From Spirochaetota bacterium (GTDB taxonomy: Bacteria; Spirochaetota; JAAYUW01; JAOAHJ01), in the NCBI GenBank assembly GCA_026415295.1, contig JAOAHJ010000023.1, positions 124,001 to 188,000 of the forward strand: 64,000 bases of DNA. Reading direction: 5' to 3'. The translations under genes and the position numbers were made by a program. Positions 1 through 64,000 of the stretch are shown piece after piece (position 1 is the first letter of the stretch; each line of letters starts with the position of its first letter). The notes under the pieces are model-generated. The model was not told the DNA's origin and did no database searches. It was given only the letters and a program-made list of their open reading frames with translations.

Positions 1-589
1 TTAATCCCAAATCTTTACAAGCTTCTTGCATTATATTTCTTCTTCTTGAAAGAAGTTCATAACTCATATGTCTTGGGAATGAAATATGAACAAAAGTGTC
101 TGCTCCCATTTTTTTTGCTGCTAAAATAATTAAATAGCCTCTTGCTACATTATCAGCATTAACTGCTAAATCAGCAACACTTTCAATAACATTTGGATCT
201 TCATGTGGTTCACCAGCAAACAAAAGTATTTTTCTATTCGGATATTTTTCTCTAATTCTTCTAAAAGCTTCAGTAGTTCCTGGAACAGCTTGATTTACAA
301 TAATTGCTTTCATCAATGGATCATCTGCTAAAGCTACTATTTGAGATATAGTTGTTTCCATTTCTGAAGTAAAATTATCTGGGTAAGTAATATGTTTGAT
401 CATTCCTCCTTTATCAGCATCACCATAAAGAGCTATCAATGCTTCCGCACCTCTAAGATCATCTTCACTTTGAGATACAGTACCTGTTACAATACCAATG
501 TGAAATTTAGCTTTTGCAGCTTTTTTGCCACAGGAAAAAGAAAACAAAACAAGAAAAATAACAAGTAAAACTACTAAAAATTTTTTCAT
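1..589 (-). CDS. DUF3798-family lipoprotein, 3' end outside window
   Basis: About 196 residues are visible; the gene runs off the left edge. The product starts at the ATG at 589-587 with an AAGGAGA Shine-Dalgarno. It has a lysine/hydrophobic signal peptide ending in a lipobox-like 'FSFSC' (Cys about residue 19), so it is probably a lipoprotein facing the periplasm. The mature part opens with 'GIVTGTVSQSEDDLRGAE' and contains 'TYPDNF', 'VNQAVPGTTEAFRRIREK', 'FAGEPHEDP' and 'HISFPRHMSYE'. I recognise these as the DUF3798 family, whose fold resembles periplasmic substrate-binding proteins. The ligand is unknown. It is not part of the Bmp transporter at 51-56 kb, although both have binding-protein-like folds. 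Family call fairly firm; function open. Confidence 0.75.
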   Translation of the reverse strand, partial: MKKFLVVLLVIFLVLFSFSCGKKAAKAKFHIGIVTGTVSQSEDDLRGAEALIALYGDADKGGMIKHITYPDNFTSEMETTISQIVALADDPLMKAIIVNQAVPGTTEAFRRIREKYPNRKILLFAGEPHEDPNVIESVADLAVNADNVARGYLIILAAKKMGADTFVHISFPRHMSYELLSRRRNIMQEACKDLGL

Positions 590-626
590 AGAAATCTCCT
601 TCTTAAAAGTTTTGAATTGCTACTAT

Positions 627-655
627 CATTTAAATATTATTTAGTAAATTGTCAA
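627..655 (-). promoter_or_regulatory. Possible promoter of the DUF3798 gene
   Basis: A perfect TTGACA box lies at 655-650 (minus strand). A poor -10 (TTAAAT with a 16-base spacer, or TAAATG with 17) lies at about 633-627, some 40 bases before the start codon at 589. The -35 is good, the -10 is weak, and such A/T words are common here. Confidence 0.35.
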
Positions 656-694
656 TAATTTTTATAAAAATTATTATTTTATAATAAAAATTAT

Positions 695-3220
695 TTAAAA
701 ATAAAAACTTAATTCAAAAGATATAGTTAGAGGGAAATTTAATTCAAGGGCACTTCTATTATTAACATTAAATTGGTTTTCTCCAAATTCATTTCCAATA
801 TCTAAAATATTATAAAATGCAATCTTTAAAAAATTATTAATATTAATTATTAAATCTATTCTCCATAAACTATCTTCCCTTGGACCTCCTTTAATTCCAT
901 ATATATTTTCTGCTTGAATTGTATCAAACAAATAAGCTATTTGGCCTGATGAACTTTGAAATATTCTATAAAAAGAAAATGGTTGGCCATCTTTGTATCT
1001 TATATTAATGTAACACCAAATTTCATCTAATATCCTAAATCCCATAATAAAATTAAAAATATATGCCCTATCATTGTCTGTTCTTCCATAAGAAGTCTTG
1101 TCAAAATATGAATAATAAGTATTAGGATTAGCAAAGGAATAATCAAGAGCAAGTAAATCATTGTTAGAAAATCCATTCCCAAAAGTTGTCACCCCTACTA
1201 CCTGATGGGTTTTAAAAGCTGTTTTAATAAATAATTTTTGATCTATTAAATATATAAGTTCTATTTTCCCAGATATCGAATAATCAAGGTACCTATTATC
1301 ACTATTTTTTAAAATATAATATTTTTCACCTTCTTTATAAAAATAAACTATTGTTTCGTTTATATTTTCATAATACATATACTTATTAATATCATCATCA
1401 AATACTAAAATAAACTTGTTTAATATTATTTTACCTGAAAATTCTAAATTTATTGTAAAGTTATTATTAATGATAAAATCAGTTCCAAAAATTGCTCCAT
1501 AAATAGATGGTAATTTAAGTTTATTATCTACCTTTGTGAATTTACCTCCCAATGTATTTATTAATATAAAATCATTATTGTTATTTTTATAATATACATA
1601 AACATCAAAAAAATTAGGATTTAAATATTTTAAATATTCAAAATTTAAGTATACATTTTGTTTATAAATATAAAAATAAGGAGAAACCTTTTTATCTTTT
1701 TTAATATTAGCTAGTTTTATTTCAAAAAAAGGTGAAACTAAAAATAAATTATTTAATAAATTATTATTCAAATATAAATTTATCCCTAACCCTGCATTAA
1801 TTGATAATATATAGTTACTCAATAAACTTAAATTGGAACTAAAGAATATTTCATTTATTGAATTATAAAATAATTGTTTTTCATAATTTATATTAATTTT
1901 ACCATATTCAGCATTCTGATAATAAATTTTGTTTTCAATTGAATCATTATAATAATTAAAAATAAAAAATGTATTTCTAGTATTAAATTTCAGTTTAAAT
2001 AAATCTTTTGTTTTACTTAACCCAAATAAATTTAATATATTATTTAAATCAACATTTATAAAATTTAATACAAAAATATCAAAAAAACCTTCAAAATAAA
2101 TGGGGAATAAACCTTCTCCATCAGGATCGATTATATTAAAGAAAAATGATGGATTTATATGTTTAAAATCACTATTTATAAAATATATAGAGTAAGAAAA
2201 ATTACTTTCTCTAATTAAATTCAAATTTTTATAAAATAAATTATTCAAAATATTAAAAATTTTATAACTGTAATTTTCTTTTTCTTGTTGTTCTTCAAAT
2301 TCATTATTTTTATTTAATTCAATATTATCTTGATATTTTTTTTGAGAGAATATCCCAAACATAGTATACGAAAATTTTAAAGTTTGTTCATATTGAAAAC
2401 CACATTGGTTTTTAAAATTTGAAATGTATCTTAATTCATATATAAAATATGGTAAATTTTCATCTTTACAATAAAAATTTTTGTCTAATAAAGTTGTAAT
2501 TAAATTAATATTATGCATTACTTGAAAAACAAAATAATTTTCCAAATAAGACATATTATTATTAGAATCATAATAAAATGAATTAAAACTTCTCTCTCCT
2601 TTTAAGAAATACAAATTAACAAAGTTGTTATTATTTATTTGCTTTGTTTTATTATAATCTTCTAAATTAAAAAAAAAGTTAAAAGATGTTTGATATTTCA
2701 AATGTCTTCTATTATGAAAAGGAGAAATCTCTCTTTCTAAAGGATGTATTCCTAATAAAAATGATTTAACATTTAAAGAATTTATAAAATCATATAAATA
2801 TTTCCCTACTATTAAACTAAAATTATTATAACCATTTGTATATGAAAAATTTATAAAACTTTTTCTATCAAAGTTATATTCTAATATTATATTTGATAGG
2901 CTTATATTAATAAAATCTATTAAATAAGTTACAGGAATAAACAAAGAAGAACCTGGAATTATTGGGTTTGAGAAATTACTGCTATTCAAAAACCAATCAG
3001 TTATCAAAAAAGAATTATCATAAACTGATATAGCTTGAAAATCTATTACTGTAAAACCACCAGATTCTTCTATTAATGATAAAAAATCTGGAAATAAATA
3101 TTCTATAAAAGATAAATATGATTGATCATATGCGTAAATTTTACTACAATTCAATATTATAAAAATAACAAAGAAAATTGTTAAAAATATTAGAGTCCTA
3201 TTTCTGAAAGAAAATGTCAA
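695..3220 (-). CDS. Putative large outer-membrane beta-barrel protein (unknown function)
   Basis: 841 residues. Residues 1-30 form a signal peptide (basic start, hydrophobic core, 'CSKIYA' end). The rest has no long hydrophobic helices but many alternating aromatic/polar strands, very rich in Asn, Phe and Tyr. The chain ends in 'SFELSFYF', the terminal-Phe strand typical of barrels inserted by BamA. The C-terminal 150 residues ('KDGQPFSF' near 745, 'FYNILDIGNEFG' near 806) resemble the end of TonB-dependent receptor barrels, but I see no TonB box or plug domain. The start is TTG at 3220 with a strong AAAGGAG 5 bases upstream. It follows the radical SAM gene after 75 bases. Not assigned to a named family. 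Confidence 0.6.
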   Translation of the reverse strand: MTFSFRNRTLIFLTIFFVIFIILNCSKIYAYDQSYLSFIEYLFPDFLSLIEESGGFTVIDFQAISVYDNSFLITDWFLNSSNFSNPIIPGSSLFIPVTYLIDFINISLSNIILEYNFDRKSFINFSYTNGYNNFSLIVGKYLYDFINSLNVKSFLLGIHPLEREISPFHNRRHLKYQTSFNFFFNLEDYNKTKQINNNNFVNLYFLKGERSFNSFYYDSNNNMSYLENYFVFQVMHNINLITTLLDKNFYCKDENLPYFIYELRYISNFKNQCGFQYEQTLKFSYTMFGIFSQKKYQDNIELNKNNEFEEQQEKENYSYKIFNILNNLFYKNLNLIRESNFSYSIYFINSDFKHINPSFFFNIIDPDGEGLFPIYFEGFFDIFVLNFINVDLNNILNLFGLSKTKDLFKLKFNTRNTFFIFNYYNDSIENKIYYQNAEYGKININYEKQLFYNSINEIFFSSNLSLLSNYILSINAGLGINLYLNNNLLNNLFLVSPFFEIKLANIKKDKKVSPYFYIYKQNVYLNFEYLKYLNPNFFDVYVYYKNNNNDFILINTLGGKFTKVDNKLKLPSIYGAIFGTDFIINNNFTINLEFSGKIILNKFILVFDDDINKYMYYENINETIVYFYKEGEKYYILKNSDNRYLDYSISGKIELIYLIDQKLFIKTAFKTHQVVGVTTFGNGFSNNDLLALDYSFANPNTYYSYFDKTSYGRTDNDRAYIFNFIMGFRILDEIWCYINIRYKDGQPFSFYRIFQSSSGQIAYLFDTIQAENIYGIKGGPREDSLWRIDLIININNFLKIAFYNILDIGNEFGENQFNVNNRSALELNFPLTISFELSFYF

Positions 3221-3295
3221 CTTATTCTCCTTTAATTCTAAAAATTGAGCATAAATTTTTTTATTAATTAATAAAATTAATAATTTAATTTATTT

Positions 3296-4777
3296 TTATA
3301 TAATTTTTCCTTCTCTTGACATCCTTTTATATTTTCTGACTAAATCTTCATTAAAATCAGTATTATAAAATGTAAAAATAGCAGGATTATGCCACAAAAA
3401 ATCTTCAATATTATTTTTTATCTTACCCTTTCTATAATTTTCTAAAATTAAATCATAATAAAAAGTTCCTTTAATAGGTGAATAAAAAGCAAAATAAGTT
3501 TTATATCCTCTTTCTGTTAAATAATTAACTGATTCCCTTACTTCTTCAATAGTTTGGTCTGGCAATCCTATAAGTAAATAAAATTTAATAAAATCTTTAT
3601 TAATTTTATTTCTTTCAAGAATAAAAATAAGATTATCTAAATCAATTCTACTAAATTTATAACCTCTTTTTAAATTTGACTCTTCATTTATAGATTCAAA
3701 ACCAAATCTAATCATTTTAAAATTAAGTTTTTTAAACCAATATGCAATTTCATCGTCAAAATATTTTATATGAATAGCATTTGGAAGATAAAAAGAAAGT
3801 TTTTCATAATTATTCAAATCATCAATATTATTTTTAAAGTTATTAGTATTTTTTATATTTTCTATTTTATGAAACAAACTTACTATATGTTTTTTATCAA
3901 ATAATAGAGCATCGTCATAAAAAGCTATATTATAAATCCTATTTCTGATAAAAAAATTTATTTCATCTTCTAAATAATTTATATCAATTTTATAAAATTC
4001 TCTATTTATTATTTTTGAAGCACAATATTTGCAATTAAATGGACAACCAACAGTTGTTCTTATAATTCCATAATTTAATTTTTTATAAACTTCCCATAAT
4101 GGAAAAATAACTTTGTCAAGGTTAATATCATTATAATTTTTGCAATTACTAAATAAACATTTTTTATTTTCTAAATATTTATTAAGATTATTTAATTGTT
4201 TTTCATTAACTAATTTATTATTAATAAGAAAAATTAAAAAAGAATTTAAATTTTCAGGAGCAATACCATCAATTAAATTAACTAAATTCCCATAATTTAA
4301 TATTATATCACCTTTATATAAAATTGAAAATAAACCACCTATATATATTTTAGAATTTTTAGAGTGCTTTCTTAAAATTGGAACAATTTCATAAATTATA
4401 TTATAATGAAAAGAAAAATTAATATTAACGAAAATATAACCAAACTCATCATTATTATATAATAAATCTGTCATATCTTCATTAGATAAACCAAACCTAA
4501 AATATTTTTTCCCTGTTACCTTAAGTACTTCGGGTAATTCTATTTCATATTTGTAAAACTTTCCAGTCCCATCCTCTTTGGTTTTCCCTTTTATATACAA
4601 ATCTCTATTATTAAAATATTTTAAGTTTTTATCAAGACAATCTATAAAAACAAAATCTATATTCAAAATTTCAAGTAATTTAGCTAATTTAAGCATCCCA
4701 TATGGTTTTGAGAATAAATCATATTGGGAAAAGTCATTGACTGGTGGGTTAAATAGCAATATTCTATTATTTGTCAT
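3296..4777 (-). CDS. B12-binding-domain radical SAM protein
   Basis: 493 residues. The N-terminus 'ILLFNPPVNDFSQYD' followed by 'GMLKLAKLLE' and 'FIDCLD' matches the start of cobalamin-binding-domain radical SAM proteins. The radical SAM cluster motif is 'CPFNCKYC' (C-x3-C-x2-C) near residue 246, for one [4Fe-4S] cluster and S-adenosylmethionine. 'YDDALLF' and 'RFGFESINEESNLKRGYKF' follow, as in the SPASM-less methylthiotransferase-like branch. The substrate cannot be inferred. The expected B12-ligand motif DxHxxG is not visible, so cobalamin binding is uncertain. The family is often a stand-alone protein in anaerobes. It lies between a gamma-carbonic-anhydrase-like gene and an outer-membrane protein, with no evident pathway link. 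Confidence 0.8.
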   Translation of the reverse strand: MTNNRILLFNPPVNDFSQYDLFSKPYGMLKLAKLLEILNIDFVFIDCLDKNLKYFNNRDLYIKGKTKEDGTGKFYKYEIELPEVLKVTGKKYFRFGLSNEDMTDLLYNNDEFGYIFVNINFSFHYNIIYEIVPILRKHSKNSKIYIGGLFSILYKGDIILNYGNLVNLIDGIAPENLNSFLIFLINNKLVNEKQLNNLNKYLENKKCLFSNCKNYNDINLDKVIFPLWEVYKKLNYGIIRTTVGCPFNCKYCASKIINREFYKIDINYLEDEINFFIRNRIYNIAFYDDALLFDKKHIVSLFHKIENIKNTNNFKNNIDDLNNYEKLSFYLPNAIHIKYFDDEIAYWFKKLNFKMIRFGFESINEESNLKRGYKFSRIDLDNLIFILERNKINKDFIKFYLLIGLPDQTIEEVRESVNYLTERGYKTYFAFYSPIKGTFYYDLILENYRKGKIKNNIEDFLWHNPAIFTFYNTDFNEDLVRKYKRMSREGKII

Positions 4778-4925
4778 AAAACCAACATTATTTAAAAAAG
4801 TAGGATTATAAAATTATTTTGAAATAAATTTGAAACTTTAAAAATTATTAAAATAAAAAAAAATTAAAATTAGATATTTAATAAATTAATTATATTATAA
4901 ATTTTTTGGTTATTAGAATTATTTA

Positions 4926-5471
4926 TTAAATAAAAATCTTTTTATATTTTTGTAAAAGATCATTATAAACTTTCCAAGCATATTCAATATATTTCAAATG
5001 CTTTTCACTTATTTCTTTTAATTTTTTAACAGGATTACCAGCATAAATAAAGCCACCCTCAAGTTCAATGTTTTGAGGAACAATAGATCCTGCTGCAATT
5101 ATAGTATTTTTATTAATTTTACAATTATTTAATAAAATAGAGCCCATCCCAATTATAACATTATCATCGATCTCACTCCCATGTATTGTACAATTATGAC
5201 CAATAGTAACAAACTTGCCAATTTTAACTTTAATATCTTTATCCGTATGAACTATAGTGCCATCTTGGATATTAGAAAAGCTATCAATAAAAATAGAATC
5301 TAAATCTCCTCTCAAAATACAATTAAATAAAATGATTACATTGTCATTTATTTTAACATCACCAATTATAAAGGATCCTGGCAAAACTAAACTATATTCG
5401 TTAATAGAAGGAATTTTACCATCTATTTCAATAATGTTTTTTATGTAATATTTATTATTATCCACATTCAC
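4926..5471 (-). CDS. Gamma-carbonic-anhydrase-like hexapeptide-repeat protein
   Basis: 181 residues forming a left-handed beta-helix: repeated I/V-G-x-N hexapeptides from about residue 30 to 150 ('GSFIIGDVKINDNVIILFN', 'VKIGKFVTIGHNCTIHG', 'DDNVIIGMGSILL'), then a C-terminal helix. Metal-binding histidines of the gamma-CA family are present in 'GTIVHTDK' and 'GHNCTIHG'. 'AGNPVKKLKEI' near residue 145 is also typical. The family contains zinc/iron carbonic anhydrases and many homologues of unknown activity (YrdA/PaaY type), so activity is not assured. The start appears to be GTG at 5471 and there is no good Shine-Dalgarno; a second GTG two codons on is equally possible. Confidence 0.8.
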   Translation of the reverse strand: MNVDNNKYYIKNIIEIDGKIPSINEYSLVLPGSFIIGDVKINDNVIILFNCILRGDLDSIFIDSFSNIQDGTIVHTDKDIKVKIGKFVTIGHNCTIHGSEIDDNVIIGMGSILLNNCKINKNTIIAAGSIVPQNIELEGGFIYAGNPVKKLKEISEKHLKYIEYAWKVYNDLLQKYKKIFI

Positions 5472-5505
5472 AACTTAAAAAATATTAAAATATCAAATAA
5501 ATATT

Positions 5506-6144
5506 TTAACTAAAAAATAATGCATCTATATCGAGAGTTACTATTACCTGATTATCAATTTTAACAAAACCTTTTATAAACTTATCACCTACAAACCTCA
5601 ATAATTTTGGGGCTTCCTCATATTGATTTTCATCAAGATATGTAACTTTAACGATTTTTTCTACAATTATTCCACCTAAGCCCTCTTTCATATTACAAAC
5701 AATAATATTGCCATATTGATTATTTTCGTTTATCAAATTTTTTCTATTTTTTATTTTAGAATCTTCTTTTTCACTATTTATAACAGATGTATCTGCATTG
5801 TTTTTATTTTCATCTACTAACTTTTCAGAAACTGATTTAGTTAAATCTTCTATAGTAATATTCTCAATTTCAAGTCTTTTTTGTAAATTTATTATTGGAA
5901 TAATTTCACCTCTTAAATTCAAAAGCCCTTCAATATAAATATTTGAGTTTGGTAATTTTCTTATTCTAAATGTATCAAGTATCTCTTTTACATCCATAAT
6001 ATCTATACCAAAGTACTTTCCTGCAAGTTCAAATATTAAAACTTGTTTTTTTAAAAAAGCTTTTTCTTTTTTAATTATATTTGTATCAACAGCAAGGTCT
6101 TGTATTTCACTAATACTTGATACATTTTTAATATTTTTTTCCAT
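5506..6144 (-). CDS. CheW-domain protein with an acidic insertion
   Basis: 212 residues. A CheW-like fold begins near residue 32 ('QVLIFELAGKYFGIDIMDVKEIL'), continues with 'RKLPNSNIYIEGLLNLRGEIIPIINLQKRLEI', and ends with 'GLGGIIVEKIVKVTYL' and 'FVKIDNQVIVTLDIDALF'. Between the two halves (about residues 95-145) there is a charged, Asn/Glu/Lys-rich insertion not seen in the plain CheW at 20911-21372. CheW proteins couple receptors to the CheA kinase. This one lies 14 kb from the chemotaxis cluster, next to secG, and could serve as an alternative coupling protein. SD AAGAGAT precedes the ATG. Confidence 0.85.
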   Translation of the reverse strand: MEKNIKNVSSISEIQDLAVDTNIIKKEKAFLKKQVLIFELAGKYFGIDIMDVKEILDTFRIRKLPNSNIYIEGLLNLRGEIIPIINLQKRLEIENITIEDLTKSVSEKLVDENKNNADTSVINSEKEDSKIKNRKNLINENNQYGNIIVCNMKEGLGGIIVEKIVKVTYLDENQYEEAPKLLRFVGDKFIKGFVKIDNQVIVTLDIDALFFS

Positions 6145-6200
6145 AAATATCTCTTAACTATTATATTATTATTTGCTATTATTTAGTAAAAAATTTATTT

Positions 6201-6575
6201 CTATGGATTTTTTTGTTCATTATTTTGCTCAGTATTACCTTCGTTTGAATTTTCTTTTTTTTGCTCTATATTTGGGTTTGCTTTTATAATTGAGTTATTT
6301 TCCTGTGCTTTTTCTTGAGCTTCAATCTTTTTAAGTTTTTCCCTTTGTAATTTGCCCATTCTATTATATGAAAATGATAGTAAAAAAACAACAATAAAAA
6401 ATATTATACCAATTATTGTAGTTATTCTATTAAATATAGAAGATGATTGTACTCCAAAAGGATTACCACCACCTCCAAACATATCTAAGTGTCCTTCTCT
6501 TTGAGATTGAACAAGAACTGAAAGAATCAGAAGTATTGCAAATACAAAAAATAGAATCAATAAAAGTGTTACCAT
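6201..6575 (-). CDS. secG: Preprotein translocase subunit SecG
   Basis: About 124 residues. Membrane segments lie near the N-terminus ('LLLILFFVFAILLILSVLV') and around residues 50-70, separated by the family's Gly-rich loop with 'GHLDMFGGGGNPFG'. A charged Gln/Glu/Asn-rich cytoplasmic tail follows. SecG assists SecYE during protein export. I chose the ATG at 6575 rather than the in-frame ATG at 6590, because GGAGG lies 6 bases before the former and nothing lies before the latter. It follows tpiA, giving the common gap-pgk-tpiA-secG order. Confidence 0.9.
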   Translation of the reverse strand: MVTLLLILFFVFAILLILSVLVQSQREGHLDMFGGGGNPFGVQSSSIFNRITTIIGIIFFIVVFLLSFSYNRMGKLQREKLKKIEAQEKAQENNSIIKANPNIEQKKENSNEGNTEQNNEQKNP

Positions 6576-6663
6576 TAATATATCCTCCATCTTTTATAAT
6601 TTTTATATATTTAATTTAAAATTCAATAATAAACTTAATAAAAAATTCATAATTAAATATTTT

Positions 6664-7419
6664 TTAACAGCCTGAACCTTTAAATCTTAAGATTCTAGCA
6701 AACTGTTCATAAATAATTGATGCACCCCCTACTAATACACCATCTATTTGTGAAACAATCATAAAAGAGTCTATGTTATCAGGCTTAACAGATCCTCCAT
6801 ACAATATTCTTATTTCATTTGCAAAATCTTCACTATATTTATCTTTAATAATTTCTCTTATAAATTTATGCATCTGATATGCATCTTTGGGTTCAGCATT
6901 TTTACCAGTGCCAATAGCCCAAACTGGTTCATAAGCAATTACAAGCTTTGATGGGTCAGATATTTCAACTTCTTCTAAAGCTTGTAATACTTGATTCTTA
7001 ACAACTTCAAAATGAATATTTTTTTCTCTTTCTTCTATCAATTCTCCAACACATAAAATAGGAATTAAACCTTCAAACAAAGCTTTCTTTACTTTCTTAT
7101 TTATAAGATCATCTTTTTCATTAAAAATATGTCTTCTTTCAGAATGTCCTATAATAACATAAGTAACACCATAATCTTTAAGCATTTTAGGCGATATCTC
7201 ACCAGTAAATGCTCCTCTATCTTCATAATACATATTTTGAGCACCTAATTTTATCTGAGAATTTTTAATAATATTTGATACCACTGGTATATTAATAAAT
7301 GGTGGACAAAGTAAAATCTCATTTTTATACTGTTTGAATTCATTTAATATTTTTTCTGCAAGTTCAATAGATTCCTCTTTATTTAAATTCATCTTCCAGT
7401 TACCAGCAATTAATTTCAT
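6664..7419 (-). CDS. tpiA: Triosephosphate isomerase
   Basis: 251 residues, the normal family length. Converts dihydroxyacetone phosphate and glyceraldehyde 3-phosphate in glycolysis. Active-site residues are all visible: Asn7 and Lys9 ('GNWKMN'), His92 ('IIGHSERR'), Glu164 ('AYEPVWAIGTGK'), and the phosphate-binding loops 'LYGGSVKPDN' and 'GVLVGGAS'. SD AAAGGATG precedes the ATG at 7419. The gene follows pgk after about 60 bases and precedes secG, so the four genes are probably co-transcribed. Confidence 0.97.
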   Translation of the reverse strand: MKLIAGNWKMNLNKEESIELAEKILNEFKQYKNEILLCPPFINIPVVSNIIKNSQIKLGAQNMYYEDRGAFTGEISPKMLKDYGVTYVIIGHSERRHIFNEKDDLINKKVKKALFEGLIPILCVGELIEEREKNIHFEVVKNQVLQALEEVEISDPSKLVIAYEPVWAIGTGKNAEPKDAYQMHKFIREIIKDKYSEDFANEIRILYGGSVKPDNIDSFMIVSQIDGVLVGGASIIYEQFARILRFKGSGC

Positions 7420-7480
7420 TATTCATCCTTTTATGATTTCTAAAATAATAATCTATTATATTATTTTACAATGTATAATT

Positions 7481-8683
7481 TTACTCAAAAATTTCAATCC
7501 CAGGTAATTTTTTACCTTCAATATATTCAAGAGAAGCTCCTCCACCTGTTGATATGTGAGAAAACCCTTTTTCAACTTTAGCTTGATTTACAGCAGCAAC
7601 AGAATCCCCACCTCCTACCACTTTAAATGCTTTTATTTTCGCTATGCCTTTTGCTATTTCCATAGTTCCCTTAGCAAATTCTTTTCTCTCAAAAATACCT
7701 ACAGGTCCATTCCAAAAAATGACTTTACCTTTTTTCAAATATTTCAAAAACTCTTTAATTGTTTTTGGACCAATATCAACTCCAATAAAGTTAGATGGAA
7801 TTTCAACACCTGGAGTTTTCACAATTTTCTTAAAGTTTTCAACATCATCAACTACTATATGATCACATGGTAAAATAATTTCTACATTTTTTTGATTAGC
7901 TACAGAAAATAGTTCATTTACAAACACAAGTTTATCATTTTCAACAAGAGATTTTCCTACTTCTAAACCTTTAGCTTTTAAGAAAGTATAAGCCATAGCC
8001 CCACCAATAATTAAAACATTTACTTTATTTATTAAACTTTTTAAGACATCTATTTTAGATGATACTTTCGAACCTCCAATTAGAGCAACTAGAGGGGTCT
8101 CTTTTGCATGAAGAACATAATTTAAGCTATCAACTTCTTCCTTGATTAAATAACCATAATAAAAAGGAATAAATTTAGCTATACCTGTTATTGAAGCATG
8201 AGCTCGATGGATAGCACCGAAAGCATCTGAAACATAAACATCAGCAAGTGATGCTAACTTTTTAGCAAATTCTTCATCATTTTCTTCTTCTTCTTTATAA
8301 AATCTTAAATTCTCAAGAATAGCTATATCTTTATTGTTCATCTTATTTATCTGTTCTTTAACATGATCACCAATACAATCATCAATAAAAATAACTTTAT
8401 TATAATTTATATTATTTTCTTTCAATAATCTTTCAAGTACATCTTTAATAGGTTCAAGTGAATCTTTTTTACTTTTTTCTTTAGGTCTTCCTTTATGTGA
8501 AATTAATATAACTTTAGCATTGTTTTTAAGAAGAAATTCAATTGTTTTTAATGATTTCAAAATTCTGGTTTCATCTGTAACTTTATTATCTTTATCTGTT
8601 GGAACATTATAATCAACTCTAACTATAACTCTTTTATTAAAAAATTCACCATTTTCAATAAAGTATTTTTGATTTAATATCAT
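7481..8683 (-). CDS. pgk: Phosphoglycerate kinase
   Basis: 400 residues, full length. Transfers phosphate from 1,3-bisphosphoglycerate to ADP. Signatures: 'RVIVRVDYNVP' at residue 18, 'ISHKGRPK' near 61, 'DAFGAIHRAHAS' near 155, 'IGGSKVSSKI' near 203, 'FWNGPVGIFE' near 325 and 'VVGGGDSVAAV' plus 'STGGGASLE' near the C-terminus. SD AAGGAG precedes the ATG. Lies between gap (131 bases upstream) and tpiA. Confidence 0.97.
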   Translation of the reverse strand: MILNQKYFIENGEFFNKRVIVRVDYNVPTDKDNKVTDETRILKSLKTIEFLLKNNAKVILISHKGRPKEKSKKDSLEPIKDVLERLLKENNINYNKVIFIDDCIGDHVKEQINKMNNKDIAILENLRFYKEEEENDEEFAKKLASLADVYVSDAFGAIHRAHASITGIAKFIPFYYGYLIKEEVDSLNYVLHAKETPLVALIGGSKVSSKIDVLKSLINKVNVLIIGGAMAYTFLKAKGLEVGKSLVENDKLVFVNELFSVANQKNVEIILPCDHIVVDDVENFKKIVKTPGVEIPSNFIGVDIGPKTIKEFLKYLKKGKVIFWNGPVGIFERKEFAKGTMEIAKGIAKIKAFKVVGGGDSVAAVNQAKVEKGFSHISTGGGASLEYIEGKKLPGIEIFE

Positions 8684-8814
8684 ACTTTCTCCTTCATAAT
8701 ATTTTATAAGTAAAAAAGTGATAGAAATAAAATCAAATAAAGTAATTTTTTTTATTTAAATAAATATATAAAATAATTTAAAAAAAAGTTATAAAATTTT
8801 TTATGAATAATAAA

Positions 8815-9804
8815 TTATTTAAAAAAGTTTTGAGCAAGATCAACTACTCTGTTTGAATAACCAAATTCATTATCATACCATGCTAAAATTCTAACCATTT
8901 TTCCCATAACTTTAGTCTGTTCTGCATCAAATATACAAGAATAGGTTGTACCAACAATATCTGATGATACTATAGGATCTTCTGTATAGTAAACTATACC
9001 TTTATAAGCCCCTTCCGCTGCTTTTTTAATAGTTTCGTTAATTTTCTCTTTTGTAACTTCAGAATTTGTTATAAAAACAAAATCTGATGCAGAACCATCT
9101 GTTACAGGTACTCTTGTAGCTACTCCATCAAGCTTACCTTTCATTTTAGGATATACTAGAGCAACTGCTTTAGCAGCACCAGTTGAGGTTGGAATAATAT
9201 TTGCAGCTGCAGTTCTTGCTCTCCTTAAATCTTTATGAGGAAGATCTAAAACTCTTTGATCATTTGTATAAGCATGAATAGTATTCAACCATCCCTGTTC
9301 AATTCCAAATGCTTCATCAAGGATTTTAACAATAGGTGCTATACAATTAGTAGTACATGATGCATTTGACAATATTTTATCAGTAGGCAAAATATCTTTA
9401 TCATTTACACCAACTACTATAGTTTTAACATCATCTTTAGCAGGAGCAGTTAAAATAACTTTCTCAGCTCCAGCTTTTATATGCTTTTCAAGTTCAGTTG
9501 ATTTAGTCCAAACACCAGTAGACTCAATAACATATTTTATTCCTAAATCTTTATATGGTAAATTCTCTGGATCTTTTTCAGCAGTAACTCTGATTTTTTT
9601 ACCATTAACAATAATATTATTGTCATCATAAGAAACTTCACCTTTAAATCTTCCATGAACAGAGTCATACTTTAGTAAGTGAGCTAATGTTTTTGTATCT
9701 GTTAAATCATTAATTAAACCTATATCAAAACCTCCTTTTTCTATCATTATTCTAAAAACCAATCTTCCTATTCTTCCAAAACCATTTATAGCTAATTTTG
9801 ACAT
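8815..9804 (-). CDS. gap: Glyceraldehyde-3-phosphate dehydrogenase, type I
   Basis: 329 residues. Oxidises glyceraldehyde 3-phosphate with NAD+ and phosphate. The N-terminal Rossmann motif '[13 protein letters not shown]' (residues 6-18) and Asp33 ('INDLTD') suggest NAD preference. The catalytic Cys150 sits in 'SNASCTTNC'; the catalytic His is in 'HAYTNDQ'; '[12 protein letters not shown]' is near the end. SD GGAGG lies 8 bases before the ATG. It is the first gene of the gap-pgk-tpiA-secG group and has its own candidate promoter upstream at 9843-9869. Confidence 0.98.
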
Positions 9805-9842
9805 AAAAATACCTCCATAATTACTATCTTATTCTTAAAAAA

Positions 9843-9869
9843 ATTATATTAATTTTTTGGTTTTGTCAA
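9843..9869 (-). promoter_or_regulatory. Candidate promoter of gap-pgk-tpiA-secG
   Basis: Perfect TTGACA at 9869-9864 and perfect TATAAT at 9848-9843 on the minus strand, about 40 bases before the gap start codon. The spacer is only 15 bases, shorter than the preferred 17. A TAATTT box at 17 bases is the alternative -10. Confidence 0.5.
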
Positions 9870-9989
9870 TATAAATAATCATTAATTTTATAACTACTTT
9901 ATTAAAAACATTACTTTTATAAAGTTGCTATTTATATAAAATTTTGACCATATCAAAATAATTATTAATTAATATTATATTAAATTCTC

Positions 9990-11804
9990 CTATTTATTTT
10001 CATCTTCAGAAGTTTTCAGTATCTTAACAAAAGCATCTTGAGGTATATCGACTTTTCCAAATCTTTTTAATTTTTTCTTTCCTTCCTTTTGTTTTTCAAG
10101 TAATTTTCTTTTTCTTGTTATATCTCCTCCATAACACTTTGCAAGAACATCTTTTCTAAATGCTGAAATAGTTTCTCTTGCAATTATTTTATTTCCTATT
10201 GCAGCTTGCAAGGCTACTGGAAATTGTTGTCTTGGAATTATATCTTTTAGTCTTTCAACAATCTGTCTTCCTTTATACACAGCACTTCCTTCATAAACAA
10301 TCTGAGAAAAAGCATCTATCTTTTCATGAGCCACCAAAATATCAAGTTTAACAAGCTTGCTTTCTTTATAACCAATTATATGATAATCTAATGAAGCATA
10401 TCCTTTAGAAATAGATTTTAACCTATCATAAAAATTATAAATTATTTCTGCTAAAGGGATCTCATATTCAAGAAGAACTCTTTTAGAATCAATATAGGTT
10501 ATCCCAATTTGCACCCCTCTAGCTGACTCAGCTAAACTTATACAATTTCCTATATATTCAGAAGTAACAACTATCTCAGCTTTAACATAAGGTTCATAGG
10601 TCTCTTCTATTTCAACAGGATCTGGAAATTTTATTGGATTATCAATAAATATTACTTCTTCAGAATTTTTTAACTTTACTTTATATGTTACAGAAGGAGC
10701 AGTTAAAATTACATCTATGTTATGTTCCCTCGAAAGTCTTTCTGTAAATACTTCTAAGTGAAGCATCCCCAGAAAACCACATCTAAAGCCAAATCCTAAA
10801 GCGAGAGAATTATCTTTTTCATAAATCAATGCTGGGTCATTTAATTTAAGTTTTTCCATTGCAAAACTTAAAGCTTCAAACTCATCTGGATCAACTGGGA
10901 AAACAGATGAAAAAACATAAGGTTTTACCTCTTTATAACCTTCAAGTGGTTCTAAAGCTTTATTATAAAAAGTAGTTACAGTATCTCCTATTCTTGCATC
11001 TGATATATTTTTTATGGAAGCTGTAAAATATCCTACCTCACCTGTTTGGAGTTTTTCACATGGTTTAAATTTTAACTGTATATAACCAACTTCCTCTACC
11101 TTAAATATTTTTTCCTCTTTAGACATAAAAATAATTTCATCTCCTACTTTAAGCTCACCATCAAACAACCTAACATAAACTATAACACCTTTATAATTGT
11201 CATAAATAGCATCAAAAACTAACGCTTTTAAAGGATTTTTTTCATCACCCCGAGGAGGAGGAATTCTTTTTACTATTTCATCAAGTAAAATATCAATGTT
11301 CGTACCGTTTTTTGCTGATATTAATAAAACTTCTTCTTTTTTATAACCAAACTCATTATTTAATTCCTCCAAACACATATTAATATCAGCATTTGGAAGA
11401 TCAATCTTATTAATGACAGGTATAATTTCTAAATTTTCATTAAAAGCAAGATAAAAATTTGAAAGAGTTTGAGCTTCTATACCCTGTGATGCATCAACAA
11501 CTAATATTGCCCCCTCACATGCTTTTAATGCTCTTGAAACTTCATAAGTAAAATCTACATGACCTGGGGTGTCTATTAAATTCAAAATATAATCTTTACC
11601 ATCAAAATTATGAGTAAGTCTCACAGTTTGTGATTTAATGGTTATACCCCTCTCTTTTTCTATTTCCATGGTATCAAGTATCTGTTTATGTTTTTCTTTT
11701 TCTTCTTTAGGTAAAAGACCAGTCCACTCAATAAGTCTATCAGCCAAAGTTGTTTTACCATGATCTATATGAGCAATAATACAAAAATTTCTTATATTCT
11801 TCAT
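9990..11804 (-). CDS. lepA: Elongation factor 4 (LepA GTPase)
   Basis: 604 residues, family length. Ribosome-binding translational GTPase that acts in translation and ribosome assembly. G1 'AHIDHGKTTL' at residues 11-20, G2 region 'ERGITIKSQT', G3 'DTPGHVDF', G4 'NKIDLP'. The LepA-specific C-terminal domain is recognisable from 'RLKSISKGYASLDYH' and 'VHK'-less 'CYGGDITRKRKLLEKQKEGKK'. This distinguishes it from EF-G. Weak SD. It is separated from the glycolytic set by 185 bases and from the FecR gene by a terminator. Confidence 0.97.
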   Translation of the reverse strand: MKNIRNFCIIAHIDHGKTTLADRLIEWTGLLPKEEKEKHKQILDTMEIEKERGITIKSQTVRLTHNFDGKDYILNLIDTPGHVDFTYEVSRALKACEGAILVVDASQGIEAQTLSNFYLAFNENLEIIPVINKIDLPNADINMCLEELNNEFGYKKEEVLLISAKNGTNIDILLDEIVKRIPPPRGDEKNPLKALVFDAIYDNYKGVIVYVRLFDGELKVGDEIIFMSKEEKIFKVEEVGYIQLKFKPCEKLQTGEVGYFTASIKNISDARIGDTVTTFYNKALEPLEGYKEVKPYVFSSVFPVDPDEFEALSFAMEKLKLNDPALIYEKDNSLALGFGFRCGFLGMLHLEVFTERLSREHNIDVILTAPSVTYKVKLKNSEEVIFIDNPIKFPDPVEIEETYEPYVKAEIVVTSEYIGNCISLAESARGVQIGITYIDSKRVLLEYEIPLAEIIYNFYDRLKSISKGYASLDYHIIGYKESKLVKLDILVAHEKIDAFSQIVYEGSAVYKGRQIVERLKDIIPRQQFPVALQAAIGNKIIARETISAFRKDVLAKCYGGDITRKRKLLEKQKEGKKKLKRFGKVDIPQDAFVKILKTSEDENK

Positions 11805-11907
11805 TTTAAATTACCACTATTATTTTTATTATAATTAGTAAAATATTAAATAAAATAATTTTACCTAAATCAAATTATATAATTTATTAGAAAAATCAAT
11901 ATAAATA

Positions 11908-11949
11908 AAAAAGGTCATCCTCCTTAAAAATTGGGAGAATGACCTTTTT
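11908..11949 (-). terminator. Rho-independent terminator after the FecR-domain gene
   Basis: A 16-bp stem (one mismatch) pairs 'AAAAAGGTCAT' plus CTCC with GAG plus 'ATGACCTTTTT' around a roughly 9-base loop. On the minus strand it ends in a T-run, about 110 bases after the FecR gene stop and 100 before lepA. It is the strongest G/C-containing hairpin in this part of the window and could also act on the plus strand. Confidence 0.8.
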
Positions 11950-12059
11950 AAGAAATTATTATAATATTTTTTCTTATTTATTTAATTTTTCAAATTTTAA
12001 ATAAAAATTATTCTTTTTATAATTTTTTATAAAACTAAATTTTTAATTTTATTTATAAA

Positions 12060-14138
12060 CTAGAAAGAAAGTTGTGCATTAACAGTATAAGATATGGATG
12101 GCTTATATCCACCTTGTCCATCTGGGACAAAGAATACATTATAACCAATTATTATAGCTATGCCTTTATCAACTTCATATCCAATTTTTAAATAAACAAA
12201 CAGATTATCTGTAAAATTCTCAAAAGGCTTTGGAACAAATACATTCCAATTAACTTTTTTTACTGATAATTCACCAAATACTTTTGGAATAAGATCTTTT
12301 TCAAGTATTAATCCCAATATCATTGTATCTCCTAATACGCCAATAAATGAAGAAGGTAAAGTGAAGTAATGAACATATGATACATCGCCATGAATTTTCT
12401 TTAATACATTAATAGTTAAATTAAAGTAAAATCCAGAAATTATAGTTTCAATATTAGTTGGATTTATAATTTTATTTTTATAGTAAAGATAAATATTCTC
12501 CTTATTTATATCATATAAATTATTAAACATTTGAGGTAGGAAGTCATTATAAATCATTCTATATTCTGCTCTGTAGGTACCAAAAAAATAAGATCCTCTA
12601 ACTCCAGCAAAAACACCAAATCCTTTTAAAATACCAATTTCTCCATTTTTTCTTATGTAATAATTGGTACCTATATCACCAAATAAGAATAATGAAAAGA
12701 AATTATTATTTGGGATTACAGGTAAAATTAATCCAGCAGCAACACCACCTATAACAGGATTATTATTTGTTGAGTCGTATAAAGGCTCAAGATCTCCTAT
12801 AACCTCTATTCCTACTTGCAATGGAAACTGTTTTTTAAATGGTTTTAATGCTGGCCTTAATCCTACTACAGAAGGTTTCAATATATTATTAGTCATAATA
12901 TCCATAGCAAAAACTTCTGATTCAAATTTTAACTGAACACCCAAATATCTTATAGCTGGAAAATTAATCATATTTGAATAATAATACATATTTAAACCAT
13001 TTCCTATTATAAAATCATCAATGCTTCCAATCTTAAAATAAAATGGATCATCATGCTCATTTATCCTTAAATATTTAATTTTAGTCACAATACTATAAAG
13101 TGTTTTAAATGTATCTTGATAAGAAGCAAAACTAAATATGTATTCATTATAATTATACCAATTTTTTGGTTCAAAAAGTCCACCTTTTGCTGGATCAAAT
13201 ATTATTGGAGCATAAATTCCAATACCAACATTCCCAAGAGCAAATTCAGTATTTATAGTAAAAAGTGACCATATCTTACCATCAATTACTATTGTTCCAA
13301 AATCTCCAATCATATTTAAATTTTTTTCTAACCATTCTTCAAAAGCTGATTTTACTTTCTTCTCAGTTTCCTTTTTTACCTGTTCCTTTTTTTGCTCAGG
13401 TATTTGAACAGTTTGAGTTTGTCCAGTTGTTGTATCTATAGATTCTACAGGTTCAGGAGAATCAGTTTTCATATTTTGTAAAAAGTTGTTTTTAACATCT
13501 TCTGGAATATTAACTACTTGAGACATTGTTTGTCCAATTATTGATGCCATTTTACCAGCTTCAACCATTATCTGGTTTGTTAATGATGGTCCAAATGCTA
13601 CTAAACCTTTAAATACATAAAGATCAGTTTTACCATTTTGTGGATCTACTGAAATACCAAGGTCTGTCCCTCTAACAGATGCTACTCCATTTGGAGTATT
13701 GATTTGAAAAGTTGAATCTTGACCTTTAACTTTTGCAACAATAGCTCTTACAGTTCCTGCAACAATATTAAAAACTGATTTTTTTGTTTTCTTATTTTGA
13801 TCAATAATCTCTTGTAATTCTTTAATCTCAAAAATAGATTTTTCTGCAATCTTAATTACAGTACCATCATCAAAAACAAGCTCTACTGAAGATTGAGCTT
13901 TTGTTTCAACTTTATAATTAGCATATAAAAGCATATCTACTTTAGCAGTTATAGGTTGTGCTAAGGGATTACTCATATCATATATGAGAACTTCTCCTAC
14001 TGGGTAAACTATCTTAACAGCAACCTTTTTAGTTTGCCCCTGTGAAGAAGTAGATTGCTTTTCTTGTGAGTATATAGTAATATTAATTGTAGTTACAAAC
14101 AAAAATATAAGCAAAATCATTAATATTATTTTTCTCAT
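12060..14138 (-). CDS. FecR-domain protein fused to a porin-like barrel
   Basis: 692 residues. Signal peptide 1-25. Residues about 45-205 form a FecR-type domain: 'GEVLIYDMSNPLAQPITAKVDMLLYA' then 'SVELVFDDGTVIKIAEKS', 'NIVAGTVRAIVAKVKG' and 'INTPNGVASVRGTDLGI'. A Pro/Glu/Lys linker (about 215-270) follows. The last 410 residues are strand-rich, aromatic and end 'SYTVNAQLSF', as outer-membrane barrels do. That barrel part is clearly related to the next gene upstream (14210-15535): both share an 'IG.I.D..(I/L)G.GL.M..YSN' block followed by 'FP.IR..G'. FecR domains usually act in sigma-factor signalling or are extracytoplasmic scaffolds; here no sigma factor is adjacent. SD AGGGGG precedes the ATG. 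Confidence 0.75.
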   Translation of the reverse strand: MRKIILMILLIFLFVTTINITIYSQEKQSTSSQGQTKKVAVKIVYPVGEVLIYDMSNPLAQPITAKVDMLLYANYKVETKAQSSVELVFDDGTVIKIAEKSIFEIKELQEIIDQNKKTKKSVFNIVAGTVRAIVAKVKGQDSTFQINTPNGVASVRGTDLGISVDPQNGKTDLYVFKGLVAFGPSLTNQIMVEAGKMASIIGQTMSQVVNIPEDVKNNFLQNMKTDSPEPVESIDTTTGQTQTVQIPEQKKEQVKKETEKKVKSAFEEWLEKNLNMIGDFGTIVIDGKIWSLFTINTEFALGNVGIGIYAPIIFDPAKGGLFEPKNWYNYNEYIFSFASYQDTFKTLYSIVTKIKYLRINEHDDPFYFKIGSIDDFIIGNGLNMYYYSNMINFPAIRYLGVQLKFESEVFAMDIMTNNILKPSVVGLRPALKPFKKQFPLQVGIEVIGDLEPLYDSTNNNPVIGGVAAGLILPVIPNNNFFSLFLFGDIGTNYYIRKNGEIGILKGFGVFAGVRGSYFFGTYRAEYRMIYNDFLPQMFNNLYDINKENIYLYYKNKIINPTNIETIISGFYFNLTINVLKKIHGDVSYVHYFTLPSSFIGVLGDTMILGLILEKDLIPKVFGELSVKKVNWNVFVPKPFENFTDNLFVYLKIGYEVDKGIAIIIGYNVFFVPDGQGGYKPSISYTVNAQLSF

Positions 14139-14209
14139 TTTAAACCCCCTATTAACTATCTAATTTATATAATTTTATTTTTATTAATTTATTATATGTT
14201 TTATTATAT

Positions 14210-15535
14210 TTAGAATTGTATTCCAGTAGTAAAATAGCTTGTTGAAACTCTCACTACCTGCCCATTTTCAATTTTATATTTAATTTCATAAATTAAAGAA
14301 ATAGAAGAAGTTCCAGAACCTGGAATAAGCTTAATTTCCATTTTTAAATAAGAATTCAAAAGAGCTTGAGGATTACTCCAATTAAAAATATCTCCAAATT
14401 TTTCAATGTTTCCCCTAATCATGTATAGATTAAAAGAAAGGAAAGGTATAATTCCTTGATTTAAACCAATCGCTCCAATAAAATAAGGTTTGATTGTTGA
14501 AGAACCAAAAGGACCAGAGTATTCAGCATAAGTATATACAATTTCTTGTAAGATGTTCAAAAAAGCAAAAATTCTCCATCCAGTATAGCCTGGAATCAAA
14601 TCAAGTGTACTATATTTTGTGTTTCTAATATCTTTATTTTCATAAAGTAAATCAAAATATGGTGCTGTAAATTTATCTTTATAGCTTAATATTTCAGCAC
14701 CCAAACCTATAATTTTGAAAAATATCGAATGAATACCTGTTTTCAATCCAGATCCTTTACCCTTTATAGAAGCAATGTCAAAAAAATATAATGCACTTAT
14801 AGATTCATTATTTATTAAAGGGATTTCAAAATCCAAGCCTGTTATTGAAACAACATCTGTAGGGGAACTAGAATCTGAATATGGAGCAGTTGATAGAGGA
14901 TCAGTATCAGATACTATTGAAAAACCAACTTTAAATTGATTAATAATTGGGATCTGTAAAAATAAGAGCGGTCTTACATAGAATCTAAATCCTATTATAT
15001 CAATGTCCTTTATATCATCAATAAATGATTCAAATCCGATATATGGGAAATTAAATAGAGCCCCATCTAAATCAAAAGCAAAACCAGTTTTTCTTATTTC
15101 TGGGAAATATAATCCATTTGAATAATTCTGCATAATAAGACCATGCCCTAAAGTAGCATCTTCTATAACACCTATTTTAGCATAAATTGGCTCTCCCTTA
15201 AAACCATATTGAACAAATAATATTTTATTCATCCAGTCTTGCCATGTCGACCAACCAACATATTTATCATTCTCTTTTCTTAAATTACCATTAGAATCTA
15301 ATTCAAAATATAAATCAAACCCAAAAGATATTTTTCCAAATGTAAAAGTAGGTCTTAAAGATATTGTAAAATATGTTATACCATTTATAACTGAATTTCC
15401 AAAAAACATATTAAATTTAAAAAAATCTTTGTTATTATCCTGATTTTCTTGTGCAAAAATATTCAAACTAAAAAATAGTAAACATATTAAAACTACAATA
15501 AAAAAATAATTTAATCTTTTTCTTATAAATATCAT
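14210..15535 (-). CDS. Putative outer-membrane protein, paralogue of the barrel half of the next gene
   Basis: 441 residues. Signal peptide about 1-29 ('FIVVLICLLFFSLNIFAQ'). The mature part is strand-rich with no internal membrane helices and ends 'VSTSYFTTGIQF', a terminal-Phe barrel signature. It lacks the FecR domain of its neighbour but carries the same block: 'IGVIEDATLGHGLIMQNYSN', 'FPEIRKTGF', and a 'D.(D/E)PL' turn near residue 215. It is not assigned to a named family. SD AAGGAGAG precedes the ATG at 15535; the FecR gene starts 71 bases later, so the pair are probably co-transcribed. Confidence 0.65.
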   Translation of the reverse strand: MIFIRKRLNYFFIVVLICLLFFSLNIFAQENQDNNKDFFKFNMFFGNSVINGITYFTISLRPTFTFGKISFGFDLYFELDSNGNLRKENDKYVGWSTWQDWMNKILFVQYGFKGEPIYAKIGVIEDATLGHGLIMQNYSNGLYFPEIRKTGFAFDLDGALFNFPYIGFESFIDDIKDIDIIGFRFYVRPLLFLQIPIINQFKVGFSIVSDTDPLSTAPYSDSSSPTDVVSITGLDFEIPLINNESISALYFFDIASIKGKGSGLKTGIHSIFFKIIGLGAEILSYKDKFTAPYFDLLYENKDIRNTKYSTLDLIPGYTGWRIFAFLNILQEIVYTYAEYSGPFGSSTIKPYFIGAIGLNQGIIPFLSFNLYMIRGNIEKFGDIFNWSNPQALLNSYLKMEIKLIPGSGTSSISLIYEIKYKIENGQVVRVSTSYFTTGIQF

Positions 15536-15823
15536 ATTCTCTCCTTAAAAATTATTTCTAATAATAAAAAATTTTTTCTTTTATAATAATTTTAGCATAA
15601 TTTTTTTAAAAAACAATAAAAAAATTAAAAATATAACTATTGTAGTCTTTATAATACCAACAGTTATAAATTTTATATATTTAATAATTAGGAAAAGTTA
15701 ACCACTTAGTATTATAATAATACAAACTCAAAACAAATAATTATATTTGATTTTAGATAGTATAACAAAAAAAGATAAATAAGATAATTAATATAAGATT
15801 TAAATAATGTACTCTAAGATTTT

Positions 15824-16189
15824 TTATGATGATAAAGCTTTTTTTATAGCAGATAACATTCTTTCATTTTTATAAGGTTTAACAATAAAATCTTTAACAC
15901 CAGCTTTTATTGCTTCAATAATTAACAACTGTTGACCTAAAGCTGAACAAATGATAATTTTTGCATTTGGATCAAACTCAAATATTTTTTTCATAGCTTC
16001 AAGGCCATTCATATATGGCATTGTTATATCTAGAATAATAATATCAGGTCTTAACTCTTTATATTTTTGAACGGCTGTTATACCATCTGCTGCTTCCCCT
16101 ACAATTTCATAACCTTCTTTTTCCAAAAGATCTTTTTGCATCATTCTTACAAATGATAAATCATCGGCTAAAAGAATCCTAGCTCCCAT
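15824..16189 (-). CDS. cheY: Chemotaxis response regulator CheY
   Basis: 121 residues, a stand-alone receiver domain. Acidic pocket Asp9-Asp10 ('LLADD'), phospho-acceptor Asp54 ('IIILDITMP'), Ser in 'IICSALGQ' in place of the usual Thr/Ser switch, and Lys in 'VKPYK'. CheA phosphorylates it and it binds the flagellar switch. It follows cheA by 72 bases. The start is taken as the ATG at 16189, because GGGGG lies 6 bases upstream; an in-frame TTG at 16201 would place that ribosome site inside the gene and gives a non-homologous extension. It could instead be a CheY-like accessory regulator, but position supports CheY. Confidence 0.92.
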   Translation of the reverse strand: MGARILLADDLSFVRMMQKDLLEKEGYEIVGEAADGITAVQKYKELRPDIIILDITMPYMNGLEAMKKIFEFDPNAKIIICSALGQQLLIIEAIKAGVKDFIVKPYKNERMLSAIKKALSS

Positions 16190-16261
16190 TAAAACCCCCA
16201 AATTATTGAAATAAATATCCTCATTTATCTTTAATATAAATTAATATATTTATAAAATTTT

Positions 16262-18727
16262 TCAAGTAATTTCATTAATATAAATTTCTTTAATTTTTTC
16301 TTTATCTTCTACATTATTATTCTTTAATTTATTTAATTGTTTTTCATTTTCTTTTTTTATTTCTAACTTTTCTTTTTTTTCTGCTTTTTCTTTATCTTCA
16401 TTCTTATTTTCTATATTATTTATTTTATAATTATCTACATCTGATTTATTTATAATTTTTTCACCCTCTTTAACTATATTATCATGAAACCCTACAAAAT
16501 CAACATTTTCAGAAATCATTTCAAATAATCTTGCATTTTTTTCTATATACTCTCTCACAATTTCTGGAATATTTAGTACTAAGGCAATGGACCCATCACC
16601 TAAAAGACCAACTCCTGATATACCTTTAACCTTCTCAAAAATATTATCTAATGGCTGCAATACAATATCTTGTTCTCCTATAAGTTCATCTATTACAATA
16701 CATATCTTTTTTTCATTAAATTTAACAATTACGATGTAAACTAAATCATCAATTGATTTATAATGTTTACCCTTTCCAACAAGATCTGATAAAAAAATGA
16801 CAGAGTAAATTTCACCTCTATATCTAATAATATCGTATTCTTCCAATTTTTCAATTGAAGATATTGAGACTCTGTCAGTTTGATCAATTGTATAGATTGG
16901 AATAGCAAAATAATCATTTAATGATTTTACAAGTAAAATTTCAAGAATAGTTAAAGATAAAGGTAAAATAATTCGAATATTTGTTCCAACGCTCTTTTCT
17001 GAATTTATTTCAACTTTTCCCCTTAATTTTTCTACCATCTCCTTTACAACATCAAGACCTACCCCTCTCCCTGATAACTCTGTTACTTTATCTTTAGTGG
17101 AAAAACCAGGCAAAAATAAGAATGAATAAAGCATATTATCATGAACTGGTTCAAATTCTGATATTAGACCCATTTTTATAGCTTTTTCTCTAATCTTTTC
17201 TTTATCAATCCCTCTTCCATCATCAGATACTTCTATAATGATATTAGAACCTTCCTGGTAAGCTGCAAGTTTTACATTTCCTTCTGGGGTTTTTCCTAAT
17301 TTTTTTCTTTCATCTGGATACTCAATACCATGATCAATAGCATTTCTTATAATATGTGTTATTGGATCTTGAATCTCTTCAATAACCTTTTTATCTATTT
17401 CAGTATCACCACCTATAATTTCTAAATTAATATCTTTCCCTACTCTCCTTGCTATATCTCTAACAACTCTTGGGAATTTATTAAAAACATTGCTAATCGG
17501 TATCATTCTCAAACTCATTATAATATTTTGCATATCATCAGTAATCCTATCTAGCTCTTTCTCCGCTTCCTCCATATAATTAATAATTTCAGAAATATCT
17601 TTCCCCGATTTTAAATATTCAATAGCTTGGATAAATTTTGATTTATTAATAATTAATTCTCCAATGTGTCTTGAAAGGGCGTCAAGTCTTTCAATATCAA
17701 CTCTAATCGAAGTTATAGAAGATTTTTGAATCTTATCAGTTAAAGATTTAACAGAAGTTTCTTGTTCTTCATCGCTTTCATTCAAATTATTTTCATTTCT
17801 ACTTAATATTTGGGCAGTCTCCTTTTTCTCACTTTCTTGTGTAGAAAATATAATATTATAAATTTTAACATCTTCTATTTCATCAACATTACAAGCTTCT
17901 CTAATTAAAGCTTCTTTAACTCCATCTTTAAAGTATTCTATAATGTACAACTTTCTGTAATTATCATCATTATGATCTTTTTCTATATTAGGGAATGTAG
18001 CAAGAATTTCCCCAATACCATTTAAATTATTCCAAACAAGGAAAGCTCTTGGGTATTTCATAGGGGAAGATTCAAGAATATAAATTATTAAAAACCTAAT
18101 ATTTTTTTTATCTTTTACTGATAATATATTTGATTTTTGAAATTCATTTAATGAAAAAATTTTTATTAATTCATCAAAAGTATAATTTTCTGTTGAATTT
18201 TTTTCCTCAGTTTTTTCCTTATTTTTTTCTTTTTTAGATGCTCCTATTAAATCATCAATACTCATTTCATGAACTTCTAATGAATCACTATCTTCGCTTG
18301 AAGTATTTTTATTTTTTTCTTTTACTTCTTTTTCAATATTTTTATATGATTCTATTATAGATTTAAATTTACTAATTAATTTCTCATTTACTGGTAAATC
18401 TTCCCACTTTTTAGAAAGATTATTTATCCCCTCATGAATATAATCAATACCTAAAAATAATATATCAAAATCTTTTTTAGAGAGTTGAATATTTTTACTT
18501 CTTATTATATCTAATAAATCTTCCATTTTATGTGCTATTTCTGAAATATTACTTAACCCCATTAAACCTGATTCAGACTTTAATGAATGTGTATATCTAA
18601 AAAGTTCATTAATTAGTTCTCTATCTTTGGGGTTTTCCTCTAATTCAAGCAAAGAAGAGTTAAGTTTCTCTATCAGCTCTGAAGCCTCATCCAAAAATGC
18701 TTTTTTATATTTCTGATCAACTTCCAT
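16262..18727 (-). CDS. cheA: Chemotaxis histidine kinase CheA
   Basis: 821 residues. P1/HPt domain at the N-terminus with phospho-His47 in 'RYTHSLKSESG'. The next 250 residues are poorly conserved and would hold CheY-binding P2. The P3 dimerisation helices run from about 345 ('VDIERLDALSRHIGELIINKS'). The ATPase domain has 'NAIDHGIEYPDERKK' (N box), 'DDGRGID' (G1) and 'LSGRGVGLDVV' (G2). The P5 CheW-like domain follows, with 'EQDIVLQPLD' and 'GVGLLGDGSIALVLNI'. About 85 residues of Lys/Glu/Asn-rich tail follow P5, an unusual addition. SD AAAGGT. Lies between cheD and cheY. Confidence 0.95.
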   Translation of the reverse strand: MEVDQKYKKAFLDEASELIEKLNSSLLELEENPKDRELINELFRYTHSLKSESGLMGLSNISEIAHKMEDLLDIIRSKNIQLSKKDFDILFLGIDYIHEGINNLSKKWEDLPVNEKLISKFKSIIESYKNIEKEVKEKNKNTSSEDSDSLEVHEMSIDDLIGASKKEKNKEKTEEKNSTENYTFDELIKIFSLNEFQKSNILSVKDKKNIRFLIIYILESSPMKYPRAFLVWNNLNGIGEILATFPNIEKDHNDDNYRKLYIIEYFKDGVKEALIREACNVDEIEDVKIYNIIFSTQESEKKETAQILSRNENNLNESDEEQETSVKSLTDKIQKSSITSIRVDIERLDALSRHIGELIINKSKFIQAIEYLKSGKDISEIINYMEEAEKELDRITDDMQNIIMSLRMIPISNVFNKFPRVVRDIARRVGKDINLEIIGGDTEIDKKVIEEIQDPITHIIRNAIDHGIEYPDERKKLGKTPEGNVKLAAYQEGSNIIIEVSDDGRGIDKEKIREKAIKMGLISEFEPVHDNMLYSFLFLPGFSTKDKVTELSGRGVGLDVVKEMVEKLRGKVEINSEKSVGTNIRIILPLSLTILEILLVKSLNDYFAIPIYTIDQTDRVSISSIEKLEEYDIIRYRGEIYSVIFLSDLVGKGKHYKSIDDLVYIVIVKFNEKKICIVIDELIGEQDIVLQPLDNIFEKVKGISGVGLLGDGSIALVLNIPEIVREYIEKNARLFEMISENVDFVGFHDNIVKEGEKIINKSDVDNYKINNIENKNEDKEKAEKKEKLEIKKENEKQLNKLKNNNVEDKEKIKEIYINEIT

Positions 18728-18811
18728 ATATTTACCTTTTATCTTATCATCTTTTTTAAAGAATTTTTATTATGTTATAAATAATATTTATTCAATTTTT
18801 ATAATAATTAA

Positions 18812-19318
18812 TCAATAACATTTTTCAACACCAGAAAACAACCTCGATAAAACATTTCCTGTTTGAAGATCAAATATAATTGTTCTTCCTAAATCTCCAA
18901 ATACATCTTCAGCAATTATTTTTATATTAAATTTTTTTAACATTTTTCTTGCCATTTCAACATTCATTTTACCAATATCTGGTAATATTCCAGCAGTATC
19001 AGAAAAATATATTTTTGCTCCACCAAATATTTTAGCTTGCAAATCACATGAAGATATTTTTAATTTTTCAAAATTTTTTATCATCCTTTCTATAGATGTA
19101 TCGACAAATTTAAACTCATTTATTATATTTGAATGTTTTTGAGGAAGCATAGCATGAGCTAAAGCTCCTATTTTCAGTCTCGGATAATAAACACAAATCC
19201 CTACACAACTACCCAAAACAGTTTTAAGTTTTTCTGGAGATTTTCCAAATTTCATATCAGCAATACCTACATGGACAAGATAAACATCATTAATAATAAT
19301 TTTTTTTTCTAAATCCAT
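18812..19318 (-). CDS. cheD: Chemoreceptor glutamine deamidase CheD
   Basis: 168 residues. Deamidates glutamines on chemoreceptors and, in other bacteria, binds CheC. The catalytic Cys38 is in 'LGSCVGICVYYP' and the catalytic His55 in 'GALAHAMLP', with Thr33 before the Cys loop. 'KIFGGAKI' and 'LGRTIIFDLQTGNV' are also family features. It lies between the CheC-like gene and cheA; the CheC-CheD neighbourhood is the usual arrangement. SD AGGT. A candidate promoter lies upstream at 19375-19403. Confidence 0.93.
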   Translation of the reverse strand: MDLEKKIIINDVYLVHVGIADMKFGKSPEKLKTVLGSCVGICVYYPRLKIGALAHAMLPQKHSNIINEFKFVDTSIERMIKNFEKLKISSCDLQAKIFGGAKIYFSDTAGILPDIGKMNVEMARKMLKKFNIKIIAEDVFGDLGRTIIFDLQTGNVLSRLFSGVEKCY

Positions 19319-19374
19319 TTATTACCTATTAATTAAAATTTTTATTTATATAATTTTTATTAAATATTGAAATA

Positions 19375-19403
19375 TTTATAAACTAAATTTATCATTTTTT
19401 CAA
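19375..19403 (-). promoter_or_regulatory. Candidate promoter upstream of cheD-cheA-cheY
   Basis: TTGAAA at 19403-19398, exact 17-base spacer, TATAAA at 19380-19375 on the minus strand, about 57 bases before the cheD start. Good spacing and near-consensus boxes, though the region is nearly all A/T. Confidence 0.45.
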
Positions 19404-19424
19404 AATATATTTATAAAAATTATT

Positions 19425-20063
19425 TTATTGTTCACCTTTTATTTGCTCAAAACATTTTATTTCTTTAGGTAGATAAATAAATAAACCCTCAATATTCTCA
19501 TTTTCAATGTAAAATTTAGCAGAAAAGAGTTTAATAATATCTGTATTTTCAATTATATCATAAACAAATTCATTAATTATAGCATATTTATAAGAAAAAG
19601 ATATCATTGGAATTGATAACATTATAGGTTTTTGAATTAAATCAGAAATAGAAGAAATAAATGTTGAAATAAATATTTGAGCTAAATTTTCTATCGAACC
19701 TCTTGCTATGTCTCTTAGATGCCCATTTTTATCAACAATATTATATTTAGACTTTCCTGTTAATTTTTTAACAATATTTTCTCCACTCTCTTTTGAAACA
19801 ATAAATATTATTTTCCCTGGGATTTCATTTTCTACATTTATCAAAACACAAATTACTTCTTCATTTTCATTACCTACAAAAACTGGAATTTCATTAATTT
19901 CTAATGAAAATATTTTAAACTCAGAAAAAACAACTTGATGATTAAAAAATTCTTCAAGTTTAGTTGATGTTTCTAAAGATGCTTTTTTGAGTACTTCATT
20001 TAATGAATTAAAAATATAATTCTCATTTTTTTCCTGTTTATTTTTTTTACCAAATAATGGCAT
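19425..20063 (-). CDS. CheC-like protein with degenerate phosphatase motifs
   Basis: 212 residues. The overall pattern is CheC: a first helix 'LNEVLKKASLETSTKLEEFF' (21-40), strands, then a second helix 'SIENLAQIFISTFISSISDL' (123-142) followed by 'PIMLSIPMISFSY'. CheC/CheX/FliY phosphatases use E-x2-N in one or both helices to dephosphorylate CheY. Aligned by hand, the first motif reads E23-x2-K26 and the second N126-x2-Q129 (with E125 one position off), so neither is canonical. It may be an inactive CheC-like scaffold or CheD partner, since cheD is the next gene. Nine lysine/asparagine-rich residues precede the fold. SD AGGG. Confidence 0.6.
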   Translation of the reverse strand: MPLFGKKNKQEKNENYIFNSLNEVLKKASLETSTKLEEFFNHQVVFSEFKIFSLEINEIPVFVGNENEEVICVLINVENEIPGKIIFIVSKESGENIVKKLTGKSKYNIVDKNGHLRDIARGSIENLAQIFISTFISSISDLIQKPIMLSIPMISFSYKYAIINEFVYDIIENTDIIKLFSAKFYIENENIEGLFIYLPKEIKCFEQIKGEQ

Positions 20064-20099
20064 AATTAACCCTTAAATAACTAATTAAAATAATTTATT

Positions 20100-20933
20100 T
20101 TATTCCTTATAATATACAGTACAATCATCAATTCTTAAATATTTAAAATCAGTTTTTATAACATATAAAGTTTCCGCATGGCCTAAAAAAAGAAAACCCC
20201 CTCTATTTAGAGACTCATAAAACTTATCAACAACATACTTTTGAGTCTCTCTATTAAAATATATCATAACATTTCTACAAAAAACAATATCAATATCATT
20301 AATATATTTATCAATAAGTAAATTATGTTGAAAAAACTTAACACTATTTTTTATTTGGCTTTTAATAATGTAATTATTTTCATCTATTTTATTAAAATAT
20401 TCATTTATTATTTCCTGCTCAGTTCCTCTTAATTTTCTATCATTATACACACCATTTTTGGCATCTTCAAGAACCTTTGTATTTATATCTGTAGCATATA
20501 TTTCAACTCTGTAAAGACTTTTTATCTGATCACATGCAATTGCTATTGAATAAGGCTCTTCACCAGTAGAACATCCTGCAGACCAAATTTTAATTTTTTC
20601 TTTTTTCTTAAAAAGAAGAGGTAATATACGATTTTTCAAGACCTCTATTTGGTTATTACTTCTGAAAAAATAAGTTTCATTTGTTGATATAGAGTTTATA
20701 AATTCAGATATTTCTTCAGGATGAATTATTAAATATTTATAATAATCTTCATAAGAGCTAAGATTTAAAATTTTTAACCTTTTTCTCAACCTATTAGCAA
20801 CTAATAATTTTTTAGATTGTTTTAAATATATACCAGCTCTTTGATATGCAAGTTTTGAAAACTCATTAAAAAGCTCATCGGACAAATTTTCATAATTAAT
20901 ATTTACTAAATCACCTTCCAACAATTTCCTCAT
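20100..20933 (-). CDS. cheR: Chemotaxis protein methyltransferase CheR
   Basis: About 277 residues. Methylates receptor glutamates with S-adenosylmethionine. N-terminal helical domain with 'RLRKRLKILNL'; 'SISTNETYFFRSNNQIEVL'; SAM-binding 'IWSAGCSTGEEPYSIAIA'; 'IYATDINTKVLE'; 'DIVFCRNVMIYF'; 'GGFLFLGHAE'. The start is uncertain: ATG at 20933 is used, but an in-frame TTG at 20960 exists and neither has a good ribosome site. Either way the gene overlaps the end of cheW (20911), implying translational coupling. No cheB methylesterase is in the window. Confidence 0.93.
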   Translation of the reverse strand: MRKLLEGDLVNINYENLSDELFNEFSKLAYQRAGIYLKQSKKLLVANRLRKRLKILNLSSYEDYYKYLIIHPEEISEFINSISTNETYFFRSNNQIEVLKNRILPLLFKKKEKIKIWSAGCSTGEEPYSIAIACDQIKSLYRVEIYATDINTKVLEDAKNGVYNDRKLRGTEQEIINEYFNKIDENNYIIKSQIKNSVKFFQHNLLIDKYINDIDIVFCRNVMIYFNRETQKYVVDKFYESLNRGGFLFLGHAETLYVIKTDFKYLRIDDCTVYYKE

Positions 20934-21372
20934 TTTTGTCTGCGAATAATATTTTTTCAATATTTAATATTATAACTAATTTTTCTTTTATCTTACCAAT
21001 ACCATAAATAAACTCAGATTTTAAACCAGATACAGTAGGTAAAGTTGGCTCAATTTCTTCTGGTTTTAAGGTAACTACTTCTGAAACCGAGTCTACTATA
21101 AATCCAAATTTCCTATTTTCCAGTCCAACTATTATAATTTTAGTTTTATTAGTTATTTGGGCATCTTTAATACCAAATCTTTTTCTTAAGTCTATTACTG
21201 GAATTACATTACCTCTTAAGTTAATAATCCCTTCTACAAAAGCAGGGGAATTAGGTATTGTTGTAGGTGTCATATATTTCTCTATATAAAATACATTCTC
21301 TATAGGAATAGCATAAATAACAGTCCCAACATTAAATAAAATTATTTGAAATTCTTTTTGCATAAAAGCCAT
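20911..21372 (-). CDS. cheW: Chemotaxis coupling protein CheW
   Basis: 153 residues, normal CheW length. 'QIILFNVGTVIYAIPIENVFYIE' starts the fold, 'PNSPAFVEGIINLRGNVIPVIDLRKRFGI' is the conserved core, and 'GFIVDSVSEVVTL' and 'KLVIILNIEKILF' close it. It bridges receptors and CheA. SD AGGAG lies 6 bases before the ATG. It is the first chemotaxis gene after the chaperone pair and overlaps cheR at its 3' end. Confidence 0.95.
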   Translation of the reverse strand: MAFMQKEFQIILFNVGTVIYAIPIENVFYIEKYMTPTTIPNSPAFVEGIINLRGNVIPVIDLRKRFGIKDAQITNKTKIIIVGLENRKFGFIVDSVSEVVTLKPEEIEPTLPTVSGLKSEFIYGIGKIKEKLVIILNIEKILFADKNEEIVGR

Positions 21373-21419
21373 AAATACTCCTATAATTCAAAAATTAAAA
21401 ATATTTTTCATTTTGATTC

Positions 21420-21448
21420 ATAATAAATTTAAATAATAAAAAAATCAA
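21420..21448 (-). promoter_or_regulatory. Possible promoter upstream of cheW
   Basis: TTGATT at 21448-21443, 17-base spacer, TATTAT at 21425-21420 on the minus strand, about 48 bases before the cheW start. Plausible, but the stretch is almost purely A/T. Confidence 0.35.
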
Positions 21449-21475
21449 TTTTCATTAATATATAATAATGAAAAT

Positions 21476-22303
21476 CTATATTAAAGCTTTTTTAAGTTCA
21501 CTAAATATATTTTTAGCTTCTAATTTAATTAATTCATTTTCATCATTTAATAAATTATATATAATTTGTAGTAAAGAATTTGAATCGTATTCTTTAATTG
21601 CTTCAATAGCTTTTAATCTAACATCTATATCTTTATCATAAATCAAAGCTTTAATAATTTCTTCGCTTTTTGAACATTTATATTTTAAACATAAATCTAT
21701 TAATAAAAATTTAACTTCTTTACTTTTACTATCTTTTAAAAAAAATATATCATAAATAATTTTTTTTCCATAAATTTCACTTATAAAATTTAATGTAAAA
21801 ATTATAACCTCGTAATTCTCCTCCTCTTTTAAAACTTTTATCAAGAAATGATAATTTGAATTCAAATCTTTTTTTATCAAGGCTAAAATTGCTACTTTTT
21901 TTACATATGGATTAGTTGATTCTTTTACCCTCCTATACAATTCACTTGATGGTAATTCTAAAGTATATTGATCTACAGAAATTATTTCCTCTTTTGAAAA
22001 ATTTTGATTCCTTTTAATGTAATTTTTTTTCAACCTAATATTTAATTTTTTAATATAATCAATGATATTAATTGAATTATTTTCTTCTTCAATCATAGTA
22101 TCATACTTTAACCTTGTTTTTGGATTAGATAATATAGAAAAAGCTTTATTAATTTTTTTAAACATCTCCTCAGCTTCAGGACTTTTATTCAAATCTGGAT
22201 GATATTTTAAAACTAATTTTCTATACTGTTTTTTAATTTCACTCATAGAAGAATCAGGCCTAACATTTAAAATAGAATAAAAATTTTGACTAAAATCACC
22301 CAT
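21476..22303 (-). CDS. J-domain protein with HEAT-like repeats
   Basis: 275 residues. A J domain occupies residues 1-70, with the HPD motif at 35-37 ('LKYHPDLNK') that activates Hsp70 ATPase. The Gly/Phe region, zinc fingers and C-terminal domains of true DnaJ are absent. Residues about 110-275 consist of helical pairs of roughly 30 residues ('VKKVAILALIKKD', 'YEVIIFTLNFISEIYG', 'DVRLKAIEAIKEYD', 'ELIKLEAKNIFSEL') that look like HEAT repeats, a likely client-binding surface. The start codon overlaps the stop of the DnaK-like gene (TAATG) and its SD (AAGGAGG) lies in that gene's last codons, so the two are made together. Confidence 0.8.
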   Translation of the reverse strand: MGDFSQNFYSILNVRPDSSMSEIKKQYRKLVLKYHPDLNKSPEAEEMFKKINKAFSILSNPKTRLKYDTMIEEENNSINIIDYIKKLNIRLKKNYIKRNQNFSKEEIISVDQYTLELPSSELYRRVKESTNPYVKKVAILALIKKDLNSNYHFLIKVLKEEENYEVIIFTLNFISEIYGKKIIYDIFFLKDSKSKEVKFLLIDLCLKYKCSKSEEIIKALIYDKDIDVRLKAIEAIKEYDSNSLLQIIYNLLNDENELIKLEAKNIFSELKKALI

Positions 22304-24057
22304 TAATCCTCCTTGAGCAAACCTTCACTAATAAATTTTTCCTTTTGAAATGATAACTCGTCACAATAATAAACCAAATTATTATAAATATCCTTTAGCT
22401 TATTTATATCATCCCCTTCTATATATTTTTCGATATCTTCAAATAAAAAATTTATTTCATTGTACATTTCTTTATCTATATTAATCTGCTTAAGATGCTC
22501 TTCCAATTTCTGTTTTAAACTTTTTATTTTTGTTTTTGTTCTAACTATAGATTCAAAATATAAATCCTTATCTTCAAATTCTCTTGCTTTTTCAATGATT
22601 TTATCAATTTCTTCTTTAGTTAATTTTCTATATGAATCTATCTTAATAGCTTGCATTGCTTTTGTATCTTCGTCAAAGGCTTTTACTTCAAGCTTCCCAT
22701 CAACATCAATTGAAAAAATAACTCTAATCTTAGGTTCACCTGCTTTAGCTTCCCTTATATTCTCTAGAGTAAATTTCCCCAGATATATATTTTCAGAACA
22801 AACTTTTCTCTCTCCTTGATAAACATTTATTTCTACTGCTTTTTGACCATCTTTTATTGTTGTAAATATTTTACTATTTTCAGCTGGAATTTGAGTATTC
22901 CTATTTATTATAGGAACAAATAGATTCCCTTCAACTTCAACTCCTAAAGATATAGGAATCACATCAACAAGTACTACATCCTCTACTTCATGATTTAGTA
23001 TAGCTCCTTGTATTGAAGCTCCTATTGAAACGCATTCATCAGGTTTTATTGAAAAATCAATCTTATTTCCAAATAGGTTAGATAATCTTTCTTTAACAAG
23101 TGGAATGTTTGAAGAACCTCCAACTAATAAAACTTTATCAATAGATGTTAATTCTAAATTTGCATCTAAAATAGCCTTTTCAACAAGTTTTATAGTATAA
23201 TCTACATGTTGAGAAATCATCTCTTCAAAATCCTTCCTTGTTAGCTCATAATCAAGGTGTAAAGGCCCTTTTTTATTTGCAGATATAAATGGTATAGTTA
23301 TTCTAACTTTTTCTAAAGTTGATAGAGATATTTTTGCTTTTTCACATTCTTCATATAATTTTTGCATAGCAAATCTATCTTCATGCAAATCAATTCCAGT
23401 ATCATCAAGAAAATTTTGGCAAACAACTTCAACTATACTCTTATCAAAATCTATTCCTCCAAGTTTATTATCTCCACAAGTAGAAATTACGTTGTAAACT
23501 CCTTCTCCAATATCTAATATTGAAACATCAAAAGTTCCACCACCAAAATCATAAACTAAAACAATACCATTAAAATTTTTTTTACTAAGTCCATAAGCAA
23601 GACATGAAGCTGTAGGTTCATTTATAATTCTTTTTACTTCAAGTCCTGCTAACTTCCCAGCATCTATCGTTGCTTTTCTTTGATTATCATTAAAATAGGC
23701 TGGAACAGTAATAACTGCTTCAAAAATATCTTCTCCTATATAATTTGATGCAGCATCTTTTAAATATTTTAAAATATAAGATGATATTTGTTCAGGTGAA
23801 TATTCACAATCTCCTATCTTAAAAATATGATTCGTTCCCATTAACCTTTTGACAGATGAAATTGTATTGTCAGGATGCAACAATCTCATATTTTTTGCTC
23901 TACTTCCAACGAGAATTTCTCCATTTTCATTAATATATACAACTGATGGAGTAATTTTCTCCCCGAATTCATTCAATATCAACTTAACTTCACCATTATA
24001 ATAAATTGAAGCAACAGAATTAGTTGTTCCAAGATCAATACCTAGAATTTTTCCCAT
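22303..24057 (-). CDS. Hsp70-family chaperone (DnaK-like)
   Basis: 584 residues. Nucleotide-binding domain motifs: 'LGIDLGTTNSVASIYY' at the N-terminus, 'EAVITVPAYFNDNQRKAT', 'INEPTASCLAYG', 'VLVYDFGGGTFDVSIL' and 'VLLVGGSSNIPLVKE'. The beta substrate-binding domain is present ('PISLGVEVEGNLFVPIINRNT'), and the helical lid is shortened and lysine-rich. It lacks the acidic EEVD-type tail and is about 30-55 residues shorter than housekeeping DnaK. It is paired with a non-canonical J protein rather than grpE-dnaJ, and sits at the end of the flagellar operon. I infer a specialised chaperone; it could still be the only DnaK of this genome. Confidence 0.85.
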   Translation of the reverse strand: MGKILGIDLGTTNSVASIYYNGEVKLILNEFGEKITPSVVYINENGEILVGSRAKNMRLLHPDNTISSVKRLMGTNHIFKIGDCEYSPEQISSYILKYLKDAASNYIGEDIFEAVITVPAYFNDNQRKATIDAGKLAGLEVKRIINEPTASCLAYGLSKKNFNGIVLVYDFGGGTFDVSILDIGEGVYNVISTCGDNKLGGIDFDKSIVEVVCQNFLDDTGIDLHEDRFAMQKLYEECEKAKISLSTLEKVRITIPFISANKKGPLHLDYELTRKDFEEMISQHVDYTIKLVEKAILDANLELTSIDKVLLVGGSSNIPLVKERLSNLFGNKIDFSIKPDECVSIGASIQGAILNHEVEDVVLVDVIPISLGVEVEGNLFVPIINRNTQIPAENSKIFTTIKDGQKAVEINVYQGERKVCSENIYLGKFTLENIREAKAGEPKIRVIFSIDVDGKLEVKAFDEDTKAMQAIKIDSYRKLTKEEIDKIIEKAREFEDKDLYFESIVRTKTKIKSLKQKLEEHLKQINIDKEMYNEINFLFEDIEKYIEGDDINKLKDIYNNLVYYCDELSFQKEKFISEGLLKED

Positions 24058-24058
24058 C

Positions 24059-24670
24059 TTATCTTCCCTTTTTTAATTTTATAATATTGTATAATAGCTT
24101 AATTTCTCCAACTGGTTTATCTAACAATTCAGCGATTTCTTCAAATGATTTACCTAATTTTATTAAAGCATTAACTTCATTTTCTAATTCTATTTTATTA
24201 TTATCACTATACTTTTTATTTTCTACTTTAGTACCATTTTTAATATAATCTTTACTTCTTCTTTCATTATTATCGAGAAAATTTAAAACCTCATTATTAA
24301 CTGTTTCCTCTACCTTAAAAAGAGTGTTTTCTTCTAATCCATTTTTCTCATCAAGAATTTCATTTTGCTTTTTTTCTATATTCAAGTCCCAATTTTTTAT
24401 TTTATTATTATCTAATAAGTTAATAAGGTTAACTTTTTCTGCTTGATTTATAATATTTTTTAGCTCTTTCTCTTTTAATTCAATATTTTTTATCATATCT
24501 TCTAAGATTTCTATATACTCATTTGCTTTATTAGAAAATGCCTCAGTTATATCTCTAATTTCCTCAATAATATCAGATTTTAAATACTCTTTTCTTATTT
24601 TATTAATTTGATTATAAATTATAAGATAAAAAATTAGTAGAAATATTATCATTATTAAAACATATGTCAT
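24059..24670 (-). CDS. SwrB/DUF6115-like membrane-anchored protein
   Basis: 203 residues. One N-terminal membrane segment (residues 2-22), a long coiled-coil region (about 25-80, 'EIRDITEAFSNKANEYIEIL'), a charged linker, and a C-terminal helix-turn-helix-like module 'VNALIKLGKSFEEIAELLDKPVGEIKLL' at about 165-195. This layout and the C-terminal motif match the SwrB/YlxL (DUF6115) family, which in Bacillus sits beside sigD and promotes flagellar type III export. Here it is also close to the sigma-28 gene. It overlaps the upstream gene by 4 bases (ATGA) and lies 1 base before the DnaK-like gene. Confidence 0.6.
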   Translation of the reverse strand: MTYVLIMIIFLLIFYLIIYNQINKIRKEYLKSDIIEEIRDITEAFSNKANEYIEILEDMIKNIELKEKELKNIINQAEKVNLINLLDNNKIKNWDLNIEKKQNEILDEKNGLEENTLFKVEETVNNEVLNFLDNNERRSKDYIKNGTKVENKKYSDNNKIELENEVNALIKLGKSFEEIAELLDKPVGEIKLLYNIIKLKKGR

Positions 24671-25062
24671 ATCTTTTTATCTATTATATGCATTTCTTCA
24701 GATTTACCATCAAAAAACTTTTCTTTTAATCTATTTTTTATTTCATTTTCAATAAATTTATCTTTATCTTTCCTATTATCTTTATATCCTTCATTTTCAT
24801 TATCTTTTTTCTCTTTATTCTCTCTTTGCTTACCATTTTTACCATAAGCATTTTCATTTAACAATTTTGAAATTCTATTTTCATAATCAATTATTTTCTC
24901 AATCTTTGTAACTTTATCCTTTATTTTATTTATTTGTTCATTTATATTTTCATTTTTAATCTGTTCATTTATTGCTTTTTGAGCAGAAAAATGGCTTATA
25001 TTTTTGCTTAAATCTTCAATTCTTAAATAAACATTTTGAAAATCAATTGGTCGAATTGGCAT
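24667..25062 (-). CDS. Small coiled-coil protein of the flagellar operon (unknown)
   Basis: 131 residues. It opens 'MPIRPIDFQNVYLRIEDLSK', a start I associate with small flagellar-operon proteins next to FapA-type genes. It continues with a helical, coiled-coil region rich in Lys/Glu/Asn ('NEQINKIKDKVTKIEKII') and a very charged C-terminus ending 'MHIIDKKI'. There is no membrane segment and no catalytic motif. The gene starts 1 base after fapA and overlaps the next gene by 4, so it is translationally coupled to both. Real gene by context; function not known. Confidence 0.6.
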   Translation of the reverse strand: MPIRPIDFQNVYLRIEDLSKNISHFSAQKAINEQIKNENINEQINKIKDKVTKIEKIIDYENRISKLLNENAYGKNGKQRENKEKKDNENEGYKDNRKDKDKFIENEIKNRLKEKFFDGKSEEMHIIDKKI

Positions 25063-25063
25063 T

Positions 25064-27028
25064 TTAGAGCTTTCCTCTTAAAGACAACATTCTTTTATCA
25101 AACAATCTTCTATCAACAGCAGGAGGTTCATAAGGCCCAATCATTACATTATTGTCTTTTTCATAAAATGTTCCAGATCTTAATTCCTGTTCTGCTTTAT
25201 ATTCAGCATTTTTAGTTTTTATTAAAACATTTGGATAACAAATGGATTTAAAACAAACTTTTCCACCTATATCCATCTCTCTTATTTTCTGAATAATTTC
25301 TTTTAAATTATCATTTAAATTTATTAAAATTTCATTTAACTCTTTTAATCTTTCGATTTTCTCTTTATATATATTTTGTTTTTCTTCATTCCATTTAGAT
25401 CTATTTTTTCTTAAATCTTCAAGAGTTGATATATCAAGCTTAATATTAGATATTTCCTCTTCTAGTTTAACTTTTTCATCCATAATTTTTTCATATTCCC
25501 TTCTTAATTCAGGTAATATTCCTACCTCTATTATTGTATCAGAATAAGATATATTTCCAAGTGTTTTACAGTTAACTTCAACTCCACACCTTATTACTCC
25601 TCCATAGAGTTGAGCTCTCCTTCCAAATAAAACAACACACTCATTTGCATCTATAATAGAATGACCAATATGGTCATCAACTATTACAAATTTCCCAGCT
25701 GAAACTTTTGCACTTTCAATAAATTTTGCAAATACACTACCCTCAGTTATTATTTCTGCTTCTTCTTGTCCGTGTATACCTTCAGCTATATAAATATCAG
25801 AATCGGAAATAAGTGTGCATTTACCTACTGAACCTCTAACTTCTATTGTTCCTTTACATTTTATAGAAAAACCATCCATTACTGAACCATGAACTACTAC
25901 AGAACCTACAAAAACAATGTTTCCAACTTTAATATCAACATCTCCTTGAATATGTTTAACAGGTTCTACACAAATCTTATTACCTTTTTTGATAACTTGG
26001 CCATCTATAGCAGCTCTTAATTGTAAACCATCAGGGCTTAGTATAGTATTTTCACCTGCTGGAATCTGCTTATCTTGACCAGGTCTTGCCGGCATAATTT
26101 TTCCTGTAACAGTATAACCTGCTTCACCTTCAGAAAAAGGTATTTTTTCAACAAGTAGATCGTTTTTTAGCACATTTTGGATTTTTTTATTTATAAGTTT
26201 AAAATCAAATTTCCCTTTCTCTATTATTTCTCTATAAGTATTTGTATCACTATTTATATCAAAATGATATTTAAATTGAGCATTTTCTCCATTTATAGGT
26301 TTTTTACCTTTAGCAACAATAACATCCTGATAATAAATTTTTTCATCTACCAATTTTTCTATCTCTTCTTTAATTATTCCCTCAACAACTCCATTATTCT
26401 TCAATCCTTCAAGTATCTCTTCAGCACTTAATTCAAAACCTCTAGCTTTGGGAGGGAACATTATTACAGAAGCACTCATTTCATCATGTGAAACTTTTAT
26501 TTGAAATGTTGCAGAAGCTTCATATAAACCATTATATTCGCCAACAACAACATATTCTCCTTTTGCCTCTTCAACCACTTTTCTAATTATTTTTTCATTA
26601 TAATTTGTTAAATTTTTCGTTTTGATGATATCAATAACCTCATTAAATTTGATAACCTTTCCACCTTTTGCTTTTGGTGGTGTAACTTTAAGTAAAACAC
26701 CACTTTTACTCAATATTATACTGAATTTACCATCGGGATCAAGAATTTCTTCTACTTTTATTTCTTTAGAAGATAAATCTAACTCTTCAACTCTCTCTTC
26801 TATAACTTTTGAAACTTTATAAATCAATATTTTATAAGGTTTTTTATTTAATCCTAAAAAGCCAGTGGAACCATAGTTTATAATTTCATATTCAACTTCG
26901 TTTAAAGAAGCGTGTAATTTTTTGCAACCTTCCGATATTGCTTTTTCAAGAGAATAAGCTTCAATAATAATTTTCTTTGATTTCTCTGTAAAATTTAATG
27001 TTCTTAATAATTCTTTAAGCTTATCCAT
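25064..27028 (-). CDS. FapA/DUF342-family protein with N-terminal Jag-N-like domain
   Basis: 654 residues. Residues about 16-68 resemble the Jag-N domain of KhpB/Jag RNA-binding proteins ('YSLEKAISEGCKKLHASLNEVEYEII', 'GSTGFLGLNKKPYKILIY'). The rest is a FapA (flagellar assembly protein A, DUF342) body: an N-terminal alpha/beta part, then a right-handed beta-helix near 330-480 with 'GDVDIKVGNIVFVGSVVVHGSV' and 'IEVRGSVGKCTLIS', and a coiled coil at about 495-560. FapA proteins are polymer-like scaffolds of unknown exact role; in Vibrio one affects flagellar assembly. SD GGAAAG. It lies 46 bases after fliA. Confidence 0.8.
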   Translation of the reverse strand: MDKLKELLRTLNFTEKSKKIIIEAYSLEKAISEGCKKLHASLNEVEYEIINYGSTGFLGLNKKPYKILIYKVSKVIEERVEELDLSSKEIKVEEILDPDGKFSIILSKSGVLLKVTPPKAKGGKVIKFNEVIDIIKTKNLTNYNEKIIRKVVEEAKGEYVVVGEYNGLYEASATFQIKVSHDEMSASVIMFPPKARGFELSAEEILEGLKNNGVVEGIIKEEIEKLVDEKIYYQDVIVAKGKKPINGENAQFKYHFDINSDTNTYREIIEKGKFDFKLINKKIQNVLKNDLLVEKIPFSEGEAGYTVTGKIMPARPGQDKQIPAGENTILSPDGLQLRAAIDGQVIKKGNKICVEPVKHIQGDVDIKVGNIVFVGSVVVHGSVMDGFSIKCKGTIEVRGSVGKCTLISDSDIYIAEGIHGQEEAEIITEGSVFAKFIESAKVSAGKFVIVDDHIGHSIIDANECVVLFGRRAQLYGGVIRCGVEVNCKTLGNISYSDTIIEVGILPELRREYEKIMDEKVKLEEEISNIKLDISTLEDLRKNRSKWNEEKQNIYKEKIERLKELNEILINLNDNLKEIIQKIREMDIGGKVCFKSICYPNVLIKTKNAEYKAEQELRSGTFYEKDNNVMIGPYEPPAVDRRLFDKRMLSLRGKL

Positions 27029-27074
27029 AATCTTTCCAATCTATTTGATATAATCAATAATATAAACTAAAATA

Positions 27075-27887
27075 TTATTCTTTATTTTTATCAAGTTCTT
27101 TCTCTAAATTAACATTCATATTTAAAAATTTTGCAACTTTTGATCTTAATCTAATAATAGCTTTGGTATGTAATTGAGACACTCTAGACTCAGTTATATC
27201 AAGAACTTCTCCTATCTCTTTCAATGTTAATTCTTCATAATAATAAAGTATTAAAACTTTTTTTTCTTTATCTGGCAACTCTTTAATAGCATCAGCAAGC
27301 AAATTTGTAATTTCTGTTTTTTCTACTATTCTTTCAGGATTTTTAACTTCAGGAGATTCAACAGTATTGATAAATTCAATAGGTTCTCCATCCCCACTTT
27401 GCTTTGAATATAAATCAGATAGAGAAAGTAAAGTTGTTCCATTTGCATCAGTATACCATTTTTGTAATTCTTCATAAGAAATATTTAATTTATTTGCTAT
27501 TTCTTCATCAGATGGAGGTCTTCCTAATTCTTCTTCCAATTTACTTATAGTTGATTCCAACTGTTTTGTCTTCTGTCTAATTGTTCTTGGAATCCAGTCT
27601 AAATTTCTTAATTCATCGTAAATAGAACCCATAATTCTTGTTGTAGCATAAGTATTAAACTTTATCTTTTTAGATGGATCATATTTTTCAATAGCATCAA
27701 GTAATCCAATTGTTCCAAATCCTAATAAATCATCAAATTCAACTGCTCCTTTAATTTTATATGAAATTTTACCTGCTATATGCTTTACAAGAGGTGCATA
27801 CTTTATCACAAAATATTCTCTAATTTTTTCATTTCCAGTATTTTTATACTCAAGCCATAATTCTTCTTCAGTTTTATTTTCAAACAC
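27075..27887 (-). CDS. fliA: Flagellar sigma factor sigma-28 (FliA/WhiG)
   Basis: 270 residues. Region 2: 'LVKHIAGKISYKIKGAVEFDDLLGFGTIGLLDAIEKYDP' with 'FNTYATTRIMGSIYDELRNLDWIPR'. Region 3: 'RPPSDEEIANKLNI'. Region 4 helix-turn-helix: 'YYEELTLKEIGEVLDITESRVSQLHTKA'. This is the FliA/WhiG class that transcribes late flagellar and chemotaxis genes. The start is GTG at 27887, set by a strong AGGAGGGG 6 bases upstream. It follows the unknown 363-residue gene by 29 bases. Confidence 0.95.
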   Translation of the reverse strand: MFENKTEEELWLEYKNTGNEKIREYFVIKYAPLVKHIAGKISYKIKGAVEFDDLLGFGTIGLLDAIEKYDPSKKIKFNTYATTRIMGSIYDELRNLDWIPRTIRQKTKQLESTISKLEEELGRPPSDEEIANKLNISYEELQKWYTDANGTTLLSLSDLYSKQSGDGEPIEFINTVESPEVKNPERIVEKTEITNLLADAIKELPDKEKKVLILYYYEELTLKEIGEVLDITESRVSQLHTKAIIRLRSKVAKFLNMNVNLEKELDKNKE

Positions 27888-27916
27888 TATACCCCTCCTA
27901 TGTGAAAAAATAAAGT

Positions 27917-29008
27917 TTAACTTAAAAGGATTAAAATAACCAAAGCAATAATCAAAATAATAATAGCAATAAAAATAAAGCCTGTTGATAAATTTAGCCC
28001 TCTTGATTTAATATTTTTTGTAGGTTTATTAATTTTTGAATAATCAATATTAGCATATTCTCCATCAACTTTTATATCAGTACCACATATTAATTTTCCT
28101 GTTATTCCTGGCCCAAATTCAACTATTATTTTGTATAAATCATCATCAAGTTTTTCTTTTGATAAAATTTTAGCAAGTATTGGTTGAAAATTCCCATTCT
28201 CATCTATACCATTCATTAATTTAGTTAAAAAAGTTGCTATTTCTCTTTGATCAATTATTTTAACCTTTATAGAGTCTCCAACATTAAAAAGACTAATACT
28301 TGACCCCCTAACTGGAGAATAAAATGGTTCACATTCAAGTTGGATAATATTTATTCCTTTAGTATCATTAGATATATTATTTTTATTTTTTTCATCTGAA
28401 TTTTCTGATAAATCTTCACGTTCTATTTCCTCATCAAAATATTTATTCTTACATTTAATCATACTAAAAATATCAATATTTTGTAAGTCAATTTTAACAA
28501 TAACATTTGTTTCACCAAAGAATTTCTCAAAAATATTAGTAAAAAGAATAATTTGTTTTTCTTCAAATTTTTTATCGCTCATATATTTTATATCATCATA
28601 AATTTTAAAGTTTCCATTTTTCACATAACTTTTAATAAATTCAAATAGTTCAGTCTCCATTTTATTTTCATGCAACAAGGAGAGTCTTAAATTTTCTATA
28701 GTTTCAATAACATTTTGATAATCATCTTTAATATTAATATTAAATGCAGAAGCATCTTTTGTTATCAAAATAAAAGAGCTATCCTCTATATTACATATTT
28801 TCCTATTATAAAATAGAACCATATCAACATAAATATTATTTAAATTACATGAAGCTTTCAATTTAATTACAGCAATATCCTTATCTATTGAATCTATTAT
28901 CTTCAATGCTGCTTCTTCATCTCCACCAGTAAAAATTAGTAAAAGTTTTGCAAATTTTTTGTCTATATTTCTCTTATTAACCAGTGAATCAATCTTTGAT
29001 TCCTCCAT
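27917..29008 (-). CDS. Unknown protein with C-terminal membrane anchor, flagellar operon
   Basis: 363 residues. The N-terminus 'NKRNIDKKFAKLLLIFTGGDEEAALKIIDS' resembles a small UBA/TS-N-like three-helix module. The middle is an alpha/beta domain without recognised motifs. Residues about 225-325 contain 'PVRGSSISLFNVGDSIKVKI' and 'VEFGPGITGKLICGTDIKVDGE', a beta-rich domain. A single membrane helix ('FIFIAIIILIIALVILILL') ends the chain, so it is tail-anchored with the bulk in the cytoplasm. Spirochaete genomes carry uncharacterised genes at this place between flhG and fliA. SD GAGG; it starts 1 base after its neighbour's stop. Confidence 0.55.
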   Translation of the reverse strand: MEESKIDSLVNKRNIDKKFAKLLLIFTGGDEEAALKIIDSIDKDIAVIKLKASCNLNNIYVDMVLFYNRKICNIEDSSFILITKDASAFNINIKDDYQNVIETIENLRLSLLHENKMETELFEFIKSYVKNGNFKIYDDIKYMSDKKFEEKQIILFTNIFEKFFGETNVIVKIDLQNIDIFSMIKCKNKYFDEEIEREDLSENSDEKNKNNISNDTKGINIIQLECEPFYSPVRGSSISLFNVGDSIKVKIIDQREIATFLTKLMNGIDENGNFQPILAKILSKEKLDDDLYKIIVEFGPGITGKLICGTDIKVDGEYANIDYSKINKPTKNIKSRGLNLSTGFIFIAIIILIIALVILILLS

Positions 29009-29009
29009 A

Positions 29010-29777
29010 TTAATCCTCTTTGTCCTCCATCATCATATTTTTAATAACCTTTGCAATTTTCTCTGGTTTATTTTCTATTTTCTTTTTATTTTTTAAATAA
29101 ATATAATCCTGATCAATAGATTCTATATCACTATTAACAATAGAAGAAGAGGAAGTAGAACTTATTAATGTTTTTTCTGAATCACCAATAGATACCTCCT
29201 TTAAATCATCATCAGAATGGATAATTTTTGGTTCATTTAAATTAATATTATTATCTATTATTACTTTATTTTCTTTAACTTCCCCCTCAAGTGAAGTTAT
29301 TTCATCTTTATCAGGAAAATTTTTATATTCAAAAGATCTGAAATTATTAGATTCATCAATAATATCTTCTTGATTTTCTTGTTTCTCCAAACTACTAAAA
29401 ATTGAAGAATAATTTATATCTTCTTCTTCTTCTTTAACATCTTCCTCTAATTTGCTTTTCTCAACAATATCTTCCTTATCTATCTTATTGTCTTCAAAAT
29501 TACTTCTCAAGTAATCTTCAAAATTTAAGTTAGAATTTTCTGGATTTTCCTCCTTCTTTTTAATATTTATAGCTACATTATTATCAAATGTATCAATAGA
29601 TATATTTTTATCAATAAAAATAGCTAGAATTATACCAAAAATAGACATTATTATTGTTGAAAATATTGTTCTAATAATAAGTTTAATAAAAGAAACTCCT
29701 ACAATTAAAGAAGGGAAGAAACTAAAAATAAATCCTATTGTTGTAAAAAATATTATTATATAAATTGTTTTTTTCAT
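29010..29777 (-). CDS. Unknown two-helix membrane protein with acidic tail, flagellar operon
   Basis: 255 residues. Two hydrophobic segments at about 4-27 and 30-54 anchor it. The rest (about 190 residues) is a low-complexity, strongly acidic, Ser-rich region ('EEDVKEEEEDINYSSIFSS', 'SSTSSSSIVNSD') ending in a basic patch 'YLKNKKKIENKPEKIAKVIK'. No domain is recognised. Its position between flhG and the tail-anchored 363-residue gene matches that of unknown conserved genes in spirochaetal flagellar clusters. A sigma-28-like sequence lies upstream. Confidence 0.5.
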   Translation of the reverse strand: MKKTIYIIIFFTTIGFIFSFFPSLIVGVSFIKLIIRTIFSTIIMSIFGIILAIFIDKNISIDTFDNNVAINIKKKEENPENSNLNFEDYLRSNFEDNKIDKEDIVEKSKLEEDVKEEEEDINYSSIFSSLEKQENQEDIIDESNNFRSFEYKNFPDKDEITSLEGEVKENKVIIDNNINLNEPKIIHSDDDLKEVSIGDSEKTLISSTSSSSIVNSDIESIDQDYIYLKNKKKIENKPEKIAKVIKNMMMEDKED

Positions 29778-29877
29778 AATTCTTTTATAAAACTAAATAT
29801 TTATTTATTTTCTATAATTTTAAAATAAAAAATAAAAAATTAAACATTTTTATATTTTTTTTATTTAAATAAATTAC

Positions 29878-29904
29878 CGTATGGCAAAATTAATAGCAGG
29901 TTTA
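29878..29904 (-). promoter_or_regulatory. Possible sigma-28-type promoter
   Basis: On the minus strand TAAA (29904-29901), a 15-base spacer, then GCCATACG (29885-29878). The sigma-28 consensus is TAAA-N15-GCCGATAA. It is the only G/C-bearing patch in the 177-base gap between flhG and the 255-residue gene. The -35 and the spacing fit; the -10 departs after GCC. Confidence 0.3.
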
Positions 29905-29954
29905 AATTTTTCAAAAATTAAAATTAAATTTTTTTATTAATAATTATTATAGAT

Positions 29955-30812
29955 TTAACTTACATTTGAATAATTAAAAAATTTTTTTATAAATCCTACA
30001 ATCCCTTTACCTTCAACATTATTTATATGTTCCAGTTGAGAAACAACATGATATATAGAAAGGGAAGCTTTTGATTTAGGATTAAGAACAAGAAATGGTT
30101 TTTGCAGTTTTACAGCTTTTTCAACAATTTCATCATCCATAATGTAACCTAAATTTTCAACTTTTATCGATAAGAATTGAAAAGCAATATTTATAATTCT
30201 TTCTGCAACTTTTTTCCCTTCTGCTATAGTTTTACATTTATTTATTACAAGCTTAATTACTATATCTTTATCGAGAGCATATATAGATTTTATAATACCA
30301 TAAGCATCAGTAATAGCAGTTGTTTCTGGTGTTGTTACTATTATTGTTTCATCTGAAGCAACTATAAAAGATAAAACATTATTAGAAACACCAGCACCTG
30401 TATCAATTATTATTATATCAGCAAAGTTAAGTTCTGATAGTGATTCTATAAAATTTTCTCTTTCATCATCAGGAAGATTTGCAAGTTCTGAAAAACCAGA
30501 AGCACCAGCAATTATTTTTATCCCATATTTCGTATCAAGAACTATCTCTTTCATTGTCTTTTTTCTTTTTACAACATGGTAAAGGTTATATTTTGGTATT
30601 ATTCCAAGTATTACATTAACATTTGCAAGACCAAGATCAGCATCCATCACCAGAACATTTTTCCCATATTGAGCATAAGCTATAGCCAAGTTAACAGCAA
30701 AATTAGTTTTGCCAACACCACCTTTTCCAGAAGCTACAGTAATAATCTTAGTTTTACCCTTCTTTTCTTTTTCTTCCATTACTTTTCTTAATTTTTCAGC
30801 TTGATCAATCAT
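29955..30812 (-). CDS. flhG: Flagellar number regulator FlhG (MinD-like ATPase)
   Basis: About 285 residues. Deviant Walker A 'ASGKGGVGKTNFAVNLA', Walker A' region 'VLVMDADLGLANVNVILG', and 'IIIDTGAGVSNNVL' mark a ParA/MinD-type ATPase. FlhG (YlxH/FleN) works with FlhF to set flagellar number and position. The C-terminal 'GFIKKFF' region could form the membrane-binding amphipathic helix. The start is the ATG at 30812, with GGGGAAAGGA 4 bases upstream; a longer reading to 30866 lies wholly inside flhF and adds an implausible leader. It overlaps flhF by 8 bases. Confidence 0.93.
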   Translation of the reverse strand: MIDQAEKLRKVMEEKEKKGKTKIITVASGKGGVGKTNFAVNLAIAYAQYGKNVLVMDADLGLANVNVILGIIPKYNLYHVVKRKKTMKEIVLDTKYGIKIIAGASGFSELANLPDDERENFIESLSELNFADIIIIDTGAGVSNNVLSFIVASDETIIVTTPETTAITDAYGIIKSIYALDKDIVIKLVINKCKTIAEGKKVAERIINIAFQFLSIKVENLGYIMDDEIVEKAVKLQKPFLVLNPKSKASLSIYHVVSQLEHINNVEGKGIVGFIKKFFNYSNVS

Positions 30813-32154
30813 AAATCCTTTCCCCCTGAAATAAAATATCCATAATTTTCTTTTTATCAGGAACAATTAATGTTTCCAATATATCTTGTCCATTTGTTAA
30901 AAAAGAAATAGGCAAATTAAATTTCCACAATGCAGAAACAACTTGCCCTAATGTATTTGTTTCATCAAGTTTTGTAACAATTATCGAATCATAATTTATA
31001 AATTTAAATCTTTCTATTATATCTATAATATCGGAATATTTTGTTGTTGCAGAAATAGTTAAAAATATTTTTAATTTCTTTTTTTTAATATCAAGTCTAT
31101 CTTTAATAATTGCAAGGTGATGATTATCCTTTTGAGAAGTTCCGAGTGTATCAACAAAAATTAAATCTGTATCATCAACTATATTTTTTATTAAGTCATC
31201 TTTATTCCTTATTATTTCGCATTTTGTTTTTAAAATCTCAGCATAATTGTTTAAATGATCAACAGCTCCTATTTTATATTGATCAATAGTTAAAAATTTT
31301 ATGTTCATATCCTTATAAACTCTATACTGAGAAGCTAATTTTACAAGAGTTGTCGTTTTTCCCACACCAGTAGGACCTATTAAAACAATTACATCTCCTT
31401 TTTCAAAAGTATTACAACAAATATTAATGTTGTTTTCAATTTCTTCATACACTTTACTTTTTATCACTTCAATAGATTGTGATTCATTAAAAGAAAGAGA
31501 ATTTCTAAACTTCTCTTTTAAATGATTAATATAATCTTTTGAAAAATCAAAATTAGAAAGAGAATCACAAAATTTATCAATTAATGAAACTCCTTTTTCT
31601 TCTAATAAATTAATTTTATTAGTATTTTGAATAATCATTTGAATCTTATTTTCTATATCATTTAATTTTAAGCTAAAAAAATCTTTTAATTCGTTTACTT
31701 TTATATCATTTTGATATGTATTCAATATTGAAGATTTATTATCATAAGTGTTAATATTATTATTTAATAATTTAGATTTCTCTTCTATTATATTTTTTAC
31801 ATGTTTATAAAGAATAAGCTTTTGAGATATATTATCTTTATTCTGAGTATATTTAGAATTTATTTTACTAGTATTTTTATCTTCTTCTTTAATCTCTTTT
31901 TCATTTACTTCTTCAAATAAGCTATTTTGAGAATCATTTATAGCTGCTTTTTTTCTTTTATAATATCCCCTATTTATTGATTTATTATAAACTTCATCCT
32001 CAATACCAACAACAACTGAAAAATATTTTTTCTTCTTTAAAAGCCCTTTCTCTTTTTGTTCAACATTTAATATTAAAACCTCATCACCATATTGAGTTTT
32101 TAAAGTATTTTGAATCTTTTTTAAATCCTCTCCTTCAAAAGTTAAGTATCTCAT
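30805..32154 (-). CDS. flhF: Flagellar SRP-family GTPase FlhF
   Basis: 449 residues. A basic N-terminal B domain, a low-complexity Asn/Lys/Ser middle (about 80-170), and an SRP-type NG domain with P-loop 'VVLIGPTGVGKTTTLVKLASQY' near 258, 'FLTIDQYKIGAVDHL', 'IFVDTLGTSQKD' (G3, Leu where Ala is usual) and 'IVTKLDETNTLGQVVSAL' (G4/G5). FlhF guides placement of the flagellar base with FlhG. SD GAGG. It follows flhA by 140 bases, the largest gap inside the flagellar core. Confidence 0.95.
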   Translation of the reverse strand: MRYLTFEGEDLKKIQNTLKTQYGDEVLILNVEQKEKGLLKKKKYFSVVVGIEDEVYNKSINRGYYKRKKAAINDSQNSLFEEVNEKEIKEEDKNTSKINSKYTQNKDNISQKLILYKHVKNIIEEKSKLLNNNINTYDNKSSILNTYQNDIKVNELKDFFSLKLNDIENKIQMIIQNTNKINLLEEKGVSLIDKFCDSLSNFDFSKDYINHLKEKFRNSLSFNESQSIEVIKSKVYEEIENNINICCNTFEKGDVIVLIGPTGVGKTTTLVKLASQYRVYKDMNIKFLTIDQYKIGAVDHLNNYAEILKTKCEIIRNKDDLIKNIVDDTDLIFVDTLGTSQKDNHHLAIIKDRLDIKKKKLKIFLTISATTKYSDIIDIIERFKFINYDSIIVTKLDETNTLGQVVSALWKFNLPISFLTNGQDILETLIVPDKKKIMDILFQGERIYD

Positions 32155-32294
32155 AAAAACCTCATTTCATAAGTTATTAAGCCTGTTTTAATAAAGTAAT
32201 TAACTCTTTTACACTCTTTTAAAATCAATAATGATAAATTTATATATTAATTATTTTTTATATTTTTTATAATATTACATTATTTTAATTTTTC

Positions 32295-34364
32295 TCAATC
32301 TATTTTTATAACATCAATAACTTCAATTTTATAATTTTTTGATAACTCATCAAAAGATAAAAAAACTGCTTTAGGAATAATAGAAGAAAAGAGATTTCTT
32401 AAATGTCTTCTTAATCTATTAGATACAACAACAATAAAATATTCATATCCTTTCTTATATACTTCTGCTTCTTTCTCAACAAAAACATTTATCAATTTGT
32501 TTAAATATTCTGGATTTATTGAAGTTACACCTGTTTTATCAATCTTTTCAAACTCTGAAGCAAGATAATTTTCAAGCTTTGCATCAAGTTGAACTATATA
32601 TAAATATCCTTTAGAATCAGCATATTTTGCACATATTTGATTTTTAAGTTTTTGCCTTATAAATTCTACAATAATATCCGGATTATGGAAATAAGAAGTA
32701 TTATCAGATATTGTTTCAAAAATTGTAGTTATATTTCTAATAGATACTTTCTCAAGAAGTAATTTCTGTAAAATTTTCTGAATTACACCATAGTATTTTT
32801 TATCATCTATTTCAGAAACCAAAGTAGGATACATTTCTTTTACTGAATCAATAATTTTTTTAACTTCTTCTCTTCCCAACAAAGAATCAACATTTTGAAT
32901 TATTACTTCAGTTAAATGAGTTATAATAACTGTTGAGCTATCTATAACAGTATATCCAAGAGATTCTGCATAATTTTTATCTTTAGGATCTATCCAAATA
33001 GAAGGAAGTCCATAAGCTGGTTCTGCTATTATCTTGCCTTCAATTTGTTCACTTACAGTTCCAGGATTAATAGCAAGAAGTTTATCAGGGTATACTTCAA
33101 AAGTTGCTGCTTCTACACCATTAATCTTAATCATATATTGATTTGGATCTAGTTTTAAAGAATCTCTAACAGAAATTGTAGGAACAATCATACCATAATC
33201 ATAAGCAATTTGCTTCCTTACATTTACTATTCTATCAAAAAGATCTCCACCTTGAGATTTATCAACAAGAGGTATTAAGGAATAACCAATTTCTAAAGCA
33301 ATTGGGTCAACAGGAATTATTCTATCAATGGTTGTTGGCTTCTCTTTCTCTTTTTCTTTTTCCTCTTTTTCTTTAATAGAAACAGCTTCCTCTTTTTTAC
33401 CTAAAAAATATGCAAATGCCCCAAACATCAATGCAAGCAATAATACTGCTAACTTTGGAAATCCAGGCAAAAAAGCAAAAAATAGCATAATTCCACTTAT
33501 TATCCATAATGGCTTATATTGTTTTTTAATCTGATCAAAAAAGTCAATACCCAAGGTATTATTCGCAGACGATCTTGTCATAATGATTCCAGCAGCAGTT
33601 GAGTTTAAAATAGATGGAATTTGAGAAACAAGTCCATCACCAACAGTAAAAAGAAGAAATGTATTAACAGCAGATGTAATATCCATATTAAATTTAAATA
33701 TTCCAATTAAAATTCCTCCAATAGAGTTAATAAAAGTTATCAAAATACCAACAATAACATCTCCAGAAATAAATTTAGAAGCACCATCCATATCACCATA
33801 AAAATCAGCTTCTCTTTGTAACTCTAGCCTTCTTCTTATAGCTTCTTGCTCTGTTATTATCCCAGCAGCTAGATCAGAATCGATTGACATCTGTTTACCA
33901 GGAAGAGAATCAAGAGCAAATCTTGCAGCTACTTCTGATACCCTTGTGGTTCCTTTTGTAATAACAATATATTGAACAGCTATCAATATAATGAATATAA
34001 TAATTCCTACAATGTAATTACCAGCAACTACAAAATTACCAAAACTTTTAACAAGTTGACCATTAAATTGGGGACCTTTTATCAAAATAAGTCTTGTTGA
34101 TGAAACATTTATAGCTAATCTAAAAAGAGTCAAAATAAGTAAAAGTGATGGAAAAATAGATAAATCAAGTGGACTTTTCGAAAATATAACCAAAATCATT
34201 ACTAAAAGACCTGTTGAAATAGATAAACTCATCATAAAATCAAGGACAAAACCACTTACTGGAATAATCAACATCATTATAGTCACTATCACAAATATAA
34301 CTATTATTAAATCTGGAGATTTGGCAAAGCGAGCTATATTTGCAATTTTAAAAGTATCTGCCAT
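32295..34364 (-). CDS. flhA: Flagellar export apparatus protein FlhA
   Basis: 689 residues. About eight N-terminal membrane helices (residues 20-320), with the FHIPEP signature region 'FVVAGNYIVGIIIFIILIAVQYIVITKGTTRVSEVAARFALD' in pieces and 'LPGKQMSID' following. A cytoplasmic domain (340-689) forms the nonameric export ring that binds substrates and chaperones, with 'EIGYSLIPLVD' and 'YGMIVPTISVRDS'. A charged Glu/Lys linker lies at about 335-345. SD AAGGTAGGG. Adjacent to flhB. Confidence 0.97.
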   Translation of the reverse strand: MADTFKIANIARFAKSPDLIIVIFVIVTIMMLIIPVSGFVLDFMMSLSISTGLLVMILVIFSKSPLDLSIFPSLLLILTLFRLAINVSSTRLILIKGPQFNGQLVKSFGNFVVAGNYIVGIIIFIILIAVQYIVITKGTTRVSEVAARFALDSLPGKQMSIDSDLAAGIITEQEAIRRRLELQREADFYGDMDGASKFISGDVIVGILITFINSIGGILIGIFKFNMDITSAVNTFLLFTVGDGLVSQIPSILNSTAAGIIMTRSSANNTLGIDFFDQIKKQYKPLWIISGIMLFFAFLPGFPKLAVLLLALMFGAFAYFLGKKEEAVSIKEKEEKEKEKEKPTTIDRIIPVDPIALEIGYSLIPLVDKSQGGDLFDRIVNVRKQIAYDYGMIVPTISVRDSLKLDPNQYMIKINGVEAATFEVYPDKLLAINPGTVSEQIEGKIIAEPAYGLPSIWIDPKDKNYAESLGYTVIDSSTVIITHLTEVIIQNVDSLLGREEVKKIIDSVKEMYPTLVSEIDDKKYYGVIQKILQKLLLEKVSIRNITTIFETISDNTSYFHNPDIIVEFIRQKLKNQICAKYADSKGYLYIVQLDAKLENYLASEFEKIDKTGVTSINPEYLNKLINVFVEKEAEVYKKGYEYFIVVVSNRLRRHLRNLFSSIIPKAVFLSFDELSKNYKIEVIDVIKID

Positions 34365-34422
34365 AATCCCTACCTTCTTTGATTATATTAAATAAATTAT
34401 AAATTAATTTAATTAAGCTAAT

Positions 34423-35559
34423 TTATTCAAATATTTTACTAAAATTTTTACTTTTCTTTTCTTTATAAACAACTTCAAAAACTTTTACCATTATTTCATA
34501 AAGATCATAAGGAATATAGTCTCCAATATCAAGTCTCTTATATAACTCTCTAGCCAAAGGTTTATTTTCATAAATATAAATATCATACTCAATAGCTATC
34601 TCTTTGATTCTCTTCGCCCAAAGATCTTCTCCTTTAGCAACAACTTTAGGTGCTATATCTATCCCATATTCGTACTTCAATGCAACCGCAATATGTGTTG
34701 GGTTTGTAATTACTACATCTGCAGTTTTAACTTCTTCGAGGGATTTTCTTTTCATTATTTCTCTTCTTCTTTTATTTCTTGCTTGTTTTATTTCAGGTCT
34801 TCCCTCTTGCTCATATATTTCCTGTTTTAGTTCATATCGAGACATTTTTAATGCTTCTATATACTCTCTTCTCTGAAAAAAATAATCAAGAATTGCTAAA
34901 ATCAATATTATAACAGCTATTCTTAAAACTGTATCTCTCAAGATAATATAAAATAGTTCAAGAGTTGTCTGAATGCTATTCTGAGAAGATTGGAGTATCT
35001 TAAAGATAGAAGAATTCATTATAGACAAAAATATAGCAAAAGAACCAAAAACAACTACAAAAGATTTTAAAAAATTTACAAAACCTCTTAAACCAAAAAT
35101 TTGCTTAAAGTATCTGCTAAAATTTGGTAATATTTTTTTTAAATCAGGAACAATTGCCTTAGGAAAAAAGAAAAATCCCACTTGGAAATAATTGGAAAGT
35201 ATTGCTAAAATAATAGAAATTAAAGCAAAAGGTCCAAAAAAATATAAGCTTCTAATAAGACCAAACTTAAATAAAGCTCCAAAATTTCCAATGGTTATCT
35301 CTACATTTTCTTGAAGATAATAATAAAAAATATCTAAAATGTACTTTCCACTCCATTTTATTAAATAAATTAGAGATATAAGAGTCCCAAATGTCACAAA
35401 AAAAGAAACAATATCCTGTGACTTTAATATTAATCCTTCCTCTTCTCGAGCTTTTCTCTTTTTAAACTCTGTTGGAAGTTCTGTTCTACCTTCATCCTCT
35501 GCAGCAAAAAATTGAAGATCAAATTTATAAATATAATTTATCCTAACAATTTCATCCAT
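34423..35559 (-). CDS. flhB: Flagellar export switch protein FlhB
   Basis: 378 residues. 'FDLQFFAAEDEGRTELPTEFKKRKAREEE' at the N-terminus, four membrane helices (about 50-225), then the self-cleaving cytoplasmic domain with N286-P287-T288-H289 in 'VVITNPTHIAVALKYE'. Autocleavage between N and P switches export from rod-hook to filament substrates. The ATG at 35559 lies inside the end of fliR (22-base overlap), suggesting translational coupling, since no ribosome site is visible. Confidence 0.96.
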   Translation of the reverse strand: MDEIVRINYIYKFDLQFFAAEDEGRTELPTEFKKRKAREEEGLILKSQDIVSFFVTFGTLISLIYLIKWSGKYILDIFYYYLQENVEITIGNFGALFKFGLIRSLYFFGPFALISIILAILSNYFQVGFFFFPKAIVPDLKKILPNFSRYFKQIFGLRGFVNFLKSFVVVFGSFAIFLSIMNSSIFKILQSSQNSIQTTLELFYIILRDTVLRIAVIILILAILDYFFQRREYIEALKMSRYELKQEIYEQEGRPEIKQARNKRRREIMKRKSLEEVKTADVVITNPTHIAVALKYEYGIDIAPKVVAKGEDLWAKRIKEIAIEYDIYIYENKPLARELYKRLDIGDYIPYDLYEIMVKVFEVVYKEKKSKNFSKIFE

Positions 35560-36320
35560 TTTATTATATTCTCAAATAAGTTATTAAATATATTTTTTGT
35601 TATTGAAAAGAAAAATGGAAGATACATAAAAATGAGTAAAAAACCAACTATTACAGAAATATCTAAACCAATACTAAAAACATTTATTCTTGGAGCAAAT
35701 TTAGAAATTATTCCAAGAACAATATTTACAAGTAAAAGACATACCATAATAGGTATTGCAATTTGTAATGCTATTAAAAAATATGTTAAAAAAAGTTCTT
35801 TAACATATGGAAAAATTTTTTCAACTTTTTGTGCAAAGTTAATTCTTCCAATATAATCAAATGATCTATATAATACTAATGTGGTATATTGTAATCCATT
35901 CATAGCTATAAAAACAAGAGTTGATAATAAATTGTAAAGCTGACCTATAACAGGAGATTCAATTTCTGAAAGAGGATCAAGAACTTCTGAAATACCTAAT
36001 CCCATTTGAAATGAAAAAAATTGTGCTGCTAATTGAAATGCACTGAATATTATATTTAAAAATAATCCAATTGAAATACCAATAAAAAATTCATTTAATA
36101 ATAGCAAAAAATATTCATAAAAATCCTTTGGAATGGAAGGATAACCTTTACCAGTTACAAGATAAAATATAGATGCAGACATAAAAAAAACTAAAGTTAA
36201 AATAAACTCCCTTGGAACTAATGTTGAAGAGAATATTGGGCTTGATATTGTTATACCAAGTATTCTAATGAAAATAAGTAAAAAGACTGGAAAAATATCT
36301 CTAAAATAGAAAGGTACCAT
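35538..36320 (-). CDS. fliR: Flagellar export protein FliR
   Basis: 260 residues, the normal length. About six membrane helices. Family-typical stretches are 'FLLIFIRILGITISSPIF', 'FFSFQMGLGISEVLDPLSEIESPVIGQ' (in part) and 'ALQIAIPIMVCLLLVNIVLGIISKFAPRINVFSIG'. It forms the export gate with FliP and FliQ. No clear SD. Lies 46 bases after fliQ. Confidence 0.95.
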   Translation of the reverse strand: MVPFYFRDIFPVFLLIFIRILGITISSPIFSSTLVPREFILTLVFFMSASIFYLVTGKGYPSIPKDFYEYFLLLLNEFFIGISIGLFLNIIFSAFQLAAQFFSFQMGLGISEVLDPLSEIESPVIGQLYNLLSTLVFIAMNGLQYTTLVLYRSFDYIGRINFAQKVEKIFPYVKELFLTYFLIALQIAIPIMVCLLLVNIVLGIISKFAPRINVFSIGLDISVIVGFLLIFMYLPFFFSITKNIFNNLFENIIKWMKLLG

Positions 36321-36366
36321 ATCTATATAATTCTATAAACTTTTATTTAATAATTTTATAATAATA

Positions 36367-36636
36367 TTATTTTATCATTTGAGGAAGTAAATTAAATATA
36401 TAAATTGTATAATCCATAAGTTTCTTCAATATCCATGGGCCCATAAATATTAAAATAGCAAAAACAGCAACCAGTTTTGGTACAAAAGTTAAAGTTTGTT
36501 CTTGTATCTGGGTTGTTGCTTGTAAAATAGAAATTATAAGACCTACAAGCATTGAAGCAAGCAAAATCGGTGCAGAAATAATCAATAAGTTATAAAGTGA
36601 AACTCTCATTACATCTAAAAAATTTCCCATTGTCAT
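36367..36636 (-). CDS. fliQ: Flagellar export protein FliQ
   Basis: 89 residues with two membrane helices. 'APILLASMLVGLIISILQATTQIQEQTLTFVPKLVAV' (read in parts) is the near-invariant FliQ core. It forms the export gate with FliP and FliR. The start is either ATG at 36636 or the ATG two codons on; SD GGAAAA precedes the first. Lies 82 bases after fliP. Confidence 0.95.
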   Translation of the reverse strand: MTMGNFLDVMRVSLYNLLIISAPILLASMLVGLIISILQATTQIQEQTLTFVPKLVAVFAILIFMGPWILKKLMDYTIYIFNLLPQMIK

Positions 36637-36718
36637 TTTATTTTCCTAAATTTTTTAATTTGTTCTTTTAATTAAAAATTATTTATCATCTTTAAATATT
36701 TTAATTAACAACTCAATC

Positions 36719-37573
36719 TTACATCCTAAAAGACTTAACAAGGTTTCCAATAAGAAGATCCCATCCATTAACAAGAACAAAAATAATTATCTTAAATGGT
36801 AATGATATCATAACGGGAGGAAGCATGATCATACCCATAGACATAAGAGTTGCAGAAACCATCATATCAATAAGGACAAAAGGAATCATTATTAAGATTC
36901 CCATATTAAATGCAGTTTTTAATTCTGAAAGAATAAAAGCTGGAATAAGTATATATGTTGGTAAATCAGCAAAAGTTGCAGGAGGGCCCTTTTTTGTAAT
37001 ATTAAGGAAAAGTCTTATATCATCGATCCTTGTTTGATTAAACATAAATATTCTTAGGGGTTCAATTCCTTTATTATAGAATTCTTGGAGATTTATCTTG
37101 CCATTCATATATGGAATAATTGCATTATTATTTATCTGTTGAAATGTTGGCATCATTATCATAAAAGTTAAAAAAAGGGCTAAACCAGCCATAACCTGCG
37201 ATGGAGGCATCTGTTGAGTTCCTAACCCTCTTTTAAGAAAATCAAATACTATTATTAATCTAACATAAGAAGTTACAGAAATTATTATCGATGGAGCTAA
37301 TGTTAACAGTGATACAAGAAGTAAAACTTCCAAAGAAAGAGCAACATCTCTGGGGGTTCTAGCTTGCCTTACATTTAAGTCAACAAAAGGGATTGGTATA
37401 GTACCTTCTTCTTGAGCATTTAAAGGAGAAAATATGGGCAAAATAATAAAAAATAAAATAAAAAAAGAAATTAAAAATGAAGAAGATTTAATAATTTTAT
37501 TTATAAAAAATTTTAAGATAAGCAAAAGTTTATTTAATAAATAACAATGATTAAAAAGATTTTTATTTTGCAT
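36719..37573 (-). CDS. fliP: Flagellar export protein FliP
   Basis: 284 residues, a little longer than usual because of a 55-residue leader with a signal-peptide-like helix ('SFFILFFIILPIFSPLNAQ'). Core motifs: 'LLTLAPSIIISVTSYVRLIIV', 'LGTQQMPPSQVMAGLALFLTF', 'LPTYILIPAFILSELKTAF' and 'MSATLMSMGMIMLPP'-like segments. It nucleates the export gate. SD AGGGGAGG directly precedes the ATG. It is the first gene of the flagellar cluster here; fliO, fliN, fliM and fliL are not upstream, so they must lie elsewhere. Confidence 0.95.
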   Translation of the reverse strand: MQNKNLFNHCYLLNKLLLILKFFINKIIKSSSFLISFFILFFIILPIFSPLNAQEEGTIPIPFVDLNVRQARTPRDVALSLEVLLLVSLLTLAPSIIISVTSYVRLIIVFDFLKRGLGTQQMPPSQVMAGLALFLTFMIMMPTFQQINNNAIIPYMNGKINLQEFYNKGIEPLRIFMFNQTRIDDIRLFLNITKKGPPATFADLPTYILIPAFILSELKTAFNMGILIMIPFVLIDMMVSATLMSMGMIMLPPVMISLPFKIIIFVLVNGWDLLIGNLVKSFRM

Positions 37574-37633
37574 CCCCCTCCCCTTAATATTAACAGAAAA
37601 ATAGAATTAATTTGAAGATAGATATTCAATTAA

Positions 37634-37661
37634 AATTTATTTCTTTTTTTTAATTTGTCAA
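37634..37661 (-). promoter_or_regulatory. Candidate promoter upstream of fliP
   Basis: Perfect TTGACA at 37661-37656, 16-base spacer and TAAATT at 37639-37634 on the minus strand, about 60 bases before fliP. It would be a sigma-70-type promoter for the fliPQR-flhBA-flhFG-fliA series, sensible for an early flagellar operon. Confidence 0.45.
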
Positions 37662-37735
37662 TATTTTTTGTTAAAAATTGTTATTTTAGTATTATTAAAA
37701 AATAAAATTTATAAAAAATTTAATGATAGAAAATT

Positions 37736-38992
37736 TTAGGTATTATTAAAAATAAGTTTAACTTTTGTTCCTTTATTTATTTCAGATTCAATAAATATTT
37801 TCCCTCCATAGTTTTTAACTAGAGTACTTGTTATATACAAACCAAGCCCTGTTCCTTCATCGCCTTTTGTTGAAAAAAAAGGTTCAAAAGCTCTGTTCAG
37901 TGTTTCTTCGTCCATTCCTATACCATCATCAACAATTTCAATGACATCAAAACTATTATCTCTGTAAGTTTTAATATTAATAGTACCTTTCTCTTTTATA
38001 GCCTGATAAGAATTTAATATTAAGTTTACAATTATTTGCTCAAAGTGGGCTTTATTAATTTTTATCTTACCAACATCTCCTTTTTCAAAATTTAACTTTG
38101 CCTTACTTTCAATAGTTTTTTTGACTATTGATATAACATTCTCAATAAGTTCATTTATATCAAAATAAGAAATTTTCTCTTCATCTTTTTTAGCAAAAGA
38201 TCTAAAATTTTGAATAATTTCAATTATTTTTGAAATTCCTAATTGAGTGTTTTTTATAAGTTCTTTAAACTTTTCAATATTTTGATAAAAGTTCATCCCT
38301 TTAAAAGAAAAATTATTTAATATTTCACTGTCTTTTCCATATAATTTTTCAATAAAATTTATAAATGATTCTATAAAATTAAAATAATAGTTATAAAAAA
38401 GATCAATATTTCCTTTAATGTAAGTTATAGGAGTATTTATTTCATGAAGAATACTTGTTGTCATTATCCCCATCGAAATTAATCTATCTGAATGGATTAA
38501 TTCAGCCATTTTTGATTTAATTTCAGCTTCTATTTTTAAATTAATAGATTTTAAATATTCCAAATTTTTCTTATATATCAATAAATTTTTAACTTTAATA
38601 GGTAAAACCACATTTAATAAATTAGTATCTAAAGGTTTAACGATATAGTCAAAAACTCCTTTTAAAAAAGCTTGATTAATATTTTCCGAATCCTCTAAAG
38701 CTGAAATAACAATAATAACTAGATTATCAAACAAATTATCATTTTTTAATCTTTCAATCAACTGAAAACCATCCATTTCAGGCATTATGATATCTAAAAA
38801 AACAATATCAATCTTTTCATTTTTAATACAATTGTAAGCTTCTATACCCGAACTAGCTTCTAAAACATCAATTTCTTTAAATAAATTTTTTAAGCTATTA
38901 ATAAGAATATTTCTATTTATTACTTCATCATCAACTATAAGAATTTTTATATTCTCTAAAGATGTAACATTAAAATTATTAACAAAATCCAT
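37736..38992 (-). CDS. Soluble hybrid protein: N-terminal receiver plus histidine kinase
   Basis: 418 residues. Residues about 12-130 are a receiver domain: 'KILIVDDEVINRN', phospho-acceptor Asp in 'IDIVFLDIIMPEMDGFQ', Lys in 'YIVKPLDTN'. A coiled coil leads to a His box 'TSILHEINTPITYIKGN' near 185, then the ATPase domain with 'HFEQIIVNLILNSYQAIKEK' (N box), 'DDGIGMDEE' (G1) and 'GTGLGLYIT' (G2). No membrane segment. This receiver-first order is known in some phosphorelay kinases; it may be controlled by another kinase's phosphate. It stands alone between fliP and pfk, so the target is unknown. SD AAAGGA. Confidence 0.88.
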   Translation of the reverse strand: MDFVNNFNVTSLENIKILIVDDEVINRNILINSLKNLFKEIDVLEASSGIEAYNCIKNEKIDIVFLDIIMPEMDGFQLIERLKNDNLFDNLVIIVISALEDSENINQAFLKGVFDYIVKPLDTNLLNVVLPIKVKNLLIYKKNLEYLKSINLKIEAEIKSKMAELIHSDRLISMGIMTTSILHEINTPITYIKGNIDLFYNYYFNFIESFINFIEKLYGKDSEILNNFSFKGMNFYQNIEKFKELIKNTQLGISKIIEIIQNFRSFAKKDEEKISYFDINELIENVISIVKKTIESKAKLNFEKGDVGKIKINKAHFEQIIVNLILNSYQAIKEKGTINIKTYRDNSFDVIEIVDDGIGMDEETLNRAFEPFFSTKGDEGTGLGLYITSTLVKNYGGKIFIESEINKGTKVKLIFNNT

Positions 38993-39053
38993 AAAAAGTA
39001 TCCTTTTAAAAAAGACATTAAATTTTAATAAACTTCTATTTTTTCATTTAAAA

Positions 39054-40388
39054 CTAATTATTTTTCAATTCTTCCTGTCCTGTAGATAATAATACAGATC
39101 TCCAAAGTGGACCTTTAGGATCAATCTTTTTTCTACCAAAATTAACAATTTCCATCGGAAGATGAACAAAGCTCTCATTCCATTTACCGATAATAAGTTT
39201 AGTTTTTCCAGCCATTGCAGCATGAACAGCATTTTCAGCTAAAAAACCACAATAAACAGAATCATTAGGACTTGCAGGTACAGACCTAATTATATAACTT
39301 GGATCAATATACTTAATATTAACTTCCATTTCTATTTTGTCAAAATATTGCTTTAATTTGTTTTTAAGATAAACCCCTATATCATTTAATATTCTGTTAC
39401 CTGATGCATCATATTTAGCCTCTGCTCCTTCAAAAAATTTTTGTCCTGAACCTTCAGCAACAACTATTAATGCATGCCCTCTTTTCTTAAGTCTTTCTTC
39501 AACACTTTTAAAAAGTCCTTTAGGACCTTCTAAATCAAAATCAATTTCTGGAATAAGAACATAATTTACATCTTTTTGAGCTAGTGATGCTTGAGCTGCA
39601 ATAAATCCTGAATCTCTTCCCATAACTTTAACTATTCCTATACCATTTGGAGCTCCTTTTGCTTCTGCATGAGCACATCTAATAGCTTCAACTGCAGATG
39701 AAAAAGCAGTTTCAAAGCCAAATGTTTTTGAAATAAATGGAATATCATTATCTATGGTTTTTGGAATACCTACCACAGAAATATTTAAACCTCTTTTCTC
39801 AATTTCTTCTACTATTTTAATAGCTCCTCTAATAGTACCATCCCCACCTATAGTAAAAAGAACATTTATTCCATAATATTCAAGAGCATCTACAATCTTT
39901 ACAGCATCCGAATACCCCCTAGAAGAACCTAGAAAAGATCCTCCAAGATTATGAATATCTTGTACTACTGTTGGATTAAGTCTTATCGGACTAATTTTTT
40001 GATCCAAATTTAAACCTTTATAACCATATCTTATACCTATAATATCATAGACTTTATATTGATAATAAAGTTGCATTACTAATGATCTTATTACATTATT
40101 TAATCCTGGACATAGCCCACCACATGTTACAATTGCAGCAACAGTTTTTTCTGGTTCAAAATAGATTCTTTCTCTTGGACCAGCTTTCTCAAAAGTTATA
40201 ATTGAATTAGAATTCTCTTTGATAACTTTTAATAACTCTTGATAATTTGTATTATAAATAATTCTATCATTGTCATCAACGAAATTAACATATTGAATAG
40301 GTGAAATATAAATTGGTTTACCTAGACTTTTTATTTTAAAATCTATTTTTGATAAATCAAATTGAATATTTTCAACTTCATGATTCAT
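39054..40388 (-). CDS. pfk: 6-phosphofructokinase, long (group III) type
   Basis: About 444 residues. 'AAIVTCGGLCPGLNNVIRSLV' is the nucleotide-site start, 'TIGGDGTIRGA' and 'PKTIDNDIPFISKTFGFETA' the catalytic loops (Asp base in TIDND), and 'VMGRDSGFIAAQASLA' and 'PEIDFDLEGP' bind substrate. The Gly after GGD indicates ATP use, while the Lys in PKTIDND is the mark of pyrophosphate enzymes. The long trypanosome-type ATP enzymes show the same mix, so ATP is the better guess. The start is ATG 40388, with GGGGG 8 bases upstream; the ATG at 40403 has no ribosome site. Confidence 0.9.
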   Translation of the reverse strand: MNHEVENIQFDLSKIDFKIKSLGKPIYISPIQYVNFVDDNDRIIYNTNYQELLKVIKENSNSIITFEKAGPRERIYFEPEKTVAAIVTCGGLCPGLNNVIRSLVMQLYYQYKVYDIIGIRYGYKGLNLDQKISPIRLNPTVVQDIHNLGGSFLGSSRGYSDAVKIVDALEYYGINVLFTIGGDGTIRGAIKIVEEIEKRGLNISVVGIPKTIDNDIPFISKTFGFETAFSSAVEAIRCAHAEAKGAPNGIGIVKVMGRDSGFIAAQASLAQKDVNYVLIPEIDFDLEGPKGLFKSVEERLKKRGHALIVVAEGSGQKFFEGAEAKYDASGNRILNDIGVYLKNKLKQYFDKIEMEVNIKYIDPSYIIRSVPASPNDSVYCGFLAENAVHAAMAGKTKLIIGKWNESFVHLPMEIVNFGRKKIDPKGPLWRSVLLSTGQEELKNN

Positions 40389-40495
40389 TTCAATTTCCCC
40401 CATAAATCAAAATTAATGCAAAAAATTCTATTTTATATAAATATTAAACCATTAATATGTTTTGTAAAAATATTTTTTATCTATTTTTTTCAATT

Positions 40496-41398
40496 TTATA
40501 TTTTTTTAAATCCATAACCCAGGACATCATGCACTTCATTCACAATTATAAAAGCTTCTCTATCCATTTTCTTTACAAAATATTTTAACTTTTCAAGTTC
40601 TTTTAAATTAATAACTACATAAACTATTTTAAGCTCTTTTGAAGTAAAACCTCCTTCCCCATGTATAATAGTACAACCCCTATCTAATTCATTAAATATA
40701 AAACTCTTTATTTCTTCATATTTCTTTGAAATTATCATCACTCCTTTATTATAAGGTAAACCTTCTAGTACAATATCACAGACTTTTGAAGAAACAAATA
40801 AAGATAAGAATCCCCATAAAATAAGATTTCCATTTTTAAAAACAATTCCAACAAGAAAAATTATAAATGAATCAATAAACAAAAATGAAGTACCTGGTGA
40901 AATCCCAAGGTATTTTTTTAAAATTAGTGCAGGAATATCTGTTCCGCCAGTCGAACCATTAAACTTAAATACAAAACCAAGTCCTGCACCAAGTAATACT
41001 GATCCTGCAAGTACTCCAAGAAAATAATCACTTGTAAAAGAATAAGCTTTATCACCTATTTTATATAAAAATGGTAGAAAATAGTTTATTTTCAGTAAAT
41101 TCATTGGAGAAAAAAGATCAGTAAATACAGATACAAAAAATATAGAAATAAGAGTTTTTATTCCAAACTCTTTTCCAAGAACTATAACTCCTATAATAAA
41201 TAAGGGAATATTCATAATAAACATTGCAATACCTGGATTAATATTAAAAATATAATAGAAAAATTGAGATAAACCTCCAACACCTCCAGGAGATGCTTTA
41301 AAAGGTATTAAAAATATAGAGTAACCTATACCACATAATGCAGATCCAACTATAATTCCAAATAAATCTTTAAGAAAGTTTATAAACTTTCTATCCAT
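40496..41398 (-). CDS. YitT-family membrane protein (DUF161 + DUF2179)
   Basis: 300 residues. Five to six membrane helices (about 10-205), with 'LPFKASPGGVGGLSQFFYYIF' split across the first loop and 'FKFNGSTGGTDIPALILKKYLGISPG' near 145, both typical of the family. A C-terminal cytoplasmic DUF2179 domain (about 215-300) contains 'DRGCTIIHGEGGFTSKE' (in part) and 'DREAFIIVNEVHDVLGYGF'. Substrate unknown; the family is proposed to be transporters. SD AAGGAT. Confidence 0.88.
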   Translation of the reverse strand: MDRKFINFLKDLFGIIVGSALCGIGYSIFLIPFKASPGGVGGLSQFFYYIFNINPGIAMFIMNIPLFIIGVIVLGKEFGIKTLISIFFVSVFTDLFSPMNLLKINYFLPFLYKIGDKAYSFTSDYFLGVLAGSVLLGAGLGFVFKFNGSTGGTDIPALILKKYLGISPGTSFLFIDSFIIFLVGIVFKNGNLILWGFLSLFVSSKVCDIVLEGLPYNKGVMIISKKYEEIKSFIFNELDRGCTIIHGEGGFTSKELKIVYVVINLKELEKLKYFVKKMDREAFIIVNEVHDVLGYGFKKI

Positions 41399-41585
41399 AA
41401 AATTTATCCTTCTGTTTAGAGTTTAAGCTTAATTAAAAATTATATTTCAAACAAAAATGCAAACTAAAATAATTAGGGTTCAAAAAATACCTTTTTTAAT
41501 ATACCTAAAAAAATCTATCAAAAAAATTTAATTAATCAATTTTAGAGATCAATTTATAGATTATTTTTAATAAAATACTTTTACT

Positions 41586-43085
41586 TTATTGACTTCTTAC
41601 AACTATTTCATCTGAGAAATCTGATTTTTGATAAACATAAGCATTATCAAGAGCTCTTACTGCAACATAATAATCTACATATGGTGGTAAAGTTAAAATT
41701 AAATAGTTCTCCTCAGTAAAAATAGGAGAAGGACCTTCTTTAGCATCATTTGAAACATAATATCTTGAACTTTTTCCATAGTAGACAAGATAACCTTTAA
41801 TATCTGGCTCAATATTTTTATCCCAAATAATTTTAACTTGATTATTGCCTAAAATTTGATATCTTAAATTTTTTGGCTTTGCAGGAGGTAAATTTGGTTC
41901 TACTGAGTAAACAAAATCATATAATTGAGGTGTATAAGTTCCATTATATGAAGTATAAAAAACAAGTTTCCATTGAATATATTTCCCTATTAAAATAGTA
42001 TCATTCCCAACAAGAACCCATGGTATTTTATAATCATCAGGAGAAAATACCTCTTCTGAACTTCTCGCAAATATATAAATTTTTGAATTATTTTCTTGAA
42101 TGCCATCTATAATAAATTTTTTAAATTTTGAAGTATAATATTTATAATCTATAACTTTTGATATTAGTTCTCCTGGTTTTTCTATGTATTTACTTAGAGA
42201 AAATTCTTCATTATAAGAATTCGCAATATGAAATTCATCAAGGTTTCCAAATATATTATTTCCAATAATAAAATCATTTTTGATATATTCAGTAATCTTT
42301 CCATTTAGTAAAGTTCCATCCTCATACCCATTATTAGTAAGCCAATATATCTTTTCCTTCTTACCATTTTTCAAAAAAACCAATTTACCTGTAAAAGCAT
42401 TGTATGAAATTGCTATATGTTGCCATTGAGCTATATCAAGATATATATTTGAATCTAATGTAAAAGATACAGGTTCCTCACCAATATAAAACAAATAAGC
42501 TATATCTAAAAAAATCTTGTTTTGTGAAATATATATTTTAAATCCTGCATAATCAATTTTATTATACTCTTTTATAAAACATGGGCCATAATATGATAGG
42601 ATAATATTATTTTCGTAAATTGACTCTGGATAAAACCAGAAATCAATAGTAAAAGAAGATATATCTTTTCCAGAAGAAAAAATTGAATTTTTAGATGGAA
42701 TTAATATTATTTTATGATTTTGTAATGAAAAATTTGCAGACGCTTTGCCATACTTCTTATTAATTCTGTCAGGAATATATGAAACATCTTTAACTCTATA
42801 ATTTCCAATTATTTCAAATTCAAGTCGGTCTTCTTCATCAAAATGAATTATCAAGTCTGTATCTTCACTTTTTTCATAATAATTTTCTTTTAATCTATAT
42901 GCTATCCTATTTTGATAAATAAATCTTTCTAAATTTCTAGCAATATAAACATTTGACCAATTATTTTCCTTCCCTTCTGAAATTATTCTATCAATAATTA
43001 TAAATGATAAAAATAATATAAAAATCAAATAAAACAAAAAAACAAAATATTTAAAAATAAATTTTCTCTTTTTAATATTATTCAT
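41586..43085 (-). CDS. Membrane-anchored LamG-like/FN3 protein
   Basis: 499 residues. An N-terminal signal anchor (about 10-32) is followed by a concanavalin/LamG-like domain (about 75-290): 'SFTIDFWFYPES', 'QWQHIAISYNAFTGKLVFLKNGKK', 'LDEFHIANSYNEEF'. A fibronectin type III domain closes the chain (about 400-499): 'PAKPKNLRYQILGNNQVKIIW', 'GYLVYYGKSSRYY', 'DYYVAVRALDNA'. Such lectin-like sandwiches are usually on the outer or periplasmic face. The ligand is unknown. No ribosome site is obvious. Lies 37 bases after the PAS protein gene. Confidence 0.72.
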   Translation of the reverse strand: MNNIKKRKFIFKYFVFLFYLIFILFLSFIIIDRIISEGKENNWSNVYIARNLERFIYQNRIAYRLKENYYEKSEDTDLIIHFDEEDRLEFEIIGNYRVKDVSYIPDRINKKYGKASANFSLQNHKIILIPSKNSIFSSGKDISSFTIDFWFYPESIYENNIILSYYGPCFIKEYNKIDYAGFKIYISQNKIFLDIAYLFYIGEEPVSFTLDSNIYLDIAQWQHIAISYNAFTGKLVFLKNGKKEKIYWLTNNGYEDGTLLNGKITEYIKNDFIIGNNIFGNLDEFHIANSYNEEFSLSKYIEKPGELISKVIDYKYYTSKFKKFIIDGIQENNSKIYIFARSSEEVFSPDDYKIPWVLVGNDTILIGKYIQWKLVFYTSYNGTYTPQLYDFVYSVEPNLPPAKPKNLRYQILGNNQVKIIWDKNIEPDIKGYLVYYGKSSRYYVSNDAKEGPSPIFTEENYLILTLPPYVDYYVAVRALDNAYVYQKSDFSDEIVVRSQ

Positions 43086-43122
43086 TCTAAATATTATCTA
43101 TTTCAAATAATTATAATTTACT

Positions 43123-43890
43123 TTATTTTAGTTCATTTAAAAAATCAATAAACAAAATATATTCTTCTAATCTTTCAAAATTTTCTTCACCAACAACTAA
43201 ATATGTTGATACTATTCTTAATAACTTAATATTAATTTCAAATTTTATTTTATTTTCTTTATCACTCTCCCCATTATCAATTTCGATAATTTCATTCTCT
43301 ATTGTAATTTGTTCTAAGTCCTCCTCTTTAAACTGATTAAATTTATTTTCAAAATTTTCTGTAAAAAATGTAAATATCTTTATTCCTTTAAAAAATTTTT
43401 CTCCTTTTCTTTTAATTGATTCATAAAAAGAATTGTTATAATCAATTATATATCCTTCATTATCTATAATAATAATCGGTTGATTTATCATATCAATAAA
43501 AAATTTAACTTTCTTTTTTTCAAGAAAGATTCTCTCTTTTTTTAAATCATCAAACTTTTTCAAAATCTTCATAAAATAATTTAAATGTTTTCCTAAATCT
43601 CCAAACTCATCTCTCTCAGGAAATCTTTCTGACAAAATAATAGAATCCATATTTTGCATCTTTTTAAATTCTTCTATACATTTCTTGTAATGTTCCACAC
43701 TTCTATATCTTATATAGTAATAGATTAATAATAATATAAAATCAAATAATAAGATATATAAACTTATATTTAAATATATAGAGCTATTTATTCCAATATA
43801 GGAAATATTTAGAAAAAAAAGAATAACTATTATAGAAGCACTTATGATAAAACAAAAAATATAAAACTCTGATTTTTTATAGAAATCCAT
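43123..43890 (-). CDS. Membrane protein with PAS-like domain, no output domain
   Basis: 255 residues. Two membrane helices (about 8-30 and 36-60) with a very short external loop. A HAMP-like or coiled-coil linker follows ('ERFPERDEFGDLGKHLNYFMKILKKFDDL', parts), then a PAS-like domain starting 'INQPIIIIDNEGYIIDYNNSFYESI' near 135. It stops there; no kinase, GGDEF or MCP domain follows. It could be a sensor subunit acting in trans, or a truncated receptor. SD AAGGGG. It lies 14 bases after recJ and is followed by the LamG gene. Confidence 0.62.
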   Translation of the reverse strand: MDFYKKSEFYIFCFIISASIIVILFFLNISYIGINSSIYLNISLYILLFDFILLLIYYYIRYRSVEHYKKCIEEFKKMQNMDSIILSERFPERDEFGDLGKHLNYFMKILKKFDDLKKERIFLEKKKVKFFIDMINQPIIIIDNEGYIIDYNNSFYESIKRKGEKFFKGIKIFTFFTENFENKFNQFKEEDLEQITIENEIIEIDNGESDKENKIKFEINIKLLRIVSTYLVVGEENFERLEEYILFIDFLNELK

Positions 43891-43904
43891 AAAAGCCCCT
43901 TTTG

Positions 43905-46112
43905 TTATTCAAAAATAAAATCTAATATTTTTAGAAGATATGTTTCTTTTTTTTCATTATTTAATTTATTTTTTTGAAGTTGATATATTATTCCTTTAAT
44001 ATTTTCTTTTTTTAACTCTCCAATTTGCTCTCTAATATTAAAGAAAATACCATCAAATATTATATCTTCTTGAATTACTTTGAAGGAGGCAGAATTATTA
44101 TTTCTGCCAAAGTATCTTATATTTTCAAGTTCTATAGGATAAGAATAAAATATAGGTTTTTGAAATTTTTCTCCAAAAGGCTCAAGTTGATTATACCATT
44201 TAAAAAAATTTTCATCAAATTCATCAAATGATATAAAACAATCATAAAAGTTATTTATCTTATAATCAATCTGTACATAATTTATTTCATTCTTTAATTC
44301 TTCTTTAAATTTATCATATAAATCAACCTTAATAGAAAAACCACATGCAGAATAATGCCCTCCAAAGTTTTCAAAATAATTTTTAAATCTATTTATAAAC
44401 TCATAACCGTTTAAATATTCCATAGTTCTAAATGAACCAGAAATTTTATTTTTATTTATAATAATAACTATAACAGGTTTATTATAAAGATTAGCTAATC
44501 TTGAAGCAAGTAAACCTGAAAGTCCACTTTCAACATCGTTTACTTCAATAAAAATAATATTATCAATAGGCAATTTTATATTTTTATACTTATTAACAAT
44601 CTCTTCTATCAATATTGTTCTTTTTAAGTTAAAATTTTTTAAATTCTCTAAGATATCTTTTACCTTATCTTTATCTTTATATAAAAATAAATCTATTAAA
44701 ACTTCTCCCTTACCAAACCTTCCTGGTGAATTAAATAAAGGGCTTATTTTCCAGTTAATATCATCTGAATCAAAAGGATAAGATAAATTTTCTATTTCAT
44801 TTACTAATAGATTAAAAACTTCAATTTTTTTTTCATTTAAACTATTTATACCACTACTTGTTATTATCCTATTTTCACCAATTAAAGGCATAATATCTGA
44901 TATAGTTGCTATAGCAACATATGGAATAAGTTTATTTAAAAATCTTTCAATCTTACTATAATTTTCTCTTAATGCCACAAAAAAAAGATAGTATAATTTT
45001 TGTTCTTCAAAAAGATAGTCTTCCTTAAATATTTCTAAAATATTAATCTCTTTTTTAATAGTATAAAGATCATTAATATATTTTAACGATTTTTCTTTTT
45101 CTATATCTCTTTTTTTTATCAATTCATTAAAATAATTTTTCAAACTTTCATTAAAAAATATAAACTCAAAACCTTCATTAAGTTTATCCAAAAAAAAAGA
45201 GATAAGTTCTTCAAGATTAATTAATTGACCTATTTTGATAACTTCAGATTTTAATGCATCTTCAACATTTGTTAGATAATCTTTAATTTTTATATAATCA
45301 TCAAAATTTAGAGTAAAACTATGTACTCTATCTATCTTAAGATTAACAATCTCAACTAAAAAAAAATTATACCAAAATTTCTTTTCACCTTTTATTTCAT
45401 AAAGAACTTTTTTAACATTAAACAAAATGTATTTATTTGTATATACTCTAGTCACGGAAAAAAGAAGAGCTTCTATTAGTTTAAAAACTACTCCACAACC
45501 TGATAAAATTTCAAGAGAAGATATTTTTTCTACTCTTGGGTTCATTAACAAACAATTTTGTGGAAGTTTTTCTGGCGGATTATGGTGATCAGTTACTATT
45601 ACTTCAATCCCTAAACTTCTTGCATAATTAATTTCTTCAACGGAAGAAATTCCATTATCTACGGTTATTATTAATTCAACTCCCTTTTCTTTAATCTGAT
45701 TTATTTTTTTAATACTTAATCCATAAATATCCTCTTCATCTGGCATAAAAATCAAAGGATAACTCCCAAGAACAGATAATGTTTCTTTAAGTATATAAGA
45801 AGCTAAAACACCATCAATATCAGAATCTCCATATATTGCTATTTTTTTACCTTCATTTACAAAATATTTAATTTTTTCAATAATCTGCGTAATATTTCTA
45901 AAAATAAAAGGAGGATAAAGAAATTTGATATCTTTATTAAAAAATTTAAATAACTTTTCTTTACTATTAATATTTCTATTATAAAGAATTTTTAAAATTT
46001 TTTCAGGAATTTCAAGGTTTAAAGTCTCTATATCATCTAAAAACTTTTCAAAATTGTCATCATCATTTTTAAGTTCATACCAATTAATATTTTTAATTCC
46101 TTTTACTTCCAT
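43905..46112 (-). CDS. recJ: Single-stranded-DNA exonuclease RecJ, long form
   Basis: About 735 residues against a usual 560-590. DHH motifs: 'IAIYGDSDIDGVLASYIL' near 92, 'IITVDNGISSVEEI' near 148, 'VIVTDHHNPPEKLP' near 172, 'SGCGVVFKL' near 204. After that about 180 residues rich in Lys, Ile, Asn and Phe are inserted before 'YVAIATISDIMPLIGENR'. The DHHA1 part has 'NFGGHYSACGFSI'. It degrades single strands 5' to 3' in repair and recombination. The start is taken as ATG 46112; a TTG at 46157 overlapping the upstream stop (TTGA) is an alternative with no homology to RecJ. Confidence 0.92.
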   Translation of the reverse strand: MEVKGIKNINWYELKNDDDNFEKFLDDIETLNLEIPEKILKILYNRNINSKEKLFKFFNKDIKFLYPPFIFRNITQIIEKIKYFVNEGKKIAIYGDSDIDGVLASYILKETLSVLGSYPLIFMPDEEDIYGLSIKKINQIKEKGVELIITVDNGISSVEEINYARSLGIEVIVTDHHNPPEKLPQNCLLMNPRVEKISSLEILSGCGVVFKLIEALLFSVTRVYTNKYILFNVKKVLYEIKGEKKFWYNFFLVEIVNLKIDRVHSFTLNFDDYIKIKDYLTNVEDALKSEVIKIGQLINLEELISFFLDKLNEGFEFIFFNESLKNYFNELIKKRDIEKEKSLKYINDLYTIKKEINILEIFKEDYLFEEQKLYYLFFVALRENYSKIERFLNKLIPYVAIATISDIMPLIGENRIITSSGINSLNEKKIEVFNLLVNEIENLSYPFDSDDINWKISPLFNSPGRFGKGEVLIDLFLYKDKDKVKDILENLKNFNLKRTILIEEIVNKYKNIKLPIDNIIFIEVNDVESGLSGLLASRLANLYNKPVIVIIINKNKISGSFRTMEYLNGYEFINRFKNYFENFGGHYSACGFSIKVDLYDKFKEELKNEINYVQIDYKINNFYDCFISFDEFDENFFKWYNQLEPFGEKFQKPIFYSYPIELENIRYFGRNNNSASFKVIQEDIIFDGIFFNIREQIGELKKENIKGIIYQLQKNKLNNEKKETYLLKILDFIFE

Positions 46113-46153
46113 AAAATAAAATTTATAGATAAAAGAAATAAAATCAAGTAAAA

Positions 46154-48244
46154 TCAAGTTAATAGATTTTCTGATGTTTCAGCAAGTTCGATTGCGATAT
46201 CAGAGAAACTATTTATAAGTTTAGATAAATAATTAAATTTATCAAATAATCTATTACTTAATTCTCTATTATTTTTAACAACATCATAAAATTTATTAAA
46301 ATTAATGTTAAAACTTTCAAAATTATTTTTCAATTCTTTACTTAAAACATTACCATTTTCAATTAAAATAATAATACTTTTAACATTTTCATTAATATTT
46401 GTTGACAAAATATTAGATTTTAATGCAAGATTTTTAACTTCATTTGCAACAACTTGGAACTCTTTAACAAAATCTCCTCCTCTTGAGGCTTCTATAGAAG
46501 CATTAAGTCCTAAAAGATTTGTTTGTTTAGATATATTTTCAATGTTTTCAGCAAAATCTTTAATATTTTTTAAGTTTACATATATTTGCTTAAATAATTC
46601 AAAAAACTCCATTAATTTCTTATCAATGTCATTTATCAAAGATATTTGATTTGCTATATTTTCTATTGATTTACCTTCATTTTCATAAACATAATTATTT
46701 GTAGTTATTATTTCTTCTAAATGAGCAGTAAATTGTGAAACAATACTTGATAATTCATTACTTAAGTCTTTTATCATTAGTGAATTTTTTTTGTAAATAT
46801 TTGAATTTTCTTTTAATAATTCTGAGATAGATGTAATTTTTCCTATATATACTTCCATCTCTTTATTTTTATTATTTAAAAGTTTATTTTTTGCCGTTAC
46901 ATCTTTATAAATAGCTACTATTTCTATTAATAAATTTTTTGCTATTATGATAACCAAAAATTCAAACCCATATATCATAGTATAAAATTGAGGATATTTA
47001 TCAGGCAAAGTAAAAACTAGTATATCATTTATCAACGAAAACATAAATAAAATAAGTGAAATCCTAAACTTTTTAAGATGTTCAAAGCTTTTTTTAAAGG
47101 AAAGATTCAAATAAAATATTATAAGATAAAAATAAGCTAAAAGACCTAATAATAATTCAAAATTATATATATTTTTTCTTAATCTATATTTATTAAAAAG
47201 TATAAGATCAATAACAAAACTGATGCAAAAAAATATTACTATTATTTTCATTACATTATTTAATTTAATATTAGAATACTCTTTTAAGAAGAAAAGAAGA
47301 AGGAGACCACATATATATAAACTTTTATAAATTATAAAGTAATTAAAACTTAAATAATCTATAGGTAAAAATATTAATATTTGATTTAATGAAAATATTC
47401 CAACTGAAAAAGAAAGCAGCGAGAAATATATTAAATCAAGTTTTTTTTCACTTAATCCAATAAATAAAAATACTATGAAAATCATTATTAAAAAAATCAA
47501 TAAGAATTTTTTTAAATAAAAATTAAAAAAATTTAAAATAAATGCTTTATAATAAATAAGATCATAATGAGAAATTATTATTTCGTCAGTTAAACTCGCA
47601 TTTGTCTTAACATATAAAACAATTTTTATATTTATTTTATTATTATTTGATAAATCAATAAGATAAAATGGAATCCTGTAATATTGATAATAATTAAAAG
47701 ACGAAAAAATTATACCATTTCTTTTTCCAAATTCAGATATTTTAAAATCATTTATATATATTTCAGATGCATCTGAAAGTTTACCTATTGCTATTCCCAA
47801 ATCAAAGTTTTCATTATTTAATTTTTCATTTTTATTTTTTATCACAAAATTTTTAATTTCATTTAAATCTAAATCTTTCTCTATTTCAAAAACACTATTT
47901 TTATATCCAGATAATGAAGAAAGATTAAAAGGAATATTAAAGTCTTTAGTAATGTCTGGTGTTTTATTTTTATAATCTATTGAAGGTTCATTCATTAAAT
48001 AAACTTTAACCTTAAAATTATCCTTAATTTTATAAATCTCATAATCTCTTTTCAATTCAAAAAAATATGAGAAATAATTAAAAATAACACATATTATTAA
48101 TACAAAAAAAAGTAATAGGGATATATAAATTAGAAATTTTAATTTTTTAGTTTCTTTAATTTTATTTATCAGACTTAATAAAAAAGTAGTTACAAGAATT
48201 TTTAAGTTTTTTTTCTTATTTAAATCTTTATCAATTTTACTCAT
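46154..48244 (-). CDS. 7TM-DISM receptor fused to a methyl-accepting (MCP) domain, copy 1
   Basis: 696 residues. First membrane helix about 38-62; periplasmic domain about 63-235 of the 7TMR-DISM extracellular type ('GIAIGKLSDASEIYINDFKISEFGKRNG' in parts, a jelly-roll pattern); seven membrane helices to about 435; then a coiled coil and MCP hairpin. The hairpin tip 'QTNLLGLNASIEASRGGD' and 'FQVVANEVKNLALKS' keep the CheA/CheW contact motif, though less perfectly than copy 2. DISM domains are thought to bind carbohydrates. Paralogous to the next gene upstream. No ribosome site visible. Confidence 0.8.
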   Translation of the reverse strand: MSKIDKDLNKKKNLKILVTTFLLSLINKIKETKKLKFLIYISLLLFFVLIICVIFNYFSYFFELKRDYEIYKIKDNFKVKVYLMNEPSIDYKNKTPDITKDFNIPFNLSSLSGYKNSVFEIEKDLDLNEIKNFVIKNKNEKLNNENFDLGIAIGKLSDASEIYINDFKISEFGKRNGIIFSSFNYYQYYRIPFYLIDLSNNNKINIKIVLYVKTNASLTDEIIISHYDLIYYKAFILNFFNFYLKKFLLIFLIMIFIVFLFIGLSEKKLDLIYFSLLSFSVGIFSLNQILIFLPIDYLSFNYFIIYKSLYICGLLLLFFLKEYSNIKLNNVMKIIVIFFCISFVIDLILFNKYRLRKNIYNFELLLGLLAYFYLIIFYLNLSFKKSFEHLKKFRISLILFMFSLINDILVFTLPDKYPQFYTMIYGFEFLVIIIAKNLLIEIVAIYKDVTAKNKLLNNKNKEMEVYIGKITSISELLKENSNIYKKNSLMIKDLSNELSSIVSQFTAHLEEIITTNNYVYENEGKSIENIANQISLINDIDKKLMEFFELFKQIYVNLKNIKDFAENIENISKQTNLLGLNASIEASRGGDFVKEFQVVANEVKNLALKSNILSTNINENVKSIIILIENGNVLSKELKNNFESFNINFNKFYDVVKNNRELSNRLFDKFNYLSKLINSFSDIAIELAETSENLLT

Positions 48245-48351
48245 AAATTTAAATTATTTAGCACTAAATTTAATTTTAATTAAATTTTGTTATATTTATT
48301 TTAATTTTAATTCTAATTTTATTTAATTTCTATATTAAAAAATTTTAATTG

Positions 48352-50445
48352 TTATTTTATCATTCTACTATTCTTCTCAGCAATTATAAAGAGGTCCTTA
48401 GAGTTTTCCTCTATATTTATAGAAATATTACTTATCTTAACAAGAGTTTCTATTAATTCATTTGTTGTCATTAAAAATTCTTTTAATGAAGAAGAATTAT
48501 TCTTTAAAAATTCAAATAATTCACTGTAATTTAAATTAAAAATATTAAACTCATTTTCAAATTTATTAAGAGAATTAATAGAATTTTCTATTATATTTTC
48601 CATTAAAAATAATTTATCTTTAATTTCTTTTGAAAATTCAGATGATTTATTTGCAAGTTTTCTAATTTCATCAGAAACAACAGAAAAACCTTTTCCTTTT
48701 TCTTTTGCTTTTGAAGCTTCTATTGAAGAATTTAAAGATAATAGTGTTGTTTGCTCAACTATATTATCTATGGCTATTGTATTTTCAAGTATTAATTTAT
48801 ATTTAGTTTTAAGTTTATCGAAAATATCTCTTAGGCTAATAATTATCTTCTTTATGTTTTTTAATTTATTTTCAAGTTTTTGAGCTTCCTCAACAATTTC
48901 ATTTTCCTTTACATTTATTATATTAATAAAATCATTAGCCTCTTTTAAATTTAAAAGAAAATCTTCATTGATACTTTTAAACTCCCTACTCAACTCTTTA
49001 AGCTTTGAAGATATTTTGTAATCCTTTTTAGCAATATTTGAAAGATTTTTAATATTAATAAAAAGTTCATTTCTCTTTTTAATCAAATCTCTCCTAAGAT
49101 TATCAAGCTCCACTGAAAGAAGCTTTGAAGTATAAAAAGAATTTATGAGTAGAAAAATCATTTTTCTACCTAAAAGCAAAATAAATCCAATAAAACCATA
49201 CACCATTAAATATTTTAAAGAAACAAATTCAGGATAAAATTTTTTAAGTACATCAGCAAATTGAAATGCTATCATATCATTTAAAAGACACAATACCAAT
49301 ATAGTCATAGCAAAAATGATATCTTTCAATTTAGAACTTTTATCTTTAATATATTCAAAAATATAATTAAAGTAAATATAAAGAAGAGCAGCAAATAAAA
49401 TAAAGTTAAATATTTTATAAATATTTAATCTAATAAATCTATCATAGATAATTAAATCAATAAAAAACCCTATAGTGGCAAGAGTTATAAAAAATACAAT
49501 TATTTTGTTATATTTTCTTTCCGTATAATCCTGGCAAAAAATTATTAGCATTATAAACAACAAATATAATGATTTATATTCAACAAGATAGTTAAAAAAA
49601 ACTCTTTTTATAGGTAAAAAATCAAAAATATAAGTTATTGAAAATATTACCATTTCTAAGCTGAGTATAGAAAAGTAATAATAATATGTTAGATTTTGTT
49701 TCATTCCAAGATATAGAAAAATAAAACTAAAAATTAAAATAATAATTAATAATATAATTTTTAAGTCAATGTCAATAAAGTTATTAAGTTTAGCTACTCT
49801 TTCTATAAAATAATAATCCCCAATTAAAAATTTATCTTGAACCGACCCAGTTGGATTATAATAAACTATAATTTTAATTTCTATATTATTTATATTATTT
49901 AATCCATTTTTTAATAAATTGGGCAACTTTATATCTAAATTTTTATTCCAACAACTAAAATAGTACTTTCCTTTTTTGCCATATTCTGCAATTTTACTAT
50001 TATTAATCCATATTTCAGCTGAATCAATAAGTTTACCTATAAATATACCAATAAATTGACTATCATTAAACTTTGTTAAAATATCTTTTTCTATAGTTTT
50101 TGTTATTACAGCTTTACCATTTATAACTTCTTTACCTACTTTCATTTTTGCAAAAGACTCAAAATAAACAGGAAGATTTGTATTAGACTCTACTATTAAA
50201 TTAAAATCTGAATAATTATCATCTTTTGATTCAAAAATTTGTATCTTCCAATCTTGAGATATATCATAAACTTGTTTATTATAATTTTTATTTATAGAAA
50301 TATACCCCTCTAACAAAAATAATATAGACAAAAATATTAATGCATAATAAATGATTAAAAATATTAAAAGCAAATTGTGAAAAAGATTTTTTGAATCAAA
50401 AAAAATATAAATTTGATTTTTAATATTATCTATAATTTTGTTCAT
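48352..50445 (-). CDS. 7TM-DISM receptor fused to a methyl-accepting (MCP) domain, copy 2
   Basis: 697 residues with the same layout as its downstream neighbour: membrane helix at about 22-48, DISM periplasmic domain ('GIFIGKLIDSAEIWINNSKIAEYGKKG' in parts), seven helices to about 440, then coiled coil and MCP hairpin with 'QTTLLSLNSSIEASKAKEKG' and 'FSVVSDEIRKLANKS'. The two copies keep equal length and domain boundaries but differ in most residues, so the duplication is old. A chemotaxis role is inferred from the hairpin. No ribosome site visible. Confidence 0.8.
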   Translation of the reverse strand: MNKIIDNIKNQIYIFFDSKNLFHNLLLIFLIIYYALIFLSILFLLEGYISINKNYNKQVYDISQDWKIQIFESKDDNYSDFNLIVESNTNLPVYFESFAKMKVGKEVINGKAVITKTIEKDILTKFNDSQFIGIFIGKLIDSAEIWINNSKIAEYGKKGKYYFSCWNKNLDIKLPNLLKNGLNNINNIEIKIIVYYNPTGSVQDKFLIGDYYFIERVAKLNNFIDIDLKIILLIIILIFSFIFLYLGMKQNLTYYYYFSILSLEMVIFSITYIFDFLPIKRVFFNYLVEYKSLYLLFIMLIIFCQDYTERKYNKIIVFFITLATIGFFIDLIIYDRFIRLNIYKIFNFILFAALLYIYFNYIFEYIKDKSSKLKDIIFAMTILVLCLLNDMIAFQFADVLKKFYPEFVSLKYLMVYGFIGFILLLGRKMIFLLINSFYTSKLLSVELDNLRRDLIKKRNELFINIKNLSNIAKKDYKISSKLKELSREFKSINEDFLLNLKEANDFINIINVKENEIVEEAQKLENKLKNIKKIIISLRDIFDKLKTKYKLILENTIAIDNIVEQTTLLSLNSSIEASKAKEKGKGFSVVSDEIRKLANKSSEFSKEIKDKLFLMENIIENSINSLNKFENEFNIFNLNYSELFEFLKNNSSSLKEFLMTTNELIETLVKISNISINIEENSKDLFIIAEKNSRMIK

Positions 50446-50576
50446 TTATTAAAATATTTAATAAATATTATTAAAATCTTAAATTAAAATAGAACTTTTA
50501 TAAAATATTTTAAATTAAAAACTTTACTATATTACAATAAATTAGTCTTTTATAATAAATTTATTATATAAAAAAT

Positions 50577-51311
50577 TTATTTATAAAAATAGTTTTTAAT
50601 ATTATGTGGAATATTTGATATTATAAATATTGGATTATATTTCATCGCTAAACATAACTCATTCAAATTATCAACACACCAAAAAACAAATTTATAATTT
50701 TTATTAAATAATTTATCAAGAACAGGATCATGTAACATTCTTATATCAAAATGAATATAATCAGGTGAAGCATATTTTAGAAAATACATTTTTTTAATAT
50801 AAAAAGGAGTTCCTATTTTTGAAACCAACAATCCTCTTTTTAACCAAGGAGCTTTATTTTTTAACCTATAAATAACAAAAGGATTAAATGAAGATACAAC
50901 AACTCTATCTTCAATTTTATATTTTTTAATTACCTCTATTACCTTGTTTTCTGTTCTTTCATCATTTCTTCTCTCTTCTTTTATTTCAATGTTTATTAAA
51001 TTACAATCTTTTAATATTTCAATTACCTCATAAATTGTTGGGATATAAGTAATTTTTTTATCAAAATCAATTAATTCAATTTTTTTTAAGTCTTCATAAT
51101 CAATTTCTTCTATTTTTATACTTTTTCCTGTAAACCTTTTTAATGAAAAGTCATGATAAACAACCGGAATACCATCATGAGTCAGTAAAACATCAAATTC
51201 TGTTCCATCAATTTTATTTTCTTTTATTTTCAAAAAAGATGGAACGGTGTTTTCAAATGATAAACCCGGTATTCCTCTATGACCTAATATAAATGGAATA
51301 TTTCTGTTCAT
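50577..51311 (-). CDS. Glycerophosphodiester phosphodiesterase
   Basis: 244 residues, normal for the GDPD/UgpQ class. Catalytic residues: His in 'ILGHRGIPGLSFENT', Glu-Asp in 'IDGTEFDVLLTHDG', and His in 'PVVYHDFSLKRFTG'; also 'INIEIKEE' and 'VVSSFNPFVIYRLK'. There is no signal peptide, so it is cytoplasmic. It releases glycerol 3-phosphate from phospholipid head-group diesters. It follows the nucleoside permease by 29 bases and may be the last gene of that operon. Confidence 0.9.
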   Translation of the reverse strand: MNRNIPFILGHRGIPGLSFENTVPSFLKIKENKIDGTEFDVLLTHDGIPVVYHDFSLKRFTGKSIKIEEIDYEDLKKIELIDFDKKITYIPTIYEVIEILKDCNLINIEIKEERRNDERTENKVIEVIKKYKIEDRVVVSSFNPFVIYRLKNKAPWLKRGLLVSKIGTPFYIKKMYFLKYASPDYIHFDIRMLHDPVLDKLFNKNYKFVFWCVDNLNELCLAMKYNPIFIISNIPHNIKNYFYK

Positions 51312-51340
51312 ATTTTTATCTTATTTTATTTCCCTAATAC

Positions 51341-52627
51341 TTAAATATTAGATTTTCTAATCAATCTATTTGTTACATAATTGTATAAATATCTTGCAAC
51401 AACTAAAAACAAAATTATCCCTTTAATTATTTCCACAATTGAATTTGGAATCTGAGTAGTTCTTGACATATATTGTCCGCCAGCATTTAAAGCTCCCCAT
51501 AATAAAGCAGTAAAAATCACTCCAATAGGATTATTCGAAGCAAGTAATGCAACAGAAATCCCATTCCATCCATACCCTGCTTCAAGATTCTCAAATAATT
51601 TATAATCAAGTCCTGTAACTTGAACAACACCAGACAAACCTGCTAAAAATCCAGCAAACATTAAAGATATTATTGTGATTCTCCCTGATGAAATACCTGC
51701 AACTTTAGAAGCATTTTTATTCAATCCAACAGATCTTATTTCAAAACCTAATTTTGTATAATATAAAATGATATACACTAAAATAGCACAAATAATAGCA
51801 ATTAAGATTCCTATATGAACCCTATAATTAGTATTTTCAAAAATCTTATTACCCATAATAGTTAAATCAGCAAATCTTGGTAATCTATTATTTATAAGAA
51901 TATCATCAGTTTTTGGAGTATAAATATTTATATTCCTTTGACCACCAAGAAGCCTAATAAACATTGGAGAACTTAACCTTGCAATATGAGCAAGCATCAT
52001 AGTTGTTATAACTTCGTGAGCTCCTGTTTTAACTTTTAAAAAAGCTGGTATAAAATTATATAGAGCTGCTGATAAACCTCCTAAAATAAATATTAATAAA
52101 ATAGAAAAAAATGGTGGTAAATTTAAATATAAACCAAGAAAAGCAGCCATTATAGCTCCAATATAATATTGCCCCTCTGCTCCAATATTAAAAAGTCCAG
52201 CTTGAAAAGCAATGGATATTGATAAACCAGTGAAAATTAAAGGAACTGCATTCAAAACAGAAACATGCCAGTTTTTATAAAATCCTCCATAAAATAAAGC
52301 TCTATAAGCTAAAAAAGGATCGTAACCAGTTATAAACATTATAATTCCACCAATTATTACAGATATACCTATACCTATTAAAGGTAGTGATATAGATTTT
52401 ATCCATTTTTTGACAATTTTACTTCTTTCTTCTTCTTGTTCATATTTTAATTTATAAATAAAATATAATATTACTGATAAAATTATAAATATAACTCCTG
52501 AAAAATATGAGGCCATATACATAGTTGTTCCAATAAAAACAAGAAAAATAATTATTGTATTTATTAAAACACTTATATAATTGAGATTATTTTTTTTGTT
52601 AAAATTATTAAAATTGTTCGGATTCAT
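51341..52627 (-). CDS. Nucleoside ABC transporter permease (second permease)
   Basis: About 428 residues. A basic N-terminus and about ten membrane helices. 'FRALFYGGF'-like 'YRALFYGGFYKNWHVSVLNAVPLIFTGLSISIAFQAGLFNIGAEGQ' (in parts) is the signature of this branched-chain/nucleoside permease class, with 'KVKTGAHEVITTMMLAHIA' and 'VGLNKNASKVAGISSGR' (EAA loop). It partners the permease at 55391 and the ATPase at 52608. The start is ATG 52627 with AAGGGG upstream; a longer reading to 52648 is inside the ATPase gene. Overlap with the ATPase gene is 20 bases. Confidence 0.9.
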   Translation of the reverse strand: MNPNNFNNFNKKNNLNYISVLINTIIIFLVFIGTTMYMASYFSGVIFIILSVILYFIYKLKYEQEEERSKIVKKWIKSISLPLIGIGISVIIGGIIMFITGYDPFLAYRALFYGGFYKNWHVSVLNAVPLIFTGLSISIAFQAGLFNIGAEGQYYIGAIMAAFLGLYLNLPPFFSILLIFILGGLSAALYNFIPAFLKVKTGAHEVITTMMLAHIARLSSPMFIRLLGGQRNINIYTPKTDDILINNRLPRFADLTIMGNKIFENTNYRVHIGILIAIICAILVYIILYYTKLGFEIRSVGLNKNASKVAGISSGRITIISLMFAGFLAGLSGVVQVTGLDYKLFENLEAGYGWNGISVALLASNNPIGVIFTALLWGALNAGGQYMSRTTQIPNSIVEIIKGIILFLVVARYLYNYVTNRLIRKSNI

Positions 52628-54149
52628 ACATTGTCCCCTTTTTCCCACCAGTCATATAAAATCCTACTTCCTGTTCTGAGACATTTTTGTTAATAAATTC
52701 TTTTACAATTTTTCCCTCATAAATAACAAGAATTCTGTCAGATAATGCAAATATTTCTTCTAATTCAAGGGAAATAAGCAAAATAGGAACATTTTTTTCT
52801 CTTAAAGAAAGTATTTGATTATGAATATATTCAATTGCTCCAACATCAAGCCCTCTTGTCGGTTGAGAAACTAATAAAAAATCTGGATCTTTCGAAAATT
52901 CTCTACCAAGAATTACTTTTTGTTGATTTCCCCCAGAAAGAGTACTCACAGCAACTCTTGAGCCAGGACATCTAATATCGAAATTTTTAACTATATTATC
53001 AGAGTATGAATAAAGGTAATTATATCTTATAAAATAATTTTTAATAAATGGCTTTTCATCATGTCTACCAATTATTATATTTTCCCCTATAGTCATAGGC
53101 AATATGAGACCATCTTTTTGTCTATCTGCTGGTACATATGAAAAACCTTTTTTTATTCTATATTTTGTGCTTAATAAATTAATATTTTCTCCATTGAAAA
53201 GTATTTCCCCCTTGTCTGGCTTTATTAATCCCATAACTATATTGGCAAGTTCTTCTTGGCCATTGCCATCAACCCCTGCAATTCCAACTATTTCTCCTTT
53301 TCTAATTTTCAAATTTATACCATTTAATATATTTATTCCTCTATCATTTCTATAATGTAAATCTTTAACTTCAAAAACAACTCTTTCCTCTATAGGTTTT
53401 TCTTTTCTTTCAACAGTTAAAACTACATCTCTACCAACCATTAATCTTGCTAGTTCTTCTTTTGAAATTTTTTCAACTTCTCTTTCACCAACAACTTCAC
53501 CTCTTCTTAAAACATAAACCCTATTTGCAATATTTTTAACCTCTTCTAACTTATGAGTAATTATTATAATAGAAACCCCACTTTCTTGTAATCTTTTAAT
53601 AACTTTAAATAAATCATCTACTTCTTGAGGTGTAAGAACTGCAGTAGGTTCATCAAGTATTAAAATCTTTGCTTTTCTATATAATGCTTTTAAAATCTCT
53701 ACTCTCTGTTGTATACCAACTGGTAAATTTTCTATTAATTCATCAGGTGGAACTTCAAGTCCATATTTTTTAGATAACTCTAATACTGTATCTTTTGCTT
53801 TCTTTTTATCTATAAATAATCCTTTAATAGGTTCATCACCAAGTATAATATTTTCTGTTACGGTAAGATTATCTACAAGCATAAAATGCTGATGAACCAT
53901 ACATAGCCCATTCTTTATAGCATCTTTTGGTGAATGAAACTTTACCTCTTTACCATTATAAATTATTTCACCAGAATTTGGTTTATACAAACCATATAAA
54001 ATATTCATCAAAGTAGATTTACCAGCTCCATTTTCTCCTAAAAGTGCTAAAACTTCTCCTTCCCTCAAATATATAGAAACATTTTTATTAGCAACTACTT
54101 TAGGAAAAATTTTTGTAATATTTCTCATTTCAAGAATTATTTTTTCCAT
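52608..54149 (-). CDS. Nucleoside ABC transporter ATPase (two ABC modules)
   Basis: 513 residues, two ABC cassettes in tandem. Module 1: 'LLGENGAGKSTLMNIL' (Walker A), 'LPVGIQQRVEILKAL' (signature) and 'ILILDEPTAVLT' (Walker B). Module 2: 'GIAGVDGNGQEELANI' (degenerate Walker A), 'LSGGNQQKVILGREF' and 'DFLLVSQPTRGLD' (Walker B with Gln for Glu), as is normal in this class where one site is impaired. It powers uptake with the two permeases and the Bmp lipoprotein. It lies 149 bases after bmp with a terminator between. SD AGGT. Confidence 0.93.
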   Translation of the reverse strand: MEKIILEMRNITKIFPKVVANKNVSIYLREGEVLALLGENGAGKSTLMNILYGLYKPNSGEIIYNGKEVKFHSPKDAIKNGLCMVHQHFMLVDNLTVTENIILGDEPIKGLFIDKKKAKDTVLELSKKYGLEVPPDELIENLPVGIQQRVEILKALYRKAKILILDEPTAVLTPQEVDDLFKVIKRLQESGVSIIIITHKLEEVKNIANRVYVLRRGEVVGEREVEKISKEELARLMVGRDVVLTVERKEKPIEERVVFEVKDLHYRNDRGINILNGINLKIRKGEIVGIAGVDGNGQEELANIVMGLIKPDKGEILFNGENINLLSTKYRIKKGFSYVPADRQKDGLILPMTIGENIIIGRHDEKPFIKNYFIRYNYLYSYSDNIVKNFDIRCPGSRVAVSTLSGGNQQKVILGREFSKDPDFLLVSQPTRGLDVGAIEYIHNQILSLREKNVPILLISLELEEIFALSDRILVIYEGKIVKEFINKNVSEQEVGFYMTGGKKGTMYESEQF

Positions 54150-54229
54150 AAATTACCTAATTTTAATTTCAAAAATTAAATTTTTATAATCCAAATAATA
54201 TTTTTTATAAAAACTTTATAAGGATTATA

Positions 54230-54272
54230 AAAATTTTCCTGCAGAAATTACATTCTGCAGGAAAAATTTTTT
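54230..54272 (-). terminator. Hairpin terminator/attenuator after the Bmp gene
   Basis: A perfect 13-bp stem 'TTTTCCTGCAGAA' (54234-54246) with its complement at 54253-54265, loop ATTACA, then a T-run in the minus direction. It lies 26 bases after the Bmp stop and before the ATPase start, so it probably lowers expression of the ATPase and second permease relative to the binding protein. Confidence 0.8.
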
Positions 54273-54297
54273 AACTCAAATATTTAATAGATCTTTA

Positions 54298-55356
54298 TTA
54301 CATTTTGTAACCAGCTTCAGCTCTTGTAGCTGGAGGAACAATTTTGCCTTCTTTCATATCTTTAATAACTTGATTTATAAAATCTTTAACTTCTTGAGGA
54401 ATTATTGAATCAAAATCATGGAAAGGAGCTAAACCTGTTGAATCTTCTTTAATACCAAAAGTATAGTTTTGTCCTCCAACAAGGTTCTTATCTAAATAAT
54501 ATTTAACAATTAAATATGTAGCTTGAGTTATTCCTTTAACTGCTGAAGTAATAACTGTATCAGGAGCTAAATTATTTTGATCAACATCAACCCCTATAGC
54601 AAGAATTCCTTTTTCTTTACAAGCATTTATAACTCCTATACCAGTTGCCCCAGCAATCTGGAAAATTATGTCTGCTCCTTTATTAATTAAAGTTAAAGCA
54701 GCCTCTTTTCCTTTAGCTTGATCATTGAAAGAACCTGTTACTATAGATATTACTTCACATTCTGGATTTACATATTTAACTCCAGCATAAAACCCAGCTT
54801 GAAATCTCTCTACAGGTGGGATATCCATACCAAGAACCATTCCTACGACATTTTTATCATTTAATTTAGGAGAAATTTTATAATATTTTTTAGTTAAAAG
54901 ACCAGCTAAAACACCTGCTAAATATCCAGATTCTTGTTCTTTAAATAAAATACCAATAGCATTTTTAGGTGCTTTTTCAGGATCTACAAAAATATCAACT
55001 CCAGCAAAAAAGGTATTTGGATTCTTAGAAGCAGCTTCAATTAAAGCATCAGCCATTAAGAAACCAACAGCAAAAACTACTTTGTTACCATCTTCAGCAA
55101 GACCTGTTAAATTTGGAATATAGTCTGTTTGCTCTTTTGATTCAACTACAGAAGCTGATACTCCAAATTCACTTGCTGCTTTTTGTAATCCAGCATAACT
55201 TCCATCATTAAAAGATTTATCACCAAGCCCACCAACGTCAGTAGCCATTGCTACTTTAATACCTACCTTTTTCTCAGATTTTTTACATGAAACTAAAACA
55301 AGAGAAAAAATAATAAGAACAGATAATAAGACAAAAAAAATTTTTCTTTTACTCAT
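54298..55356 (-). CDS. Bmp/TmpC (PnrA)-family nucleoside-binding lipoprotein
   Basis: 352 residues. Signal peptide with lipobox 'LVLVSC' (Cys about residue 24). The mature part starts 'KVAMATDVGGLGDKSFNDGSYAGLQ', the hallmark of the Bmp family, with 'VFAVGFLMADAL', 'GVDIFVDPEKAPKNAIGILFKEQESGYLAGVLAGLLT' (in parts) and 'IAGATGIGVINACKEKGILAIGVDVDQN'. The Treponema member (PnrA) binds purine nucleosides. It is encoded between the first permease and the ATPase. SD GGAGG gives high expression. Nucleoside specificity is by family only. Confidence 0.92.
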   Translation of the reverse strand: MSKRKIFFVLLSVLIIFSLVLVSCKKSEKKVGIKVAMATDVGGLGDKSFNDGSYAGLQKAASEFGVSASVVESKEQTDYIPNLTGLAEDGNKVVFAVGFLMADALIEAASKNPNTFFAGVDIFVDPEKAPKNAIGILFKEQESGYLAGVLAGLLTKKYYKISPKLNDKNVVGMVLGMDIPPVERFQAGFYAGVKYVNPECEVISIVTGSFNDQAKGKEAALTLINKGADIIFQIAGATGIGVINACKEKGILAIGVDVDQNNLAPDTVITSAVKGITQATYLIVKYYLDKNLVGGQNYTFGIKEDSTGLAPFHDFDSIIPQEVKDFINQVIKDMKEGKIVPPATRAEAGYKM

Positions 55357-55390
55357 AATTTATCCTCCATAAAATTTTTTTAATCAAAAA

Positions 55391-56347
55391 TTATTCCTCT
55401 TCTTTTTCTATAATAAAATCTTTTCCTACCTCTTTTGGTGGTCTAGATTTTCTAACTAATCCAGCAACTACAATAACTGTAGCAACATAAGGGAATATTA
55501 AAAAAAACTCTTTAGGTATAAATAAAATTTGTTCCGATTGAATTTTATATTGTAAAGCTTCTGCAAGTCCAAAAAAGAGTGAAGCTAATGTTGCTCCTAA
55601 AGGATTCCAACCACCAGAAATCATTGCAGCTAATGCAATAAAGCCTCTACCTCCAGTCATACCTTCACTAAACACAGTAGAATTTTCTATTGATAAATAA
55701 GCTCCAGACAACCCAGCAGTTAAACCTGAAATAAAAACAGCCAAATACTTAATTTTAATAACAGGAATTCCTAATGTTTCAAGAGCAATTGCATGTTCTC
55801 CAGCTGCTCTAATATGTAAACCAATCTTTGTTTTATATAACAAAAACCATATTATAAAAATAACTATAAAAGTTATATATATAATTGGAGTATGATCAAA
55901 AAAAACCTTACCCAAAAAAGGAATTTTATATAATATAGGAATATGTATCTTAACTTGCCCCAATGAATATCTAATAGGATCTGATTGTCCAGGATGTCCA
56001 AATGTTAAAACTAAAAAATACCTAGCAAGTCCAAAAGCTAATATATTTAATACAGCACCAGAAACTACATGATCAAGATGAAATGTTATTGTAAATAAAG
56101 CATGCAATAAAGAAAAAATACCTCCAGCAAAAATTCCGCCTAACATACCTACCCATGGATTACCAGTAATAAATGCAATATATGAAGCAAAGAAGGCCCC
56201 CATTATCATAATACCTTCTATTGCAATATTAACTATTCCTGCTCTTTCACATATAACAGCACCAACTGAAGCTAATATTATGGGTGTCGCAAGCCTTATC
56301 ATAGCAGCAAATAGATCTTGATTAAAAATAGAAAATAGGTGTTCCAT
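55391..56347 (-). CDS. Nucleoside ABC transporter permease (first permease)
   Basis: 318 residues, about eight to nine membrane helices. 'ATPIILASVGAVICERAGIVNIAIEGIMIMGAF' (in parts) is the conserved start of this class, with 'LDHVVSGAVLNILAFGLARY' and 'AAGEHAIALETLGIPVIKIKYLAVFISG' as the coupling loop. It is the first gene of the transporter operon, 76 bases from the predicted transcription start, and is followed 34 bases later by bmp. SD GAGA. Confidence 0.92.
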   Translation of the reverse strand: MEHLFSIFNQDLFAAMIRLATPIILASVGAVICERAGIVNIAIEGIMIMGAFFASYIAFITGNPWVGMLGGIFAGGIFSLLHALFTITFHLDHVVSGAVLNILAFGLARYFLVLTFGHPGQSDPIRYSLGQVKIHIPILYKIPFLGKVFFDHTPIIYITFIVIFIIWFLLYKTKIGLHIRAAGEHAIALETLGIPVIKIKYLAVFISGLTAGLSGAYLSIENSTVFSEGMTGGRGFIALAAMISGGWNPLGATLASLFFGLAEALQYKIQSEQILFIPKEFFLIFPYVATVIVVAGLVRKSRPPKEVGKDFIIEKEEE

Positions 56348-56429
56348 ATAAATCTCTATATAAAAATTAATTTGATTTTTTTAATATATAGTCAAAAAAA
56401 TAAATTTTAATTGATCTTAACACATGAAA

Positions 56430-56458
56430 ATTATATTAACAACTTTTAAAATAGTCAA
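56430..56458 (-). promoter_or_regulatory. Promoter of the nucleoside transporter operon
   Basis: TTGACT at 56458-56453, an exact 17-base spacer and a perfect TATAAT at 56435-56430 on the minus strand. The 5' leader would be about 75 bases, ending at the permease ATG (56347). This is the best promoter match I found in the window. Confidence 0.7.
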
Positions 56459-56481
56459 CATATTTAATTAAATATTTTTAA

Positions 56482-57246
56482 CTAATTATTTTTTATATTT
56501 TTTGCTATTCGCATTAGATAAAGCATTTCTTTTATTGCTTTTTCAAACCCTACAAAAATGGAATGCGATATTATTGAAAATCCAATATTTAACTCAAATA
56601 TTTCTTTTATTGAGGCAATTTTTATCACATTTTGATAATTAAGTCCATGTCCTGCTGCAACTTTAAGACCAAGATTATGTGCATAAGAAGCAATTTCCTT
56701 TATCTTTAAAAACTCTTTTTCTTTTTCAACTCCAATAAGGTTTGCATATTTCCCTGTATGAATTTCAACTCCATCAACTTCAAGAGAAACAGATTTATCA
56801 ATATTGTTTTTTTCTGCTTCAATAAAAAGAAATACCTCAATATTGTTTTTCTTATATTCTTTAACAAGATCTTTAAGAATAGGATAAGATTTTTCAACAT
56901 CTAGCCCACCTTCAGTAGTAATTTCATCTCTCCTTTCAGGAACTATAGTTACTTTTGATGGTTTAACATCGAATGAGATCTTTATTATATCATCTCTTAA
57001 AGCCATTTCCATATTAAGGGGGCACAATATATTTCTTTTAATATTAAATAAATCTTCATCTTTAATGTGCCTTCTATCCTCTCTCAAATGACAAACTATT
57101 GAATGAGCTCCTGCTTCATAGGCACACTGTGCTGCATATAAAGGGGAAGGGAACCCTTCTCCTCTTGCATTTCTTAAAGTAGCTATATGATCAATATTTA
57201 CTCCAAGCATTATATCTGACTCAAAAATTGACACATTTTCTCTCAT
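56482..57246 (-). CDS. pdxJ: Pyridoxine 5'-phosphate synthase PdxJ
   Basis: 254 residues. Condenses 1-deoxyxylulose 5-phosphate with 3-amino-2-oxopropyl phosphate in vitamin B6 synthesis. 'LGVNIDHIATLRNARGEGFPSP' starts the barrel; 'GAHSIVCHLREDRRHI' (His base), 'EMALRDDI', 'VTIVPERRDEITTEGGLD' and 'VAAGHGLNYQN' follow. Dxs, which makes its substrate, is encoded 3 kb upstream. The start at 57246 is used because AAAGGAG lies 8 bases upstream, although it adds 12 residues to the usual start; ATG 57210 is the alternative. Confidence 0.95.
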   Translation of the reverse strand: MRENVSIFESDIMLGVNIDHIATLRNARGEGFPSPLYAAQCAYEAGAHSIVCHLREDRRHIKDEDLFNIKRNILCPLNMEMALRDDIIKISFDVKPSKVTIVPERRDEITTEGGLDVEKSYPILKDLVKEYKKNNIEVFLFIEAEKNNIDKSVSLEVDGVEIHTGKYANLIGVEKEKEFLKIKEIASYAHNLGLKVAAGHGLNYQNVIKIASIKEIFELNIGFSIISHSIFVGFEKAIKEMLYLMRIAKNIKNN

Positions 57247-57263
57247 TTTATCACTCTCCTTTA

Positions 57264-58220
57264 TTAATTCATCCTTGATACTCTAATAATTTTTAATATC
57301 ACTTTTGATGGTTCAATATTAAAAATTTCATAATTTTCATTTATCTTTAGAAAAGGAATTATTATATATTCTCCTTCTTCATTAAAATTTGAAACATCTA
57401 CAATAAAAGTTGGAATTTCAAGATTTGTTTTAAGATTGGAAGGAACTAATATCTGCAAATTGAGTGAAACTGGAGACAAAATATATTCAAATTCTCTTTT
57501 TTTATTCAAAATCTGAATAGCAAGGTTTTGAAAATTATAAAACTCAAATTGTTTTTTTATTTCTATATAAACATAAACATTTTCTGGATTTATTAATTTA
57601 ATATCAGGTAAAATTGGTTCTATTTTAAACATTTCTGATGATTCAAGACCTGTTATATCTATATCATTAAATTGAATAAATTCTAAGTTTTCCAGAATGG
57701 ACTTAGGACCTTCAACTTTAACATATTTTGAATTTAATATTACATCCGAAACTGTATAACCCTCTGCTGGTTCATTTTTTATATTAAATACAACTTTTAA
57801 TTCTCTTATAATTTTAATATCAATATTAACTTTTATATATTCTGGATCTATTTTAGTTACTTTTAAGCTTTCAGGTAAGAAAGAATAATCAAAACTTACT
57901 TTGATAATATTCTCTCCATATTTAGCTTTAGAAAGATCAATATATGGTTTTATGTTATAATTATTTAGAAAAATTAAATCTTCCTTTTTCCCTCTATAAA
58001 ATATTTTTACTTTTTTGTTCTCTATATTTCTAACAATATATTTTGAATCAAGGTTTTTTAATTCAATTTCAGAAAATAATACCTGTTCTTCATAATTTAA
58101 TGTATTTATAAAATATGCAATAAAAACAGACGCAAAAACACAAACAATAAATGCTTTATAATTTTCTTTAATATCAGAAAAAATATGTTTTATCAAATTA
58201 ATAATAAGGCTCTTTCTCAT
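57264..58220 (-). CDS. cdaR: YbbR-domain protein (CdaR), regulator of CdaA
   Basis: 318 residues. One N-terminal membrane helix (about 22-40) and then YbbR-type repeats of about 80 residues on the outside: 'KVTKIDPEYIKVNIDIKIIRELKVVF', 'EGYTVSDVILNSKYVKVEGPKSILENL' and 'DITGLESSEMF' (each read in parts). In Firmicutes CdaR binds and modulates CdaA. It lies 2 bases after cdaA. GlmM, the usual third member, is not in the window. Confidence 0.85.
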   Translation of the reverse strand: MRKSLIINLIKHIFSDIKENYKAFIVCVFASVFIAYFINTLNYEEQVLFSEIELKNLDSKYIVRNIENKKVKIFYRGKKEDLIFLNNYNIKPYIDLSKAKYGENIIKVSFDYSFLPESLKVTKIDPEYIKVNIDIKIIRELKVVFNIKNEPAEGYTVSDVILNSKYVKVEGPKSILENLEFIQFNDIDITGLESSEMFKIEPILPDIKLINPENVYVYIEIKKQFEFYNFQNLAIQILNKKREFEYILSPVSLNLQILVPSNLKTNLEIPTFIVDVSNFNEEGEYIIIPFLKINENYEIFNIEPSKVILKIIRVSRMN

Positions 58221-58222
58221 AA

Positions 58223-59095
58223 TTAAAGTTTATTTTTATTATTATTTTTGTCATAAAAATCATCTTTAGAAAAACTGTTTTCTGAAACAGCATCTTTTAT
58301 CTCAAATATTTCTCCAAATCCATAATCTTCATTCAAATACAAAAAATCAATAAGCTTTTTTCTTAACTCATATTCATCTATATTAAAAAATATTTGGCCA
58401 CCCTCACATAAACTAATAGCTCCTGTTTGTTCAGAAACTACAAGTGCAATAGCATCAGATTCCTCAGTTATTCCAACAGCAGCCCTATGTCTTGTACCTA
58501 ATTTTTGTTCAGGCATAGTTTTTTCAGTTAGAGGTAAAATTGCAGCAGCACATATTATTCTATTATCTTTAACTATACAAGCTCCATCATGAAGTATAGA
58601 CCTTCTATCAAAAATAAAATAAAACATATCTTCTGAAATAGAAGCATCAAGTGGGATGTAATTTGAAATAATCTGTTTTAAATCATTTTTTCTTTGAATT
58701 ACTATAAGAGCTCCTATATTTTTTTCAGAAAGCTTTTTCAAAGAATTAACAATAATATTAATATTTTCCTTTTGTTCCTTTGGTAATTTTCTAAATATTT
58801 GTCTTTTGCCTAAATTTATTAATAGAGATCTAATTTCTGGCGAAAAAAGTATAATTAAGAAAATTAAAAGATTTGACAATATATTTTCAAAAAACCATGA
58901 AACAATTGGAAAATTTAACAACTTCATTAAAATAAACAACAATAGGACTATAAAAAGTCCTTTAGCTAAATTTGAAGCTTTTGTTTTTTCTATAAATAGA
59001 TAAATATAGAATAAAGTAAAAGTTAATATAACTATATCAACAAATGGTATAAAATAATTAAAAAAAAAGTTTTTTAATAAATATATATAAACCAT
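58223..59095 (-). CDS. cdaA: Diadenylate cyclase CdaA (cyclic di-AMP synthase)
   Basis: 290 residues. Three N-terminal membrane helices (about 15-90), then the DisA_N domain. 'ILHDGACIVKDNRIICAAAILPLT' holds the DGA motif, 'GTRHRAAVGITEESDAIALVVSEQTGAISL' the RHR motif (each read in parts). Makes cyclic di-AMP from two ATP; this messenger controls potassium and osmotic balance. The C-terminal 25 residues are charged. Followed directly by cdaR. No ribosome site visible. Confidence 0.93.
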   Translation of the reverse strand: MVYIYLLKNFFFNYFIPFVDIVILTFTLFYIYLFIEKTKASNLAKGLFIVLLLFILMKLLNFPIVSWFFENILSNLLIFLIILFSPEIRSLLINLGKRQIFRKLPKEQKENINIIVNSLKKLSEKNIGALIVIQRKNDLKQIISNYIPLDASISEDMFYFIFDRRSILHDGACIVKDNRIICAAAILPLTEKTMPEQKLGTRHRAAVGITEESDAIALVVSEQTGAISLCEGGQIFFNIDEYELRKKLIDFLYLNEDYGFGEIFEIKDAVSENSFSKDDFYDKNNNKNKL

Positions 59096-59147
59096 AAATT
59101 AATAATTATTTGCACTAAATTATTCATACTATTTAAAAATTAAATTT

Positions 59148-59163
59148 AATTACATATGTAATT
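59148..59163. promoter_or_regulatory. 16-bp perfect palindrome upstream of cdaA
   Basis: AATTACATATGTAATT in the 121-base gap between folP and cdaA, 53 bases before the cdaA start. It could be an operator for a dimeric regulator, but A/T-only arms make a chance match possible. Confidence 0.3.
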
Positions 59164-59216
59164 TTTTATTAAATATTTATTATTAATTATTTTATAACTT
59201 ATTAATTCTTTTATAG

Positions 59217-60449
59217 TTAAATACATTGTACATTAATATTTCTGTTTTGAGAGTTTATCATCTGTACTATTTTAATTGCATCAGACTGTTCCATAACATC
59301 GTGAACTCTTAAAAAAGAAGCCCCATTTAAAAAAGCAAGGGTATGTACTACAAGTGATGCGGGTAATCTACTCTCTGGTTCCCTTTTTAATGATAGGCCT
59401 ATAAAAGATTTTCTTGAACCACCATAAAGAATAGGTAATTTTAAAGTTTTAAACGCTTTAAGATATTTTGTTAAAATAAAGTTATGTTCGATATTTTTAC
59501 CAAATCCTATACCCGGATCTATTATTATATTATCTCTTTTTATACCTCTTTCAATTAAAAAATTTACTCTATTAATAAAATATTCATATATTTCATCTAT
59601 AACATTATTATATTGAGGATTTTTTTGCATATCTTTTGGTCTCCCCTTTATATGCATAACACAAACAGGTTTGTTGTATTTAGAAACAACATTAATCATT
59701 TCAGGATCAAATTGACAAGCAGATATATCATTAAGCATATCTGCCCCAGCTTCAAAAGATAACTCAGCAACTTTAGCCTTTGTTGTATCAATAGATATAG
59801 GTATATCAAAATTCTTTTTTAATAACTCTATAACAGGAATAACTCTAGATAACTCTTCATCAACAGAAATAGATTCTGATCCTGGCCTTGTTGATTCACC
59901 ACCAACATCAAAAATATCAACTCCATTATCAGCCATAAATTTGGCTCTTTGAAGAACATTATCAATATTAACTCTAGATCCTTCATAAAAAGAATCTGGT
60001 GTAACATTAAGTATACCAACTATATAACAGTTATCTCTCCATTTAAAATTTCTATTACCAATTTTTATTTCTGGTGTAAAATTTTTTAAATAATTAAAAT
60101 TAATATATTCTTCAAGTTCTTTAGCAAGGACTCCTAAAGAAAATGGCTGTATTTTTAATTTTTCTATTAACTCAAATAAATGATATAGATTACCAGAAAG
60201 CATACCATCTGTTCTTTTTTCTTTTGGATCCATCATATAAGTTTTATAAGATATTGCAAACTCGAGCTTTCTAGATAAAGCTTCCTGTTTTAATATATTA
60301 GCTTCCCTAAATTCAAGATTTTTTATATAAAATCTAACGAATCTATTTTTGTTTTTCATTAGATTAAAAGCTTCTTTAGAAACATTAATTAAAGAAAATT
60401 CTGAATCAACATCTAAAAAATCTATAGGAGAAAAATCATAAAAAACCAT
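59217..60449 (-). CDS. folP: Dihydropteroate synthase with N-terminal extension
   Basis: 410 residues; the ordinary enzyme is about 270-290. The catalytic TIM barrel starts near 140: 'IVGILNVTPDSFYEGSR', 'IFDVGGESTRPGSESIS', 'ISIDTTKAKVAELSFEAGADMLNDISA' (in parts), 'VCVMHIKGRPKDMQ', 'IIIDPGIGFGKNIEHN', 'GGSRKSFIGLSL'. It joins 4-aminobenzoate to the pterin. The first 138 residues form a separate region also found in long DHPS forms of some anaerobes; function unknown. SD GGAG lies at the end of dxs, 3 bases upstream, so dxs-folP are coupled. Confidence 0.93.
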   Translation of the reverse strand: MVFYDFSPIDFLDVDSEFSLINVSKEAFNLMKNKNRFVRFYIKNLEFREANILKQEALSRKLEFAISYKTYMMDPKEKRTDGMLSGNLYHLFELIEKLKIQPFSLGVLAKELEEYINFNYLKNFTPEIKIGNRNFKWRDNCYIVGILNVTPDSFYEGSRVNIDNVLQRAKFMADNGVDIFDVGGESTRPGSESISVDEELSRVIPVIELLKKNFDIPISIDTTKAKVAELSFEAGADMLNDISACQFDPEMINVVSKYNKPVCVMHIKGRPKDMQKNPQYNNVIDEIYEYFINRVNFLIERGIKRDNIIIDPGIGFGKNIEHNFILTKYLKAFKTLKLPILYGGSRKSFIGLSLKREPESRLPASLVVHTLAFLNGASFLRVHDVMEQSDAIKIVQMINSQNRNINVQCI

Positions 60450-60452
60450 TTT

Positions 60453-62798
60453 TCACTCCATATTAAAAATTTCTTTTCTAATATCATTTTCTATTTTTTC
60501 AAAATCAATTCCTGCTTCCTTAAGCTGTTCTTCTCTTTTTCCATGATAAATTATTTTATTTTTTATGCAATATCCAAATACTTTCGGAATATTATCTATT
60601 TTTTTAATTTTATAATTTTCATTTAATATTTTGAGAAAATTTGCATATATATAACCAGGTTCAATTACTTCTTCTACAATAAAAATCAAATTATATGAGT
60701 CAATAATATTATGAGCTTTTTCATAAGAAAATGGTTTTATTTTACTTAATGAAAAAACATCAATCTTAAAATTATTTTCATAATGCCCATTTTTATTACA
60801 ATATTGATAACAATTATTAATAATATTTTTGAAAATATTATAAATTTTATCAAAAAAAGCCCCTGAAAAAACTATAGCTAATCTCATTTCATTCTTTTTT
60901 GCACTATTATTAATAGATAAATTTCCATTTTTTTCATTATAACTATTTCCATTATAATCTGAACAAATTAAAATAAAAGGATAAAATCTATTCTTTTTAA
61001 TAAATATTTCTTCAAATTCAAACATAAAATTTTCATAATATTTTTCTTTTATTTCATTTAAATGATTAAATAAAAAATTTTTATCAATATTTTCTAACCT
61101 CAAATTTTCTAATTCTTTAATAAATAAGAAATTAAAATCTTTTTCTTTTCTATTTTTAGTATTAATTTTATTTGTCATCAAAATTTTATCATCGGATTTA
61201 AAACCTTCCAATGATATAATTTTATCTTTTGGATAAAAAAAGGCTTTAATTTTGCCATCATTTATACTGCTAATAAAATAATAAGCAAAATCTTCCTCTG
61301 AAAAAGGGAAATATATCTCTATATCAGGAATTGAGAGTAAAAAATTTAAAGTATAAAATCCGTGATGAGTTGGACCATCATTTCCAACAGCTCCATACCT
61401 ATCAAAACAAAATATCATAGGTAATTTATTTAGAACAATATCATGATAAATTTGGTCAAGAGCTCTTTGAGCAAATGTAGAATAAATGTTACATATTGGA
61501 ACAAAACTTGCTTTTGCAATAGAACCTGAAATAGTTACTTGCGTAGATTCAGCAATACCAACATCAACAAATCTTTCTGGAAATAATTTAGCAAAAGAAG
61601 ATAAGCCAGTTCCAATTTCCATAGCCGAAGTTAAAGCAATAATTTTTTTCTCAATAAAACCAGCAAAAATTACTAATCTTTCAAAAAAATCTGTAAAAAT
61701 ATTTATTCTTTTCTTACTAAATAATTCTTGCAAATATTCTTCATTATAAATTTTTTCAATTTCAAATCTTGGTGATGAATGAAAATAATCAGGATATTTT
61801 TCTGCTGGTTGAAATCCTTTACCTTTAATAGTTTTTACATGAAGAATAACAGGACTTTCTATCTCTTTAGCTATTTTTAAATATTCAATAAGTTCTTTTA
61901 AATTATGACCATCAATAGGGCCTATATATTGAAAACCAAACTCCTCTAATATTGACTCAGGAATGAAAAATCCTTTTACAGAAATAATTAACTTTAATAA
62001 TATTTTATAAAATCTTGAAGTTATTTTTTTACTTAAATAAATTCTTTTTAAAAATCCTCTTAAATTAAGTCTCGCACTTAATTTTGAAATATATTTTGAA
62101 ATTGCTGACTCAGTTTTTGAAATTGACATTCCATTATCGTTTATTATTATTATTATTTTCCCATTTTTCTTATTACCAATAAAATTAAGAGTTTCAAGTA
62201 TTTCACCATTTGTAAGAGAACCATCACCAATTATAGCAATTGGATCACCCTCTATTTTATCTTTAAAGCAACATGATATATCTTGATAAAAATTATTTTC
62301 AGAAATTTTTTTATAAAACTCTTTCAAAAAAGAAAAACCATATACCAAACCTATTGCTGTACCAACATGACCTTCTTTGAAAAGATCATATATACTTTCT
62401 TCAGGATCTGAAAATCCAGAAATTCCACCTTTTTTACGTAGTGTTTCAAAATTATTAGATCTTCCTGTCAAAATTTTATATGGATAAATTTGATGACTAA
62501 CATCAAAAACTATCTTATCTCTTTCTGGATCAAAAATATATAATATAGCTAAAGTTAACTCAACAATTCCTAGATTAGAAGAAAGGTGTCCTCCATTTTT
62601 TGAAACGACTTCTATTATAAATTCTCTAATTTTCTTAGCTATATCTTCGATTTGTTTTAAATTTAATTTTTTTAATTTTTTATGATCTATAATGCTAAAA
62701 TATTTTTTCAAATAACTTAATTTTTCTTCAAAATCTCCATCATTATAAGAATTCTTATTATCATCAAAATAATTATTTTTTATTCTTTCAAAAAACAT
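60453..62798 (-). CDS. dxs: 1-deoxy-D-xylulose-5-phosphate synthase, long divergent form
   Basis: 781 residues against a usual 620-640. Thiamine-diphosphate site: 'KNGGHLSSNLGIVELTLAI' (His71), 'IAIIGDGSLTNGEILETLNF' (191) and 'NDNGMSIS'. Second domain: 'GFQYIGPIDGHN', 'VKTIKGKGFQPAE', 'VDVGIAESTQVTISG' (Glu417, where most have EQHAV), 'YSTFAQRALDQIYHDI', 'DRYGAVGNDGPTHHG'. An insertion of about 100 Lys/Asn/Phe-rich residues (about 535-637) separates it from the C-terminal domain. Feeds isoprenoid and, via PdxJ, B6 synthesis. SD AGGT. Confidence 0.88.
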   Translation of the reverse strand: MFFERIKNNYFDDNKNSYNDGDFEEKLSYLKKYFSIIDHKKLKKLNLKQIEDIAKKIREFIIEVVSKNGGHLSSNLGIVELTLAILYIFDPERDKIVFDVSHQIYPYKILTGRSNNFETLRKKGGISGFSDPEESIYDLFKEGHVGTAIGLVYGFSFLKEFYKKISENNFYQDISCCFKDKIEGDPIAIIGDGSLTNGEILETLNFIGNKKNGKIIIIINDNGMSISKTESAISKYISKLSARLNLRGFLKRIYLSKKITSRFYKILLKLIISVKGFFIPESILEEFGFQYIGPIDGHNLKELIEYLKIAKEIESPVILHVKTIKGKGFQPAEKYPDYFHSSPRFEIEKIYNEEYLQELFSKKRINIFTDFFERLVIFAGFIEKKIIALTSAMEIGTGLSSFAKLFPERFVDVGIAESTQVTISGSIAKASFVPICNIYSTFAQRALDQIYHDIVLNKLPMIFCFDRYGAVGNDGPTHHGFYTLNFLLSIPDIEIYFPFSEEDFAYYFISSINDGKIKAFFYPKDKIISLEGFKSDDKILMTNKINTKNRKEKDFNFLFIKELENLRLENIDKNFLFNHLNEIKEKYYENFMFEFEEIFIKKNRFYPFILICSDYNGNSYNEKNGNLSINNSAKKNEMRLAIVFSGAFFDKIYNIFKNIINNCYQYCNKNGHYENNFKIDVFSLSKIKPFSYEKAHNIIDSYNLIFIVEEVIEPGYIYANFLKILNENYKIKKIDNIPKVFGYCIKNKIIYHGKREEQLKEAGIDFEKIENDIRKEIFNME

Positions 62799-62869
62799 TT
62801 TTTAACCTAAATTTAAAAATAATATCACAAATTAATATAGACAATTATTTAGAAAAATAAAGAAAAAGA

Positions 62870-64000
62870 TTAGAACTCCTTGAGTATTAATTCTGAACTT
62901 AACCATTTTATTTCCAAATGTTTTTTAAACCATACAAGTTGTCTCTTAGCAAAATTTATAGTATCAAGCTCTATTCTTTTAATGAAACAATCAAATAGAA
63001 TACTATTATCTTCAATCCATTTTTTAATTGTTTCTATCTTAAATAGAAGAAAAATATTTTTATTTTCAAAAATTTTGTTTATTTTTTCTAAAATAATATT
63101 TCCAAAATCAAAAGAAATTTCTAACAAATCTCTTATATAAGTATCAGAAAAAAGAAATTTTAAATCTTCATTTAATAATTTTTTATTAATCGTTTCTTTA
63201 TAATTTTTAACTAAGATTTTGTTTAGGTCTATATATTTTAAAATGATTTTGATTATCTTACTTTTATTTATTTCTCTTTTGTTAAAATAATTTTTAATTA
63301 AATATTCCCTTAAACTTTCTTTTATAAAATCTAATATTTTATCATCAAAAAAACTACTAAAATTTTCATCTATTTTCCAAAACATTAAAATATATATAAA
63401 AAATATAAAATTATAAAGTGATATTAAATGAAAATAGCCAATTCCTTTAAATGAGGGTTTGTTTTTATCAATATATTTCAACCATAAATAGTAGACTTCA
63501 TCGATAAGTCCATTTTTAATCATAATATGGATTCTTTTTCTTATATTTTCAACCAACTTTTCTTTTTCAATATCAATTCCAAAAAATATTGAATTGTTTT
63601 TGTTAAATAGAGAGTTTTTCCCTTCTTTTCTAAAATATTCTGAATCATGAAATGAAGAAAATTTTTTATCAGTAATATAGATAACCTCCAAAGCTCTCAT
63701 TATTCTTTTTTTATCATTAGGACTTATTTTATTCGAATACTCTCTATCTTTAAGCTCTAGTTCTCTAAATAAAGAATTTAACCCTTCTAATTTTTCTCTT
63801 TGTTCCAATTCTCTTCTAATATTTTCATTTCTTGGTAAAGTTGGTGAAATACCTTTCACAATAGAATCAAAATACAAACCAGTTCCACCAGCAAATATAG
63901 CCCCATTATCAATTGAAAATAAATTTAATTTTTTATCCTCTTTAATACTTAACAAATTTGAAATATAATAATAATAATCACCAACAGAAAACCATTCATT
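62870..64000 (-). CDS. miaA: tRNA dimethylallyltransferase MiaA, 5' end outside window
   Basis: About 377 residues are visible; the P-loop part lies beyond the right edge. The reading frame is open to the edge, with 'NEWFSVGDYYYYISNLL' matching the MiaA 'FSVGDFYRIA' block before 'AIFAGGTGLYFDSIVKGISP'. 'NDKKRIMRALEVIYIT' and 'FFGIDIEKEKLVENIRKRI' follow. The C-terminal 'TINFAKRQLVWFKKH' is the tRNA-binding end. Between 'SFKGIGYFHLISLYN' and that motif about 130 extra Lys/Ile/Phe/Asn-rich residues are inserted. It modifies A37 of tRNAs reading U. Followed by dxs after 71 bases. Confidence 0.9.
   Translation of the reverse strand, partial: NEWFSVGDYYYYISNLLSIKEDKKLNLFSIDNGAIFAGGTGLYFDSIVKGISPTLPRNENIRRELEQREKLEGLNSLFRELELKDREYSNKISPNDKKRIMRALEVIYITDKKFSSFHDSEYFRKEGKNSLFNKNNSIFFGIDIEKEKLVENIRKRIHIMIKNGLIDEVYYLWLKYIDKNKPSFKGIGYFHLISLYNFIFFIYILMFWKIDENFSSFFDDKILDFIKESLREYLIKNYFNKREINKSKIIKIILKYIDLNKILVKNYKETINKKLLNEDLKFLFSDTYIRDLLEISFDFGNIILEKINKIFENKNIFLLFKIETIKKWIEDNSILFDCFIKRIELDTINFAKRQLVWFKKHLEIKWLSSELILKEF

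Follow-up and report, generated by a model that had tools for sequence, protein, structure and literature searches.

Textbook FecR is an inner-membrane protein, and the locus analysed here raises the question of what a FecR domain does on a protein whose C-terminal part is predicted to be a large beta-barrel. In the window (the whole stretch of 64,000 nucleotides of Spirochaetota DNA that was analysed), a gene for a 692-residue fusion of this kind follows a gene for a 441-residue protein that consists of the barrel alone. A sequence-only reading of this DNA had suggested that the two might be an outer-membrane pore with a periplasmic scaffold domain, and both open reading frames were recovered on the minus strand at the positions it had given, as follows (protein residues in brackets).

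14210..15535, minus strand: gene for the 441-aa barrel-only protein, first of the pair (ATG start, from the list of open reading frames).
14213..15421, minus strand: barrel part of the 441-aa product (residues 39-441), modelled with 20 strands.
15065..15187, minus strand: block in which the 441-aa protein is most conserved (residues 117-157), a long loop region, from 21 relatives.
14139..14209, minus strand: 71-bp intergenic stretch with AGGGGG, ribosome-binding-site-like by eye, ahead of the fusion gene.
12060..14138, minus strand: gene for the 692-aa FecR-barrel fusion, second of the pair (ATG start, from the list of open reading frames).
14064..14138, minus strand: putative N-terminal signal peptide of the fusion (about residues 1-25), of signal-peptidase-I type by eye, with a helix at 2-19 in the model.
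13536..14036, minus strand: extracytoplasmic FecR domain (residues 35-201), with PF04773 at 76-180 and a fold match to PupR.
13320..13535, minus strand: flexible linker (about residues 202-273), pLDDT below 50 at 228-261.
12939..13043, minus strand: conserved stretch within the barrel of the fusion (residues 366-400) that corresponds to the block of the 441-aa protein.
12063..13319, minus strand: barrel of the fusion (residues 274-692, about 420 residues), 20 predicted strands in the structure model.

Each of the two open reading frames is preceded by a purine-rich, ribosome-binding-site-like stretch (by eye). The number of promoter-like sites (31) does not rise above that in shuffled sequence (32.6), and there are few terminator-like sites (3, compared with 1.0), so it is from gene order, strand and spacing that we take the pair to be probably co-transcribed.

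The FecR assignment is firm. PF04773 matches the fusion with an E value of 2e-15 and a score of 57.5 bits, where the cut-off is 24, and is kept in 24 of the 24 relatives in the alignment of the long protein, and the modelled domain superposes on PupR (6ovk_R) with a Z score of 17.3 (2.5 A over 139 residues) and also resembles the regulator BDI_1681. Searches of PDB sequences gave weak matches only with the long protein itself (best E 0.025) and PupR at E 0.013 with its profile. The FecR/PupR anti-sigma regulators (PF04773) have an extracytoplasmic FecR domain of the same fold; unlike them, the fusion is attached to a barrel and lacks both a sigma-binding domain and a second periplasmic subdomain. 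Ahead of its FecR domain there is only the helix at 2-19, with no N-terminal sigma-binding domain or further membrane helix and no other Pfam domain above cut-off, and the match to PupR covers residues 111-251 of that protein, which is the first periplasmic subdomain only (boundaries from the available part of PMC9249621); in the fusion, linker and barrel follow after residue 226. The second subdomain of PupR, in the same part of that source, completes binding of the receptor's signalling domain (PMC9249621). The N-terminal part of the fusion also matches NF033165 (E 5.8e-14) and NF047849 (E 3.7e-12), the models for the Leptospira FecR lipoproteins LipL45 and Lsa33, at scores of 52 and 46 bits, far below the respective curated cut-offs of 350 and 420 bits, and these matches stop at residue 234, ahead of the barrel. 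A cysteine lies within residues 11-35 in 6 of 24 fusion relatives, with no clear lipobox seen by eye.

The linker is real, but its description in the sequence-only reading as a Pro/Glu linker fits several relatives better than the window protein, in which it holds 6% Pro, 18% E/D, 14% K and 35% Q/N/S/T. Among the 24 relatives it varies from 51 to 102 residues and is poorly conserved (mean pairwise identity 0.200), and the FecR part is about as conserved as the barrel (0.297 and 0.311).

Structure prediction of both proteins returned a barrel in each, at mean pLDDT values of 85.4 for the 692-aa model (pTM 0.60) and 84.6 for the 441-aa model. Only strands of at least six residues were counted, and since the count used printed strand lists rather than coordinates, 18 strands instead of 20 are possible. 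Neither barrel matched any Pfam or NCBIfam model, and the 441-aa protein as a whole has no match to either collection at E up to 1. In the models, the nearest solved folds for both appear to be outer-membrane porins and other large barrels: among the matches listed, the OprD/Occ porins of Pseudomonas and Acinetobacter reach Z scores of 15.9 for the fusion and 17.3 for the 441-aa protein. These are matches to generic large barrels (5-11% identity, rmsd above 5 A), and the likeness to OprD/Occ is one of overall fold only: at E up to 1, Pfam gives neither window protein an OprD-family match. A pore function is plausible by fold.

The two barrels are paralogues. BLASTP aligns the C-terminal part of the fusion with the 441-aa protein at E 4e-12 (25% identity over 227 aa), and the Smith-Waterman score of 195 was reached by none of 500 shuffles (mean 47.6, SD 7.4, maximum 81; reversed control 49). 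The earlier statement that the similarity takes in the whole of the neighbour was too strong for two sequences, in which the match spans about half of each barrel, but profiles built from relatives give matches along nearly the whole barrel. Neither of the outcomes that would have spoken against the original proposal, a missing barrel or a lack of significant similarity between the C-terminal halves, was seen. Conservation peaks in the 441-aa protein in a block with the motif GHGLIMQNYSN...P, where G122, G130, G132, N140, P145, G151 and D157 are invariant or nearly so in 21 relatives; in the corresponding block of the fusion G371, G381, N389, F393, P394 and G400 are invariant in 24 relatives. 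Four residues, matched by eye, are invariant at corresponding places in both alignments (N140/N389, P145/P394, R184/R428 and D210/D449).

An initial genome scan queried with the long protein found no relative. Among the 296 Spirochaetota genomes searched, 44 encode full-length fusions, spread over 23 family codes, and in 38 of these 44 the barrel-only gene lies immediately upstream. Records titled Cloacimonadota, Calditrichaceae and Neomarinimicrobiota contain fusions as well. The architecture, called unusual in the sequence-only reading, is so by the standard of inner-membrane FecR but recurs across the Spirochaetota and in records of these three further phyla. In a quick tree, which left out barrel segments shorter than 330 residues and identical rows (87 reduced to 82), most spirochaete fusions and most upstream barrels fall into separate groups, as after an old duplication. 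In a third group fused and unfused barrels alternate, and the barrel therefore does not need the FecR domain; no separate FecR gene was seen beside the unfused Cloacimonadota barrels in the flanks examined.

Taking these results together, we consider it probable that the pair comprises paralogous outer-membrane channels, one of which carries a tethered FecR module for docking in the periplasm. A signal peptide would export both proteins, and each would form its barrel in the outer membrane with the N and C termini on the periplasmic side. The long conserved loops with their shared N, P, R and D probably enter the lumen and set selectivity, in which case both barrels would act as channels. The FecR domain of the fusion, held by a flexible linker of 50-100 residues, would reach into the periplasm, where it may dock a periplasmic or cell-wall partner, a periplasmic scaffold being one of several roles that the data allow for it; the barrel-only sister may be the same kind of channel without FecR or a partner in a mixed complex. 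The generic fold matches, the alternation of fused and unfused barrels and the lack of a constant third gene count against this reading.

The strongest competitor, which we nevertheless judge rather unlikely, is an outer-membrane tether in which FecR binds peptidoglycan or a cell-wall-bound protein and the barrel serves mainly as an anchor, as in OmpA or OmpM. The long flexible linkers of the relatives would suit it, and the fold matches listed for the barrel-only model include the attachment porin OmpM1 of Veillonella (8bym, Z 14.1); OmpM, like the fusion, joins a barrel to an N-terminal periplasmic part, which in OmpM is an SLH domain. In the fusion and its relatives, however, Pfam lists FecR alone, with no OmpA, SLH or other peptidoglycan-binding domain. 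The association of FecR with OmpA-type domains on one protein (3 of the 10 other FecR proteins scanned in the phylum) can be read both ways: it brings FecR close to a tether, but these three proteins hold both domains, so that FecR there is not a substitute. All 12 of the 12 genomes searched gave matches to OmpA-type domains, some of which may come from MotB-like proteins, and we therefore rejected the idea that the fusion replaces OmpA-type tethering.

Another possibility is that the pair is part of a larger outer-membrane machine. Of the 31 Spirochaetota genomes whose pair surroundings were examined, 7 (five family codes) encode a homologous giant beta-rich protein of 1269-1788 aa immediately ahead of the pair. 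A search of 13 genomes with one such protein, however, located it away from the pair in five and returned no match in four, among them the window's genome, and the family has no convincing Pfam, NCBIfam or PDB match; we consider such a machine quite improbable. A likeness of the giant protein to SprA of type IX secretion was considered, but no match supports it. No other gene accompanies the pair constantly. Che genes precede it in the window, as they do in the three genomes from the same order (Pfam identified cheB in one, the other che names coming from reading of translations), and elsewhere the next genes include, depending on the family, a GGDEF-TPR gene or an RsmF-like methyltransferase gene and, by eye, flgG-like, flgJ-like and mutL-like genes; as the adjoining genes differ between families, a chemotaxis link was rejected as a rule.

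FecA/FecR-type cell-surface signalling, in which FecR would signal to a sigma factor what state the barrel, or some other receptor, is in, we regard as very improbable. The shared fold with PupR and BDI_1681 and the TonB plug domains that 11 of 12 fusion-bearing genomes encode would be expected of it, but the classical FecA-FecR-FecI scheme is disfavoured because the sigma-binding domain and the second PupR-like subdomain were not found in the fusion and STN was not matched in the window's genome (PF07660, a short domain that searches may miss, was matched in 3 of 12 genomes, one over cut-off). The genes that flank the pair are, by Pfam, lepA and one for a response regulator; neither encodes a sigma factor.

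The channel-pair reading extends to a known protein. ImpL63 of Leptospira, reportedly first described in IAI in 2002, is represented by NF047543 ('cytoplasmic membrane protein ImpL63'). Neither window protein matches this model at E up to 1, and 9 of 28 barrel relatives do at E up to 0.01; its curated cut-off of 1000 bits was exceeded in none of 60 genomes, the three best scoring 491-711 bits. Compared by profile with these three strong matches, the barrel-only family aligns with a probability of 99.5 (E 5e-23, 366 columns) and the fusion family with 98.0 (E 1.6e-13), and by this comparison the window barrels are homologous, over most of the barrel, to proteins that match ImpL63. The three proteins have about 540-575 aa and, unlike the fusion, no FecR domain, and no FecR gene lies near theirs within the 20-kb stretches examined. 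We are evenly divided on a wider reading, in which the pair and ImpL63 are members of one undescribed superfamily of outer-membrane channels that crosses phyla and FecR is a periplasmic docking arm and not a sigma regulator. An outer-membrane family is opposed by the inner-membrane label of ImpL63, a published inner-membrane marker that is poorly surface-biotinylated according to the accessible part of PMC2698987 (further ImpL63 literature, likewise accessible in part: PMC2780356, PMC5100919 and PMC13046716). As far as its accessible text goes, a paper that uses ImpL63 as an inner-membrane reference also reports that the detergent-insoluble fraction contains outer-membrane proteins already known from Leptospira; that fraction alone therefore does not place ImpL63 inside.

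Searches of openly available papers, most subscription papers being outside their scope, listed no title or abstract describing a FecR-barrel fusion, and the gene pair seems undescribed. In spirochaetes, the transmembrane outer-membrane proteins that have been characterised are few (for Leptospira, the part of PMC2698987 available says so as of 2009). A pair that is conserved in 23 family codes, and whose barrel matched no Pfam or NCBIfam model in the window proteins, may well have a basic function in the envelope. The fusion is a case of a FecR domain employed outside sigma regulation, and an automatic label such as 'FecR, iron regulation' would therefore mislead. Homology to ImpL63 makes a direct and testable claim on a marker protein, whose location deserves to be tested again: if the claim is true, ImpL63 would belong to the outer membrane, and some of the controls for which fractionation and surface studies of Leptospira have used it would need to be re-read.

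The FecR-barrel fusion is a conserved family and no freak molecule, and the family is apparently undescribed. In the window its gene adjoins a barrel-only gene (together, the pair), and both open reading frames (ORFs), which the sequence-only reading had placed at 12060-15535, were confirmed there on the minus strand, with a ribosome-binding-site-like stretch for each:

14210-15535, minus strand, barrel-only gene (ORF), 441 aa
12060-14138, minus strand, FecR-barrel fusion gene (ORF), 692 aa, 71 bp downstream of the barrel-only gene

In transcription order, a response-regulator gene (Pfam) and cheA and cheD (read from translations) come before the pair; lepA (Pfam) and gap and pgk (read from translations) come after it.

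The 692-aa product had been described as a FecR domain joined through a linker to a strand-rich C-terminal part, and this layout holds: an N-terminal helix, read as a signal peptide, is followed by the FecR domain (Pfam PF04773, residues 76-180, E 2e-15), the linker and the barrel. In the AlphaFold2 model (40 rows; mean pLDDT 85.4, pTM 0.60), pLDDT is below 50 at residues 228-261, and residues 274-692 include 20 strands six or more residues long. By fold comparison the FecR part matches the FecR-type anti-sigma regulator PupR (6ovk_R; Z 17.3, 2.5 A, 139 residues) and a putative anti-sigma factor of Parabacteroides (4m0n; Z 16.7). It covers only residues 111-251 of PupR, that is, the first of the periplasmic subdomains, which an excerpt of one report delimits as 110-238 and 250-324 (PMC9249621).

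The 441-aa protein is a barrel alone in its model (pLDDT 84.6, pTM 0.77, 20 strands by the same six-residue minimum; strand numbers were taken from strand lists and are read as 18 to 20) and gives no hit to Pfam or NCBIfam families (E up to 1). For both barrels the top-ranked solved folds are OprD/Occ porins (best Z 15.9 for the fusion and 17.3 for the 441-aa protein, rmsd above 5 A), followed by AlgE, TOM40, VDAC, Wzi and others, and identities throughout are 5-11%; for these models, such matches say 'large beta-barrel' and no more. The similarity claimed between the C-terminal part of the fusion and its neighbour withstood randomization: aligned locally, the two barrel parts reach a score of 195 (500 shuffles: mean 47.6, SD 7.4, maximum 81; reversed-sequence control: 49). 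BLASTP aligns the two proteins at E 4e-12 over 227 aa, and profiles of the relatives of either gene match the other across nearly the whole barrel.

A single-sequence search of 100 genomes gave matches to the long protein in 66 (many of the matches being FecR-only proteins) and to the short protein in 49. We then searched 296 Spirochaetota genomes with a profile of 24 fusions; at least 234 contain one or more matches with E no higher than 0.001. The proposed search for the fusion in other spirochaetes was thereby answered: a full-length fusion (a single match from model position 25 or lower to 673 or higher) occurs in at least 44 of the 296, in at least 23 family-level groups, as counted from listed matches. 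In at least 38 of these genomes the fusion's immediate upstream neighbour, on the same strand, is the barrel-only gene. Among the matches listed, it does not adjoin the fusion in G014, G043, G060 (where the contig ends at the fusion), G103, G146 and G244 (where it sits at the end of another contig). At three GC-rich loci (L109, L112 and L119), a simple longest-ORF call missed the fusion gene because long spurious ORFs overlap it.

Outside Spirochaetota, 45 loci came from a single scan of named genomes. Fourteen loci with titles naming Cloacimonadota, Tenebribacter or Cloacimonas carry fusions, one of them truncated where its contig ends, and these Cloacimonadota fusions are many and concordant; single fusions occur in records titled Calditrichaceae (L095) and Neomarinimicrobiota (L101), and, as the non-Spirochaetota records are metagenome-assembled genomes, single ones may be mis-binned. 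Barrel-only proteins are also found in records titled Armatimonadetes/Armatimonadota, KSB1, Calditrichota, Ignavibacteriales, Ignavibacteria, Ignavibacteriae, Bacteroidetes, Margulisiibacteriota and, once, Acetofilamentum.

Three groups emerge from a quick tree built on 82 barrel segments (with SH-aLRT as the only support measure; details are unsure because several branches are long). The first (support 96) holds 24 Spirochaetota fusions together with a single barrel lacking a FecR match (G012), and the second (93) holds 30 Spirochaetota barrel-only rows; family groupings look similar between the two, as would be expected from an old duplication inherited together. The third (88; 27 rows) combines Cloacimonadota, other phyla, three proteins resembling the Leptospira protein ImpL63, one fusion each from the Spirochaetota genomes G013 and G146, and the barrel-only proteins of three more Spirochaetota genomes, G074, G116 and G188. 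Fused and unfused barrels alternate within it, and the starred branches of the tree require the 'fused' label to change at least five times; the FecR domain was therefore gained or lost more than once. The G012 protein (L171 8595-10430, 611 aa), a relative of the fusion, has 200 N-terminal residues without a FecR match and may represent a different N-terminal domain fused to the same barrel. G146 encodes two fusions (L172 8699-11218 and L173 9059-11293) that fall in different tree groups, with no barrel-only gene beside either.

Mean pairwise identity across 24 fusions is 0.297 for FecR, 0.200 for the linker and 0.311 for the barrel, and the linkers vary from 51 to 102 residues with compositions that differ between families, from which we conclude that the FecR domain is retained and that the linker resembles a spacer. 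Across Spirochaetota, FecR serves as a general module of the envelope: 18 other FecR-containing ORFs lie in the fetched stretches, and of ten scanned for domains one (L186) carries a BamB-like propeller domain and three carry an OmpA domain:

L182 649-3270, large protein, FecR (N-terminal), Ig-like or CHU_C-type domains, OmpA (C-terminal)
L183 903-3623, large protein, same arrangement
L184 579-3059, large protein, same arrangement

FecR-type regulators bind the STN domain, which was found in three of 12 fusion-bearing genomes (one over the cut-off) and was not found in the window's genome; 11 of the 12 have TonB plug domains. The scarcity of STN, together with the sigma-binding domain and second PupR-like subdomain missing from the fusion, speaks against classical cell-surface signalling. 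We infer that the pair are barrels, one with a putative periplasmic docking domain.

Surroundings of the fusion were fetched for 31 Spirochaetota genomes (the window, 20 stretches, L063 and L068, and eight further genomes; L065 is treated as belonging to G006, and the two count once), a number of these stretches ending at contig boundaries, and no third gene constantly accompanies the pair among them. A giant protein lies directly upstream in seven of the 31 (G006, G039, G046, G008, G141, G129 and G202); these proteins span five family-level groups, are homologous by iterated search and measure 1269-1788 aa, the shortest being cut by a masked stretch:

L063 1930-7242, giant beta-rich protein, about 1570-1790 aa, directly upstream of the pair
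L116 3863-9229, as L063
L109 10916-15784, as L063
L176 12439-17664, same family, directly upstream of the pair
L177 11961-16868, as L176
L178 2974-7692, as L176

The family has no convincing Pfam, NCBIfam or PDB match. A search of 13 genomes with one giant protein found no match in G000 (the window's genome), G001, G002 or G010, and in five of the 13 the protein is located elsewhere, not beside the pair.

The NCBIfam model NF047543, named 'cytoplasmic membrane protein ImpL63', is hit by one relative (E 3e-15), and nine of 28 barrel relatives, the window protein not among them, match it at E up to 0.01. The model has matches in 22 of 60 genomes searched, every score staying below the curated cut-off of 1000 bits; weak matches coincide with other genomes' barrel-only and fusion genes, and the strong ones (491-711 bits, E 6e-214 to 4e-147) come from G007, G030 and G040, which belong to one family-level group and, judging from these matches, are probably Leptospira or close kin. 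By profile comparison the three proteins are related to the barrel-only family (probability 99.5, E 5e-23, 366 columns) and to the fusion family (probability 98.0, E 1.6e-13), with no FecR match around their genes within the fetched 20-kb stretches:

L160 8825-10504, ImpL63-like protein (NF047543), homologous to the barrel family
L161 9973-11589, as L160
L162 9075-10802, as L160

In excerpts of one report, ImpL63 serves as inner-membrane reference for detergent fractionation and as a negative control in surface biotinylation (PMC2698987); an excerpt of another treats it as an inner-membrane marker that went undetected in an outer-membrane preparation from the detergent phase (PMC2780356). Known outer-membrane proteins, including OmpL1, largely stay in the detergent-insoluble fraction according to the former excerpts (PMC2698987), so that the fractionation as described there does not settle where ImpL63 resides. 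Its poor biotinylation in the same excerpts stands against surface exposure; a barrel with buried loops could also give this result. Given the homology to the barrel family, the published inner-membrane location of ImpL63 deserves re-testing. The fusion is a probable variant of modular outer-membrane proteins, and a test of ImpL63 location is inexpensive and useful.
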